Notes: generated by a model not told the origin, from the sequence alone. Counted from the first letter of the stretch, positions 1 through 45,295 are shown. The stretch is 45,295 bases of DNA from Elusimicrobiota bacterium (GCA_016234365.1 JACRER010000029.1:1-45295); one strand, 5' to 3'. Program-made: numbers and translations.

Positions 1-1
1 C

Positions 2-793
2 ACAGCTCCGGGACACTCCGAGCCGCTGGGCAGGCTGGTGGGCTTTTACGACATCACGCTCGACAAGGAACTGGCCCGCATCAAGGACGACTTCCTCCAC
101 TCCATCACGCACGACCTGCGCAACCCTATGGGCGCCATCAAAGGCTTTGTGGAGTTCATGATCAAGGAGATCCCCGGCCCCGTGAACGAAGCGCAGAAAA
201 AGATGCTGGTCTCCATAGACCGCGCCGCGTTCCGCCTGCTAGGCATGATCAACAATATCCTCGACGCGGCCAAGATGGAGGCCGGTAAAATGGAGCTCAA
301 GCTGGCCCCCGTGAACCTGCGCGAGGTCGCGGCCAGGGTCATAGAGCTGATGGAGTCCCTCGGCCAGCGCAAACAGATAAAGTTCGAGATCGAGGGGCCG
401 GACCAGCTCATCGTCAGCGCCGACCCCGGCCTGATGGAGCGCATGTTCACCAACCTTATCGGCAACGCCATCAAGTTCACGCCGGAGAACGGCGTGATAA
501 CCGCGGGCATGGCCGACGAAGGCGGGACGGTGCGGGCCTGGGTGCGCGATACCGGCGACGGCATCCCGCAGGAATACCTGGGTAAGGTTTTCGAGAAGTT
601 CGAGCAGGTGAAGGGGCAGAAGGCCGGCGGCACGGGCCTGGGGCTTACCATCTGCAAATACGTGGCGGAGGCCCACCAGGGCCGCGTCTGGGCCGAATCG
701 GAACCGGGCAAGGGCGCCAAGTTCGTCTTCTCTTTCCCCAAGGACCTCTGTCTCGACGAGGCCGGCAAGGTTTGCCGCAAGGCGGCGGCGTGA
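2..793 (+). CDS. Sensor histidine kinase, C-terminal part (cut by window edge)
   Basis: The reading frame is open to the left edge, so the gene starts outside the window; a GTG at 38 is probably internal. The visible part is a HisKA dimerisation domain with the phospho-acceptor His in HSITHDLRNP, followed by a HATPase_c domain with the N box (NLIGNAIKFTPENG), G1 box (VRDTGDGIP) and G2 box (GGTGLGLTIC), all canonical. Residues before the H box look like the end of a PAS or similar sensor domain. It should autophosphorylate and pass phosphate to a response regulator, but no partner lies next to it. Its stop overlaps the GTG start of the next gene (GTGA), which suggests translational coupling. 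Confidence 0.93.
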   Translation, partial: TAPGHSEPLGRLVGFYDITLDKELARIKDDFLHSITHDLRNPMGAIKGFVEFMIKEIPGPVNEAQKKMLVSIDRAAFRLLGMINNILDAAKMEAGKMELKLAPVNLREVAARVIELMESLGQRKQIKFEIEGPDQLIVSADPGLMERMFTNLIGNAIKFTPENGVITAGMADEGGTVRAWVRDTGDGIPQEYLGKVFEKFEQVKGQKAGGTGLGLTICKYVAEAHQGRVWAESEPGKGAKFVFSFPKDLCLDEAGKVCRKAAA

Positions 794-1944
794 AGTTGCT
801 GCCCGCGCTGCTGGCGCTGGCGTTCTTTTCCTCCGCCGCCCGCGCGGAGGAGCTGCAGAACATCGTGGTGCGCCCCGGAGATACGCTCTGGAGCATCTCC
901 AATACCTATTTAAAAGACCCCACCAAGTGGAACGAACTCCTTAAGTACAATAAACTGCCCGCCTCCGACCCTTCCATAGCCCTGCCGGGCATGGCCCTGC
1001 GGGTGCCGGTGCGCCTTATTAAGGAGCAGTACCGCGCGGCCAAGCTGGTCTACTACGTCAACGAGGTGCTGTTCCGCCGCACCGGCGTTACCGACTGGAA
1101 GGGCGTGGAGATGCGGATGGACCTCTTCAAGAGCGACACTATCCGCACCCGCGTCAACGCCCGGGCCGACGTTAAGTTCTATACCGGCGAGATCCTCAAC
1201 CTCTACCCCAATTCCATAGCCGTGCTGCGCCCGCCGGACAAAAAGAATACCGACGTGGAGCTGCTGGCCGGCGAAATGCGCGGCCTGCGCTCGCGCGTGG
1301 TCACGGCCTCGGCGCGCATCACGCCAAAGACCAAGGACACCGAGTTCGGCGCCAAGCTCAAAGACGACCTTACCACGCTGGTGCAGGTCTACAAGGGTAA
1401 GGCCGACGTAGAAGCCCAGGGCAAGACCGTGGAGGTCTCGGAAGGCTTCGCCGCCGAGGTCAAGATGGACATGCCGCCTTCCAACCCGATAAAGCTTCCG
1501 CCGCTGCCTGAACTGGACCCGAGCCAGACGGCGCTTACCGCCTCCGCCGGCCCCCAGCTCCGCACGGAGGGGGGCATAGTGTCGCTGAACCTGAAGAAGG
1601 ACGTCCGCGTAGGCGGCGCAGGCGCGGCCCTGCCCAAGGATAAGGACCTGACCGGGAACATGCCCAAGGTGGGCAATGTGGACGATAAGAATATCGACGC
1701 CAACGAGATCGTGAAAATGATCACGGTCGCAAACCCTGTGCAGAGCTATCACCTGCAGGTGGCCAGGGACCAGAATTTCACCAGCCTGGCGCTGGATAAG
1801 AATTACGACGCTTTCGAAACCATCGCGCTGGCCGATCTGATGACGCCGGGAGACTACTACATGCGCGTGGCCCTTGTGGACCTGCTCGGCTTCGAAGGCA
1901 AGTTCAGCACGCCCCGCCGTATAACCGTAGGCAAGCCCCGCTAA
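790..1944 (+). CDS. Secreted LysM and FecR-domain protein
   Basis: This 384-residue protein starts at GTG 790, which overlaps the previous stop and places a signal peptide (KLLPALLALAFFSSAARA) at the N-terminus. An earlier in-frame ATG at 772 would spoil the signal. A LysM domain follows (about residues 25-75; VVRPGDTLWSIS), normally a peptidoglycan-binding module. Next is a FecR-like domain (about 105-220), a periplasmic beta-rich fold here not linked to a sigma factor. The C-terminal third resembles the Ig-like tails seen in LysM/FecR proteins. It probably acts at the cell wall; its exact role is unknown. Coupling to the upstream kinase suggests an envelope-sensing unit, which is inference. 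Confidence 0.85.
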   Translation: MKLLPALLALAFFSSAARAEELQNIVVRPGDTLWSISNTYLKDPTKWNELLKYNKLPASDPSIALPGMALRVPVRLIKEQYRAAKLVYYVNEVLFRRTGVTDWKGVEMRMDLFKSDTIRTRVNARADVKFYTGEILNLYPNSIAVLRPPDKKNTDVELLAGEMRGLRSRVVTASARITPKTKDTEFGAKLKDDLTTLVQVYKGKADVEAQGKTVEVSEGFAAEVKMDMPPSNPIKLPPLPELDPSQTALTASAGPQLRTEGGIVSLNLKKDVRVGGAGAALPKDKDLTGNMPKVGNVDDKNIDANEIVKMITVANPVQSYHLQVARDQNFTSLALDKNYDAFETIALADLMTPGDYYMRVALVDLLGFEGKFSTPRRITVGKPR

Positions 1945-1952
1945 GGCGGGGC
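1935..1952 (+). terminator. Stem-loop spanning the LysM/FecR stop codon
   Basis: A 7-bp GC stem (GCCCCGC / GCGGGGC) with a TAAG loop includes the stop codon of the LysM/FecR gene. There is no U-run, so it is a weak terminator or an mRNA-stability hairpin. AT-rich sequence with two TATAAT hexamers (1956-1961 and 1965-1970) follows directly, so a promoter for the next gene is possible, though no good -35 box is visible. Confidence 0.4.
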
Positions 1953-1977
1953 GCCTATAATTAATATAATCCTTTAT

Positions 1978-3564
1978 ATGAGGCTTCGCCGCCTGCTGTG
2001 GCTCGCTATACTTTTCATGCCCGCGCCGCCGGCCCGGGCCGTGCCCGCCGCCCCCGGCCAGTCCACGGTCTGGGACCGGATCATGGCCGAGCAGAGCGCG
2101 GTAAACCTGCGCCGCGGCTACTCGCGGATGGGGGAGGAGGATTACGCCGCAGCCGCGGACGAATTCTTCAAGGCCGCGCAGAAGAACCCTTCCGACCCTT
2201 GGGCGCGGCTGCTGTACGGCTCCGCGCTCTACTGGCTGGGCGCCCCGGACAAGGCGCTGGACGAATTCGAAGAGGCCCTGCGGCTGGACCCGCGCAACTC
2301 CATGGCCCTGCAGCTGCGCGGCATAGTCAAGGCGCGCGCCGGAAACTACGGCGGCGCGCTGGCCGACTTCCTCGCTTCCGAAAAACTGGACCAGTCGCGT
2401 CCGGACGTGAAAATGAACGCCGGGTCCGTCTACCAGGCGCTCGGCAACGCCGCCAGGGCGCTGGACTACTTCCGCGCCGCGGCCGCCCTGGACCCTTCCA
2501 ACCCGCTTTACCGTTACCAGCTCGGCATGTTCTATTCCCGCCTGGGCCGCTATGACCAGGCGGCCGTTCAGCTGGAAAAGGCGGTTTCCCTGTTCTCCGG
2601 GTACGAGGACGCGATCCTGGAGCTGGCCGTGCTGCGCGAACGCGACGGGGCGTTGGGGCCCGCTATAAAACTTTACCGCAAGGCGCTGGACCTAAAGCCG
2701 GGCGATTCCGTGGCGCGCTTGCGGCTGGGCTGGGCGCTGCACAAGGCCGGCCGGGACGGGGAGATCCGCAAGGTGCTCGACGGCTCCTTCCTGCTGGCGC
2801 CGTCGAACGAAAAAGGCGGCATCTCGATGGGGTTGGCTTACGCCGGGCCGCAGCCTGGCGCCGCCGCACCGGCCGCGAGCCCGCTGTATTCGTCGCTGCG
2901 CAAGATCCCCGCGGGCCAGGACGCGCGGATCACCGTGGAACTGCTTGAAACGCCCAAGGCCGCGCTTACCCCGGCCGCCGCCGGAGAGAAGCTGCGCGCC
3001 GGCCTGCGCGATTCCTTGCGCCGGCCCAAGGTCAGCTATACCAAACGCGAGTATTTCCTGCCGGCCTCTTCCCCCGAAGAGCGCGAAAAACGCGCCGCCG
3101 CGGTGGCCGCGGAGGCCGATAAGCTCATGAAGGCCGTCTCTCCGGATAACGACGCGCGGCTGAATTTTAACGTGGTGACAGGGCCGCCCGCGGCCGCTGG
3201 CAAGCCCGGGGCGAAGGCCTACTTCAAGCCGCGCGACGTGGGCAACGATATGGGGCTCTGGGTGATGGGCGACAACTGGCTGGAGAACGCCGGGGAAGCG
3301 CTGGAGGAACTGGAAGAGGACGGCGGGGCGGGGCGCGAAGTTAAACTGCTGCGCGGCCTCGGCTACCTGCTGGTAGGCGAGCACGAACTGGCGCTGCAGG
3401 AGTTCTCCGGCGGCGGGGCGCAGGCGGCGTTGGGCCGGAGCGCCGCCTGGGTGGAGGCCGGCGCCGAAGATAAGGCGCTGGCGGAATGCCTTGAGGCCCT
3501 GAGGCTGGAGCCGGCCAATAAGATCGCGCTGGCCAACAAGGCCTGGCTGGGAGGCGGAAAATGA
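1978..3564 (+). CDS. Secreted tetratricopeptide-repeat protein
   Basis: This 528-residue protein has an N-terminal signal peptide (LLWLAILFMPAPPARA). About six TPR units span residues 45-275, recognisable by the A.....Y...A......P pattern (for example AAQKNPSDPWARLLYGSALY). A low-complexity Ala/Pro linker and a less conserved region follow, and a TPR-like pair lies at the C-terminus (about 445-525). TPR proteins are protein-protein scaffolds; this one should sit in the periplasm or on the outer membrane. It overlaps the next gene by 4 bp (ATGA). Its specific partner cannot be read from the sequence. Confidence 0.85.
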   Translation: MRLRRLLWLAILFMPAPPARAVPAAPGQSTVWDRIMAEQSAVNLRRGYSRMGEEDYAAAADEFFKAAQKNPSDPWARLLYGSALYWLGAPDKALDEFEEALRLDPRNSMALQLRGIVKARAGNYGGALADFLASEKLDQSRPDVKMNAGSVYQALGNAARALDYFRAAAALDPSNPLYRYQLGMFYSRLGRYDQAAVQLEKAVSLFSGYEDAILELAVLRERDGALGPAIKLYRKALDLKPGDSVARLRLGWALHKAGRDGEIRKVLDGSFLLAPSNEKGGISMGLAYAGPQPGAAAPAASPLYSSLRKIPAGQDARITVELLETPKAALTPAAAGEKLRAGLRDSLRRPKVSYTKREYFLPASSPEEREKRAAAVAAEADKLMKAVSPDNDARLNFNVVTGPPAAAGKPGAKAYFKPRDVGNDMGLWVMGDNWLENAGEALEELEEDGGAGREVKLLRGLGYLLVGEHELALQEFSGGGAQAALGRSAAWVEAGAEDKALAECLEALRLEPANKIALANKAWLGGGK

Positions 3565-4121
3565 AGATAACGGTGCCGCCGGGAACGGCCAATATCGTAA
3601 TAGGTTTCTCCGACTGCGCGCTCAAGGAGCGCCTTAGCGCAAAACTCTGCGCGGCTTACGGCCGCTGGCTGGGGGGCTTTCGCACCCTCGAACTCAGGGA
3701 CGGGCGCGTGCGTAAAGGTTTTGAGATAGCGGCCCTGGGCGGGGGGCGCGCGGTACTGGCCTCCCGGGAACTGGTTTCCCCGGTGGCCTTCAATAAGTAC
3801 GGTGTGGACCTGGGCGCCCTGGAAGCCACGGCCCTGCCCGCGCTGGAGGCCGCCGCGGCCGGAGGGCGCGTGCTGCTCTTCGACGAGCTGGGGCCGATGG
3901 CCCTGCTTTCGGCCAAGTTCAGCGCGCGCGCGGTGGAGCTGCTCTTCTCCGGCCGGCCGTGCGTGGTCTTTTACCGGCGCGGCGCCAAAACGTTCGAGGA
4001 CGCTTTTTCCCGCATGCGCGATACTGTTATAATTGAACTTTCCCGGGAAAGCTGGGCGGAGGCGGTAACCGCCGCGCAGACTTTCCTGGATACGACGGTC
4101 CCCCTGATGGAGAACCACTGA
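3561..4121 (+). CDS. THEP1-family NTPase homologue lacking a P-loop
   Basis: The 186-residue protein follows the THEP1 (nucleoside-triphosphatase) pattern: GGFRTLELRDGRVRKGFEI, then NKYGVDLGALE, then the Walker B segment VLLFDELGPM (about residues 104-113), and a C-terminal VIIELSRESW. The glycine-rich Walker A motif expected near residues 12-22 is replaced by IGFSDCALKER, with no GxxGxGK[ST]. ATP binding by the usual route therefore looks impossible. Its start overlaps the TPR gene and its stop directly abuts the murC start, so it is co-expressed with both. It is probably a non-catalytic paralogue kept for binding or regulation; that role is inference. Confidence 0.75.
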   Translation: MKITVPPGTANIVIGFSDCALKERLSAKLCAAYGRWLGGFRTLELRDGRVRKGFEIAALGGGRAVLASRELVSPVAFNKYGVDLGALEATALPALEAAAAGGRVLLFDELGPMALLSAKFSARAVELLFSGRPCVVFYRRGAKTFEDAFSRMRDTVIIELSRESWAEAVTAAQTFLDTTVPLMENH

Positions 4122-5522
4122 ATGAACGATTTCGCTGAAGACCTGGACCTGGCGGCCGTGCGCCGCGCGCATTTCATAGGTATCGGCGGCATAGGCATGA
4201 GCGGCATCGCGCGGCTGATGCTGGGCCTGGGCTACCGCGTCTCGGGTTCCGACTCCCGGGAGTCGGAAATAACCCGGGCGCTGGCCCGCGAAGGCGCCGC
4301 CATCTCCGTCGGGCATAAGGCCTCCGCGCTGGGTTCCCCGGACGCGGTGGTGGTCAGTTCGGCCATCAGCCAGGACAACCCGGAACTGCGCGAGGCCCTG
4401 CGCCGCGGCCTCCCCGTTGTGCGCCGCGCCCTGATGCTTTCCAAGCTCGCCGCGCTCAAGAAGACGGTGACCATAGCCGGCACGCATGGCAAGACCACCA
4501 CCACCTCCATGACCGCCGCCGCGCTTGAAGCCGCCGGCGCCGACGCCACCGCCGTGGTAGGCGGCATAATCAAAGGGGCGGGGTCGAACCTGAAACTGGG
4601 CGGCGGGGAATACCTCGTGGCCGAGGCCGACGAGTCCGACGGCTCCTTCCTTTATTTTTCGCCGCTGGTCACCTGCGTCACCAATATAGACTCCGACCAT
4701 CTCGACCATTACGGCAGCATGGCTAACCTCAAGGCGGCGTTCCGGCGCCACCTCGCGAGCCTGCCTTTCTACGGCCAGGCGGCGCTGTGCAGCGACGACC
4801 CCGGCGTGCGGGAACTGCTGCCCGGCCTTAAGGCGCCCCACGTGACCTGCAGCCTCGGCGGGAAAGCCGACTGGGAGGCCAAAGCCCCGGCCTTCGGCGG
4901 CGGCGTAAGTTCCTATACCGTCTTTTTCCGCGGCCGGAAGAAAGGCCGCGTGCGCCTTAAGACCGGCGGCGACCATAATATCCGCAATTCGCTGCTGGCG
5001 CTGGCGGCGGGCTCCTACCTCGGTTTCGATTTCGACCGCCTCGCCGAAGGCCTCTGGAACTTCAGCGGCGTCAAGCGCCGCATGGACCGCCACGGCACGG
5101 CCGGCGGCGTGGAATTTGTGGACGATTACGGCCACCACCCGACGGAGGTAAAGGCCACGCTGGCGGCGGCCCGCACCATTTTCAAGGGCCGGCGGCTAGT
5201 GGTGCTGTTCCAGCCGCACCGCTACAGCCGCACGGCGCTGCTCTACCGCGAGTTCGGGCGGGCTTTTGGCGACGCCGGAAAACTATTCGTGGCCCCGGTC
5301 TACGCCGCCGGAGAAAAGCCCCGGCCCGGAGTGGATTCCTCCCTCGTCCTGCGCGAACTCGCCCGCAACGGCCGCCCCGCGGCGGCGTACCCGGGCGCGC
5401 TGGAAGTGATGAAGGAACTTAAACCCGGGGACGTGCTGCTCACCCTGGGCGCCGGCGACATCTGGAAGGCCGGCGAGGACATCAAGCTGAAACTGCAGAC
5501 GCTCGGGCAGGGCCGGCTCTGA
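4122..5522 (+). CDS. murC: UDP-N-acetylmuramate--L-alanine ligase
   Basis: MurC joins L-alanine to UDP-MurNAc in the cytoplasmic stage of peptidoglycan synthesis. The 466-residue length is normal. The N-terminal UDP-binding Rossmann motif reads FIGIGGIGMSGIA, the Mur ligase P-loop reads GTHGKTTTTSM, and the central domain has EADESDGSF and TNIDSDHLDHYGS. The C-terminal domain shows VDDYGHHPTEV and FQPHRYSRT, both MurC signatures. The start ATG directly follows the TGA of the THEP1-like gene. Other mur/fts genes are not adjacent, so this is not a classic dcw cluster. Confidence 0.97.
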   Translation: MNDFAEDLDLAAVRRAHFIGIGGIGMSGIARLMLGLGYRVSGSDSRESEITRALAREGAAISVGHKASALGSPDAVVVSSAISQDNPELREALRRGLPVVRRALMLSKLAALKKTVTIAGTHGKTTTTSMTAAALEAAGADATAVVGGIIKGAGSNLKLGGGEYLVAEADESDGSFLYFSPLVTCVTNIDSDHLDHYGSMANLKAAFRRHLASLPFYGQAALCSDDPGVRELLPGLKAPHVTCSLGGKADWEAKAPAFGGGVSSYTVFFRGRKKGRVRLKTGGDHNIRNSLLALAAGSYLGFDFDRLAEGLWNFSGVKRRMDRHGTAGGVEFVDDYGHHPTEVKATLAAARTIFKGRRLVVLFQPHRYSRTALLYREFGRAFGDAGKLFVAPVYAAGEKPRPGVDSSLVLRELARNGRPAAAYPGALEVMKELKPGDVLLTLGAGDIWKAGEDIKLKLQTLGQGRL

Positions 5523-5525
5523 CGC

Positions 5526-6296
5526 ATGCCAAAATACAGCCAGGTCTTCCTCAACGACAAAGGCATCTGCGCCCGGATAGCCGGCGCCCTGTCCGTCGGG
5601 ATTTTTGACCGCGTCGTGGAGATAGGCCCCGGCGGCGGGGCGCTTACCTCGTTCCTTTTTCCGAAGTACGGCCCGCTGATGAAAGCCGTGGAAATAGATA
5701 CGGCGCTGCTGCCGGGGCTGGCCGCCAAATTCCCCGGCCTGGAGATAGTAAATTCGGATTTTCTCGAAGTGGACCTGGCCGCCGCGGCCGGGCCCGGGCG
5801 CATAGCCTTTATAGGCAATCTCCCCTACGAATGCGCCACCCCGATACTGGATAAGGTACTGGCCTTCCCCGGCCTGGCCCTGGCGGTGTTCATGTTCCAG
5901 AAAGAGGTGGCCCACAAGATAGTGGCCGTTCCCGGCGCCTCCGATTATGGTTTCCTGACGCTGGTGACCGGGGCGCGCGCCCACGCCGAACTGCTCATGG
6001 ACGTGAAGGCCGGGAGTTTCCGCCCGGTGCCCGCCGTGGATTCCTCGGTGGTGATCTTCCGGCCCCGCGCCTATTTCAGCGACGGGGCCGCCGAGGAGCG
6101 TTTCCGCGAACTGGTCCGCAAGGCGTTCATGCACAGGCGAAAGACGCTCGTGAATTCGCTCGGCCTTTGCGGCGTGGATAAGGCGCGGGCCGCCGCCGCC
6201 GTGGCGGCCGCCGGGTTTAAGCTCACCGCGCGGGCGCAGGAACTGCCTCTGGCCGCTTTCGCCTCGCTTTCGGAAGCCATCCTGGGGGGGAGATGA
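5526..6296 (+). CDS. rsmA: 16S rRNA adenine dimethyltransferase
   Basis: RsmA (KsgA) dimethylates two adjacent adenines in the 3'-terminal hairpin of 16S rRNA using S-adenosylmethionine. The 256-residue protein has the family N-terminus (YSQVFLND), SAM-binding motif I (VVEIGPGGGALT), an acidic residue in VEIDTALL, and the catalytic motif IV NLPYECATPIL. The C-terminal small helical domain contains the conserved FRPVPAVDSSVV and RRKTLVNSL segments. It begins 3 nt after murC and overlaps the next gene by 4 nt, so it is part of the same operon. Confidence 0.95.
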   Translation: MPKYSQVFLNDKGICARIAGALSVGIFDRVVEIGPGGGALTSFLFPKYGPLMKAVEIDTALLPGLAAKFPGLEIVNSDFLEVDLAAAAGPGRIAFIGNLPYECATPILDKVLAFPGLALAVFMFQKEVAHKIVAVPGASDYGFLTLVTGARAHAELLMDVKAGSFRPVPAVDSSVVIFRPRAYFSDGAAEERFRELVRKAFMHRRKTLVNSLGLCGVDKARAAAAVAAAGFKLTARAQELPLAAFASLSEAILGGR

Positions 6297-7030
6297 AAAA
6301 AGTCATAGTGCTGCCGGCGTACAACGCCGCCAGAACGCTGGAGGCGACGGTAGCCTCGCTGCCTAAAGGTACTTTCGACGAGATCATCCTGGTGGACGAC
6401 CTCTCCTCGGACGGTACTTACGAACTTGCCGTGAAGCTGGGCCTGCGGGCGGTCCGCCATACGCACAACCGCGGTTATGGCGGCAACCAGAAGACCTGCT
6501 ACGCACTGGCGCTGGAGTCCGGCGCGGACATAGTGGTGATGCTGCATCCGGACTATCAGTATGAACCGCGCCTGATACCGTTCATGACCGGCATTATAGA
6601 GACAGGGGTCTGCGACGTGGTGCTTGGCAACCGCATCCGCAGCCGCGCCGAGGCGCTGGCCGGCGGCATGCCGGTCTATAAGTACGCGGCCAACAGGCTG
6701 CTCACCGTAGTCCAGAACCTGGCGGCAGGGCAGAACCTTGGGGAATGGCATAGCGGTCTCAGGGCCTATTCCAGGGAGGCGCTGCTGAAGGTCAACTGGC
6801 AGGCCAACTCCGAAGATTTTGTTTTCGATGCCCAATTCCTCTTCGAGGCCGCCTTCCTGGGGCTGCGCCTGGGCGACATCCCGGCGCCGGCCAGGTATTT
6901 TCCGGAGGCTTCCTCCATAAACCTGGGCCGCAGCCTCGTTTACGGCCTGGCCACGCTGTGGGCTATGGCCGAATTCCTGGTTAACAGGACCGGCCTGGCC
7001 TCCACACGCCGTTACCGCAGTCCGATATAA
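6293..7030 (+). CDS. Family 2 glycosyltransferase (DPM1/GtrB-like)
   Basis: This 245-residue protein has the GT-A fold signatures of family 2: VLPAYNAARTLEATV at the N-terminus, the nucleotide-binding ILVDDLSSDGT, and the metal-binding region HPDYQYEP where most relatives have DADGQ. The acceptor-side motif reads EWHSGLRAYSRE. It lacks the transmembrane pair found in longer polyprenyl-phosphate mannosyltransferases, so it is probably a peripheral enzyme. The sugar donor and the acceptor cannot be told. It overlaps rsmA by 4 bp. Confidence 0.85.
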   Translation: MKKVIVLPAYNAARTLEATVASLPKGTFDEIILVDDLSSDGTYELAVKLGLRAVRHTHNRGYGGNQKTCYALALESGADIVVMLHPDYQYEPRLIPFMTGIIETGVCDVVLGNRIRSRAEALAGGMPVYKYAANRLLTVVQNLAAGQNLGEWHSGLRAYSREALLKVNWQANSEDFVFDAQFLFEAAFLGLRLGDIPAPARYFPEASSINLGRSLVYGLATLWAMAEFLVNRTGLASTRRYRSPI

Positions 7031-7103
7031 TATTAAATTAGTATAATTGTCATAGCCGCCATATTTGCGGCCGTATCGCTTTGCCGTCTGCCGAGGAAGG
7101 GCC

Positions 7104-8150
7104 ATGAACATACACGCTAAACGCATTAAAGACCTGCAACACCTGCTCAAACAGAACAAACTGGACGCGATAGTGCTCACCAGGACCCTGGACATAGGGT
7201 TCCTCACCGGGTACTACATGGACGATTACCTGCTGCTGGTATCGCGCGGCGCGGCCTGGGCCATAGCCCCGCAGATGTTCGTGGAGGACCTGAAGGTAAA
7301 GGCCCCGTTCGTGACGCCCGTGGCCGCGGCCGGCGGGTTCGAGCAGGCCGTACTGGACCTGCGCCAGAAGCACAAACTGCGCAAAGCGGCTTTCGACCCG
7401 GAATACGAGACTTACAACCGCGGCAACCTCTGGCGCAAGAACGGTTTTTCCGAGAAGGGCGGACTGCTGGGCTCGCTTCGCGCCATCAAGGAAGGGGAGG
7501 AGGTTTCCGACCTCCGTAAATCCTGCCGCATCGCCGCAAAGGCTTTCGGCCTTATAAAACCCCGCATAAAGACCGGCCGCACCGAACTGTCCGTTTACCG
7601 CGAGCTAGAGGACATCATGCAGGCCATGGGCGCCAAGGGGCCGTCGTTCAACCTCATCGTCGGGTTCGGCCCCAACTCCGCCCTGCCGCACCACATCACT
7701 TCCGAGCGCAAACTCCGCAACAACGAAGCCGTGCTGCTGGATTACGGCTGCGTCTACAACCACTATTGCTCCGATATCACGCGCACCTATTTCCACGGCC
7801 GTCCGACCGAGGAGTTTAAAAAGGTCTATTCCATAGTGGCCCGGTCCCAGAAGGCCGGCCTGGCCGCGGTCCGCGGCGGCGTAAAGGCGATGTCGGTGGA
7901 CAAGGCCTGCCGCGACGTCATAGCCGACGCCGGCTACGGCCAGTACTTCATCCACGGCACCGGCCACGGCGTGGGGCTTGAGATCCACGAATTCCCGCGC
8001 CTTAACACCAAGTTCGAGGCGACGCTGCGGCCGGGCATGGCCGTCACGGTGGAGCCGGGCATCTACCTGCACGGCAAGTTCGGCGTGCGCATTGAAGATT
8101 CGGTCCTGGTCACCAGGACGGGCTGCGAAATACTTACGAAGACTGCTTAG
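7104..8150 (+). CDS. M24 family aminopeptidase (Xaa-Pro type)
   Basis: This 348-residue cytoplasmic metallopeptidase probably cleaves the N-terminal residue before proline. The N-terminal creatinase-like domain (about 1-120) is followed by the pita-bread catalytic domain. The five metal ligands are visible: Asp in LLDYGCVY, Asp in CSDITRTY, His in GTGHGVGLEIHE, Glu in TVEPGIYL and Glu in VRIEDSVLV. ATG 7104 was chosen because GAGGAAGG lies just upstream; an in-frame start at 7065 has no ribosome-binding site. AT-rich DNA with TATAAT at 7042-7047 may hold its promoter. Confidence 0.9.
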   Translation: MNIHAKRIKDLQHLLKQNKLDAIVLTRTLDIGFLTGYYMDDYLLLVSRGAAWAIAPQMFVEDLKVKAPFVTPVAAAGGFEQAVLDLRQKHKLRKAAFDPEYETYNRGNLWRKNGFSEKGGLLGSLRAIKEGEEVSDLRKSCRIAAKAFGLIKPRIKTGRTELSVYRELEDIMQAMGAKGPSFNLIVGFGPNSALPHHITSERKLRNNEAVLLDYGCVYNHYCSDITRTYFHGRPTEEFKKVYSIVARSQKAGLAAVRGGVKAMSVDKACRDVIADAGYGQYFIHGTGHGVGLEIHEFPRLNTKFEATLRPGMAVTVEPGIYLHGKFGVRIEDSVLVTRTGCEILTKTA

Positions 8151-8164
8151 GCAACGGAGGAAAG

Positions 8165-8728
8165 ATGACGATATTAGCGATAGTACTGCTGGTGCTCGGC
8201 GGCTGGGTCGTGGTTACGTTCAACGGCCTGGTGAAGCTGCGCAACCAGGTGCAGAACGCGTTCCGGCAGATAGACGTGCAGCTTAAACGCCGGCACGACC
8301 TGATCCCCAACCTCGTCGAGTCCGTCAGGGGCGAGATGAAGTTCGAGAAGGAAACGCTCGAGCGCGTTATCCAGGCCCGCGCCGCGGCGGTCTCCGCCGG
8401 CCAGGGCGGCAACATGAACGACGTTCTCGCCAAGGAAGGCATGCTGACGCAGGCGCTGGGCCGCCTGATAGCGCTGACCGAGAACTATCCCAACCTTAAG
8501 GCCAACGACTCCGTCCACAAGCTGATGGAGGAACTGACGCATACCGAGAACCAGATCGGCTTCTCGCGCCAGTTCTACAACGACGTGGTCACCCGGTTCA
8601 ACACGGACCAGCAGGTGTTCCCCACCAATATGTTCTCCGCGATGCTGGGCTTCTCGCCCGCCACGCTGTGGGAACTCCCCGCCGATTCCCCCGAGCGGGA
8701 GAACGTGAAGGTCAACCTGGCTATCTGA
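8165..8728 (+). CDS. LemA family membrane protein
   Basis: This 187-residue protein has one N-terminal transmembrane helix (TILAIVLLVLGGWVVVTF) followed by the helical LemA domain with its signature LRNQVQNAFRQIDVQLKRR and HDLIPNLVE. LemA proteins are anchored with most of the helical domain in the periplasm; their biochemical function is unsettled. A strong ribosome-binding site (GGAGGAAAG) precedes the ATG. Pairing with an M48 protease gene downstream is common for LemA and suggests a shared role in membrane-protein quality control, which is inference. Confidence 0.92.
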   Translation: MTILAIVLLVLGGWVVVTFNGLVKLRNQVQNAFRQIDVQLKRRHDLIPNLVESVRGEMKFEKETLERVIQARAAAVSAGQGGNMNDVLAKEGMLTQALGRLIALTENYPNLKANDSVHKLMEELTHTENQIGFSRQFYNDVVTRFNTDQQVFPTNMFSAMLGFSPATLWELPADSPERENVKVNLAI

Positions 8729-8792
8729 GCCGCGGCCAGCCGCGCGCACGGGCACTCCCCGCGCGCGCCGGCGCGGCCGGCCCAGCGGGAAT

Positions 8793-9845
8793 ATGGACAT
8801 CTTCGAACAGCAGGCGCATAACCGCCGCATGACGGCAGGCATCCTGGCCCTGTTCGTCGGTCTTTTCCTGTTCCTGGGCCTCGGTTTCGATTTCTTCTAC
8901 GGCAGCTTCAACCCGGTGCCGGCCGTGAACCTGGAGTATAACGCCGACGGCTATTACGAGTCCCGCCGCCCCGGCGCTGCCGCCTCTATCCCCTTCGGGA
9001 CCATAATAGCGCTGCTGGTGGGCATGGGCATGGCGGCCAACAGCATGGTCAACGGCCCGTCCATGGTGCTGCGCTCCTGCATGGCCCGCCGCGCGGTCTC
9101 CGCCGACGGCAAGGAGAAGCAGCTGCTGAATATCGTGGCGGAAATGGCCACGGCCTCCGGCCTGCCGGCGCCTGCCGTCTACGTGGTGCCCGACCAGGAC
9201 CTCAACGCTTTCGCCACCGGCATCAGCCCCGCTAATTCCGTCATCGCCGTCACCCAGGGCCTGCTGGATACCCTCAACCGCGAGGAACTGCAGGCCGTGG
9301 TGGCGCACGAGATGAGCCATATCCGCAACTACGACATGCGGCTGATGACCGTGCTGGCCGGCCTGATAGGCGCTGTGGCGCTGCTGAGCGACTTCGCGGG
9401 CCGCACCTTCCGCTACGGCGGGCGCTCGTCTTCCTCGGGCGGCTCTTCCTCTTCCGGCTCTCGCAAGGGCGGCGGCGGGGCCGTGGTCCTTATCTTTTTC
9501 GTGGTGTGGATCATCCTCATGATCCTGGCGCCGCTGCTGTCGCGCATGCTCGCCATGGCCATCTCCCGCCAGCGCGAGTACCTGGCCGACGCCAGCGCCT
9601 CCGAGCTTACGCGCAACCCCAAGGGCCTCATCGCCGCGCTGGAAAAGATTCGCGCCGCCGTGATGCCCACCAGCGCCATCAACAACGGCGTCGCGCACAT
9701 GTGCATCACCGACCCGCGCGGCAGCCTGATCGAGGAAAAGATGGGCCTCACGGCGGACCTGCTGGCCACGCACCCGCCCATGGAGAAACGAATTCTGGCC
9801 CTTAAGGCCATGGCCTACCAGGCCGAGCATCCGCAACAGTTATAA
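8793..9845 (+). CDS. M48 family membrane zinc protease (HtpX-like)
   Basis: This 350-residue protein has two N-terminal transmembrane helices (about 15-35 and 65-85), the zinc-binding motif VVAHEMSHIRNYD (HExxH), and two further hydrophobic segments (about 185-200 and 230-250). These are split by a Ser/Gly-rich loop. The third zinc ligand is the Glu in QREYLADASASELT. HtpX-type enzymes degrade misfolded membrane proteins, and this one is probably integral to the inner membrane. It follows lemA after 64 nt of very GC-rich, partly palindromic spacer. The ribosome-binding site is weak. Confidence 0.9.
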   Translation: MDIFEQQAHNRRMTAGILALFVGLFLFLGLGFDFFYGSFNPVPAVNLEYNADGYYESRRPGAAASIPFGTIIALLVGMGMAANSMVNGPSMVLRSCMARRAVSADGKEKQLLNIVAEMATASGLPAPAVYVVPDQDLNAFATGISPANSVIAVTQGLLDTLNREELQAVVAHEMSHIRNYDMRLMTVLAGLIGAVALLSDFAGRTFRYGGRSSSSGGSSSSGSRKGGGGAVVLIFFVVWIILMILAPLLSRMLAMAISRQREYLADASASELTRNPKGLIAALEKIRAAVMPTSAINNGVAHMCITDPRGSLIEEKMGLTADLLATHPPMEKRILALKAMAYQAEHPQQL

Positions 9846-9871
9846 GCAAGACCAAATAGGAGACGCAAAAA

Positions 9872-10438
9872 ATGATACTCGCAAGCCAATTCGGCGCCGG
9901 CAACATGTTCATCAACGAGAATAACCAGATGGTGGAAGTGCTGACGGTGCAGCATCACCGCAAATCGCAGGCCCGCGCCGTAGTGCGCGTGAAACTGCGC
10001 AGCATCGAGACCGGGTCCATCATCGAGACCGCCTACCGTCCCGAGGACAAGTTCAAGGACGTGATGGTGGAAAAACGCCCCAAGACCTACGTCTACGCCG
10101 AGGCGGACATGGCCTACTTCATGGACGACCAGACCTTCGAACAGGTGGGCCTGCCCAAGGAGAAGATCAAGGACCTGCTGCCTTACATGACCGAGAACAT
10201 GGCCGTGGAAGGCATCTACCTCAACGACGCCTTCTTCACTGTGCGGCTGCCGGCCAACCTGGTGATGACCGTCACCCATACCGTGGACGGAGTGCGCGGC
10301 GACACGGTTTCCAACACCATGAAGGACGCCACCGTGAACACCGGGCTGACCGTCAAGGTCCCTATGTTCATTAACGAGGGCGACCAGATCCGCGTGGACA
10401 CCCGCACGGGCACTTATGTGGAGCGCGTTTCCAAGTAA
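9872..10438 (+). CDS. efp: Elongation factor P with non-canonical tip loop
   Basis: EF-P binds the ribosome between P and E sites and relieves stalling at polyproline. The 188-residue length and the three beta-barrel domains match, including the C-terminal GDTVSNTMKDATVNTG signature. The domain I tip loop is unusual. Aligned without gaps to E. coli EF-P, the KPGKG stretch carrying the modified Lys34 becomes R30-K-S-Q33-A, so neither the Lys34 nor the Arg32 type is present. No modification enzyme gene is seen nearby. The ribosome-binding site is AGGAGACG, and the stop abuts the next ATG directly. Confidence 0.92.
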   Translation: MILASQFGAGNMFINENNQMVEVLTVQHHRKSQARAVVRVKLRSIETGSIIETAYRPEDKFKDVMVEKRPKTYVYAEADMAYFMDDQTFEQVGLPKEKIKDLLPYMTENMAVEGIYLNDAFFTVRLPANLVMTVTHTVDGVRGDTVSNTMKDATVNTGLTVKVPMFINEGDQIRVDTRTGTYVERVSK

Positions 10439-11128
10439 ATGATAAAGACCGTAATCCTCGACATCGACAATACGCTGATGGATTTCATGCGCATGAAGCG
10501 CGCCGCCGTGGCCGCGGCCGTGGACGCCATGATAGACGCCGGCCTCACCACGCCCAAGGACCAGATGGTGGACAAGATCTTCAAGATCTACTGGGCCGAG
10601 GGCATAGAGGACCAGAACATCTTCGACAAGGTGCTGATGAAGGAGTTCGGCAAGGTGGACTACCAGATCCTCGCCGCCGGCATCATCGGTTACAAGCGCG
10701 CCAAGGACGGGCACATGACCCTGTACCCGCACGTGAAGATGGCCCTCACCGACCTGCTCAAGATGGGAGTGCGCATGGGAGTGGTCTCGGACGCGCCGCG
10801 CCTTTCAGTATGGCTGCGCATCGTGGGCCTGGGGCTGCACCACTACTTCGAGCACGTCGTCACGTTCGACGATACCGGCGAGAAGAAGCCGTCGCCCAAA
10901 CCGTTCAAGAAGATCCTGTCGCTGATGGGCACGGACCCCGCCGAGGCCATAATGGTGGGGGACTGGGCCGAGCGCGACATCAAGGGCGCCAAGGCCTTCG
11001 GCATGAAGACCGCCTGGGCCAAGTACGGCAACGAGTTCGACACGCCGGTCTCCGGCGCGGATTACGAACTGGACGATATCTACGACCTGGTGGGGATAAT
11101 CAAGAGGGAAAATGAGAAAACTGCTTAA
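10439..11128 (+). CDS. HAD-superfamily phosphatase
   Basis: This 229-residue protein is a haloacid-dehalogenase-like hydrolase. Motif I is VILDIDNTLMD (nucleophile Asp and acid/base Asp), motif II the Ser in GVVSDAPR, motif III the Lys in EKKPSPKPFKK, and motif IV MVGDWAERDIKGAK. A helical cap of type C1 sits between motifs I and II. Such enzymes dephosphorylate small metabolites; the substrate is not predictable here. It starts immediately after the efp stop and overlaps the next gene by 17 bp. Confidence 0.88.
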   Translation: MIKTVILDIDNTLMDFMRMKRAAVAAAVDAMIDAGLTTPKDQMVDKIFKIYWAEGIEDQNIFDKVLMKEFGKVDYQILAAGIIGYKRAKDGHMTLYPHVKMALTDLLKMGVRMGVVSDAPRLSVWLRIVGLGLHHYFEHVVTFDDTGEKKPSPKPFKKILSLMGTDPAEAIMVGDWAERDIKGAKAFGMKTAWAKYGNEFDTPVSGADYELDDIYDLVGIIKRENEKTA

Positions 11129-11636
11129 GGTTTTTGCGGTGCTCGCGGTGCTGGCCGCCCCCGCGGCCGCGCTGGACGTCACCGCGGTGAGCCCGGCCGG
11201 GATAAAGGGCGCGGCGAAGGGCGATTTCTCATTCGGCCCCGTCACCGTGAAGTCGGTGGCCTGGGAAAAAGGCGCCGTGGTCCTGCCCCAGACCGAGAAT
11301 AAAGGCAAGAAGTATTCCGACATCAAGCTGCTCTCCAAGAGCCTCTACGGCAAACTGGAGAACTGTTTCAGGAACGGCTGGGCCAAGCCGGCCAAAGTCC
11401 CGGTGCCGCCCAAGGTGAAAGTGGACGCCCTGAAGCCGCTCAGATCCCCGGTCCGGGTGGCCAACGCGGAGCTGTCCTTCGACGGAGAACTTATGGCTGT
11501 GGCCGGCGTGATGGTTTCCAAAAAAGAGGAGGGCGCCTTCTGGGTGGCCTTCCCGCCCGACCTGGTTTTCACCGACGGCGCCTTCAAGGCCGCGGTAGAG
11601 TCCGCCGTGATAGCGGCCTGGACCAAGAAGAAATAA
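11112..11636 (+). CDS. Hypothetical secreted protein
   Basis: This 174-residue protein has a clear signal peptide (LLKVFAVLAVLAAPAAALD). The mature part is Lys-rich, with a beta-strand pattern and no motif I recognise. It overlaps the HAD gene at its start and shares one base with the downstream subtilase start, so the three genes form one transcript. A periplasmic location is likely; function is unknown. Confidence 0.7.
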   Translation: MRKLLKVFAVLAVLAAPAAALDVTAVSPAGIKGAAKGDFSFGPVTVKSVAWEKGAVVLPQTENKGKKYSDIKLLSKSLYGKLENCFRNGWAKPAKVPVPPKVKVDALKPLRSPVRVANAELSFDGELMAVAGVMVSKKEEGAFWVAFPPDLVFTDGAFKAAVESAVIAAWTKKK

Positions 11637-13225
11637 TGCCGCGCCAAAGGAAGCCTGCGTTCTTTGCGCTGCTGGCCCTGTGCCTGCTGCCGGCTTCCTC
11701 CGCTTTTGCTTTCAAGATAGAGCGCCTGGCCCGGGTCTCCCCGGCGTCGGGCAAGACTTCCTCGCTGGAAGTGGTTTCCGGGTCGGCCATGGTCCGGTTC
11801 AGGGCGGGGGTTTCCACCTCTACGGCGCTTGCCGCGCTGGAACCTTTCGGTTATAAAATCCTTTCAACCTTCGACCGCTTCAACTGGTCGGTGGTCTCTT
11901 TCCCGGAAGGCGCCGGCGTGGCGGCGGCCCTTGGGGCCCTGGCCGCCCAGCCCGGAGTGGAATGGGCCGAGCCCAACCGCGTCTATAAACCCCGCCGCGT
12001 GCCCAACGATCCTTACCTTGGCAGCCAGTACGCCCTCTCCGCCGTGCAGGCTTTCGGCGCCTGGGAATTCGAGACAGGCGCGTCCAGCCGGGCCACAGTG
12101 GCCCTGATAGACACCGGCATAGACGGCTCCCATCCAGAGCTTTCCGGTAAACTTACCGGCACAAGCCGCCAGTTCAATCCTACCAGCGGCGCGGCTTCCA
12201 ATAACCAGCCGCCTACGCCCGCCTGCAACCACGCCACGCGCGCCGCCGGGGTCGCGGCCGCGGCAACCGACAATGGCGCGGGTATGGCGGGGATGACATG
12301 GGGCGGGAAACTGGTCTCGCTTAAGGTTTTTTCCGACGCTAACTGCTTCGACGACTGTTCCGATGAAAGCGGTTTTTGCGCCACCTCCGAAACTTCCATC
12401 GCGGCGGCCATAGACGATATCGTTCCTAAACACAATACCGCGGCTTACGGCAAGATAGTGGTGAACATCAGCCTGGGCAGCGTTGGCTCCTGTTCTACCC
12501 CGCTGCAGAACTCGGTGGACGCGGCCGTAGCCGCCGGGCTCATGATCTTTTCCGCCGCCGGCAACGAGGGCTACGGCGCTATCGATTCTCCGGCCAACTG
12601 TAACAACGTTTACGCCGTTGGCGCCACGGACTCGAAAGACGTCATCGCTTCGTTCTCCAATGCCGACACCCTGATGATAACCAAGGGCCTGGCCGCGCCC
12701 GGAGTGGGCGTTTACACCACGGATATCGGCAACGCCTACGCCTCCGCCACGGGTACCTCCTTTTCCTCGCCGATGGCGGCCGGCCTGGCGGCGCTGGTCT
12801 GGTCGGCCAAGCCGTCCTTTACCAATACGCAGGTCTTCGATGCCATGAAGAACTCCGCCGACGACCTTGGCCCCTCCGGGCCGGACCGCGATTACGGCTG
12901 GGGCCGTATCAACGCCATGAAGGCCCTGCGCCTGGCGGTGACCGGCACCAAACAGTTCGCCGGCACCGCTAAAGCCGTGGCCTATCCTAACCCCTTCAAC
13001 CCGAAGACGCAGAAGCTCGTTACTTTCACCGTGCCCGAGGCTATGGCCGCTTCCGGCACGGAAGTGAAGGTGTACACTTCGGAGGGGGAACTGGTGCGTA
13101 AACTTGACTCGCTGGCCTGGGACGGCCGCAACGAGGCCGGGGTCCTTGTGGCCAGCGGAGTATATATCTTCAGGGTAAAGACCTCCAAAGATTCCGCGGT
13201 GGGCAGGTTCGCCCTGCTCAAGTGA
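11636..13225 (+). CDS. Secreted subtilisin-like (S8) serine protease
   Basis: This 529-residue preproprotein has a signal peptide (about 1-25), an I9/fervidolysin-like propeptide (about 45-115) and a subtilase domain (about 130-430). A C-terminal FlgD-like Ig domain starts at AVAYPNPFNP. The triad is Asp159 (ALIDTGIDG), His199 (NHATRAAG) and Ser375 (GTSFSSPM), with the oxyanion Asn310 in SAAGNEG. The usual HGTHVAG around the His is altered to HATRAAG. The catalytic domain carries several cysteines (CFDDC, CAT, CST, CNN) likely to form disulfides. The C-terminal module resembles surface-targeting tails of secreted proteins. Confidence 0.92.
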   Translation: MPRQRKPAFFALLALCLLPASSAFAFKIERLARVSPASGKTSSLEVVSGSAMVRFRAGVSTSTALAALEPFGYKILSTFDRFNWSVVSFPEGAGVAAALGALAAQPGVEWAEPNRVYKPRRVPNDPYLGSQYALSAVQAFGAWEFETGASSRATVALIDTGIDGSHPELSGKLTGTSRQFNPTSGAASNNQPPTPACNHATRAAGVAAAATDNGAGMAGMTWGGKLVSLKVFSDANCFDDCSDESGFCATSETSIAAAIDDIVPKHNTAAYGKIVVNISLGSVGSCSTPLQNSVDAAVAAGLMIFSAAGNEGYGAIDSPANCNNVYAVGATDSKDVIASFSNADTLMITKGLAAPGVGVYTTDIGNAYASATGTSFSSPMAAGLAALVWSAKPSFTNTQVFDAMKNSADDLGPSGPDRDYGWGRINAMKALRLAVTGTKQFAGTAKAVAYPNPFNPKTQKLVTFTVPEAMAASGTEVKVYTSEGELVRKLDSLAWDGRNEAGVLVASGVYIFRVKTSKDSAVGRFALLK

Positions 13226-13229
13226 CCAC

Positions 13230-13571
13230 GTGAAGATCCTCAACAAGACAAGGAATCTCCAGGTTTCCGCCTCGGCTGAAAGGGCGGATACTTTTTCCTC
13301 GCGGCTTTTTGGCCTGATCCCGCGCAGTTCCCTTGGCCCGGAAGAAGGGCTCTGGCTGGAACCTTGCGCCATGATCCATATGTGTTTCATGAAGTTCCCC
13401 ATAGACGCGGTCTTCCTGGACGCGGACGGCAGGGTGCTGCGGGTGCTGGCAAACTTGAAGCCCTGGCGCTTCTCCCCGTGGGTGCCGGGCGCGCGCGGCG
13501 TGCTGGAGCTGCCTGCCGGCCGCGCCGACAAGCTGCTCTCTGAAGGAGATGTGCTTGAATTTTCCCGCTAA
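13230..13571 (+). CDS. DUF192 family protein
   Basis: This 113-residue protein is a compact DUF192 domain: RADTFSSRLFGLIPR near the N-terminus, CAMIHMCFMKFPIDAVFLD in the middle, and ARGVLELPAG near the end. DUF192 proteins are small beta-rich proteins of unsettled function, often secreted. Here no signal peptide is visible, so it is probably cytosolic. It starts at GTG 13230, 4 nt after the subtilase stop. Confidence 0.88.
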   Translation: MKILNKTRNLQVSASAERADTFSSRLFGLIPRSSLGPEEGLWLEPCAMIHMCFMKFPIDAVFLDADGRVLRVLANLKPWRFSPWVPGARGVLELPAGRADKLLSEGDVLEFSR

Positions 13572-13584
13572 ACCCTGCCGGCTA

Positions 13585-13613
13585 TTGTAACGCAGGGCCA
13601 ATATATTTATAAT
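13585..13613 (+). promoter_or_regulatory. Predicted sigma-70 promoter for pilB
   Basis: TTGTAA at 13585-13590 and TATAAT at 13608-13613 are 17 bp apart. Transcription should begin near 13620, only about 6 nt before the pilB ATG at 13626, leaving a very short leader with AGGA just before the start. Confidence 0.6.
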
Positions 13614-13625
13614 AATCAGGATTAT

Positions 13626-15434
13626 ATGCCTCCGGTCAAGGGATTACAGCGCAAACGGCACATGAGGGAGATCCTCATCGAGGATAAGCTCATTTCCGAA
13701 GAGCAGTGCAAAGCGGCGGAAGAAGCGGCCAAGAAAGACGCCCGGCACCTGCAGCAGACGCTCGTGGAAATGAAGCTGGTCCCCGAGCTGAAACTGCTCA
13801 AGGTCCTCGCCGACGAATGGGGCTTCAAAGCCATAGATCTTTCGAAAATGGAGGTGCCGGCGGAGATAGTGCAGCTCCTGCCCGAGCAGCTCGCCCGCAA
13901 GCAGGTCTGTGTGCCCTTCGCCAAACAGGAGAATTCCCTCTTTCTCGCGATGGCCGACCCGCGGGACTTCCTCATCATCGAGGACATAGGCCTGCGCACC
14001 GGCCTCGACGTTAAACCCTATCTCGCGCTCGCCCCCTGGATCTTCAAGGTCCTGGACACCGTCTACGGCAAGCAGGACAGCGCCCAGGTGGCCCAGCTGG
14101 TGGAATCCGTGCAGCAGAGCCAGAGCCAGTCCAAGGCCGACGGCGCGGAGGAAAGCTTTTCCCTGCAGGCCGCCGAAGAGAAGAAAGACATCAGCGAAGT
14201 GGACGCCAGCGCGCCCGAAGTGGAGAAGCTGGTCAATGCCATCATCCTGGGCGCGCTCAGCATAAAAGCGTCGGACATCCACGTGGAGCCTTTCGAGGAC
14301 CCGAACGGCAAGAATTCCAAGGTGCTGGTGCGCTACCGCGTGGACGGCATGCTGCGCGCGGCCTCTTTCACCATCCCGTGGAACTTCCGCCAGGCCATCG
14401 CCGCCAAGATCAAGATCATGGCGAGCCTCAATATCACCGAGCGCCGCATCCCTCAGAGCGGCCGTATCCAGATCATCGCCAAGGGCAACCCTATAGAGTT
14501 CCGCGTCGAGATGGTGCCCACCGTCTACGGCGAGTCGTGCGTTATGCGTATCCTCGACCGCGCCTCCGTGCGCGTGGACATCAAGATCATGGGCTTCCTG
14601 CCCGATACCGAAAAGAAGCTGCTGGACCAGTTCCAGGGCATCGGCGGCAAGAAGAACTTCGGCCTGGTGCTGGTCTGCGGCCCCACCGGGTCCGGCAAGT
14701 CCACCACGCTTTACGGCTGTCTCAACTACGTCAACCGGCCCGACATCAAGATCATCACCGCCGAGAACCCGGTGGAGTACAACATCGACGGCATCATCCA
14801 GGTGCCCGTTAACCCCGACGTGAAACTGGGAGAGGGTAAAAAGTTCGACTTCGCGAGCGCCTTGCGCTCGTTCATGCGCCTCGACCCCGACGTCATCATG
14901 GTGGGCGAGATCCGCGACGAGGAAACGGCGCACATAGCGCTGGAGGCCGCAATGACCGGCCACCTCGTGTTCTCCACCATCCACACCAACGACGCTCCTT
15001 CCGCGCTGGAGCGCCTTACGCAGATGGGCCTGCCGCGCTTCGTGGTGGCCAATACCATGAAGGCCGTGCTGGCGCAGCGCCTGGCGCGCCGCCTCTGCAA
15101 GGACTGCAAAACCGAGGCCGATCTCAGCCCCGAGGAACTGGCCACTTTCGAAGCCGGCGGCGTGAAGGTGCCGGCCGGCGCCAAGGTTTTCCGCCCCAAA
15201 GGGTGCGATATCTGTAAGAACACCGGCTACAAAGGCCGCGTGGGTATGCACGAACTGCTGGTGCTTAACGACGAGATCCGCCTGCAGCTGCTGAAGGATC
15301 CGTCGGCGATCCCTGTAAAGGAGATCGCCATGAAGAACGGCATGCGCACCATAGCCATGGACGGCCTGGAAAAAGTGCTGATGGGCCTTACTACCGTGAA
15401 AGAAGTACTGGGCGGCGCGGCCGAGAAAGAATAA
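13626..15434 (+). CDS. pilB: Type IV pilus assembly / type II secretion ATPase
   Basis: This 602-residue ATPase powers pilus or pseudopilus assembly from the cytoplasmic face of the inner membrane. It has a GspE_N (MshEN) domain (about 15-165), then the ATPase core with Walker A CGPTGSGKSTTLYG, the Asp box around TAENPVEYNIDG, Walker B DPDVIMVGEIRDEETA and the His box TGHLVFSTIHTNDAPSA. The tetracysteine zinc element (CKDC and CDIC) identifies the assembly (PilB/GspE) rather than retraction (PilT) class. The pilin at the right edge is a likely substrate. An alternative start at 13662 lacks a ribosome-binding site. Confidence 0.94.
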   Translation: MPPVKGLQRKRHMREILIEDKLISEEQCKAAEEAAKKDARHLQQTLVEMKLVPELKLLKVLADEWGFKAIDLSKMEVPAEIVQLLPEQLARKQVCVPFAKQENSLFLAMADPRDFLIIEDIGLRTGLDVKPYLALAPWIFKVLDTVYGKQDSAQVAQLVESVQQSQSQSKADGAEESFSLQAAEEKKDISEVDASAPEVEKLVNAIILGALSIKASDIHVEPFEDPNGKNSKVLVRYRVDGMLRAASFTIPWNFRQAIAAKIKIMASLNITERRIPQSGRIQIIAKGNPIEFRVEMVPTVYGESCVMRILDRASVRVDIKIMGFLPDTEKKLLDQFQGIGGKKNFGLVLVCGPTGSGKSTTLYGCLNYVNRPDIKIITAENPVEYNIDGIIQVPVNPDVKLGEGKKFDFASALRSFMRLDPDVIMVGEIRDEETAHIALEAAMTGHLVFSTIHTNDAPSALERLTQMGLPRFVVANTMKAVLAQRLARRLCKDCKTEADLSPEELATFEAGGVKVPAGAKVFRPKGCDICKNTGYKGRVGMHELLVLNDEIRLQLLKDPSAIPVKEIAMKNGMRTIAMDGLEKVLMGLTTVKEVLGGAAEKE

Positions 15435-15437
15435 ATT

Positions 15438-16166
15438 ATGACCAAGTCCTTTAAACCGCTTTCCGTTGTTTTTGTGCTCCTGCTGTCCGCCTGCCCGGGC
15501 ACCGCCGGGGCGGCGGGTTTCGACGCCTTCAGGACCGTTATGGCCCCCGGCTTGAAACCTTTCGCGCGCGACCTGGGCGGCCTGCTGGGCTCCGGCTCCA
15601 ATCAGACGGCCAGGCCTCTGGGCTTTTCCGGCTTCGACGTGGGCGTGCGGGCGGCGGCCCAGTTCAACCCTTCCCATGGCGATACCGTCCTTAAGAAGGA
15701 CAACACTTTCGGGCTCGGGTTCATTCAGGCCGAGATCGGCATGCCTTACCGCGTGGACGGGTTCGTGCGCGGCGGCGCCTACGAGGGGATGGCTGTGGCC
15801 GGCGGCGGGCTGCGCTACGGCCTCTGGAACGTTTCCGACGAGAAGTATCATATCAACGCCATGCTGGTGGCGATGGGCAACATGGCCGCCCACCGCTACT
15901 TCTACGCGGTCCATTTCAACGGAGGCCTGGTCTGTTCCCTTAACGTCCCGGTGGTTTCCCCGTATATAGGTGCCGCCTACGACTTGACCCGCCTGGAAGC
16001 GCAGGCCACGGGCGATCCCGCCCTTTCGGGCAAGAAAGTCTCGGTGGCCGAACCCCGCTTCACCGCCGGGCTGCGCGCCAAGCTCAAACTGGGCTACCTC
16101 GCCGCCGGGTTCACCTACACTCACGACAGGCCGCTGGTGAACGCCAGCGCCGGCTTCAGGTTCTAA
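15438..16166 (+). CDS. Putative outer-membrane beta-barrel protein
   Basis: This 242-residue secreted protein has a hydrophobic signal (PLSVVFVLLLSACPGTAGAAG). LSAC resembles a lipobox, but an AGA-A signal-peptidase I site follows, so the processing type is unclear. The mature part alternates Gly/aromatic-rich strands and ends in a C-terminal Phe (SAGFRF), the usual signal for outer-membrane barrel assembly. It starts 3 nt after pilB and is probably co-transcribed with it. Its cargo or role is unknown. Confidence 0.65.
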   Translation: MTKSFKPLSVVFVLLLSACPGTAGAAGFDAFRTVMAPGLKPFARDLGGLLGSGSNQTARPLGFSGFDVGVRAAAQFNPSHGDTVLKKDNTFGLGFIQAEIGMPYRVDGFVRGGAYEGMAVAGGGLRYGLWNVSDEKYHINAMLVAMGNMAAHRYFYAVHFNGGLVCSLNVPVVSPYIGAAYDLTRLEAQATGDPALSGKKVSVAEPRFTAGLRAKLKLGYLAAGFTYTHDRPLVNASAGFRF

Positions 16167-16177
16167 GGCCCGTCCGG

Positions 16178-16230
16178 AAAAAAGGGGACAGGCTACTTTT
16201 CGCGGCGAAAAGTAGCCTGTCCCCTTTTTT
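16178..16230. repeat. Perfect 26-bp palindrome, likely bidirectional terminator
   Basis: Two 26-bp arms (16178-16203 and 16205-16230) are exact reverse complements around a single base. Each arm ends in a run of six A/T at the outside, so a stable hairpin followed by U-residues would form on either strand. It lies between two convergent genes, where such a terminator is expected. The core GGGGACAGGCTACTTTT resembles dispersed palindromes associated with REP/RAYT elements in other genomes (from memory), so it may be one copy of a genomic repeat family. Confidence 0.75.
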
Positions 16231-16249
16231 GCGCTTTTTGAGCGGGCGC

Positions 16250-16729
16250 TCAGCCTTTGAATTTATCCTTGTACTCGCGGCGCATCTCGCGGTCTATGTC
16301 CCGCTTTTTTATGGTCTCGTGCTTGTCGGCCGCCTTTTTGCCTTTGGCCAGCCCCAGCAGCACCTTGGCCCAGCCGTTCTTGAAGTAGACCTCCAGCGCC
16401 ACCAGCGACATGCCCTTGGTGGCCAGCGCCCCGGTGAGTTTGCGGATCTCGGGCGCGCGCAGCAGCAGTTTGCGCGTCCGGACGGGATCTATTTCCGTAA
16501 GGGTGTTGTAGGCGTAGGGGGCGATGTGCAGGCCGTAGAGGTAGAGCCCGTCCTTTTCCGCCCGGGCGAAGGAGGACATGAGCGTGGCCTGCTTCAGGCG
16601 CAGTGACTTTACCTCCGGGCCCTCCAGGGCCAGGCCGGCCTCGTAGGTGTCGGTGATGAAATAGTCGTGCCGGGCCTTCCTGTTGGTGGCCACGGGTTCT
16701 ATCTTGTCGGGCTTTTCCGTCTTCGCCAT
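16250..16729 (-). CDS. smpB: SsrA-binding protein
   Basis: SmpB binds tmRNA and delivers it to stalled ribosomes for trans-translation. The 159-residue length is typical. Signatures are the N-terminal NRKARHDYFI, GLALEGPEVKSLR, the central LHIAPYAYNT, and the basic C-terminal tail KKRDIDREMRREYK that mimics the mRNA path. The gene stands alone on this strand; an AT-rich upstream region contains TATAAT on the minus strand (16756-16761). The tmRNA gene itself is not in the window. Confidence 0.95.
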   Translation of the reverse strand: MAKTEKPDKIEPVATNRKARHDYFITDTYEAGLALEGPEVKSLRLKQATLMSSFARAEKDGLYLYGLHIAPYAYNTLTEIDPVRTRKLLLRAPEIRKLTGALATKGMSLVALEVYFKNGWAKVLLGLAKGKKAADKHETIKKRDIDREMRREYKDKFKG

Positions 16730-16793
16730 TGTTTCATGTTACCAAATATCCTAAAATTATAAAACCGCGGGGAAATTCCTGCCGCGCAATTAG

Positions 16794-16881
16794 GGAGAGG
16801 TGGCCGAGCGGTTGAAGGCGCAGACCTGGAAAGTCTGTATACCCCTAAAGGGTATCAAGGGTTCGAATCCCTTCCTCTCCG
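16794..16881 (+). tRNA. tRNA-Ser (anticodon GGA)
   Basis: An 88-nt class II tRNA: acceptor stem GGAGAGG / CCTCTCC, anticodon stem CAGAC / GTCTG with loop CTGGAAA (anticodon GGA at 16828-16830), a long variable arm, and the T-loop TTCGAAT. The terminal CCA is not encoded. The long variable arm and GGA anticodon identify serine, reading UCC and UCU codons. Confidence 0.96.
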
Positions 16882-17050
16882 AACTTTTTTGCTTTTAAAA
16901 AATTCTGCCGAAAAAAAATTCTTTTCTGCGCGCGCAGAATTAAAATTAAGTAGTAATTCCCAAGGTTTTTTGAACTCGACGGAAAGCCTCCGCCTGCCTA
17001 TACGGAAGTTCGAACCGATTGGCTCCCTGCCGGGACAAGGGGAGGACAAG

Positions 17051-17210
17051 ATGCCTGGAAGTATACTTGTGGCCGACGACGACAAGACCATGCTTAACAT
17101 CTATAAGCGCATGTTTTTCAACACGTTCGGTCGCGGAACTCGAGCCGGGACAACGCCCTGCGGTATACTTTGAAAAACCGTTTAAGTTTGAAATTTTTTG
17201 GCCGCGGTAA
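17051..17210 (+). pseudogene. Decayed response-regulator receiver remnant
   Basis: From ATG 17051, preceded by GGGGAGG, the frame reads like the start of a receiver domain (SILVADDDKTMLNIYKRMF) and then loses similarity. In another frame, near 17160-17200, the translation VYFEKPFKFEIF resembles the receiver's conserved C-terminal Lys-Pro segment. The middle, with the phospho-acceptor Asp, is missing, so this looks like an internal deletion plus frameshift. The rest of the 400-nt stretch between tRNA-Ser and the next gene holds only AT-rich DNA and no gene that I can support. Confidence 0.5.
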
Positions 17211-17283
17211 CCGAAGCCCGTTTCAATGCGGGATTCGAACTCGCACAAATAATTCCCTAATTCTTATGCCTGCCTGGACAACC

Positions 17284-17838
17284 TCACTTGTACTGCGGAT
17301 AATGCTTTGCAAGGCAGTCGGGACAAATGCCATGGGAGAACCTGACAGAGGAATTTTTTGATATGTAGCGCTCCAGGCTTTCATACGCCTGGTCGTCGCG
17401 CCGCACCCGCCTGCAGTAGGAGCAGACCGGGATAAGGTCTTTAAGGGTATTCACCTCGGTGCCGAGCTTGAGTATTCTCTCGGCCACCCGCAGGCGGACC
17501 TTTAAAAGGTCTTTATTGAGCGGTTTCTCCATGTAATCGTCGGCCCCGGCATCCATGGCCTCCATAAAATTAATATTCCCCAATCTTGTCCCGGTCAGTA
17601 CCATGAAATAAACGTAAGGGCGTTTGGCTGAGTCGGCGCGCAAAGCTCTTACAAGGTCCAACCCGCTGAGTTCCGGCATGACCCAGTCGCTGATAACCAC
17701 CTGTATATTTTCATCGTTTACCACTTTTAGCGCTCTGGTGCTGTCCGAAACCGTTACGGGTTCATATCCGCAACGCGCCACATGCAGGCGTGTAAGCTGC
17801 AGTGAACTATTGTCGTCGTCAACGATAAGTATCTTCAT
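17284..17838 (-). CDS. Response regulator with C-terminal cysteine motif
   Basis: This 184-residue protein has a receiver domain (1-120): acidic pair in LIVDDDNSS, phospho-acceptor Asp in VVISDWVMPELSG, Thr/Lys switch residues in VLTGT and MEKPLNKD. After a short helix comes a domain with CSYCRRVRRDD, FSHGICPDC and a terminal PQYK. That pattern recurs behind receiver, PAS and GGDEF domains and looks like a four-Cys metal site. There is no DNA-binding domain, so it is a single-domain-type regulator. It faces away from the neighbouring hybrid kinase across a shared 290-nt intergenic region. Confidence 0.88.
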   Translation of the reverse strand: MKILIVDDDNSSLQLTRLHVARCGYEPVTVSDSTRALKVVNDENIQVVISDWVMPELSGLDLVRALRADSAKRPYVYFMVLTGTRLGNINFMEAMDAGADDYMEKPLNKDLLKVRLRVAERILKLGTEVNTLKDLIPVCSYCRRVRRDDQAYESLERYISKNSSVRFSHGICPDCLAKHYPQYK

Positions 17839-17984
17839 AAGTCCCCTTAATTTGACTTAATTATACAATAGTGCGGGAACACGCCCCTGAGAATTAGGAG
17901 GACCGGGATTGGATAGTTTGCCCCGGTGAAAGTCCAACCGAAATATGATAAATTAGCGCTATTACCGTATTTTTGAGGGGTTGA

Positions 17985-18104
17985 ATGACGCTTCTGAATA
18001 AAGGGGCAGAAACTCCGGGCAATGTCAGACGCTACGCAATTCGCGTTTTCAAAGACGGGCAGCCTGACGAGAACAAGAACACGCGGGAACCACGAAAAAA
18101 CTGA
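17985..18104 (+). CDS. Possible 39-residue small protein
   Basis: An ATG at 17985 with GAGGGG 4 nt upstream opens a 39-codon frame (MTLLNKGAETPGNV...), ending in TGA 25 nt before the hybrid kinase start. The ribosome-binding site is better than most in this window and the position suggests a leader peptide or small partner. No similarity is recognised and codon statistics on so few codons are uninformative. Confidence 0.3.
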   Translation: MTLLNKGAETPGNVRRYAIRVFKDGQPDENKNTREPRKN

Positions 18105-18129
18105 CCGCCGGGAACAACGGGAGAACAGC

Positions 18130-20319
18130 ATGAACAGCAAGCTTAAAACAACCGCGTTTTTGGCGGCGGCCGTCCTTGCCGCGGAACTGGCCGCGACAAT
18201 TACGCTCGAATTCTCCGGAGCGGCCGGCGGGCGATATGCCTTAATACTGAACCTGGGCCTGTTATGCGCGTTCTCGGCCCCGCTTATATACGCGCTGCTT
18301 TCCAGCGCATACGCGGGGAGGATGAAAACCGGTTATTCCCTGGAATCCATGGACGAGCGAAGCAAGCTGATCCTGGAAACCGTGGGGGAAGGCGTTTACG
18401 GCATGGACCTGGCCGGCAACGTTATCTTCGTAAACAAGGCCGCGGAGGACCTTATAGGCTACAGCGCCGCGGAAATGCTGGGTAAGCACTCCCACGAGCT
18501 GTTCCATTATGCCAGGGCGGACGGCGCGGAGTACAAGGCGCACGACTGCCATATTTACGCCACTTCCCAGGACGGCAAAGTGCGCCGCATAGCTGACGAG
18601 GTATTCTGGGGAAAAGGCGCTGTCCCGGTGCCTGTTGAGTACACCGCCACCCCGGTGAAAGAAAACGACGTTATTACCGGAGTCGTTGTGGCTTTCAAGG
18701 ATATCAGCGAGCGCCTGGCAGCCGAAACCGCCCTCTTGCGGGCCAAAGACGCCGCCGAAGCGGCAAACCGGGCAAAAAGCGAATTTCTAGCCACCATGAG
18801 CCACGAGATCCGCACCCCTATGAACGCGATCATCGGCATGGGAGAACTGCTGGAAGAAACACCGCTCAACAAGGAACAGGGCCAGTACGTGCGCATCTTC
18901 AAATCGGCCGGCGAAAGCCTGCTTGGTTTAATAAACGACATTCTCGATTTTTCTAAAATCGAATCCGGCAGGATAGACCTGGAAGCGGCTGACTTCAACC
19001 TTGAGGAACTTGTCGAGAAAACCTGCGAATTCATGGCCATCCGCGCCCATAAAAAGGGGATAGAATTCAACTATGAGCTGGAGGAAGGTGTGCCGTGCGC
19101 GGTGAACGGCGACCCCACAAGACTGCGGCAGATCCTGATAAACCTGACCGGCAACGCCATAAAATTCGTGGAGAAGGGCGAGATCTTCCTGCGGGTGTCG
19201 CTCCGCGAGGACGCGCCGGAGTCTTCGACGCTGCTGTTCATGGTAAAGGATACCGGCATAGGCATACCGAAAGACAAGCTTGCCTCTATTTTCGACAGGT
19301 TCACGCAGGCGGACTCCTCCACTACGCGCAAATACGGCGGAACGGGCCTGGGGCTGAGCATCTCTAAAAAACTGGCCAACCTTATGGGCGGGGATATAGG
19401 CGTGGAAAGTGAATTGGGCGAAGGAACAACTTTCTTCTTCTCCGCCCCCTTCAAAAAAGCCAAGGCTTCGTTCGTCTGCGCGCCGCCGGCTACGCCCGCG
19501 GATTTTAAAGGCATGAACGCGCTTATAGTGGACGACAACGAGACCAACCGGATGATCCTGACGGAAACACTGGCCAAGTGGGGCCTGCATGCGGAAGAAG
19601 CGGAAAGCGGCACCGCCGGCCTTGAAAAAATAAAGGCGGCCGTGGACGCTGGCCGGCCGTTCGACCTTATTCTGCTCGACTACTTTATGCCGGGGATGGA
19701 CGGCCTTGAGGTGACGGCGAGGATAAAAAGCCGGCCGGAACTGTTCAGCGGGATAATCCTGATGCTTACCTCCGACAGCCGCGGCACGGATGTTACCAGG
19801 GCAAAAAGCATGGGCATTTCCGAATACCTGGTCAAACCGGTGAAAAAAGCCGAGCTGCTGGAAGCGCTGCTGGGCGCGCTCGGCAAAACCAAACCGCAGC
19901 CGGCGGCCGCAAGGCCCGTGGCCAAGGAGGACTTGCCGCCGATGAAGATCTTAATGGCGGATGACTCCGCGGACAACAGGCTCCTGGTGCAGGCTTATTT
20001 CAAAGGCACACCGGTGCGGGTAACCGCGGCGGAAAACGGGAAAGAAGCCGTGGCGGTCTTCGCCTCGGGAAAATTCGACCTTGTCCTGATGGACATACAA
20101 ATGCCAGTGATGGACGGTTATGAAGCCGCGCGGGCTATCCGGAACCTGGAAAAAGAGAAGAACCTGGAACACACGCCGATCCTGGCTTTCACGGCCTCCA
20201 TTCTGAAAGAAGACGTGGAAAAAGCTCTGGCGGCCGGCTGCGACTCGTACCTCAGCAAACCGATCAAGAAAGCGGCCCTGTTCAAAGCTATCCTGGAGAA
20301 GTTCACACCGGGGCAGTAA
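18130..20319 (+). CDS. Hybrid sensor histidine kinase with two receiver domains
   Basis: This 729-residue protein has two N-terminal transmembrane helices (about 7-25 and 38-58), a PAS domain (about 75-195), and HisKA with the His in FLATMSHEIRTPMNA. HATPase_c follows (NLTGNAIKFVEKG, VKDTGIGIP, GGTGLGLSIS), then two receiver domains with Asp in ILLDYFMPGMDG and LVLMDIQMPVMDG. ATG 18130 was chosen because it follows GGGAG and gives the membrane segment at the N-terminus; an in-frame ATG at 18022 would add a hydrophilic extension. The periplasmic loop is short, so the PAS domain probably senses a cytosolic or redox signal. The output partner is not encoded next to it. Confidence 0.93.
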   Translation: MNSKLKTTAFLAAAVLAAELAATITLEFSGAAGGRYALILNLGLLCAFSAPLIYALLSSAYAGRMKTGYSLESMDERSKLILETVGEGVYGMDLAGNVIFVNKAAEDLIGYSAAEMLGKHSHELFHYARADGAEYKAHDCHIYATSQDGKVRRIADEVFWGKGAVPVPVEYTATPVKENDVITGVVVAFKDISERLAAETALLRAKDAAEAANRAKSEFLATMSHEIRTPMNAIIGMGELLEETPLNKEQGQYVRIFKSAGESLLGLINDILDFSKIESGRIDLEAADFNLEELVEKTCEFMAIRAHKKGIEFNYELEEGVPCAVNGDPTRLRQILINLTGNAIKFVEKGEIFLRVSLREDAPESSTLLFMVKDTGIGIPKDKLASIFDRFTQADSSTTRKYGGTGLGLSISKKLANLMGGDIGVESELGEGTTFFFSAPFKKAKASFVCAPPATPADFKGMNALIVDDNETNRMILTETLAKWGLHAEEAESGTAGLEKIKAAVDAGRPFDLILLDYFMPGMDGLEVTARIKSRPELFSGIILMLTSDSRGTDVTRAKSMGISEYLVKPVKKAELLEALLGALGKTKPQPAAARPVAKEDLPPMKILMADDSADNRLLVQAYFKGTPVRVTAAENGKEAVAVFASGKFDLVLMDIQMPVMDGYEAARAIRNLEKEKNLEHTPILAFTASILKEDVEKALAAGCDSYLSKPIKKAALFKAILEKFTPGQ

Positions 20320-20335
20320 GGCCCGGAGCCCTCTT

Positions 20336-21250
20336 TTACCGGACAAATCCCCAGGGTAGCAGGCCTGCCCCGAACGTCGCCGAGAAGAGCAGGGTGGTCA
20401 GCGATAATCTTTGGAGTTCCGGGGAAAGCTCCGACGGGTCCTTGTAGCTGATAACCGCCTTGCCGTTCAGGAACAGCGGCGGGAACGAAAGCAGGAAAAG
20501 CCACTGCCCGGCGGACCGCGCATACAGCAGAGCATAAGCCGTTGAAAGAACCGCGGCCCCGGCCAGCAGGGCCAGATGGTAATACCTTGCCTTCCGTGGC
20601 CCCAGTTTCACCACCACGGTCCGCTTGCCTGCGCTCTTATCAGCTTCATAGTCGCGCATATTGTTGATGTTCAGCACGCCAACGGTCAAAAGACCGATGG
20701 CCGAGGCGGGCAGCAGGACGTTCAGGCGCAACGAGAACGCGTGCAGAAAATAGGTGCCGGCAACTCCCACCAGGCCGAAGAAGACGAACACGGAAATATC
20801 CCCAAGGCCGCGGTAGCCGTAGGGGGCCTTCCCTATAGTGTATTTTACCGCGGCGGCCATGGCGGCTAGCCCCAGCGCTCCGAAGACCGCCATTAACGCG
20901 GGACAGCGCCCCCTGGTGGCGGTTACGATAAGCGCCACACCTGAAACGGCGCAGAGTGCGGCGGCGGCCGCAAGCCCGGCGCGCATAGCCCCCGGAGAGA
21001 TCTCTCCGGACTGGACCATGCGTTTCGGGCCGATACGCCCCGGCCCATCTTTTCCGTTGATAAAGTCACCGTAGTCGTTAGCCATGTTGGCCAGGACCTG
21101 CAGCAGCAGCGTAGTTAAGGCGGCCAGGCCGAAAACCGGCCAGCGGAATTTATGGTCGGAAGCCGCCAGGCAGGAGCCGGTGATGGTGCAGGATAGCGCC
21201 AGGGGCAGCGTGCGAAGTCTGCATGCTTTCACCCACGGGCTAATGTCCAT
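20336..21250 (-). CDS. menA: UbiA-family prenyltransferase, MenA type
   Basis: This 304-residue polytopic membrane protein has eight or nine predicted helices. The two Asp-rich motifs of the UbiA family are visible as NMANDYGDFINGKD and NINNMRDYEADKSAGKRT. These match MenA, which prenylates 1,4-dihydroxy-2-naphthoate to demethylmenaquinone. GPKRMVQSGEISP and YGYRGLGD also fit MenA. No other men gene lies in the window, and its place at the end of a PadR-led operon is unusual. It overlaps the PAP2 gene by 11 bp. Confidence 0.88.
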   Translation of the reverse strand: MDISPWVKACRLRTLPLALSCTITGSCLAASDHKFRWPVFGLAALTTLLLQVLANMANDYGDFINGKDGPGRIGPKRMVQSGEISPGAMRAGLAAAAALCAVSGVALIVTATRGRCPALMAVFGALGLAAMAAAVKYTIGKAPYGYRGLGDISVFVFFGLVGVAGTYFLHAFSLRLNVLLPASAIGLLTVGVLNINNMRDYEADKSAGKRTVVVKLGPRKARYYHLALLAGAAVLSTAYALLYARSAGQWLFLLSFPPLFLNGKAVISYKDPSELSPELQRLSLTTLLFSATFGAGLLPWGFVR

Positions 21251-21725
21251 AACTGCCCGTAAAAAATGCCCGCCGCTTAAGCAGGCCGTAAATTATCCAG
21301 ACAACCACTCCGCTGATCAAAATACTGCCGCAGATATCTGCCAGGTGATGAACCCCCGCGAGAACCCTTGACAGCCCCACCAGCGCCGTCAATCCCCACA
21401 ATAGCGCCCCGGTCTTCCGGCCGAACGCCCAGACAACCGCGGAAATTGCCGCGCTGAACAGCGTGTGCTCCGATGGGAAGCCGTTGTCCGGGCAATGAGG
21501 AACAAGGGGGGTAAAATCGCCCAGCACGAACGGGCGCGGGTTACAGCATAAGGCCCCCGCTAGTTTTGCGGTTACATATATGACCGGAAGCGAGATCGCC
21601 CCCAGAATGAGCAGCCGTCTCCTTTCTGCCCGGGGTTGTTTCAGGAAGTAAACAAGCGCGACTGCGGGGATAGCCAGGAACAAATACGTCGCACCGAATA
21701 TTACCAGCAGGTCAGGCGCCGCCAT
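21240..21725 (-). CDS. PAP2 phosphatase (undecaprenyl-diphosphatase-like)
   Basis: This 161-residue membrane protein has four or five helices and the PAP2 active-site motifs: KLAGALCCNPRP, FPSEHT and SRVLAGVHHLADI. Members such as BcrC dephosphorylate undecaprenyl pyrophosphate to recycle the peptidoglycan lipid carrier. Together with the downstream MenA this could indicate isoprenoid-lipid metabolism. ATG 21725 was preferred; a TTG at 21731 overlaps the upstream stop as an alternative. Confidence 0.85.
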   Translation of the reverse strand: MAAPDLLVIFGATYLFLAIPAVALVYFLKQPRAERRRLLILGAISLPVIYVTAKLAGALCCNPRPFVLGDFTPLVPHCPDNGFPSEHTLFSAAISAVVWAFGRKTGALLWGLTALVGLSRVLAGVHHLADICGSILISGVVVWIIYGLLKRRAFFTGSYGH

Positions 21726-21727
21726 GG

Positions 21728-22060
21728 TCAATGGGTCCAGTCCAGAACTTTTATTTCCGGCCCGAGCTTCTTCGTCGCTGCCTCTATCATTTTTGCGGCG
21801 TGTGGGCAGGGAAATCCTATCGGGTTGCCGTTCTTGATGCAGGAAGCGAACGCTATAATTTCCGCACCGCGCTCCACCATCATTTTAGCCCGCGTTACCG
21901 CTTTCTTTCCGGGGCAGCCGCCGCACGAGATAAACCCCACTATTTCAACGGGGCCGGTGGCCTCAAAAGCGCATTTACCTTCGCGCGCCACCTTAAAATC
22001 CGTACTGCCCGGGCACATATCTTCCGTCTGCTGACAGCGTATTATCCCGACTTTCATCAT
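21728..22060 (-). CDS. CGGC-domain protein
   Basis: This 110-residue cytosolic protein matches the CGGC domain: IIRCQQTEDMCPG, the name-giving FISCGGCPGKKA, ASCIKNGNPIGFPCPH and a C-terminal IKVLDWTH. Eight cysteines (RC, MC, KC, SC, GC, SC and PCP) suggest metal or cluster binding; the biochemical function is not established. It begins after a strong AGGAGG and lies between the TauE-like transporter and the PAP2 gene. Confidence 0.88.
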   Translation of the reverse strand: MMKVGIIRCQQTEDMCPGSTDFKVAREGKCAFEATGPVEIVGFISCGGCPGKKAVTRAKMMVERGAEIIAFASCIKNGNPIGFPCPHAAKMIEAATKKLGPEIKVLDWTH

Positions 22061-22077
22061 TGTAGTTCCTCCTGTCC

Positions 22078-22851
22078 CTAGATCAACCCGAGCCCAAGGC
22101 CCAGGGCCACGGCGCAGAGCATAACGGCGACGGTAAGCTGCACCGCGCGCATGGTCACTTTCTTCACCAGCCTGCTGCCGAGAAACGCGCCGAGGAAGGC
22201 CGAGGCCACGGCGAGAACGACAAGCGGCCAGTGGCCGCCCAGAACGGAAGCCTTGAAGTGCGGGATATAGACCGTTATCCGGGTCACGTCCACGAGCGCG
22301 GCTATTACCGCGCCGGTGGCGATAAAAACTTCTTTCGGAAGCCCGCTTTTTATGAGGAAGGCGCTGCGCAACGCGCCCTGCAGGCCGGAAAGCCCGCCGA
22401 CGAAGCCGCTTAGGATACCGCCCAGCGGCAGGTATTTTTTATCGAAGGACAGCTTCTCTACGGCGGGCAGCGTCTCGCCGGCGGAGAATACCAGGATCAG
22501 CGCGGCGATAACGGCTTTGACCGGCATAACCTGGAACTGCCGGCCGGCCAGCTCGTAGACGAACAGCGGCGCGCCACCGGCCAGCCTTAAAAGCAAGGCC
22601 GCTCCCAGCGCCGCCGCCAGCATGGCGGGCCCGCCGAAAAGGAGCACCACTTTTTTATCCGCGTTCCTGCCCAGCAGCGTCAGTTTAAAGAGATTGTTGA
22701 GGAAGTGGACGATGGCGGTCATGGCTACGGAAATATCCAGCGGGAAGAATATAGAGAAAACCGGCATAAGCACGGTGCCCAGGCCGAAGCCCGAGAAAAG
22801 CGTAAGCCCGGAGGCGATAAGAGCCGCGGCGCAGATGATAAAGTATTCCAT
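22078..22851 (-). CDS. TauE/SafE family anion permease
   Basis: This 257-residue integral membrane protein has about eight helices arranged as two repeats, with the family motifs SGFGLGTVLMPVFS near the N-terminus and GILSGFVGGLSGLQGALRSAFL at the start of the second repeat. TauE/SafE proteins move small anions such as sulfite, sulfoacetate or taurine derivatives. Pairing with Cys-rich and CGGC proteins suggests sulfur or metal chemistry, which is inference. It starts 3 nt after its upstream neighbour. Confidence 0.88.
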   Translation of the reverse strand: MEYFIICAAALIASGLTLFSGFGLGTVLMPVFSIFFPLDISVAMTAIVHFLNNLFKLTLLGRNADKKVVLLFGGPAMLAAALGAALLLRLAGGAPLFVYELAGRQFQVMPVKAVIAALILVFSAGETLPAVEKLSFDKKYLPLGGILSGFVGGLSGLQGALRSAFLIKSGLPKEVFIATGAVIAALVDVTRITVYIPHFKASVLGGHWPLVVLAVASAFLGAFLGSRLVKKVTMRAVQLTVAVMLCAVALGLGLGLI

Positions 22852-22854
22852 AAT

Positions 22855-23292
22855 TTACTTTCTCAAAAAAGGCGAAGGGCATCCCCCGGCGGCGAAACTC
22901 TTTGCGGTGATCTTATCATCTTTCGCCAGTTGCGAATCCCGCAGGCGGTTGAAGACCGGGTTCGCCAGGCCGTTGATAAAACGAAACAACGGGGAACGTT
23001 CTTTCAGGCGGCTCTTTAAATGCCGCAGGCAGCCTTTACAATCCTTATTCTGGCCTTCGACGGCCGCATAGTCTATGCCATGCAAACGGCCGAACAGTTT
23101 TATCCCGAGGACCAGCGGCTCCCTGAAAAGCGGGAACCAGAAGGACCGCCCGTAACAGAGCCTGACCAGGTACAGCGTGCACGAAGAACAACCCGTCCGC
23201 CCGGCTCCAGGACCGCCGCCGGCAAGCCTGATCACGGCCAGTCCGGGCGGCGGCGGAAATGGGACCGCCGGGATCGGCAGCTGTGTATTCAT
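22855..23292 (-). CDS. Cysteine-rich hypothetical protein
   Basis: I do not recognise this 145-residue protein. It has two CxxC pairs (CSSC at about 35-38 and CKGC at about 85-88), a Pro-rich N-terminus, a long amphipathic middle with LYLVRLCYGRSFWFPLF, and one further Cys near the C-terminus. No signal peptide is clear. It is encoded 3 nt after padR and 3 nt before the TauE-like gene, so it is certainly co-transcribed. The CxxC pairs suggest metal binding or redox activity. Confidence 0.65.
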   Translation of the reverse strand: MNTQLPIPAVPFPPPPGLAVIRLAGGGPGAGRTGCSSCTLYLVRLCYGRSFWFPLFREPLVLGIKLFGRLHGIDYAAVEGQNKDCKGCLRHLKSRLKERSPLFRFINGLANPVFNRLRDSQLAKDDKITAKSFAAGGCPSPFLRK

Positions 23293-23295
23293 GGT

Positions 23296-23610
23296 TTATT
23301 CAAACACCTCATCGTGCAGCTCCCGCACCTTTTTGCGCAGGTAGGAGAGGACTTCGCGTCCGGCCCGGGTCAGCCGGTAATTGACGCGGCCGCGCGGGCC
23401 GCGGTCCGGGTCTTTCTCGGCGGCCAGCCAGCCGTTCTTCTCCATGCGGCGCAGCAGCGGGTACAGCGTGCCGGTCTTTATCTCGTAACCATGCCGGCGC
23501 AGTTCGTTTATTATCCACTGGCCGTATATGGGTTCCTTGCCGGCGTGGTGGAGTATGTGCACTTTCCAGAAGGCGAGCGTCACTTCCCTGAAAACAAGGT
23601 TGTCTTCCAT
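23296..23610 (-). CDS. PadR family transcriptional regulator
   Basis: This 104-residue protein is a winged-helix PadR regulator: the IYGQWIINELRRHG segment, the recognition region KTGTLYPLLRRMEKNGWL and the wing RGRVNYRLTRAGRE. It lacks a long C-terminal dimerisation domain (s-PadR subfamily). ATG 23610 was chosen over 23640 because a good promoter would overlap the upstream start and place transcription about 3 nt before 23610. It heads a six-gene operon and probably represses its own promoter, where a palindrome overlaps the -10 box. Confidence 0.88.
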   Translation of the reverse strand: MEDNLVFREVTLAFWKVHILHHAGKEPIYGQWIINELRRHGYEIKTGTLYPLLRRMEKNGWLAAEKDPDRGPRGRVNYRLTRAGREVLSYLRKKVRELHDEVFE

Positions 23611-23614
23611 AAGT

Positions 23615-23636
23615 AGAACATCGTAGTAGATATTCT
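23615..23636. promoter_or_regulatory. Candidate PadR operator
   Basis: AGAACAT-N8-ATATTCT is an inverted repeat (6 of 7 positions match). It has the 8-bp central spacing of PadR sites and lies over the -10 box of the padR promoter, as expected for self-repression. The half-sites differ from the classic ATGT/ACAT consensus. The site is unchanged in copy 2 (26651-26672). Confidence 0.45.
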
Positions 23637-23648
23637 GCATTACGTCAA
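23620..23648 (-). promoter_or_regulatory. Predicted promoter for the padR operon
   Basis: On the minus strand, TTGACG (23648-23643) and TACGAT (23625-23620) are 17 bp apart. Transcription should begin near 23613, about 3 nt before the ATG at 23610, giving a nearly leaderless mRNA with no ribosome-binding site. Confidence 0.6.
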
Positions 23649-23829
23649 GCGGGGCAGCCCGGTATAATGCGCAATCCCCTTCTCCGCTGTTAAATTCTTT
23701 ACCTCACTGGCGCGGGGCCTCTCAGATAAAAGGCCGGACCGGAGGAGGCTGATGCAGGAAGAATTAATAGCGGAATTGACCAGAAGGATAAATACCATGC
23801 CAAAAAACGGGTGAAACGAAAAGCGGGCA

Positions 23830-23862
23830 TTTAACAACGCTTTAACCAGCGTTTAACTACGG
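23830..23862 (+). promoter_or_regulatory. Three 11-bp TTTAAC direct repeats
   Basis: TTTAACAACGC, TTTAACCAGCG and TTTAACTACGG lie head to tail, one helical turn apart. Direct repeats with this period are typical binding sites for OmpR/PhoB-family response regulators. They sit about 50 bp upstream of the next gene, a suitable place for an activator. A single GTTTAACAAC occurs at 26470-26479. Confidence 0.45.
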
Positions 23863-23912
23863 TGTGTTAGGCTATTGCAGCTGAGGAGTGGATTAGTTTG
23901 CTAGGAGGCTAT

Positions 23913-24767
23913 ATGAAATTAAAATTCTATGCGCTGAATTTTCTTGTTCTGACAGGGCTGGCTTTGGGTTTTGTAATGGTAGCCCGTGCGGAGCTGGTTG
24001 AAGTCCGGGGTTCGGAGTGCCAACTGGTGCCCAGGGGGTGCATAGAGAAGAACGGGAAATTCTATACGGAGTTTACGGCTGAAGATAAAACTGTAGCAGC
24101 CAGAGGGCAGGAGCAGTATCAGCAGACCTCTCAAATGTGGGGGAGGCTTAGCGCCAATGGCTGGAACCCAACCCTGGCAAACCTTGACTTATGGGACGCT
24201 GCAAATGAAAGGCCTTACCCTGGAGCAAAGGATTTGCTCGCCAGGCGCGGGCTCAGGGGCGGGTGTTACCATGAGACGAACATCGATTGCCATCTGCCGG
24301 GTGATTGTACGGTAAAATATGGAAACATTAAAGACCGTATTGCGCGCACGGATAAATGTCTTGATGACAATCTTCTATATCGGGCATATCTGCATACGTT
24401 GCCGCGGTATAGGTGTTCCGGTACTGGCTGTTGGGGTGGTAAGTACGGCAAAGACGCGCAATGCGAGATCATAATGAACGGCAAAAAAATGCCGGTGGTA
24501 TGTGATGAGGAGTTTAAAAAGAATTCCAATAAAAAACCCCTCTCCTGGGCCGAGTTCACCCCCAGCGGCTCAGGCGCGGTTCCGTCCTCAACGGGTACTT
24601 CCTCGACCCCGGCGGCTGAGCCGTCTGCAAAAAAGCTAACCGGCGGAGGCAACTTTACTCCCTTTGCCACTTCGAACGATAAAGATGGCGCGGGAGTCCA
24701 ATCCAGTGTTGTGATCGGCGGCGGCGTGGACCCGGCGGATGCGGCACAGCGGACTGACTCAAATTAG
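23913..24767 (+). CDS. Hypothetical secreted cysteine-rich protein
   Basis: This 284-residue protein has a signal peptide (FLVLTGLALGFVMVARA). ATG 23913 follows TAGGAGG. The mature part has around ten cysteines (for example CQLVPRGC, CYHETNIDCHLPGDC, CSGTGCWGG), compatible with disulfides, and a Ser/Thr/Pro/Gly-rich C-terminal tail that looks unstructured. No family is recognised. Codon use is AT-richer than in the core genes, as is the whole stretch to 26500, which suggests recent acquisition. Confidence 0.7.
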   Translation: MKLKFYALNFLVLTGLALGFVMVARAELVEVRGSECQLVPRGCIEKNGKFYTEFTAEDKTVAARGQEQYQQTSQMWGRLSANGWNPTLANLDLWDAANERPYPGAKDLLARRGLRGGCYHETNIDCHLPGDCTVKYGNIKDRIARTDKCLDDNLLYRAYLHTLPRYRCSGTGCWGGKYGKDAQCEIIMNGKKMPVVCDEEFKKNSNKKPLSWAEFTPSGSGAVPSSTGTSSTPAAEPSAKKLTGGGNFTPFATSNDKDGAGVQSSVVIGGGVDPADAAQRTDSN

Positions 24768-24830
24768 TTCTGGATGCGTTTTAAGCGCGTTAGGGATTAT
24801 TGCTTGGCGGGGCAAAGGAAGGAGGGGACT

Positions 24831-25298
24831 ATGAATAAAATACTTTTTACGCTTCTGTTGCTCTTTGCCGCCGCCCGGGCAGAGGCCGGGCCAAAGCTTC
24901 GGGCGCTCCCATCCTTTTCTGATGAATCTTCTACGGAGTCAACGGATGGCGGAGCTGCCGAAGAGGGCGCCTCCTTGGGAGGCGCCGGGATCTCTGCGGG
25001 TGAGCGGTTGGCGCCGGCAAAGGCCGTTTCATCCTCCGGGCATCGGCCATCCTCGGCCAGGCGCGGTGGTTCTCTGGCGCCGCAGAGCGCGCTTGTTCCG
25101 GTATCCAATGGGGATACAGCGGGCAATATCCCTCTCCCCTCCCGCGCAACTTACGGAGGGGGTGTTCTTGCCATGCGTTCTACTATGCAATGCGGCCGCG
25201 GACTTGTGGGGACCGGATATACGGACCCGCGCGGGCCTGATTCTATACCCAAGCGCCGCTTTTGCTTTTACTACCAACACTCCTGGAACCGTTATTAG
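24831..25298 (+). CDS. Hypothetical secreted protein, possibly frameshifted
   Basis: This 155-residue frame begins at an ATG after GGAGGGG and has a signal peptide (ILFTLLLLFAAARAEA). A Ser/Gly/Ala-rich low-complexity part follows, then a short end with CGRGLVGTGYTDPRGPD and KRRFCFYYQHSW. The stop is immediately followed by a second open frame (25300-25632) shifted by one base. The two may be separate genes or one gene broken by a frameshift. Function unknown. Confidence 0.55.
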   Translation: MNKILFTLLLLFAAARAEAGPKLRALPSFSDESSTESTDGGAAEEGASLGGAGISAGERLAPAKAVSSSGHRPSSARRGGSLAPQSALVPVSNGDTAGNIPLPSRATYGGGVLAMRSTMQCGRGLVGTGYTDPRGPDSIPKRRFCFYYQHSWNRY

Positions 25299-25299
25299 T

Positions 25300-25632
25300 G
25301 TGAAAATGGCGCAAACTGTAGAATCCAGTGGTCCCATGTTATACCTGCTGGATGACCAGCCTCGCGTTATCCAGAGGATCGGGCCGTATAGTGAAGCCTT
25401 AAACCAGACATTCGTAGCCACTCCGGATGGGACCTTCTCTAAATGCATGACGGATAAATTAAAAAATGCCGCAGATATATCGCAGTTCACTCCCGTAAAA
25501 ACCGGCAGCCGCTATAGGCTTGTCGGCGACGTGGAAAAGCCCACAGGCGGTAAACTGTTTATGTATATAACGTGCATATATGAGGATAACGGCTGGTTCC
25601 CGCAAAAACTTAAGGAGTGCGGCGGTAAATGA
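25300..25632 (+). CDS. Hypothetical protein, maybe 3' part of the preceding gene
   Basis: The frame opens at GTG 25300, or ATG 25306, right after the upstream TAG and encodes about 110 residues. It shows a beta-rich pattern (SRYRLVGDVEKPTGGKLFMYI) and two cysteines. No signal peptide and no ribosome-binding site are visible, although the neighbour is secreted. That makes either translational coupling or a frameshifted single gene plausible. Not recognised. Confidence 0.5.
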   Translation: MKMAQTVESSGPMLYLLDDQPRVIQRIGPYSEALNQTFVATPDGTFSKCMTDKLKNAADISQFTPVKTGSRYRLVGDVEKPTGGKLFMYITCIYEDNGWFPQKLKECGGK

Positions 25633-25653
25633 CGCGGGCGGCGTAAGGTATGG

Positions 25654-25959
25654 TTATTTTGTGCCGGGCTGGATTATTTCGCAATGCGCCTGTATCAGTT
25701 CGCGGAACTCAGGGGAGATGTTGTGCCAGTCCAGCAGGTCAACGCGGTAGGGCAGATCCGATTCCTCAAAAACAGCCTGCAGTTGCGTCATGGCCCGGGG
25801 TTCCAGCCGTGACTTGCCCACTATGGCCAGGTCCAGGTCCGACCAGCTTTGAAACACCCCGTGAATGCGCGACCCGAATCCGCGTACTTCCACTCCCGGC
25901 AGGAACTCCTGAAGTATCCTTTTGATGATCACCATGTGCTCCGGCTTAATCCCGGTCAT
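25654..25959 (-). CDS. MNT-domain nucleotidyltransferase antitoxin (MntA-like)
   Basis: This 101-residue protein has the minimal nucleotidyltransferase active site GS-x10-DxD (Gly29-Ser30, Asp41, Asp43; GFGSRIHG and SDLDLAI) and a third acidic residue in YRVDLLDW. In type VII toxin-antitoxin systems MntA AMPylates a tyrosine of the HepT toxin and so neutralises it. It overlaps the upstream hepT gene by 14 bp, as expected of a pair translated together. Confidence 0.87.
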   Translation of the reverse strand: MTGIKPEHMVIIKRILQEFLPGVEVRGFGSRIHGVFQSWSDLDLAIVGKSRLEPRAMTQLQAVFEESDLPYRVDLLDWHNISPEFRELIQAHCEIIQPGTK

Positions 25960-26365
25960 TTTGCTTTTCTTTTAGTTTCTTCAGAAGATACAGGCAGTCA
26001 GGCAGGAACTCCTGTGCGGCGGCGAACACCTCCGCAGCTTTTTCTTTGTCGTAAATATGACTGGTCTGGTTGCGCATCTTTAAGTAGTGGAACCAGTTTT
26101 CCGGCGCTTTGATCAGCCCCAGTTCGTGGCCTACGCGGAAAAGGTCTTTGTTGTTCAGGCTGTCGGCCTTTTCCAGGCCGTAGATGTCAAGATAGCGTCT
26201 TATCATCTTCCAGGAAAGCTCAAAGGTAAATTCAAAACGCTGAATGACCCCGTCGCGCAGCAGCACGCGCTCGTCGGTTTCCGGCGCCAGGGCGCTCTTC
26301 TCGTAAAGTTCCAGTGATAATTTAAAAGCCTTGCAAGCTTTCTCAAGACTGTTCAGGTCCAGCAT
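25946..26365 (-). CDS. HEPN-domain toxin (HepT-like, HI0074 family)
   Basis: This 139-residue all-helical protein carries the HEPN RNase motif R-x4-H-x-Y as R98-NQTS-H103-I-Y105. His and Arg are catalytic in HEPN RNases, and the Tyr is the residue AMPylated by MntA in characterised type VII pairs. ATG 26365 was chosen for its GGAG and correct family length; a longer frame to 26410 adds an unrelated stretch. Gene order is toxin then antitoxin. The pair lies inside the repeat-bounded island. Confidence 0.87.
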   Translation of the reverse strand: MLDLNSLEKACKAFKLSLELYEKSALAPETDERVLLRDGVIQRFEFTFELSWKMIRRYLDIYGLEKADSLNNKDLFRVGHELGLIKAPENWFHYLKMRNQTSHIYDKEKAAEVFAAAQEFLPDCLYLLKKLKEKQNDRD

Positions 26366-26499
26366 ATAACGTCTCCATTTAAAGCCGGTTGGATATCTCC
26401 AATATATCAAATTTTCCGTAATGCGACCGCCTTGTTTTTGTTTAGGACATGTTTTGTGCGTTGATCCGCGTTTAACAACAGGGGTATATTTGTGGTGGA

Positions 26500-26646
26500 T
26501 TAAAGCGGGGGCGGTGTGGCAAGCAGCTTTGTGTCGGGATGTGTGAATAGAGCGGGTTTCGCCCCGTCTTCATCAAAAGGGTGCGCGGACACCTTTACCG
26601 CAGTGCCATATGCCGTCACTTCCCTGAAAACAAGGTTGTCTTCCAT
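26500..26646 (-). CDS. Chimeric 48-residue ORF on the duplicated padR promoter
   Basis: The second padR promoter copy is intact and its ATG (26646) starts an open frame. Codons 1-11 are those of padR (MEDNLVFREVT). From there it continues in frame into AYGTAVKVSAHPFDEDG... and stops after 48 codons. The segment EVTAYGTAVKV resembles the C-terminal end of YbjQ/UPF0145 proteins, so this may be a truncated ybjQ-like gene captured at the junction. Whether it is translated is unknown. Confidence 0.45.
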   Translation of the reverse strand: MEDNLVFREVTAYGTAVKVSAHPFDEDGAKPALFTHPDTKLLATPPPL

Positions 26647-26782
26647 ATGTAGAACATCGTAGTAGATATTCTGTATTACGTCAAGCGGGGCAGCCCGGTA
26701 TAATGCGCAATCCTCTTCTCCGCTGTTAAATTCTTTACCTCCACTGGCGCGGGGCCTCTCAGATAAAAGGCCGGACCGGAGG
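26614..26782. repeat. Direct repeat copy 2
   Basis: This is the second copy of the 23578-23745 sequence. Relative to copy 1 the far upstream in-frame ATG is changed to ATA, one base is inserted near 26750, and two other bases differ. Promoter hexamers and the palindrome are identical. It ends 7 bp before the -35 box of the rightward gene. Confidence 0.93.
26656..26684 (-). promoter_or_regulatory. Second copy of the padR-type promoter
   Basis: TTGACG (26684-26679) and TACGAT (26661-26656) with 17-bp spacing are retained from copy 1. It would drive the chimeric ORF leftward, again almost leaderless. Confidence 0.5.
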
Positions 26783-26788
26783 TTGATG

Positions 26789-26817
26789 TTGCTTCCCTGC
26801 GACTTATATATTATTAT
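26789..26817 (+). promoter_or_regulatory. Predicted promoter for the DUF1302/DUF1329 operon
   Basis: TTGCTT (26789-26794) and TATTAT (26812-26817) are 17 bp apart. Transcription would begin near 26824, about 15 nt before the GTG start, leaving room for the GGGGGG ribosome-binding site. Confidence 0.55.
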
Positions 26818-26838
26818 GGTCCATAGGGGGGCGTTTTC

Positions 26839-28494
26839 GTGTTCAGCTACGCTGTCTCAATTGATCTGCTGGAATCAGCGTGCCTTATAAGATTTAAGGC
26901 CGGTTCAACCGCTTTGTTTCAATGGGCTTTTATACTGATCCTGTTCACGCAGCCTGTCCGCGCTTTTCCTGTTCCCGCCGGGAGGGACGTGCGCATAAGC
27001 TGGAACAATTCCCTGCGCTGCAACCGCGCGGTAAGAATGCAGAAACGCGACCCTCTCATCGCCAGCAACGCGGCCTATGACCAGGGCGACGCGCTTTTTG
27101 ACCGCTACGCCGCCATCAGCAGCCGGCTCGACCTTCTCAGCGAGTTCGACCTGAGCTACCGCGAACGGTACGGGCTGCGCGTCACCGGCGCCGCCTGGTA
27201 TGACACGGCGTACGGGACCCATGGCCGCGACAACCCCGCCGCGCTGGGAGCGGGCGCGGCGCCTTCGAGCTATGTTGACGGCAGGTTCACCCCCTACGTC
27301 AGGCACTATTACAAAGGGCCCTGGGGCGAACTGCTTGACGCCTTTGTCTTTGGCTCGTTCGACGCCGGGCAGACCGTCTGGAGCGTTAAAGCGGGGCGGC
27401 ACGCCCTGGTCTGGGGCGAATCCCTGTTCGGCAGCGCGCACGCGGTCTCCTACTCCCAGGCGCCCAGCGACGGCCTGAAGGCGCTGGCCAGCCCGGGCGC
27501 GTCGGCCAAAGAAACCGCGCTGCCGCTGAACCAGGTGTCGTTGCAGACGCAGCTCAGCCCCGAACTTTCCGTTGCGGCCCAACTGGGGTTCGAATGGCGC
27601 CCCAACCGCATCGCCGAAGGCGGAACCTTTTTCGGAGCGGGCGACGGCGTAAATGAAGGCCCCGATGTGAACCGCCTCTCCCCGGTAAAAGGCGGCAGCG
27701 GCGACGCCGGGCTCGGACTCTACCTGCGGCCGGCCTGGCTGGACGGCATGCTGGGCTTCTACGTGCGCCGCTTCGACGATAAAGGCGGCTGGCTGGCCCA
27801 GGCGGCCGGCGGGGGGCTGACGCGCGCGGTCTACGCCAGGGATATAGGGCTGGTGGGCGTGACCCTTTCCAAGCTCATCGGCGGCGCTTCCGTAGGCGCC
27901 GAGTTCTCCCATCGCAGCGGGGACCCGCTGGTCAGCGACGCCGCGGCTTCCGCCGGGGCGGCCGGCGGTTATAAAGGGGCAAGGGGGGATACCTGGCACG
28001 GGCTCCTCAACGCCGTGAAAAGTTTCGGCCCCGGCCCGCTCTCTGATACGTCCGTGCTTTCAGCGGAAGTCGCCTGGTCCGGGCTGCGCCGCGTAACGCA
28101 TGAACCGCAACTCTACAGGGCCAGGGGCTATCTCGCTTCCTGCGATACAAGTTCCAACCTGCGGGGCTGCGCGGATAAAGAATTTATGAGCCTGGCTTTG
28201 TCCTTTGTGCCGACCTGGCTGCAGGTGTATCCCGGTGTGGACCTGGACATGCCCCTGTTCTTTTCCAGGAACTTCGGCAACGCCCCTTCGAACGGGGGAG
28301 GCAGCGACGGGTTCACCGCCTATAAGGCCGGGTTTACGGCCAAGGCCTACGCCCGCCATCAATTCGACCTGGCCTATACCGGCTACTGGCAGAAAATCGG
28401 GAAAGCCCCGGATTCCGTATTCGGCTCCAGGGTTCTTGGCGCGCCCTACAAGGACAAGGGCTGGCTGTCATTTACCTATCAGTTCGCTTTCTGA
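26839..28494 (+). CDS. DUF1302 family outer-membrane protein
   Basis: This 551-residue protein starts at GTG 26839 after a GGGGGG site, with a signal peptide after a longer than usual n-region (QWAFILILFTQPVRA). The mature protein is a predicted beta barrel with alternating hydrophobic strands and the C-terminal signal SFTYQFAF. DUF1302 motifs include the start of the mature part and KAGRHALVWGESLF. DUF1302 proteins usually pair with DUF1329 proteins, and are known mostly from proteobacteria in hydrophobic-compound or lipid transport clusters (from memory). The pair is intact here, but the RND exporter that often accompanies it is absent. Confidence 0.85.
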   Translation: MFSYAVSIDLLESACLIRFKAGSTALFQWAFILILFTQPVRAFPVPAGRDVRISWNNSLRCNRAVRMQKRDPLIASNAAYDQGDALFDRYAAISSRLDLLSEFDLSYRERYGLRVTGAAWYDTAYGTHGRDNPAALGAGAAPSSYVDGRFTPYVRHYYKGPWGELLDAFVFGSFDAGQTVWSVKAGRHALVWGESLFGSAHAVSYSQAPSDGLKALASPGASAKETALPLNQVSLQTQLSPELSVAAQLGFEWRPNRIAEGGTFFGAGDGVNEGPDVNRLSPVKGGSGDAGLGLYLRPAWLDGMLGFYVRRFDDKGGWLAQAAGGGLTRAVYARDIGLVGVTLSKLIGGASVGAEFSHRSGDPLVSDAAASAGAAGGYKGARGDTWHGLLNAVKSFGPGPLSDTSVLSAEVAWSGLRRVTHEPQLYRARGYLASCDTSSNLRGCADKEFMSLALSFVPTWLQVYPGVDLDMPLFFSRNFGNAPSNGGGSDGFTAYKAGFTAKAYARHQFDLAYTGYWQKIGKAPDSVFGSRVLGAPYKDKGWLSFTYQFAF

Positions 28495-28509
28495 AGAGGG
28501 GGAAAACCT

Positions 28510-29892
28510 GTGACCATTATGAAATACGCAACGCCGCTGCTGTTAGCGCTGTTCCTCGCCGGCATTACGCGCGCGGCCGGTCCCGGCGGGTTGCCGCAAG
28601 CGCTGCGGCCCGGCGGCGCGCTTACGCCTTTCGGCGCCGAAAAAGCCGCCAACAGCGAGGGCAGCATCCCGGCTTACACCGGCGGCCTGCAGGCCGCCGA
28701 CATACCCGCGGATTTCCAGAAAGACTCCGGACGCTGGACCGATCCCTTCGCCGGGGAAAAGCCGCTTTTCTCCATCACCGCAAAGAACATGGGCGAGTAT
28801 GTCGGCAGACTCAGCGAAACCAGCAAGGCTTTATTGCGGCAGTACCCCTCATACCGCATGGACGTCTATCCCAGCCACCGAAGCGTCGCTTATCCCGACC
28901 GGGTGCTGGAGAATATCCTGAAGAACGCCGTGAACGCCCGGCTGGCCAGGAACGGGCTGGCGCTTGAAGGCGCGGCAGGCGGCATCCCGTTCCCCGTCCC
29001 GAAGAACGGCAACGAGGCGATGTGGAACCATATGCTGGTCTACAACGGCTATCCGGCCGAATACCGCGGGCGCAACTGGTACGTGGACAGCAGGGGCCGC
29101 GCCGTCAATACCGGGGACCTGAGGGTATCGCTGGAGAGCAAATACTACACCCTGAAAGCGGGACCCGAAGAACTGAAGACGAGGGGGAATTCTTTTTTCG
29201 AGGCGGCTTACAACTTCACCGCTCCGCCCAACGCGGCGGGCAACGCCGCCTATTCCGTGGATACCCTGGACCCGGTGGCCCAGCCGCGCCGCGCCTGGAG
29301 CTATTCTGCCGCCTCCCGCCGCACGCGGCTTTCGCCGGACTTTAGCTACGACACGCCGATAGCCTCGCAAGGCGGAATAACCAATTACGACGAAGGATAT
29401 TTATTCCTGGGCAGGCTGGACATGTTCGACTTTAAGCTGCTCGGCAAGCGGGAGATGTATATCCCCTATAACGATTACAAACTGGTGTTCCAGGCCAAGT
29501 CTTCGCAGGTCCTGACCCCGGACCACCTGAGCCCGGACTTCGTAAGGTGGGAACTGCACCGCGTCTGGGTGGTGGAGGCCGCCCGTAAACCCGGAAAAAA
29601 ACACAAGCTGTCCCGCAGGGTATTCTACCTGGACGAGGACTGGAGCGGGGCCGGCATGAGCGACGCCTATAGCCGCAACGACCAGCTCAGCAAGGGCATG
29701 TTCATGGCCGAAACCCCGCTCTACGACGCGCAGATGCCCCTGGCCAGGTGCTACTGGGCCTACGATCTGCTGGACCACAGGTACACCCTTATCCAGCATT
29801 TCGGCGACCCGGGGATGGGCTACCGGCTTAAGCCCGGCGGGTTCCCGCCCCAGACCTTTACGCCGGAAGCGCTGCCGAACCGGGGGCGTTGA
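28510..29892 (+). CDS. DUF1329 family periplasmic protein
   Basis: This 460-residue protein has a signal peptide (ATPLLLALFLAGITRAAG) and DUF1329 signatures: LTPFGAEKAANSEGSIPAYTG near the N-terminus, YPSHRSVAYPD and the C-terminal GMYMAE-like region KGMFMAETPLYD. DUF1329 proteins are predicted to share the LolB-like barrel fold and to carry hydrophobic ligands. The GTG at 28510 sits 7 nt after GAGGGGG; ATG 28519 is an alternative. It is 15 nt downstream of the DUF1302 gene, and the sensor kinase starts 3 nt after it. Confidence 0.87.
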   Translation: MTIMKYATPLLLALFLAGITRAAGPGGLPQALRPGGALTPFGAEKAANSEGSIPAYTGGLQAADIPADFQKDSGRWTDPFAGEKPLFSITAKNMGEYVGRLSETSKALLRQYPSYRMDVYPSHRSVAYPDRVLENILKNAVNARLARNGLALEGAAGGIPFPVPKNGNEAMWNHMLVYNGYPAEYRGRNWYVDSRGRAVNTGDLRVSLESKYYTLKAGPEELKTRGNSFFEAAYNFTAPPNAAGNAAYSVDTLDPVAQPRRAWSYSAASRRTRLSPDFSYDTPIASQGGITNYDEGYLFLGRLDMFDFKLLGKREMYIPYNDYKLVFQAKSSQVLTPDHLSPDFVRWELHRVWVVEAARKPGKKHKLSRRVFYLDEDWSGAGMSDAYSRNDQLSKGMFMAETPLYDAQMPLARCYWAYDLLDHRYTLIQHFGDPGMGYRLKPGGFPPQTFTPEALPNRGR

Positions 29893-29895
29893 TAT

Positions 29896-31770
29896 ATGAA
29901 TTGGCTCATACCGCACTTCTGGGACCGGCTGAACTTGCAGGCGCGCTTAGCGCTGATAGTGGCCCTGTTCACGCTCTTAACCGCGATAGGCACCGCATAT
30001 CAAGCCTCCCGCCGGATAGTCCGCAAAACCCAGCTGGGATTGACGGTTGAATACAACCGGCAGATGGACATACTGGAGTCCGTCGCCATGAGCGCGGCCT
30101 TCGCCGACGGCAAGGACCGCGCCGATTTCAGCGTGGAACGCATAAAGAGCGTATTCGCAAATTACAGGTACGGCGAGGACGTAAGCCAGATCAGCTTTCA
30201 GGACACCTCGGAAGTGTCCGTTTTCAGCCGGGCCTTCGAGGTTGAACTTACCGCGCCGTTATTCTTTTCCCGCTGGTGCGGACTGGAAATTATCGACCTC
30301 AACAGGCCGATCATAGCCGACGGGGTGTATTACGGGCTGCTTTCCCTTTCCATGTCGCCTAACAACAGCATCAACCAGGCCTGGGCCGATTACCTGTACC
30401 TGGTGCGCGTGACGCTGGCTTCCTTTGCGCTGGTGCTGTTCAGCATCTGGATCGTTCTGCGCACATCCTTAAACCCGCTGCTGACCCTGGCCGAAGCCAG
30501 CCGGGCCATGACCGGGGGGAACCTGTCCGTGCGCGTTGCGGTAACCGGCAGCCCCGAGCTGCGCGCGGTCCTGCTGGCCTTTAACAAAATGGCCGCCGGC
30601 TTCCAGGAAACGCTCGCCTCGCTGCGGGAGAGCGAGTCGCGCCTGCGCCAACTCTCCGAATGGCTGCCGCAGCTGGTGTGGACTACCAAGCCCGACGGGC
30701 ATTGCGATTATCTCAACCGGCGGTGGCTGGAATACACGGGCGTGCCGGAGGCCGGGCAGCTCGGCTACGGCTGGCTGGAGCGGCTCCACCCGGACGACCG
30801 CGCGCCTGCCGTGGCCGCGTGGGAGGCGGCCGTAGCTTCCGGCGCGGATTTCAAGACCGAGTACAGGATACGCCGCCACGACGGCGAATACCGCTGGTTC
30901 GACACAAGGGCCGTGCGGCTTCGCAACGCGCAGGGACAGGCCGTGAAATGGTTCGGTTCCAACACGGACATCACCGAGCGCAAGCGGGAGGAAGCCGCGA
31001 AAGACGCCCTGGTGGCGGCGCTTGAGGAAAAGGAACAGGAGATAGTGAAGTTCCTTTACGCCGCCACCCACGACCTGCGCGCCCCGCTGGTAAATATCCA
31101 GGGATACAGCGAATACCTGGAGAAATACATAAAAGATCTCCGGGAAACCCCGGCGCTGGCGGCCGCGCCCCCAGAGGCGAAGGCCAAAGTCTCCCGGCTC
31201 CTGGCGGAAAGAATACCCGAAGCCCTGGGGTACATAACCGGCGGAGTGCGGAAAATGAACCGGCTGATAAACGCGCTCATCAAAGTCGCCCGCGTCGGCC
31301 GGCTGGAATTCGACGCGAAACCATTGGATATGGACGCGCTGCTCAAAAGCGTGTTGAGCACGTTCGCTTTCGATCTGGAAAGGAACGGCGCCGCGGTGAA
31401 GGTCGGCGCGCTGCCCGGCTGCAAAGGCGACTCCGGAGCCATAAACCAGGTCTTCGTCAATCTTATCGGCAACGCCATCAAATACCGCGACGGCGGCAGG
31501 AAACTCGAGATCGCCGTGAGCGGGAAGCTGAAGGACGCGAATACCGCGCTGTATTCGGTCCGCAGCAACGGGCAGGAAATAAGCGCGTCCGACCTGGAAA
31601 AGATCTGGGACTTGTTTTACAGGGTGCCCTCCGGCTCCCCCGCCGGCGAAGCGGGCGAGGGCATAGGCCTGACCATCGCAAAGCGCATTGTTACGCTGAG
31701 CGGCGGCAGGATCTGGGCTGAATCAAAAGAAGGCGAAGGGGCGGAGTTTTTTATCGAACTGCCGGTATAG
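29896..31770 (+). CDS. Sensor histidine kinase with degenerate G1 box
   Basis: This 624-residue protein has a transmembrane helix (about 18-35), a periplasmic sensor loop (about 40-165), a second helix (about 172-192), HAMP, PAS_3 (about 250-365) and HisKA with the His in YAATHDLRAPLVN. In HATPase_c the N box (NLIGNAIKYRD) and G2 (GEGIGLTIA) are intact. The G1 box, normally DxGxGI, reads VRSNGQEIS (about 554-562), so the adenine-contacting Asp is replaced by Ser. It is coupled to DUF1302/DUF1329 upstream and to a response regulator 6 nt downstream, so it probably senses an envelope or lipid signal; kinase strength is uncertain. Confidence 0.9.
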   Translation: MNWLIPHFWDRLNLQARLALIVALFTLLTAIGTAYQASRRIVRKTQLGLTVEYNRQMDILESVAMSAAFADGKDRADFSVERIKSVFANYRYGEDVSQISFQDTSEVSVFSRAFEVELTAPLFFSRWCGLEIIDLNRPIIADGVYYGLLSLSMSPNNSINQAWADYLYLVRVTLASFALVLFSIWIVLRTSLNPLLTLAEASRAMTGGNLSVRVAVTGSPELRAVLLAFNKMAAGFQETLASLRESESRLRQLSEWLPQLVWTTKPDGHCDYLNRRWLEYTGVPEAGQLGYGWLERLHPDDRAPAVAAWEAAVASGADFKTEYRIRRHDGEYRWFDTRAVRLRNAQGQAVKWFGSNTDITERKREEAAKDALVAALEEKEQEIVKFLYAATHDLRAPLVNIQGYSEYLEKYIKDLRETPALAAAPPEAKAKVSRLLAERIPEALGYITGGVRKMNRLINALIKVARVGRLEFDAKPLDMDALLKSVLSTFAFDLERNGAAVKVGALPGCKGDSGAINQVFVNLIGNAIKYRDGGRKLEIAVSGKLKDANTALYSVRSNGQEISASDLEKIWDLFYRVPSGSPAGEAGEGIGLTIAKRIVTLSGGRIWAESKEGEGAEFFIELPV

Positions 31771-31776
31771 CACCTT

Positions 31777-32175
31777 ATGAAGATCGACGGACGGCTTAAC
31801 ATCCTTATCGCGGAAGACGACGACGGCCACGCCCGGCTGATACGGCTGGGCCTGGAAGAAGCGGGGTTGCGCAACCCGGTCGTAAGGTTCAAGGACGGCG
31901 CCGAGGCCTGGGATTTTATTTCCTGCAAACGCAGCCCTTGCCTTCAGGCGGAGAGCCGCTACCTGCTGCTCCTGGACCTGCGTATGCCTAATATGGGCGG
32001 CATAGAGCTGTTGCGGCTGTTAAAGGCCTCTCCCGACATCCGGAACGTCCAGGTAATACTTGTTTCCACCACCGACGACCCCGCGGACATGGACATCTGC
32101 CGCAAGCTTGGGTGCTCCGACTTCCTGTCCAAGCCGGTAAATGTCGGTCTGTTGGCCGGCCTGATAAAGAGCTGA
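31777..32175 (+). CDS. Single-domain response regulator (Rcp1-like)
   Basis: This 132-residue protein is only a receiver domain: acidic residues in ILIAEDDDGHA, phospho-acceptor Asp in LLLLDLRMPNMGG, the Thr in VSTTDDP and Lys in FLSKPVN. No DNA-binding output is attached. The gene follows the kinase by 6 nt, so the two form a two-component pair; it probably passes phosphate on or acts by protein contact. Confidence 0.92.
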   Translation: MKIDGRLNILIAEDDDGHARLIRLGLEEAGLRNPVVRFKDGAEAWDFISCKRSPCLQAESRYLLLLDLRMPNMGGIELLRLLKASPDIRNVQVILVSTTDDPADMDICRKLGCSDFLSKPVNVGLLAGLIKS

Positions 32176-32182
32176 GCGCTGC

Positions 32183-32220
32183 CCTGTCCACTTGACAGGC
32201 TCCGCCGGTTTTAATGTAAT
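32183..32220 (+). promoter_or_regulatory. Predicted korA promoter with inverted repeat
   Basis: TTGACA (32192-32197) and TGTAAT (32215-32220) are 17 bp apart, with transcription expected near 32227 and the korA ATG at 32243. An inverted repeat CCTGTC/GACAGG (32183-32199) overlaps the -35 box. It could be an operator for the operon or a weak hairpin ending the response-regulator transcript. Confidence 0.6.
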
Positions 32221-32242
32221 CAGGGTGGGAGCAGGGGGGGCG

Positions 32243-33949
32243 ATGAAAAACGAGATCAGCGTAAGGATCACCGGCGAAGCCGGGCAGGGGATAATCTCCG
32301 CCGGCATGATGCTGGCCCGCCTGTATAAGGACAGCGGGCGGCATGTTTTCGCCATACAGGATTACATGTCCCGCATCCGCGGGGGCAATAACTTCATCCA
32401 GGTGCGCGCTGCGGTAAGCCCGGTAGCCGCGCCGGTGGAACGGGCCGATATCATAGTGGCCCTGGACAGAGAAGCGGTGGACGCCGGCAAGGCCGCCCTG
32501 GCTCCCGGCGGCGTACTGCTGCTCGACGCGGATAAATTCGGCGTAAAGGACCTGGGGAACGGCTGGCTCAATGCGCCCGTCTACGCCCTGGCCCAGGAAG
32601 CCGGCGGCCCCATTTACGCCAATTCCGTCGCGCTGGGCATTCTGGCGGCGCTGACCTGCGGCAACTTCGACGACGCCGCAAAAGCGGTGGCCCGGGAGTT
32701 CGCGGCCAAAGGCGGTGAAGCGGCCGCCGCTAACGCGCAAGCCGCCCGCAAGGGCTACGAGTACGCCTCCCAAAATATCAAGACCGCCGCCTTCAGGCTG
32801 GCCGCCGCCCCGCACGCGCGCCGCCTGCTGCTGGCCGGCAACGAGGCGCTGGCGCTCGGGGCCATTTCCGCCGGCTGCAAGTTCTACACCGCCTACCCGA
32901 TGTCCCCTTCCACCGGCATTATGAATACCGTGGCCGACTATGCGGCGCGCTACGGGATAATAGTGGAACAGGCCGAGGACGAAATAGCCGCCGTCAATAT
33001 GGCGGCGGGCGCCTCGTTCGCCGGGGTGAGGGCCATGACCGCCAGTTCCGGCGGAGGCTTTGCGCTGATGTGCGAGGGTCTCAGCCTGGCCGCCATGACG
33101 GAAATCCCGCTGGTAATAGCGCTGGTAATGCGCCCGGGGCCCGCCACCGGCTTTCCCACCCGCACCGCCCAGGAGGACCTGGAGTTCGCGCTGCACGCCG
33201 GGCACGGGGAATTCGCGCGCGCCGTTTATACGCCGGGCTCGCCGGAGGAATGCTTCCTGGCCGCCAGGCGCGCCTTCAACACCGCCGAGCGCTTCCAGGT
33301 CCCGGCGCTTATCCTGTCGGACCAGTACCTGGCCGAGTCGTTCACCAATACCGCGCTTCCCGATACGGCGGGCGAGCCGCCCGACAGGGGCCTCATCCTT
33401 GATAACGGGGCTGCGCCGGGCACGCGCCGCTACGAGTACAGCGCCGACGGGGTCTCGCCCCGCGCCATCCCGGGCAGGTCGGAGGCCCTGGCCGTAGCGG
33501 ACAGCGACGAGCACGGCCCGGAAGGCCATATCACCGAGCTGGCGGAGACCCGGATAAAGATGACGGAGAAGCGCCTGAAACTGAAATTGGCCGGGCTGGC
33601 GAAGGAAATCCTGCCGCCCACGGTGATCAATCCCGGGGCCGGCACCATGCTCTGCGGCTTCGGCTCGACTTTGGGAGTAATGAGGGAGGCCTGCGCCGCG
33701 GCGAACGGGACCGGCTTCATACATTACCCGCAGATCTGGCCCTTTCCGGCGGCCGCGACGCTGGCCGCGCTGAAAGGGGCCGGGCGCGTACTTACGGTGG
33801 AGAACAACGCCACCGGGCAGCTGGCCCGGCTGCTGCTGCGTGAAACCGGCTTTAAGCCGCACGGCTCGGTGTTGAAATACGACGGGCGGCCTTTCGCGCT
33901 GGACGAGGTGGCGGCCGCGCTGGCGGGCTTCGGCGCGCCAGGCCGCTGA
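32243..33949 (+). CDS. korA: 2-oxoacid:acceptor oxidoreductase, subunit alpha
   Basis: This 568-residue subunit has an N-terminal gamma-type domain (about 1-180, ITGEAGQGIISAG) fused to the pyrimidine-binding alpha domain (from about 190, with SAGCKFYTAYPMSPSTG) and a C-terminal domain. With the beta subunit it decarboxylates a 2-oxoacid to acyl-CoA and reduces ferredoxin. The substrate (2-oxoglutarate, pyruvate or branched-chain) cannot be fixed from sequence. ATG 32243 follows AGGGGGGG. The korB gene lies downstream, separated by the CarF-like gene. Confidence 0.9.
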   Translation: MKNEISVRITGEAGQGIISAGMMLARLYKDSGRHVFAIQDYMSRIRGGNNFIQVRAAVSPVAAPVERADIIVALDREAVDAGKAALAPGGVLLLDADKFGVKDLGNGWLNAPVYALAQEAGGPIYANSVALGILAALTCGNFDDAAKAVAREFAAKGGEAAAANAQAARKGYEYASQNIKTAAFRLAAAPHARRLLLAGNEALALGAISAGCKFYTAYPMSPSTGIMNTVADYAARYGIIVEQAEDEIAAVNMAAGASFAGVRAMTASSGGGFALMCEGLSLAAMTEIPLVIALVMRPGPATGFPTRTAQEDLEFALHAGHGEFARAVYTPGSPEECFLAARRAFNTAERFQVPALILSDQYLAESFTNTALPDTAGEPPDRGLILDNGAAPGTRRYEYSADGVSPRAIPGRSEALAVADSDEHGPEGHITELAETRIKMTEKRLKLKLAGLAKEILPPTVINPGAGTMLCGFGSTLGVMREACAAANGTGFIHYPQIWPFPAAATLAALKGAGRVLTVENNATGQLARLLLRETGFKPHGSVLKYDGRPFALDEVAAALAGFGAPGR

Positions 33950-33967
33950 AAAAGGTGTAAAACCGCC

Positions 33968-34699
33968 ATGGACCTGGAACTTAAACAGCGGCAATTCAAC
34001 TCCGCGATGGCCCTTTACGCGGAACGCCGGCGTTACGCGGTCTTCGGCAAACTGGTGGCGGCGGGCAACGTGTCGCTGCAGGCCTTCCTGCTGTGGCGCG
34101 CGGCCGCGGTTTCCCTGGGGTTCTGGGGACGGCTGGCGGCGCTGGCGGCGGCCTGGCTGCTGGCCGACTTCGTGAACGGACTGGTGCACATGCACACGGA
34201 CAGCATGGACGACTATGAGTCGATTGGCGGGCCGCTTATAGCCAATTTTCACCTGCATCACAAGAGGCCGCGTTATACGGACAGTCCCCTGCCGCTGGTG
34301 TATTTTAACGAGAGCGCTTCCAAGGTGTGGCTGCTCCCCTGCCTTTGCGCGCTGGCCTGGCTGGCCGGCCGGCCAGGGGTGAACCCCTGGCTGCTTTGCG
34401 CGCTGATTTACGCCGGGGTCCTGTCCTCCGTGGCGGAAGTCTCGCATTACCTGGCGCACAATTCAGTATCCCCGGCCGCGGCGGCGCTGGCGCGCGCGGG
34501 CCTGCTGCTCGACAAGCGGCGCCACGCCAGGCACCATCTCCAGGACAACGTGAGCTACGCTTTCCTCAACGCCGCCACCGACCCGCTGGTGGATTTTATA
34601 GCGGCTAAATTTTATGCTGGTTATAAGAACGGCACCGACCTGCACTACGCCGCCTATACCGCGCCCAGCGCGGACAGGGACGCCGGGGCCGGCGGCTGA
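33968..34699 (+). CDS. CarF/PEDS1-type plasmanylethanolamine desaturase homologue
   Basis: This 243-residue membrane protein has three or four hydrophobic segments and the histidine motifs of the CarF/TMEM189 family: DFVNGLVHMHTD (about 67-78), FHLHHKRP (94-101), EVSHYLAHN (157-165) and RRHARHH (184-190). Characterised members introduce the vinyl-ether double bond of plasmalogens in an O2-dependent diiron reaction. Residues here match the motif spacing in the human and Myxococcus enzymes as I recall them. It sits between korA and korB, 18 nt after korA, so it is in the same transcript. Confidence 0.78.
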   Translation: MDLELKQRQFNSAMALYAERRRYAVFGKLVAAGNVSLQAFLLWRAAAVSLGFWGRLAALAAAWLLADFVNGLVHMHTDSMDDYESIGGPLIANFHLHHKRPRYTDSPLPLVYFNESASKVWLLPCLCALAWLAGRPGVNPWLLCALIYAGVLSSVAEVSHYLAHNSVSPAAAALARAGLLLDKRRHARHHLQDNVSYAFLNAATDPLVDFIAAKFYAGYKNGTDLHYAAYTAPSADRDAGAGG

Positions 34700-34789
34700 A
34701 GCTGGCTTGCGCGTGCAACAACCAGGCGACATGAACAAGACCGCCGGCAGTGGCGTTCTGCTGACGCCCGCGGGAAGGGGATAGCTAAT

Positions 34790-35638
34790 ATGGAACCGAG
34801 GACTTTCGACTCCGCCGACCCCGTGGCCTGGTGCCCCGGCTGCGGCAACTTCGGCATACAGGCCGCGCTGAAAGCCGCGCTGGCCGCGCTGGGCAAAAAA
34901 CCGCGGGAACTGCTGCTGGTTTCGGGCATAGGGCAGGCCGCTAAAATGCCGCATTATATCAAGGCCAATTTTTTCAACGGCCTGCACGGCCGGGCGCTGC
35001 CCGCCGCCGCGGCGGCCAAGATCGCCAACCGCGCCCTGACCGTAATAGTGACCACCGGCGACGGTGATTGCTACGGCGAGGGCGGCAATCACTTCATCCA
35101 CAATATCAGGCGCAACGTGGACATGACCGTAATAGTGCACGACAACCAGATCTACGGCCTCACCAGGGGCCAGGCTTCTCCCACTTCGGAGCCGGGCATG
35201 AAGACCAAGATCCAGCCCGGCGGGGTGATACTGGCCCCGTTCCCGCCGCTGGAGACCGCGCTGGCGCTGGGCTGCGGCTTCGTGGCCCGCGGCTACGCGG
35301 CCGAAAAGGAACATTTGACGGAACTTATCCTGGCCGGCATAAGGCACAAGGGCTTTTCGCTCATAGACGTTCTCCAGCCCTGCGTATCGTTCAATAAGCT
35401 GAACACTTATAACTGGTACGCCGGGCGGGTCTACAAGGTGGGGCCGGAACACGACGCGGCGGACAGGGCCGCCGCCATGACTTTGGCGGCCCTGAGGGAA
35501 CGCCTGCCCATAGGCGTGGTCTACAGCGGCGCAAAACCCTCCTACGAGGAGCTCAGCGGCCTGGACGGCCTGCCGCCGCTGGCGGACGCGCAGGTATCCG
35601 GCATAGACATTGCCCCGGTCCTTACGGACTTTCAATAA
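34790..35638 (+). CDS. korB: 2-oxoacid:acceptor oxidoreductase, subunit beta
   Basis: This 282-residue subunit binds thiamine diphosphate (GDGD at about 90-93) and should hold one 4Fe-4S cluster. Two cysteines are in WCPGCGN (15 and 18) and one in LQPCVSF (198). The fourth ligand expected in SGIGC is Gln49 (SGIGQAAKMPHY), and Ala59 stands where some relatives have a nearby Cys. ATG 34790 follows GGAAGGGG. It pairs with korA to form a two-subunit enzyme, since no separate delta (ferredoxin) subunit gene is seen. Confidence 0.9.
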   Translation: MEPRTFDSADPVAWCPGCGNFGIQAALKAALAALGKKPRELLLVSGIGQAAKMPHYIKANFFNGLHGRALPAAAAAKIANRALTVIVTTGDGDCYGEGGNHFIHNIRRNVDMTVIVHDNQIYGLTRGQASPTSEPGMKTKIQPGGVILAPFPPLETALALGCGFVARGYAAEKEHLTELILAGIRHKGFSLIDVLQPCVSFNKLNTYNWYAGRVYKVGPEHDAADRAAAMTLAALRERLPIGVVYSGAKPSYEELSGLDGLPPLADAQVSGIDIAPVLTDFQ

Positions 35639-35670
35639 CAGGGAGAAAGCCCCCTTACGGCCAGGCTCAT

Positions 35671-35700
35671 TTGCTTTCTTTCTGCGAAATGTTTTATAAA
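35671..35700 (+). promoter_or_regulatory. Predicted promoter for the superoxide dismutase gene
   Basis: TTGCTT (35671-35676) and TATAAA (35695-35700) are 18 bp apart, 19 bp upstream of the start codon. This would let sod be expressed separately from korB. Confidence 0.45.
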
Positions 35701-35718
35701 TTGGGTTAGGGGGAAGTG

Positions 35719-36408
35719 ATGAAAAAGGACGTGATCGCGCTCGCCGCAGCGGCGGGGTTCCTGTACGCCGTTACCGCGTGCGCCCAGCAGACCGAGAACA
35801 AGGGGGGAAATATGCAGCAAACACTACCAACATACAAAGCAATGGCCTATCCGGACCTTTCCGGAATGCCCGGCTTCAGCGGGCAGTTGATGGCCAGCCA
35901 CCTGAAACTCTACCAGGGCTACGTGAACAACACGAATGCCCTGGCGGAGAAACTGGCGGCCCTGCTTGCCGAAGGCAAAGAGAAGACTCCGGAGTACGCG
36001 GAGCTCAAGCGCCGCTTCGGCTGGGAGTTCAACGGCATGCGCCTGCACGAGCTGTATTTCGGCAACCTGGGCGGGGCCGGCGCGCCCAGGCAGAGCAGCC
36101 GGGCATACAAGACCATCCAGGACGACTTCGGGAGTTTCGAGGCCTGGAGAAAGGACTTCACGGCCACCGGTCTTATGCGCGGCGTCGGCTGGACGGTCCT
36201 TTACCGGGACAACACCTCCGGCAGGCTCTTCAACGCCTGGATCACCGAGCACGACGGAGGGCACCTGGCCGGCTGCACTCCGCTGCTTGTACTGGACGTA
36301 TTCGAGCACGCCTACCTGACCGACTACCAATTGGACAGGGCCAAGTATATCGAAGCCTTTTTCATGGTGGTAAACTGGGACGAGGTGGACAAGCGCTGGC
36401 CGAAGTGA
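35719..36408 (+). CDS. Fe/Mn superoxide dismutase with lipoprotein signal
   Basis: The enzyme turns superoxide into H2O2 and O2. The four metal ligands are His in MASHLKLY, His in RLHELYFGN, Asp in LDVFEHAYLTDY and His in the same segment. The long form (229 residues) has a lipoprotein signal ending in a lipobox (AVTAC), so it should be a periplasm-facing lipoprotein. A second start at ATG 35812, preceded by AAGGGGGG at 4-nt spacing, would give a 198-residue cytosolic form of normal SodB length. Use of each start is unproven. It is the first gene of an oxygen-defence run. Confidence 0.9.
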   Translation: MKKDVIALAAAAGFLYAVTACAQQTENKGGNMQQTLPTYKAMAYPDLSGMPGFSGQLMASHLKLYQGYVNNTNALAEKLAALLAEGKEKTPEYAELKRRFGWEFNGMRLHELYFGNLGGAGAPRQSSRAYKTIQDDFGSFEAWRKDFTATGLMRGVGWTVLYRDNTSGRLFNAWITEHDGGHLAGCTPLLVLDVFEHAYLTDYQLDRAKYIEAFFMVVNWDEVDKRWPK

Positions 36409-36422
36409 CCCCCCCGGGCCGT

Positions 36423-36462
36423 CCGGCCAAGGGAGAGCCCCCCTGCGGGCTCTTTCCGGCCG
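36423..36462 (+). terminator. Stem-loop after superoxide dismutase
   Basis: AGAGCCC (36434-36440) pairs with GGGCTCT (36447-36453) across a 6-nt loop, flanked by CCGGCC on the left and its palindromic partner on the right. The U-run is short (TTT), so termination may be partial. Confidence 0.5.
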
Positions 36463-36507
36463 GAGGTTCGAGGGGTATAGGAAAAGTTGAACGGTAAAGG
36501 GGGAAGA

Positions 36508-36678
36508 ATGAAACAGGTAAAACATGCGGCTAAAAAAACCGCCGGGAAAGCGTCCGCTAAATACGGCTGCGGCGTCTGCGGCACCGTTATAGAAGTCGAC
36601 CCGTGCGGCTGTGGCTGTGATTCCGCGGCCGCGCTGGTCTGCTGCGGTAAAAAGATGGCCAGGAAACGCCCCGCTTGA
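36508..36678 (+). CDS. Desulforedoxin-like small protein
   Basis: This 56-residue protein has a Lys-rich N-terminus and a CxxC...CCG core: YGCGVCGTVIEV (Cys21, Cys24) and LVCCGKKM (Cys45, Cys46). These match the four Fe ligands of desulforedoxin or the N-terminal domain of desulfoferrodoxin. Three extra cysteines (33, 35, 37) are unusual. It may transfer electrons or bind iron. ATG 36508 has AAAGGGGG upstream. It lies between sod and bfr. Confidence 0.7.
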   Translation: MKQVKHAAKKTAGKASAKYGCGVCGTVIEVDPCGCGCDSAAALVCCGKKMARKRPA

Positions 36679-36706
36679 GAACGGGGTTTGCGGTTGCAAC
36701 GCTAAG

Positions 36707-36774
36707 GGTCCGGAAGATGCGGGATACGGCGCGTAGTTCCAGCGAACGGGGAGCGCCGCCCCGTCTTCCGGGCC
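36707..36774 (+). ncRNA. Highly structured RNA element before bfr
   Basis: The 68-nt stretch folds into one long hairpin: GGTCCGGAAGA (36707-36717) pairs with TCTTCCGGGCC (36764-36774), with one G-U. Then CGGG pairs with CCCG, and CGGCGC (36727-36732) pairs with GCGCCG (36753-36758), with two small bulges. It ends about 9 nt before the bfr ribosome-binding site. It may be an attenuator, a stability element or a regulator-binding site; the mechanism is inference. Confidence 0.4.
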
Positions 36775-36799
36775 TAGCTATCAAGGAGAGGTGGCACAA

Positions 36800-37270
36800 A
36801 TGAAAGGGAATCCTGAACTGTTAAAAACGCTGAACTCGCTGCTGGCCGACGAACTTACGGCCATAAACCAGTACATGGTGCATTCCGAAATGTGCGCGAA
36901 CTGGGGCTACCAGAAGCTGCATAAGCACTTCGAGAAAAGGGCCATAACGGAGATGAAGCACGCGGAAAAGCTGATAGGGCGCATCCTCTTCCTGGAGGGC
37001 ACCCCCACCGTAAGCGACCTCAGGAAAATAATGATCGGCGCCGAAGTGCCCAAGCAGCTCGCCAACGACCATGCCGCGGAAGCCGGGGCCATCAAGGCTT
37101 ACAACGAGGCCCTGATCCAGGCCGGAGAGGTTAAAGACCACGCCACCCGCGACTTCCTGCAGGAGATCCTCAACGACGAGGACGGCCACATAGACGAAAT
37201 AGAGGGACTTCAGGACCAGGTAAGCCAGATGACCCTGCCGGTGTTCCTGGCCACCCAGGTAAAGGAATAG
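36800..37270 (+). CDS. bfr: Bacterioferritin
   Basis: This 156-residue protein is close to E. coli Bfr in length and pattern (LLADELTAINQYMVHSEM). The ferroxidase ligands are present: Glu in DEL, Glu and His in EMKHAEK, Glu in EAGAIKAY and Glu/His in NDEDGHID. The heme-binding Met (EM) is also present. It forms a 24-mer that stores iron. ATG 36800 has AAGGAGAG upstream; an alternative GTG lies at 36791. It follows the long structured element. Confidence 0.95.
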   Translation: MKGNPELLKTLNSLLADELTAINQYMVHSEMCANWGYQKLHKHFEKRAITEMKHAEKLIGRILFLEGTPTVSDLRKIMIGAEVPKQLANDHAAEAGAIKAYNEALIQAGEVKDHATRDFLQEILNDEDGHIDEIEGLQDQVSQMTLPVFLATQVKE

Positions 37271-37292
37271 CGGGGCCTTCACGCCGGCCCCG
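37271..37292 (+). terminator. Stem-loop after bfr
   Basis: CGGGGCC (37271-37277) pairs with GGCCCCG (37286-37292) around an 8-nt loop directly after the stop. There is no U-run, so it may be a stability hairpin rather than a terminator. Confidence 0.35.
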
Positions 37293-37338
37293 TGGCCGGC
37301 TTAGACTTAAGGAACTGTTTCCATAACAGGAGGCTGTA

Positions 37339-37851
37339 ATGAACGTATTCGAGTTCGCCATCAAGATGGAGCTGGCCGGCCAGGAGTTCTACGAGAAGCT
37401 GGCCCGGGGCGTTCCCCACGCCGGGCTGAAGAGCATTTTCTCACAGCTTGCCGCTGATGAACAAAAGCATTACAAGATCTTTTCAGCTCTGAAAGCCCAG
37501 CACCGGGAGGCGGCAATGGCGGACACTCCCGCCCTGGAACAGGCAAAAACCATATTCCGCGACCTGCTCGCGCAGAAGGACCCCGCCGGGCCGGTAAAAG
37601 GCGACCTGGAAGCCTACCGCTACGCCATAAAGCTGGAGGCGGACAGCTTCCGGCTTTACGAGGAAGCGGCGGCGAAAGAGAAAGATCAGGGCGTAAAAGG
37701 GCTCCTGCTGCGCATTGCGGGCGAGGAGCACAAACACTTCGAGATCCTGCAGAACATCTACGACTTCGTCAATGCCCCCAACCAGTATCTTGCCTGGGGC
37801 GAGTTCAGCAATCTCGGCGAATTCCGTCAGTTCGGCCGCGACACAGATTGA
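37339..37851 (+). CDS. Rubrerythrin-like ferritin-family protein
   Basis: This 170-residue four-helix protein has paired ExxH motifs: EFYEKLARG with ADEQKHYKIF in the first half and SFRLYEEAAAKE with AGEEHKHFEI in the second. They match the diiron site of rubrerythrin-type peroxidases. It lacks the rubredoxin domain at the C-terminus. It is probably a peroxide- or iron-handling protein beside bfr. It starts after AGGAGG. Confidence 0.85.
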   Translation: MNVFEFAIKMELAGQEFYEKLARGVPHAGLKSIFSQLAADEQKHYKIFSALKAQHREAAMADTPALEQAKTIFRDLLAQKDPAGPVKGDLEAYRYAIKLEADSFRLYEEAAAKEKDQGVKGLLLRIAGEEHKHFEILQNIYDFVNAPNQYLAWGEFSNLGEFRQFGRDTD

Positions 37852-37877
37852 GCGGCCGTTCTGCGGCCGGAAGAACG

Positions 37878-38000
37878 ATGAAAGTATCACCGATTTTGCA
37901 GGACAGGCTCTTTGAAAACGCCCCTCGGTCAAATTGGGAAGATCTCTGGACGCCGAGACCGGTGTGTCCATGCTGCTCTGTCTGGGCCTGGTGCCGATAA
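37878..38000 (+). CDS. Possible 40-residue small ORF
   Basis: An ATG at 37878 with GGAAG upstream opens a 40-codon frame ending in a Cys/Trp-rich tail (CPCCSVWAWCR). Nearby, another frame reads MLLCLGLVPIMWALGTGGKAG, which resembles a membrane segment. The stretch may instead be a degraded membrane-protein gene. Not recognised. Confidence 0.25.
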   Translation: MKVSPILQDRLFENAPRSNWEDLWTPRPVCPCCSVWAWCR

Positions 38001-38106
38001 TGTGGGCGCTGGGTACCGGTGGAAAAGCCGGGAGATGAATAGGAATGAATCAGAGAGCTGATTCCGGATTTAAAGGGCTTGTGACAGAAATTACTGGGAG
38101 GGACAA

Positions 38107-38583
38107 ATGAATAAAAAAGTGATAAAGCTATGCGCATTCGCGCTGATACTCGGCAGTTCTCCAGCTTTTGCTGGAGAAAGCAGGAATACGGGAAGCGAAC
38201 CTGCGCACCAAATGAAGATGGAGAATATGCCCAGTGTAAGCACGGGAACAGTGAAAAAGGTGGAACCCGGTAAAAAAACAAAGGCCGCAAAAGCAACCGC
38301 GCGCAAGGTAACCAAAGAGGAAGTCGGGAAAGACGCGGTTTGTCCCGTAACCGGGGACAAGTTCAAGGTGACCGCTGAGACCGGCTCTGCTTCCTACAAG
38401 GGTAAGATCTATTATTTCTGCTGCCCCGCTTGCGATAAGCCTTTTCTTGAAAACCCGGAGAAGTATTTGCCCAAAAAGCAGACGGTCCAGGCTAAAATAT
38501 ATGTCTGCCCTATGGGCGACTACCGGGGGGACAAGCCCGGCAAGTGCCCCAAGTGCGGAATGGACCTGATCGAGAAGAAATAG
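38107..38583 (+). CDS. Secreted YHS and heavy-metal-binding domain protein
   Basis: This 158-residue protein has a signal peptide (KLCAFALILGSSPAFAGE) and a Lys/Met-rich linker. A YHS-like domain follows (CPVTGDKFKV, then SYKGKIYYFCCPACDKPF), and last a heavy-metal-binding domain (VCPMGDYRGDKPGKCPKCGMDL, split by GD). Such modules usually sit on copper or heavy-metal ATPases and CusB-type proteins. Here they form a free periplasmic protein, which may bind or deliver copper or another metal. Confidence 0.82.
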   Translation: MNKKVIKLCAFALILGSSPAFAGESRNTGSEPAHQMKMENMPSVSTGTVKKVEPGKKTKAAKATARKVTKEEVGKDAVCPVTGDKFKVTAETGSASYKGKIYYFCCPACDKPFLENPEKYLPKKQTVQAKIYVCPMGDYRGDKPGKCPKCGMDLIEKK

Positions 38584-38626
38584 TCGAAAAGTTTTATTCT
38601 TACAGGGCCGCGGTCGGTGGCGCGGG

Positions 38627-38649
38627 CCTTACCGCCGCAGGCGGTAAGG
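38627..38649. terminator. Perfect 10-bp hairpin between convergent genes
   Basis: CCTTACCGCC (38627-38636) pairs exactly with GGCGGTAAGG (38640-38649) over a GCA loop. It lies between two convergent genes, where it may work on both strands, but there is no U-run on either side. Confidence 0.4.
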
Positions 38650-38714
38650 GGGGCGGCTTGCCAGGCGCCGTAGGCCGGACTGCGTGTTGCCGGACTTCCA
38701 CGGCAAAACAGCGG

Positions 38715-41444
38715 TCAGGAATTGTTAAAGATCTTTCCTATTGCGAGCAAAAGCGTATCGTTCTCGAAAGGCTTACGCAAAAGAACGGTTTCGCCCGGCT
38801 TCCCGGCATGTCCGGGGATCACGGGTTCCGAATAACCGGTAATATACAACACCCGCCCGCTATTTTTCCAGGAAAGCTTCTCCGCTAGTTCATAGCCGTT
38901 AAGCCCGGGCAGAGTTACGTCGGTGATCAGCAGGTCGGGAGCAGGTTCGCCGGAAGAATTGGCGGCCAGCGCCTCCTCGGCCCTGGAAAACACCGAAGGA
39001 CGATAACCATACTCCAGCAATAACCTTGAAATGTGGTTGCGCAGTTGCTCGTCGTCCTCTACCAGCCATATGCGCTCGCCGCGGCCTTTCGCCGGGGGCG
39101 CGGCAAGGGCGGGCGCCGAGGCCGCGATATCGCCGGCGGGGCGGGCCGGCAGGTAAATCCGGAACATGCTGCCTTTGCCCGGGGAACTGGAAACAGTCAC
39201 CCCGCCGCCGTGCTGCTTGGCGATGCTGTAAACCACGGAGAGGCCCAGCCCGGTGCCTTTGCCTTCTCCCTTGGTGGTAAAGAACGGGTCGAATATTTTA
39301 GAGAGCACGGCCTCGTCCATGCCGCCGCCGGTGTCGCGCACCGAGAGCACCACCATCTCCCCTGCGGGGATGGTCGGCGGCAGGTCGGGCGCCGCCGCAA
39401 CGGAGGTGGTTATGGTTATTTTTCCGCTGCCGGGCATGGCATCCCTTGCATTCACTACCAGATTCATCACTATCTGTTCTATCTGAACCTGGTCGGCGTA
39501 CACGTGCGGAAGATCACGCAGCAGGTCCAGCTGGAATTCTATATTCTCGCCGGTCAGCCGGGAGAGCATTTTCTGCATGTTCAGGATCAGCGGGTTCAGA
39601 GTCAGCACCTTCATCTCCGGGCGCGACTTGCGGCTGAAAGTCAGGAGTTGCCGCGTTATGCCCGCGCCGCGCTGCGCGGCTTTTTTTATTTCTTCCAGGT
39701 CCGCCGCAAGCTCCGTGCCGCCGTAGTTGCCGCGCAGCAGCATGTCGGCGTAGCCGAGTATCGCGCCCAGGACGTTGTTGAAGTCGTGGGCCACGCCGCC
39801 CGCCAGGCGCCCGAGCGTTTCCAGTTTCTGGGCCTGCAATAGCTGGGTCTCAAGAATAGACTGTTCGGTTATGTCCCTTTGCACCGAAGCGAAAGCCCTT
39901 ATGTCGCCGTTTTCGCCCTTTACCGGGAAAATGACGCAATCCATTTTAAGCGGCGAGCCGTCTTTTCTCTTGTTGGTCACCCGCTGGGACCAGACTTTGC
40001 CGCCTGTTATGGCGCTCCAGAGGCTTCGGGCCGTATCCCTGGGCTTCTCGTCGCTTTTAAGGATATTCGGCGTTTTTCCCAGCGATTCCGCTCTTGTGAA
40101 CCCGGTGATCCGTTCGAACGAGCGGTTGACGTACTTGATCTTGCCGTCGGTCCCGGTTATGATGACCGCGTCGAAAGCCTGCTCCAGCACGTCCGAGAGC
40201 AGCGCTTTTTCGTCTTCGGCGAGCCGGCGCTGGATTATCCCGGAAAGAATGCCCGCCATGCTTTGCAGGAAAAAGACCGCGTCTTTATCCTCTTTATGCC
40301 CCTGGCCGGTATAGATCGTAAAAGCGCCCAAAGTCTTTTTTTCGGAAACTATCGGCACGCAGTAATGCCCGTGCGGCGGCATGTGCGGATATTTGGTCTC
40401 GTGCCTCTCGTCCAGCCCGTCGGCAAAGACCACCTGTTTAGTGGCGGCGGCCCTGCCGCAAAGGCAGTGCCCCGAAGGCACCATGGCGCACTTCTCCAGC
40501 AGGGGCGGCGGCAAGCCTCTTTGCGCCTTCATGTGCAATGCTCCGGTTTCCGGGTCCGCCAGGAAAATGGCTCCTTTGGCGGCCAGTCCAGGCCAGGGCG
40601 TGGAAAGCATGTTTTCCAGAAGCCGGTCCAGCAGGGTGTCCAGCGGCAGCCGTTCCAGCGAAAGTGAAAGAAGGGAATTTATCGCGGTCTTTATCTGAAG
40701 GTTGCTGTTCATGGAATCGCGCATGGTGCTGAAGTTGCGGATCATGTCGCCGAGTTCGTTGCTGGGGGCGGGGATATGGATCTCCGGAAATTTACCCGCG
40801 GTTATTTCGGCTGTCAGGTCCGCTATGGCGCGGATAGGGGCCACAAGACCCTTTTGCACGCGATAGATAGCGAGGAGCGTTATGCCAAGACTGAGCAGCA
40901 GAAAATAGGACATGGCGCTGCGCGAGGACTTTAATTTTGCTTCGGTGAGCAGCCTGAGCTGGAGCGCAGCATTCTCGCACAGCAGAAGCATTTCGGAGGA
41001 GCCGGCTTCCAGGGAAGCCGCCCCCGCCGCAGGGACAGGCGGCCTTGTGGGCGAAGCGAGTGCCAGGACGGATGCCTTATATCGCTTCCATGCAAGCGCC
41101 TCTTTCTCCAGCGCCTCGCCCAGCGGGCCGCTGACGCTTTTTTTGGCGAAGTCTTTTCCCTGAAGTGAGGCCAGGGCGACGTCGAATTGCGCCAAGGCGC
41201 TTTTCAGCTCCGGGCGGTCGGCGTCCGAACCGCTCTGCACCTTAAGCGCGAGAAAAGCTATTCGCTGCGTCAGCATACGCTGGCGGCCCACCATATCCAG
41301 GTAGGGCGCGGTTGAGAGGAGGTCGTTCTGCATCCTGGTGTGAAGCAGATAACTGGCGGCGAAAAAGACGACCAGGAAAACGTAAAACGCCGCTATTTCA
41401 GCGAGCAGCGAACGCGAGAACCGGATGTTAAGCAAGCATTTCAT
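38715..41444 (-). CDS. PilJ-like hybrid sensor histidine kinase
   Basis: This 909-residue protein has an N-terminal transmembrane helix and a PilJ/nitrate-sensor-type periplasmic domain (about 40-170, MVGRQRMLTQRIA). A second helix, HAMP, GAF (about 255-405) and PAS (about 415-535) follow. HisKA has the His in GGVAHDFNNVLGA, the NtrB-type box. HATPase_c is canonical (NLVVNARDAMPGSG, VRDTGGGMD, GTGLGLSVV), and the C-terminal receiver has its Asp in LLITDVTLPGLNG. The minus-strand TATAAT at 41486-41481 is a likely -10 element. The target regulator is not encoded nearby. Confidence 0.92.
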   Translation of the reverse strand: MKCLLNIRFSRSLLAEIAAFYVFLVVFFAASYLLHTRMQNDLLSTAPYLDMVGRQRMLTQRIAFLALKVQSGSDADRPELKSALAQFDVALASLQGKDFAKKSVSGPLGEALEKEALAWKRYKASVLALASPTRPPVPAAGAASLEAGSSEMLLLCENAALQLRLLTEAKLKSSRSAMSYFLLLSLGITLLAIYRVQKGLVAPIRAIADLTAEITAGKFPEIHIPAPSNELGDMIRNFSTMRDSMNSNLQIKTAINSLLSLSLERLPLDTLLDRLLENMLSTPWPGLAAKGAIFLADPETGALHMKAQRGLPPPLLEKCAMVPSGHCLCGRAAATKQVVFADGLDERHETKYPHMPPHGHYCVPIVSEKKTLGAFTIYTGQGHKEDKDAVFFLQSMAGILSGIIQRRLAEDEKALLSDVLEQAFDAVIITGTDGKIKYVNRSFERITGFTRAESLGKTPNILKSDEKPRDTARSLWSAITGGKVWSQRVTNKRKDGSPLKMDCVIFPVKGENGDIRAFASVQRDITEQSILETQLLQAQKLETLGRLAGGVAHDFNNVLGAILGYADMLLRGNYGGTELAADLEEIKKAAQRGAGITRQLLTFSRKSRPEMKVLTLNPLILNMQKMLSRLTGENIEFQLDLLRDLPHVYADQVQIEQIVMNLVVNARDAMPGSGKITITTSVAAAPDLPPTIPAGEMVVLSVRDTGGGMDEAVLSKIFDPFFTTKGEGKGTGLGLSVVYSIAKQHGGGVTVSSSPGKGSMFRIYLPARPAGDIAASAPALAAPPAKGRGERIWLVEDDEQLRNHISRLLLEYGYRPSVFSRAEEALAANSSGEPAPDLLITDVTLPGLNGYELAEKLSWKNSGRVLYITGYSEPVIPGHAGKPGETVLLRKPFENDTLLLAIGKIFNNS

Positions 41445-41620
41445 GTGTGCGCCCCTGACGGTGTATGTCGAACTTTTTCAATTATAATATATTGCAAGGG
41501 GAGCTTTGTGCCGCTTAAAAAAAGGGGGGGAACACGGAGCGCATCAAACGCTTGTGCCGCAGTGCGCTGCCGCAAAGTGGACATCTGCGAAACGGCGCGC
41601 TCCGTACGGGATGGGCTGTT

Positions 41621-42463
41621 TTAGGCTGCCGGTTTGCCAATTGCAGCCGCCGCTGTCCTTGTAAGCCAGACGCCTATCAGCAGAACAAGAAAAGCCGCTA
41701 CAATAGTCGGCCCGGTGGACCAGTCCAGCCTCAGCGACATTTCTAGTCCGCCGAAACAGCCGACGATCCCGAACAGCCAGCCGAACATTATCCGCCGCGA
41801 CGTCCCCTCCACCGAGGTCATTGCCGCTACGGACGGGATAATGAGGAAGGCGAACACCAGCAGCACCCCGGCGACCTTCACCGAAGAGGTCACTATCAGG
41901 CCGAAGGTGGCGTAAAAAACAAAGTCCCACCACCAGAGTTTCATGCCCTTCTCCCGCGCCTTTTCCGGGGCTTCCGTAACCAGCAAGAGTTTCTTTCTGG
42001 CCAGCCAGTGGATGAAACCTATCACGGAATACAGCACGGCTATAAACCCGACCTCTTTCGGCGACACTGTGAGCAGCGACCCGGTGAGCATCTCCTTTAT
42101 TTCTTCGGTGCCGGTCGCGGCGTGTTCCAGCACTATCAGCGACAGGGCGATAGACCCGGCATAAGTGATGCCGATAAGCGCCTCTATGGGTACTTTCTCG
42201 CGCTTACTGCGGAACACCACGAACAACAGCGCACCCATAAGCGTGAACGACAGCGACATCAGGTAATTCTGTACCGGGAACCGCTCGCCCCAGCCCAGGA
42301 GAATGGCCACGCTCGAACCTAACGCCGCCACCTGGGCCAAAGACAGGTCCACAAAAATAACACCCCGCCTGACCACGTGATACCCCATGTAAGTATGTAT
42401 GCCGGTCAGGATCAGGCAGACCAGAAGCGCTATCGCCGCGAAGTGATACTGGAATATAAGCAT
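41621..42463 (-). CDS. Zinc/manganese ABC transporter permease
   Basis: This 280-residue membrane protein of the ABC-3 (ZnuB-type) family has seven or eight helices, with the conserved GYHVVRRGVIFVDLSLAQVAALG early and AGVLLVFAFLIIPSVAA near the end. It forms the channel of a metal-uptake transporter together with the binding protein encoded just upstream. It starts one base after the znuA-like stop. No ATP-binding subunit gene lies in this operon. Confidence 0.9.
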   Translation of the reverse strand: MLIFQYHFAAIALLVCLILTGIHTYMGYHVVRRGVIFVDLSLAQVAALGSSVAILLGWGERFPVQNYLMSLSFTLMGALLFVVFRSKREKVPIEALIGITYAGSIALSLIVLEHAATGTEEIKEMLTGSLLTVSPKEVGFIAVLYSVIGFIHWLARKKLLLVTEAPEKAREKGMKLWWWDFVFYATFGLIVTSSVKVAGVLLVFAFLIIPSVAAMTSVEGTSRRIMFGWLFGIVGCFGGLEMSLRLDWSTGPTIVAAFLVLLIGVWLTRTAAAAIGKPAA

Positions 42464-42464
42464 G

Positions 42465-43349
42465 TTATTTCCCGCCTTTGATCCGCGCCGTGATCTCGTC
42501 GAAATGCCTGAAATAGGAATCAGGGTTAACGTTCTCGCAGGAGGGCGAGAATTTATAAACCTTTATCCCGGTCTGCCTCGCCAGGAACTGCGGCGCGGCG
42601 TCCGGAAAATACATTTCCTGCAGAAGCACGGCTAGCCCGTCCTGTTTTATAAGGTCCACGAGTTCGGCCAGGTGTTTCGCCGTGGGCGGGATGCCGGGCA
42701 GGGGTTCCACATTCCCCGCCACCGCCAGGCCGAATGCGGCAGCGAAATAGACCCAGGAGGAATGGTAGCTTATGACCTTTTTCCCAGGCACCGCAGCCAT
42801 AGCGTCTTTCCAGCCAGGCAGGCGTTTTTCGGTCTCATCCTTAAAACGTTCGTAATTCTTTTGGTAATACGCGCCGTTCGCCGGGTCGGCTTTCGTCAGC
42901 GCGGCCAGCACGTTCCCGGCAATTATCACGCCGTTCGCCGGGTCCAGCCAGTAATGCGGATTCCCCTCGGGGTGCACGTCGCCCATCGAGGCGTCCACTT
43001 TCCCCGCCGGTTTTTGCAGGGTCTGTATTCCGTTGGAGCAATCCACTACCGTCAGCTTATTATTACGCGAGCCGTCTATTATGGCGTTGGACCATTGGTC
43101 CAGCGCCAGCCCGACCTTAAGATATATGGCCGCGCGCGATACCCTTATCATATACGACGGCAGCACCTCCACCGCGTGAGGATTCGCGTTGTTCCGGCCT
43201 ATCGCGAATACTTCCACCTTGTCGCCGCCGACATACGCCGCTATGGACCCCAGGTCCGGCAAAGCCGCCGCGATCTTCAGCGGCGCGGCGGATAAAGGCA
43301 GTATGGAAGCGAACACTACGGCAGCCAAAGAGATAAGATATTTTTTCAT
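42465..43349 (-). CDS. Zinc-type ABC transporter substrate-binding protein
   Basis: This 294-residue protein has a signal peptide (YLISLAAVVFASILPLSAA) and the ZnuA-type fold: NANPHAVEVLPS with the first His, GNPHYWLDP with the second, and VISYHSSWVYFA with the third. The Asp that many cluster A-I proteins use as fourth ligand is not clear; the region reads KFSPSCENVNPDSY. ATG 43349 follows AAAGGA and gives the signal peptide; a longer frame adds an artefactual basic stretch. It should capture Zn or Mn in the periplasm. Confidence 0.9.
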   Translation of the reverse strand: MKKYLISLAAVVFASILPLSAAPLKIAAALPDLGSIAAYVGGDKVEVFAIGRNNANPHAVEVLPSYMIRVSRAAIYLKVGLALDQWSNAIIDGSRNNKLTVVDCSNGIQTLQKPAGKVDASMGDVHPEGNPHYWLDPANGVIIAGNVLAALTKADPANGAYYQKNYERFKDETEKRLPGWKDAMAAVPGKKVISYHSSWVYFAAAFGLAVAGNVEPLPGIPPTAKHLAELVDLIKQDGLAVLLQEMYFPDAAPQFLARQTGIKVYKFSPSCENVNPDSYFRHFDEITARIKGGK

Positions 43350-43368
43350 AATTTTCCTTTTCAGTACT

Positions 43369-44430
43369 TTAGAACTGATGCGCCTTATGCGGCCCCATGC
43401 TGAACAGCACCTGGAGCATGACGGTGTGCACGGCGGGGTTATTCTCGGGTTTGAAACGCTCACAGGTAAGCCGGAGCAGCGTCGTCTCTTCAAGCAGCGA
43501 GTATCCTAAGAAACCTTTTATGGCGCTATTCGTAAGGTTCTTGTTCTCCACCGGATTATACTGGTCGTAGATAACGCCGGCGTTCCACCTTTGCTTGAAT
43601 TTCAGGTCGGCGAAGGCGAAAAACCCCTGCCTGCCCATATGGCTGGTGTCGCCGGTGGTGGTATCCACGACCACGCTGCTGTTGTTATAGAAATACTCGC
43701 CCTGCAATGTGAGACTGGTCAGGCTGGAGAACGGGATCTTGGTCTTGATATCCGCGCCATAAACCGCGGTCTTCGTGCCCCATTGCACATTGTTAGTCCC
43801 CTGTGTCGCGGACACGCCGATATCCAGCGGTGCAACATCACCCAATAGTAAGGAATTCTTCCAACGCGCCACCCAGCCGGCCGCCGCCGCGGTCTCGTCC
43901 GGGTGGAACGACGCGCCTTTAATAACGTCCGCCGAAATGTCCGAGGCCCAGTTTCCGGTCGTAGGCAGCAGGTAGGACGCGCGCGTGCCGACATCGTTGA
44001 ACCCGTCCTCTCCCGGCAGCATGGCCCCCAGCGCCCTCGGCGCCTCGTTGAACGGATAGGCGTGCGGATGGAGCGGGTTCAGGTTGCCGAACCCTAAACG
44101 GTATTTGCCGCCCCTGAGAGCAAGCCCGTCGGGAAGGCCTTTTATAACGTCTATGTACGCCTCCTCAGTGCCCAGCCCCTCGTCGCCCACGGAAAACACG
44201 AAAACTCCTTTTGCGTAGGGGTTCAGGTAGGAATCTATCTGTATCTCAGTCTCGCCAAGTTCGAGCGTCGGCTTGTGGGCGTCCGCGGCGGTTTTGGCGT
44301 CGTGGTATTTATACAGTACCTGCCCGATCACGGAAATATCTGGATTGACCACCCCGGCGCGCAGCCCCCCGGGACCTGCCAGTAAAAAAAACATAAAACA
44401 GAAAGCTGCAATCACGCGTACGTTAAACAT
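43369..44430 (-). CDS. Putative outer-membrane porin of the metal operon
   Basis: This 353-residue protein has a signal peptide (VIAAFCFMFFLLAGPGGLRA) and a beta-strand-rich mature part with YSLLEETTLLRLTCERF and other alternating strands. HPHAYPFNEAPR and QTRW-like positions fit porins found beside zinc ABC genes. It is the first of three genes (porin, binding protein, permease). It probably lets metal through the outer membrane; the family name is uncertain. A TTGTAA-N16-TATATA promoter is possible near 44490-44470 on this strand. Confidence 0.7.
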   Translation of the reverse strand: MFNVRVIAAFCFMFFLLAGPGGLRAGVVNPDISVIGQVLYKYHDAKTAADAHKPTLELGETEIQIDSYLNPYAKGVFVFSVGDEGLGTEEAYIDVIKGLPDGLALRGGKYRLGFGNLNPLHPHAYPFNEAPRALGAMLPGEDGFNDVGTRASYLLPTTGNWASDISADVIKGASFHPDETAAAAGWVARWKNSLLLGDVAPLDIGVSATQGTNNVQWGTKTAVYGADIKTKIPFSSLTSLTLQGEYFYNNSSVVVDTTTGDTSHMGRQGFFAFADLKFKQRWNAGVIYDQYNPVENKNLTNSAIKGFLGYSLLEETTLLRLTCERFKPENNPAVHTVMLQVLFSMGPHKAHQF

Positions 44431-44517
44431 ATGCGTTCTCCTTTGAAACGGAGCGCAAGAGCTCCGCCTATATATCGGTATTATGGGTGATTACAACGCC
44501 CGCACAGCGGCTCGGCG

Positions 44518-44820
44518 TTATATTATGTAAGAGGGACCGGGAGGTGCCCGGCTTAAAAAGATAGGACGACAAACGCGGAGCGTCGGAATATACACATTCC
44601 CGAAAGCTTCCGCAATTACTGTAAAATCGCAAGTCAGCGCGGGTCCGGCAACAGGGGACACCACGCCATGCCCGCCGGCAAGCGCGGCGCAGACCTCGCA
44701 CGAGCCCTGATGCGGGAAAAGCAGGTCGATGATCGGGTCGGCGACGACGCCGAAAGCAAAAGCGCCCAATAGCAGCGCGCAGCTTGTCTTGCGAAAAATT
44801 GAAATAACAGCCAGCTTCAT
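44518..44820 (-). CDS. Small secreted protein of unknown function
   Basis: This 100-residue protein has a hydrophobic N-terminus (TSCALLLGAFAFGVVADP), then HQGSCEVCAAL with a Cys pair, and ends SRAPPGPSYII. The layout resembles DUF2946-type envelope proteins found near metal-transport genes, but the match is weak. It precedes the metal operon by about 90 nt on the same strand. Its start codon is almost leaderless. Confidence 0.55.
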   Translation of the reverse strand: MKLAVISIFRKTSCALLLGAFAFGVVADPIIDLLFPHQGSCEVCAALAGGHGVVSPVAGPALTCDFTVIAEAFGNVYIPTLRVCRPIFLSRAPPGPSYII

Positions 44821-44829
44821 TACCAGGAA

Positions 44830-44859
44830 ATACTACCCTTAATCAAACCTGCCAGTCAA
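44830..44859 (-). promoter_or_regulatory. Promoter for the small secreted protein
   Basis: On the minus strand, TTGACT (44859-44854) and TAGTAT (44835-44830) are 18 bp apart. Transcription should start near 44823, about 3 nt before the ATG at 44820, and no ribosome-binding site is visible. Confidence 0.55.
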
Positions 44860-44934
44860 TCCCGCCCGTTCCTGAGCTGTTTGCCGGCCGCGCCGCGTGG
44901 CCGACCGTGCGGCATCTCGCGGATAAGATCGGCC

Positions 44935-45060
44935 TACCGCTTCCAAAAGACGACAGGGGAGCGGTATTTATAGAGAATCCGCAGGATGTGAGGCAAAGTA
45001 GTGTCGAACTTGCATCCTGAGACTCCGCCCTGTTTGAAGACCCGCTTTGGCGGGTTTTTT
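44935..45060 (+). ncRNA. Candidate small RNA ending in a terminator
   Basis: Between two genes lies a strand with three stems: TACCGCT/AGCGGTA (44935-44941 and 44960-44966), CAGGATG/CATCCTG (44982-44988 and 45013-45019) and the terminator at 45041. No coding frame is credible and no upstream gene points this way, so the terminator implies a separate transcript. No convincing promoter is seen. Confidence 0.3.
45041..45060 (+). terminator. Rho-independent terminator
   Basis: CCCGC (45041-45045) and GCGGG (45050-45054) form a stem over a TTTG loop followed by six T. This is a textbook intrinsic terminator on the + strand, lying just ahead of the pilin promoter. Confidence 0.8.
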
Positions 45061-45081
45061 GATTCCGGCAAAAAGTTGCTG

Positions 45082-45110
45082 TTGACACGCACCGGCGATT
45101 AAGGTAAATT
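45082..45110 (+). promoter_or_regulatory. Predicted pilin promoter
   Basis: TTGACA (45082-45087) and TAAATT (45105-45110) are 17 bp apart. Transcription would begin near 45117, giving a 5' leader of about 56 nt before the pilin start. The full-consensus -35 box suggests strong expression. Confidence 0.65.
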
Positions 45111-45172
45111 TACCAGAACCCCGCGGGCATTATTTATATATCATCCATGGGGGTAAGTTAAGGAGGGAGTTA

Positions 45173-45295
45173 ATGAAGAACATGAAGAAAGGTTTCACCC
45201 TGATCGAGCTGATGATCGTCGTCGCCATCATCGGTATTCTGGCGGCTATCGCCATACCGAAGTTCGCCGACCTGATCAACAAGTCCAAGGAAGGC
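45173..45295 (+). CDS. Type IV pilin-like protein, N-terminal part (cut by window edge)
   Basis: The first 41 codons encode a class III signal: a short basic leader (MKNMKKG), cleavage before Phe, the conserved Glu5 in [10 protein letters not shown] and the hydrophobic alpha-1 helix [17 protein letters not shown]. Prepilin peptidase would cut between Gly and Phe and methylate the Phe. It begins after AAGGAGG. PilB encoded earlier in the window could be the motor. The gene continues beyond the window. Confidence 0.95.

Follow-up and report, generated by a model that had tools for sequence, protein, structure and literature searches.

The gene lying between korA and korB in this Elusimicrobiota genome encodes a membrane enzyme of the di-iron lipid desaturase/hydroxylase type and is not a CarF. 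It occupies a korAB-sod-bfr locus into which it was inserted between the two oxidoreductase subunit genes, an event confined to a single genome. The locus was analysed within the window, by which we mean the whole 45 kb stretch of DNA (contig C6) from a 2.72 Mb genome that is 96.5 % complete. We give roughly even weight to the view that the enzyme desaturates acyl lipids with the help of O2, is expressed together with an operon for oxygen exposure and possibly receives its electrons from KorAB.

Identity of the gene between korA and korB

Profile matches placed korA, a PF10520 gene and korB head to tail on the plus strand with a superoxide dismutase (SOD) gene next, as the first-pass annotation had described (Table 1). 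The korA product matched PF01855 (1.9e-52) and PF01558 (2.4e-33) and scored 601 bits against TIGR03710, for which the cut-off is 483.

Table 1. Coordinates of the features in the window and of AhpF-like genes at other loci
Feature	Position	Strand	Basis or description
korA	32243..33949	+	fused gamma-alpha subunit, 2-oxoacid:acceptor oxidoreductase, TIGR03710 subfamily
PF10520 membrane lipid desaturase, non-CarF clade, 243 aa	33968..34699	+	PF10520, residues, tree, AlphaFold2 model
desaturase/korB junction, 90 bases	34700..34789	+	sequence comparison
korB, TPP-binding beta subunit	34790..35638	+	TIGR02177, 330 bits vs cut-off 262
Fe/Mn SOD, lipoprotein-like signal peptide, lipobox VTAC	35716..36408	+	PF02777, 1.3e-27; signal judged from sequence
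56-aa Cys-rich ORF, CxxC...CCGxxM pattern	36508..36678	+	sequence only
bacterioferritin	36791..37270	+	TIGR00754, 155 bits vs cut-off 126
rubrerythrin-like ferritin-fold protein	37339..37851	+	PF02915, 9.1e-13
AhpF-like protein	L014:10299-11972; L016:380-2053; also L083, L084	- (L014, L016)

The middle gene had been called a CarF-type desaturase with intact His motifs, and a PF10520 profile search had been named as a possible refutation. The protein matched PF10520 (5.2e-13, 49.9 bits against a gathering threshold of 26.4) and the His motifs were indeed intact, with equivalents of H96, D100, F118, H121, H122, H187, H191, H215, H218 and H219 (mouse PEDS1 numbering) present in the alignment, all eight essential His among them. 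The eight His, the Asp and the Phe were kept in all 76 aligned PF10520 rows, which were drawn from genome surveys with some rows sharing one genome. Residue numbering was carried over by way of a PEDS1 fragment. Its spacing fits all positions quoted for PEDS1, in which the eight His, Asp100 and Phe118 were found to be essential by mutagenesis (PMC8960569).

The CarF-type label itself was not sustained. CarF function requires a further, ninth His (H113 in M. xanthus, H131 in mouse), and plant and alphaproteobacterial homologues without it were unable to replace CarF (PMC9131029). At this position the window desaturase has Val and every row of its clade has Val or Met; within the 76-row alignment the ninth His was present only in five CarF-type rows (L125-L128 and L136). 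Scored against NF045946, the CarF/PEDS1 equivalog model, the desaturase reached 21.5 bits with a cut-off of 500, while CarF-type proteins from the same surveys reached 201-276 bits; since even these fall short of so strict a cut-off, what counts in this comparison is the tenfold difference. A tree set the 46 rows of the window's clade apart from the CarF-type rows, with 6.1 changes/site on the separating branch and support of 100/100; a branch of this length leaves the exact root unsafe, but the clade is distinct all the same. Identity with CarF/PEDS1 was ruled out by the missing ninth His, the low equivalog score and the separate clade. Judged by alignment and tree, the protein belongs to a PF10520 clade of its own, neither CarF/PEDS1 nor plant FAD4, and this clade is apparently undescribed so far.

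An AlphaFold2 model of the desaturase had a mean pLDDT of 84.6. Its best PDB match was the fatty-acid hydroxylase Scs7p (4zr1), with a Z score of 8.1 over about 185 residues at 10 % identity, and the next unrelated fold followed at Z 4.7. The structural realignment took only Foldseek's own candidates, so the absence of stearoyl-CoA desaturase from this list is no evidence. Foldseek alone gave no significant match with the model, and searching PDB sequences with the desaturase returned nothing. A plasmid search returned one distant desaturase homologue, from Legionella lytica (40 %).

Insertion into a korAB-sod-bfr locus and distribution of the clade

The nested order was unique to the window genome. 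Close KorB homologues (82-100 % identity) were found in 13 genus members, and in the 12 other genus operons korA and korB abutted or nearly so with no gene between them. These 12 contiguous operons refute a conserved korA-carF-korB operon, the arrangement that the first-pass annotation had proposed to look for in relatives, and its refuting condition of a gene order that is not conserved there largely applies to the exact nesting. Most relatives' desaturases lay elsewhere; in the genus, four other carriers (G006, G019, G025 and G027) had the gene away from korAB. SOD followed korB in three relatives (G021, G005 and G026), with bacterioferritin coming next in G021, and the leader upstream of korA was very similar between the window and G021. 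The contiguous korAB genes of the relatives, their SOD/bacterioferritin order and the shared leader are the grounds on which we read this part of the window as a korAB-sod-bfr locus that has received the desaturase by insertion. Assembly artefact is an unlikely explanation because korA, korB, sod and bfr were all closest to G021 (85, 89, 87 and 88 % identity), the contig continues on both sides of the site, and third-position GC was even over korA, the desaturase, korB and sod (0.81-0.84). The junction ends in GCGGGAAGGGGATAGCTAATATG, which by eye is like the korA 3' end and korB ribosome site of the relatives (GCGCTGGAAAGGGGGAACTGAGATG); this stretch, resembling the ancestral korA end, may have been left behind where the desaturase gene entered. 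In G012 (L087:2632-4166) the same operon was present in broken form, suggesting that it is being lost from that genome.

The desaturase was carried by 6 of 32 genomes in the genus, by 8/341 Elusimicrobiota and by 24/141 Geobacterales, and other members of the clade came from Nitrospirota, Bdellovibrionota and further Desulfobacterota. Phyla were mixed in places in the tree, with an Elusimicrobiota protein (G340) grouping with Nitrospirota and Desulfobacterota rows. The patchy occurrence marks an accessory gene, and the mixing of phyla is consistent with horizontal transfer. CarF homologues have been described as limited to myxobacteria, Alphaproteobacteria and a small number of Leptospira (PMC9131029). 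We also considered a general link of the clade to oxidative-stress genes and rejected it, as such genes were not seen in Geobacterales neighbourhoods and appeared only in some Elusimicrobiota; in G025 the desaturase lay near rubrerythrin and SOD orthologues without KorAB.

The SOD of the window is probably located outside the cytoplasm, as indicated by its lipoprotein-like signal (VTAC), and so placed it would not shield KorAB directly. The signal thus suggests that a lineage of anaerobes has a SOD acting outside the cytoplasm, and orthologues lie behind korB in several relatives. The 56-aa ORF had no Pfam match; it resembles desulforedoxin-type FeS4 proteins and may be a small electron carrier encoded within the cluster. 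A search for heme-copper oxidase (COX1) found none in the genome, so that exposure to O2 may be rare, which is a point against an O2-dependent role for the desaturase. Adjoining genes for DUF1302 and DUF1329 proteins (26839-29892) lie upstream of a histidine kinase and a response regulator.

Recurrent linkage to KorAB and the state of its cluster site

Desaturase and KorAB genes were also found together elsewhere. G028 carries KorA-KorB-desaturase on one contig (L014) and KorA-KorB-AhpF-like-desaturase on another (L016), this second copy being cut off by the contig end, and in a deltaproteobacterium (L030) the KorA, KorB and desaturase genes have touching or overlapping ends. The AhpF-like protein, a protein disulfide oxidoreductase fused to thioredoxin reductase, was seen beside or near KorAB in G020, G027 and G028. 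Compared with the window, L030 showed 43 % identity in KorA and 58 % in the desaturase. These unequal identities spoke against a joint transfer of desaturase and KorAB between Elusimicrobiota and deltaproteobacteria, as did the close homologues of the L030 KorB in G358 and G352 (84-91 %), which are not beside desaturases there. Gene order and identities thus indicate that the pairing arose at least twice independently, and this recurrence hints at a shared electron supply or a shared oxygen response. With 3-12 favourable slots per 3000 genes, both numbers being assumed, and 46 loci when that of the window is set aside, a rough Poisson estimate gave a chance of 0.001-0.015 for at least two KorAB adjacencies. 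Among genus members, 5/13 genomes with window-type KorAB carried the desaturase as compared to 1/19 without it (p = 0.03, ignoring relatedness). KorAB was absent beside the gene in 43 of the 47 clade loci, some of which have short flanks only. The functional link between desaturase and KorAB that the first-pass annotation had drawn from the nesting is favoured by the independent recurrence elsewhere; the nested order itself is that of one genome.

The KorAB of the window has the alpha-beta architecture and lacks an internal ferredoxin domain, and both subunits scored above their subfamily cut-offs. In KorB, GIGQ (GIGQAAK) replaces GIGC, and the other three putative cluster Cys are kept as compared to 5b46. 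The motif table showed GIGQAAK to be common to the window KorB, all its close relatives and L030, GIGCSSR to occur in more distant KorBs of other genus members, and the S. tokodaii enzymes to have GIGC. We take the Cys of the GIGC position to be a ligand of the [4Fe-4S] cluster, under an assignment of four Cys ligands, and by this count the set in the window KorB is incomplete, with one Cys lost. The CXGC pair has been described as cluster Cys in KorB, and the S. tokodaii enzyme requires its cluster for oxidative decarboxylation, while the non-oxidative reaction does not depend on it (PMC5020499). A KorB of the GIGQ type may not reduce ferredoxin, and the loss of a conserved cluster Cys therefore counts against a model in which KorAB supplies the electrons. 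Alpha-beta oxidoreductases that likewise lack this domain are described as relatively O2-tolerant (PMC5020499), which weakens the earlier premise that the desaturase sits within a normally oxygen-sensitive enzyme. The GIGQ type of KorB (L047-L060, L030) is accessory in the genus, and a second KorB-like protein of the window genome was located at G000:C40.

Proposed function, alternatives and known systems

Desaturases of the di-iron fold need O2 and two electrons. For the window enzyme we infer the substrate, the electron donor and the co-regulation. The gene, which would encode an O2-dependent, di-iron, integral membrane desaturase, moved in between the two subunit genes of an accessory KorAB operon and, judging by order and spacing, would be co-transcribed with KorAB and the oxygen-defence genes. 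Most likely it would add a double bond to an ordinary acyl phospholipid once the anaerobe meets oxygen, drawing its electrons from ferredoxin as desaturases of chloroplasts reportedly do, and KorAB may refill the ferredoxin pool. A ferredoxin-fed acyl-lipid desaturase expressed alongside oxygen-defence genes is the most economical reading because chloroplast FADs are reported to use reduced ferredoxin as donor (PMC8375268) and FAD4, a relative within PF10520, is made more active by the peroxiredoxin PRXQ (PMC12456178). KorAB is a possible source of the electrons. The more elaborate version of this proposal, in which a third PF10520 clade is joined to an O2-tolerant GIGQ KorAB so that 2-oxoacids provide the electrons and membranes are remodelled on oxygen without NADPH or cytochrome b5, we regard as rather doubtful.

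A mobile accessory desaturase might instead have landed in korAB by chance, its nesting having no functional meaning. The patchy carriage in the genus, the Geobacterales and the Elusimicrobiota, neighbours that differ nearly everywhere and a nesting seen in a single genome are all in keeping with such a neutral passenger, and we give this account a substantial but clearly smaller share of our confidence, as the independent KorAB linkages in G028 and L030 exceed the rough chance model and the reading frames are intact with operon-like spacing. It is improbable that the enzyme is a lipid hydroxylase that uses the same di-iron fold to add an OH to a lipid acyl chain. The scaffold is common to desaturases and hydroxylases and, among solved structures, the fatty-acid 2-hydroxylase Scs7p matches best, but to our knowledge all characterised PF10520 members are desaturases.

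A plasmalogen desaturase, whose vinyl-ether lipids would protect the cell or KorAB from oxygen, is favoured by the Pfam family and the eight-His/Asp/Phe set that the window protein shares with PEDS1. We nevertheless consider it very unlikely, since the clade as a whole lacks the ninth His, the equivalog score is low and homologues without this His did not replace CarF (PMC9131029). Plasmalogen genes elsewhere in the genome, which the first-pass annotation had suggested looking for, did not turn up in the families searched (PF09989 and FAD-oxidase_C): PF09989, the anaerobic plasmalogen synthase type, was absent from the window genome and the genus members checked, and the sole FAD-oxidase_C protein in the genome was GlcD-like rather than AGPS. 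The literature search found nothing relevant on KorAB with CarF or on Geobacter with plasmalogen.

An accessory and distinct clade of CarF's family occurs in largely anaerobic groups, and its genes are easily mistaken for those of plasmalogen desaturases. Checking the ninth His lets annotators stop labelling genes of this clade as such. If the recurrent KorAB link is functional, a membrane desaturase would receive electrons driven by 2-oxoacids, and anaerobes could alter their lipids with trace oxygen.

Among known systems, CarF/PEDS1 (TMEM189), the plasmanylethanolamine desaturase modelled by NF045946, shares with the window enzyme PF10520, the eight His, the Asp100/Phe118 equivalents and a membrane-integral nature. 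It differs in its ninth His, where the window's clade has Val or Met, in the equivalog score and in its clade, and no ether-lipid pathway was found in the window genome in the families searched. Plant FAD4, the 16:1 delta-3-trans phosphatidylglycerol desaturase, also shares PF10520 and the eight His without the ninth; in further parallel to the proposed role, it acts on an ester-linked acyl lipid, ferredoxin is the reported donor of chloroplast FADs and PRXQ enhances its activity. It differs in its plastid context and at the ninth-His position, which is Arg in the FAD4 fragment compared and Val/Met in the window's clade. The alpha-beta 2-oxoacid:ferredoxin oxidoreductases of Sulfolobus tokodaii (5b46, 5b48) have the same fused gamma-alpha and beta subunits and no internal ferredoxin domain, and window KorB matched 5b46_B with an E value of 2e-63, yet it has GIGQ rather than GIGC and has lost one conserved Cys near the cluster. 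Scs7p is alike in fold to the predicted model of the desaturase over the aligned 185 or so residues (Z 8.1), but it is a hydroxylase and only 10 % identical.
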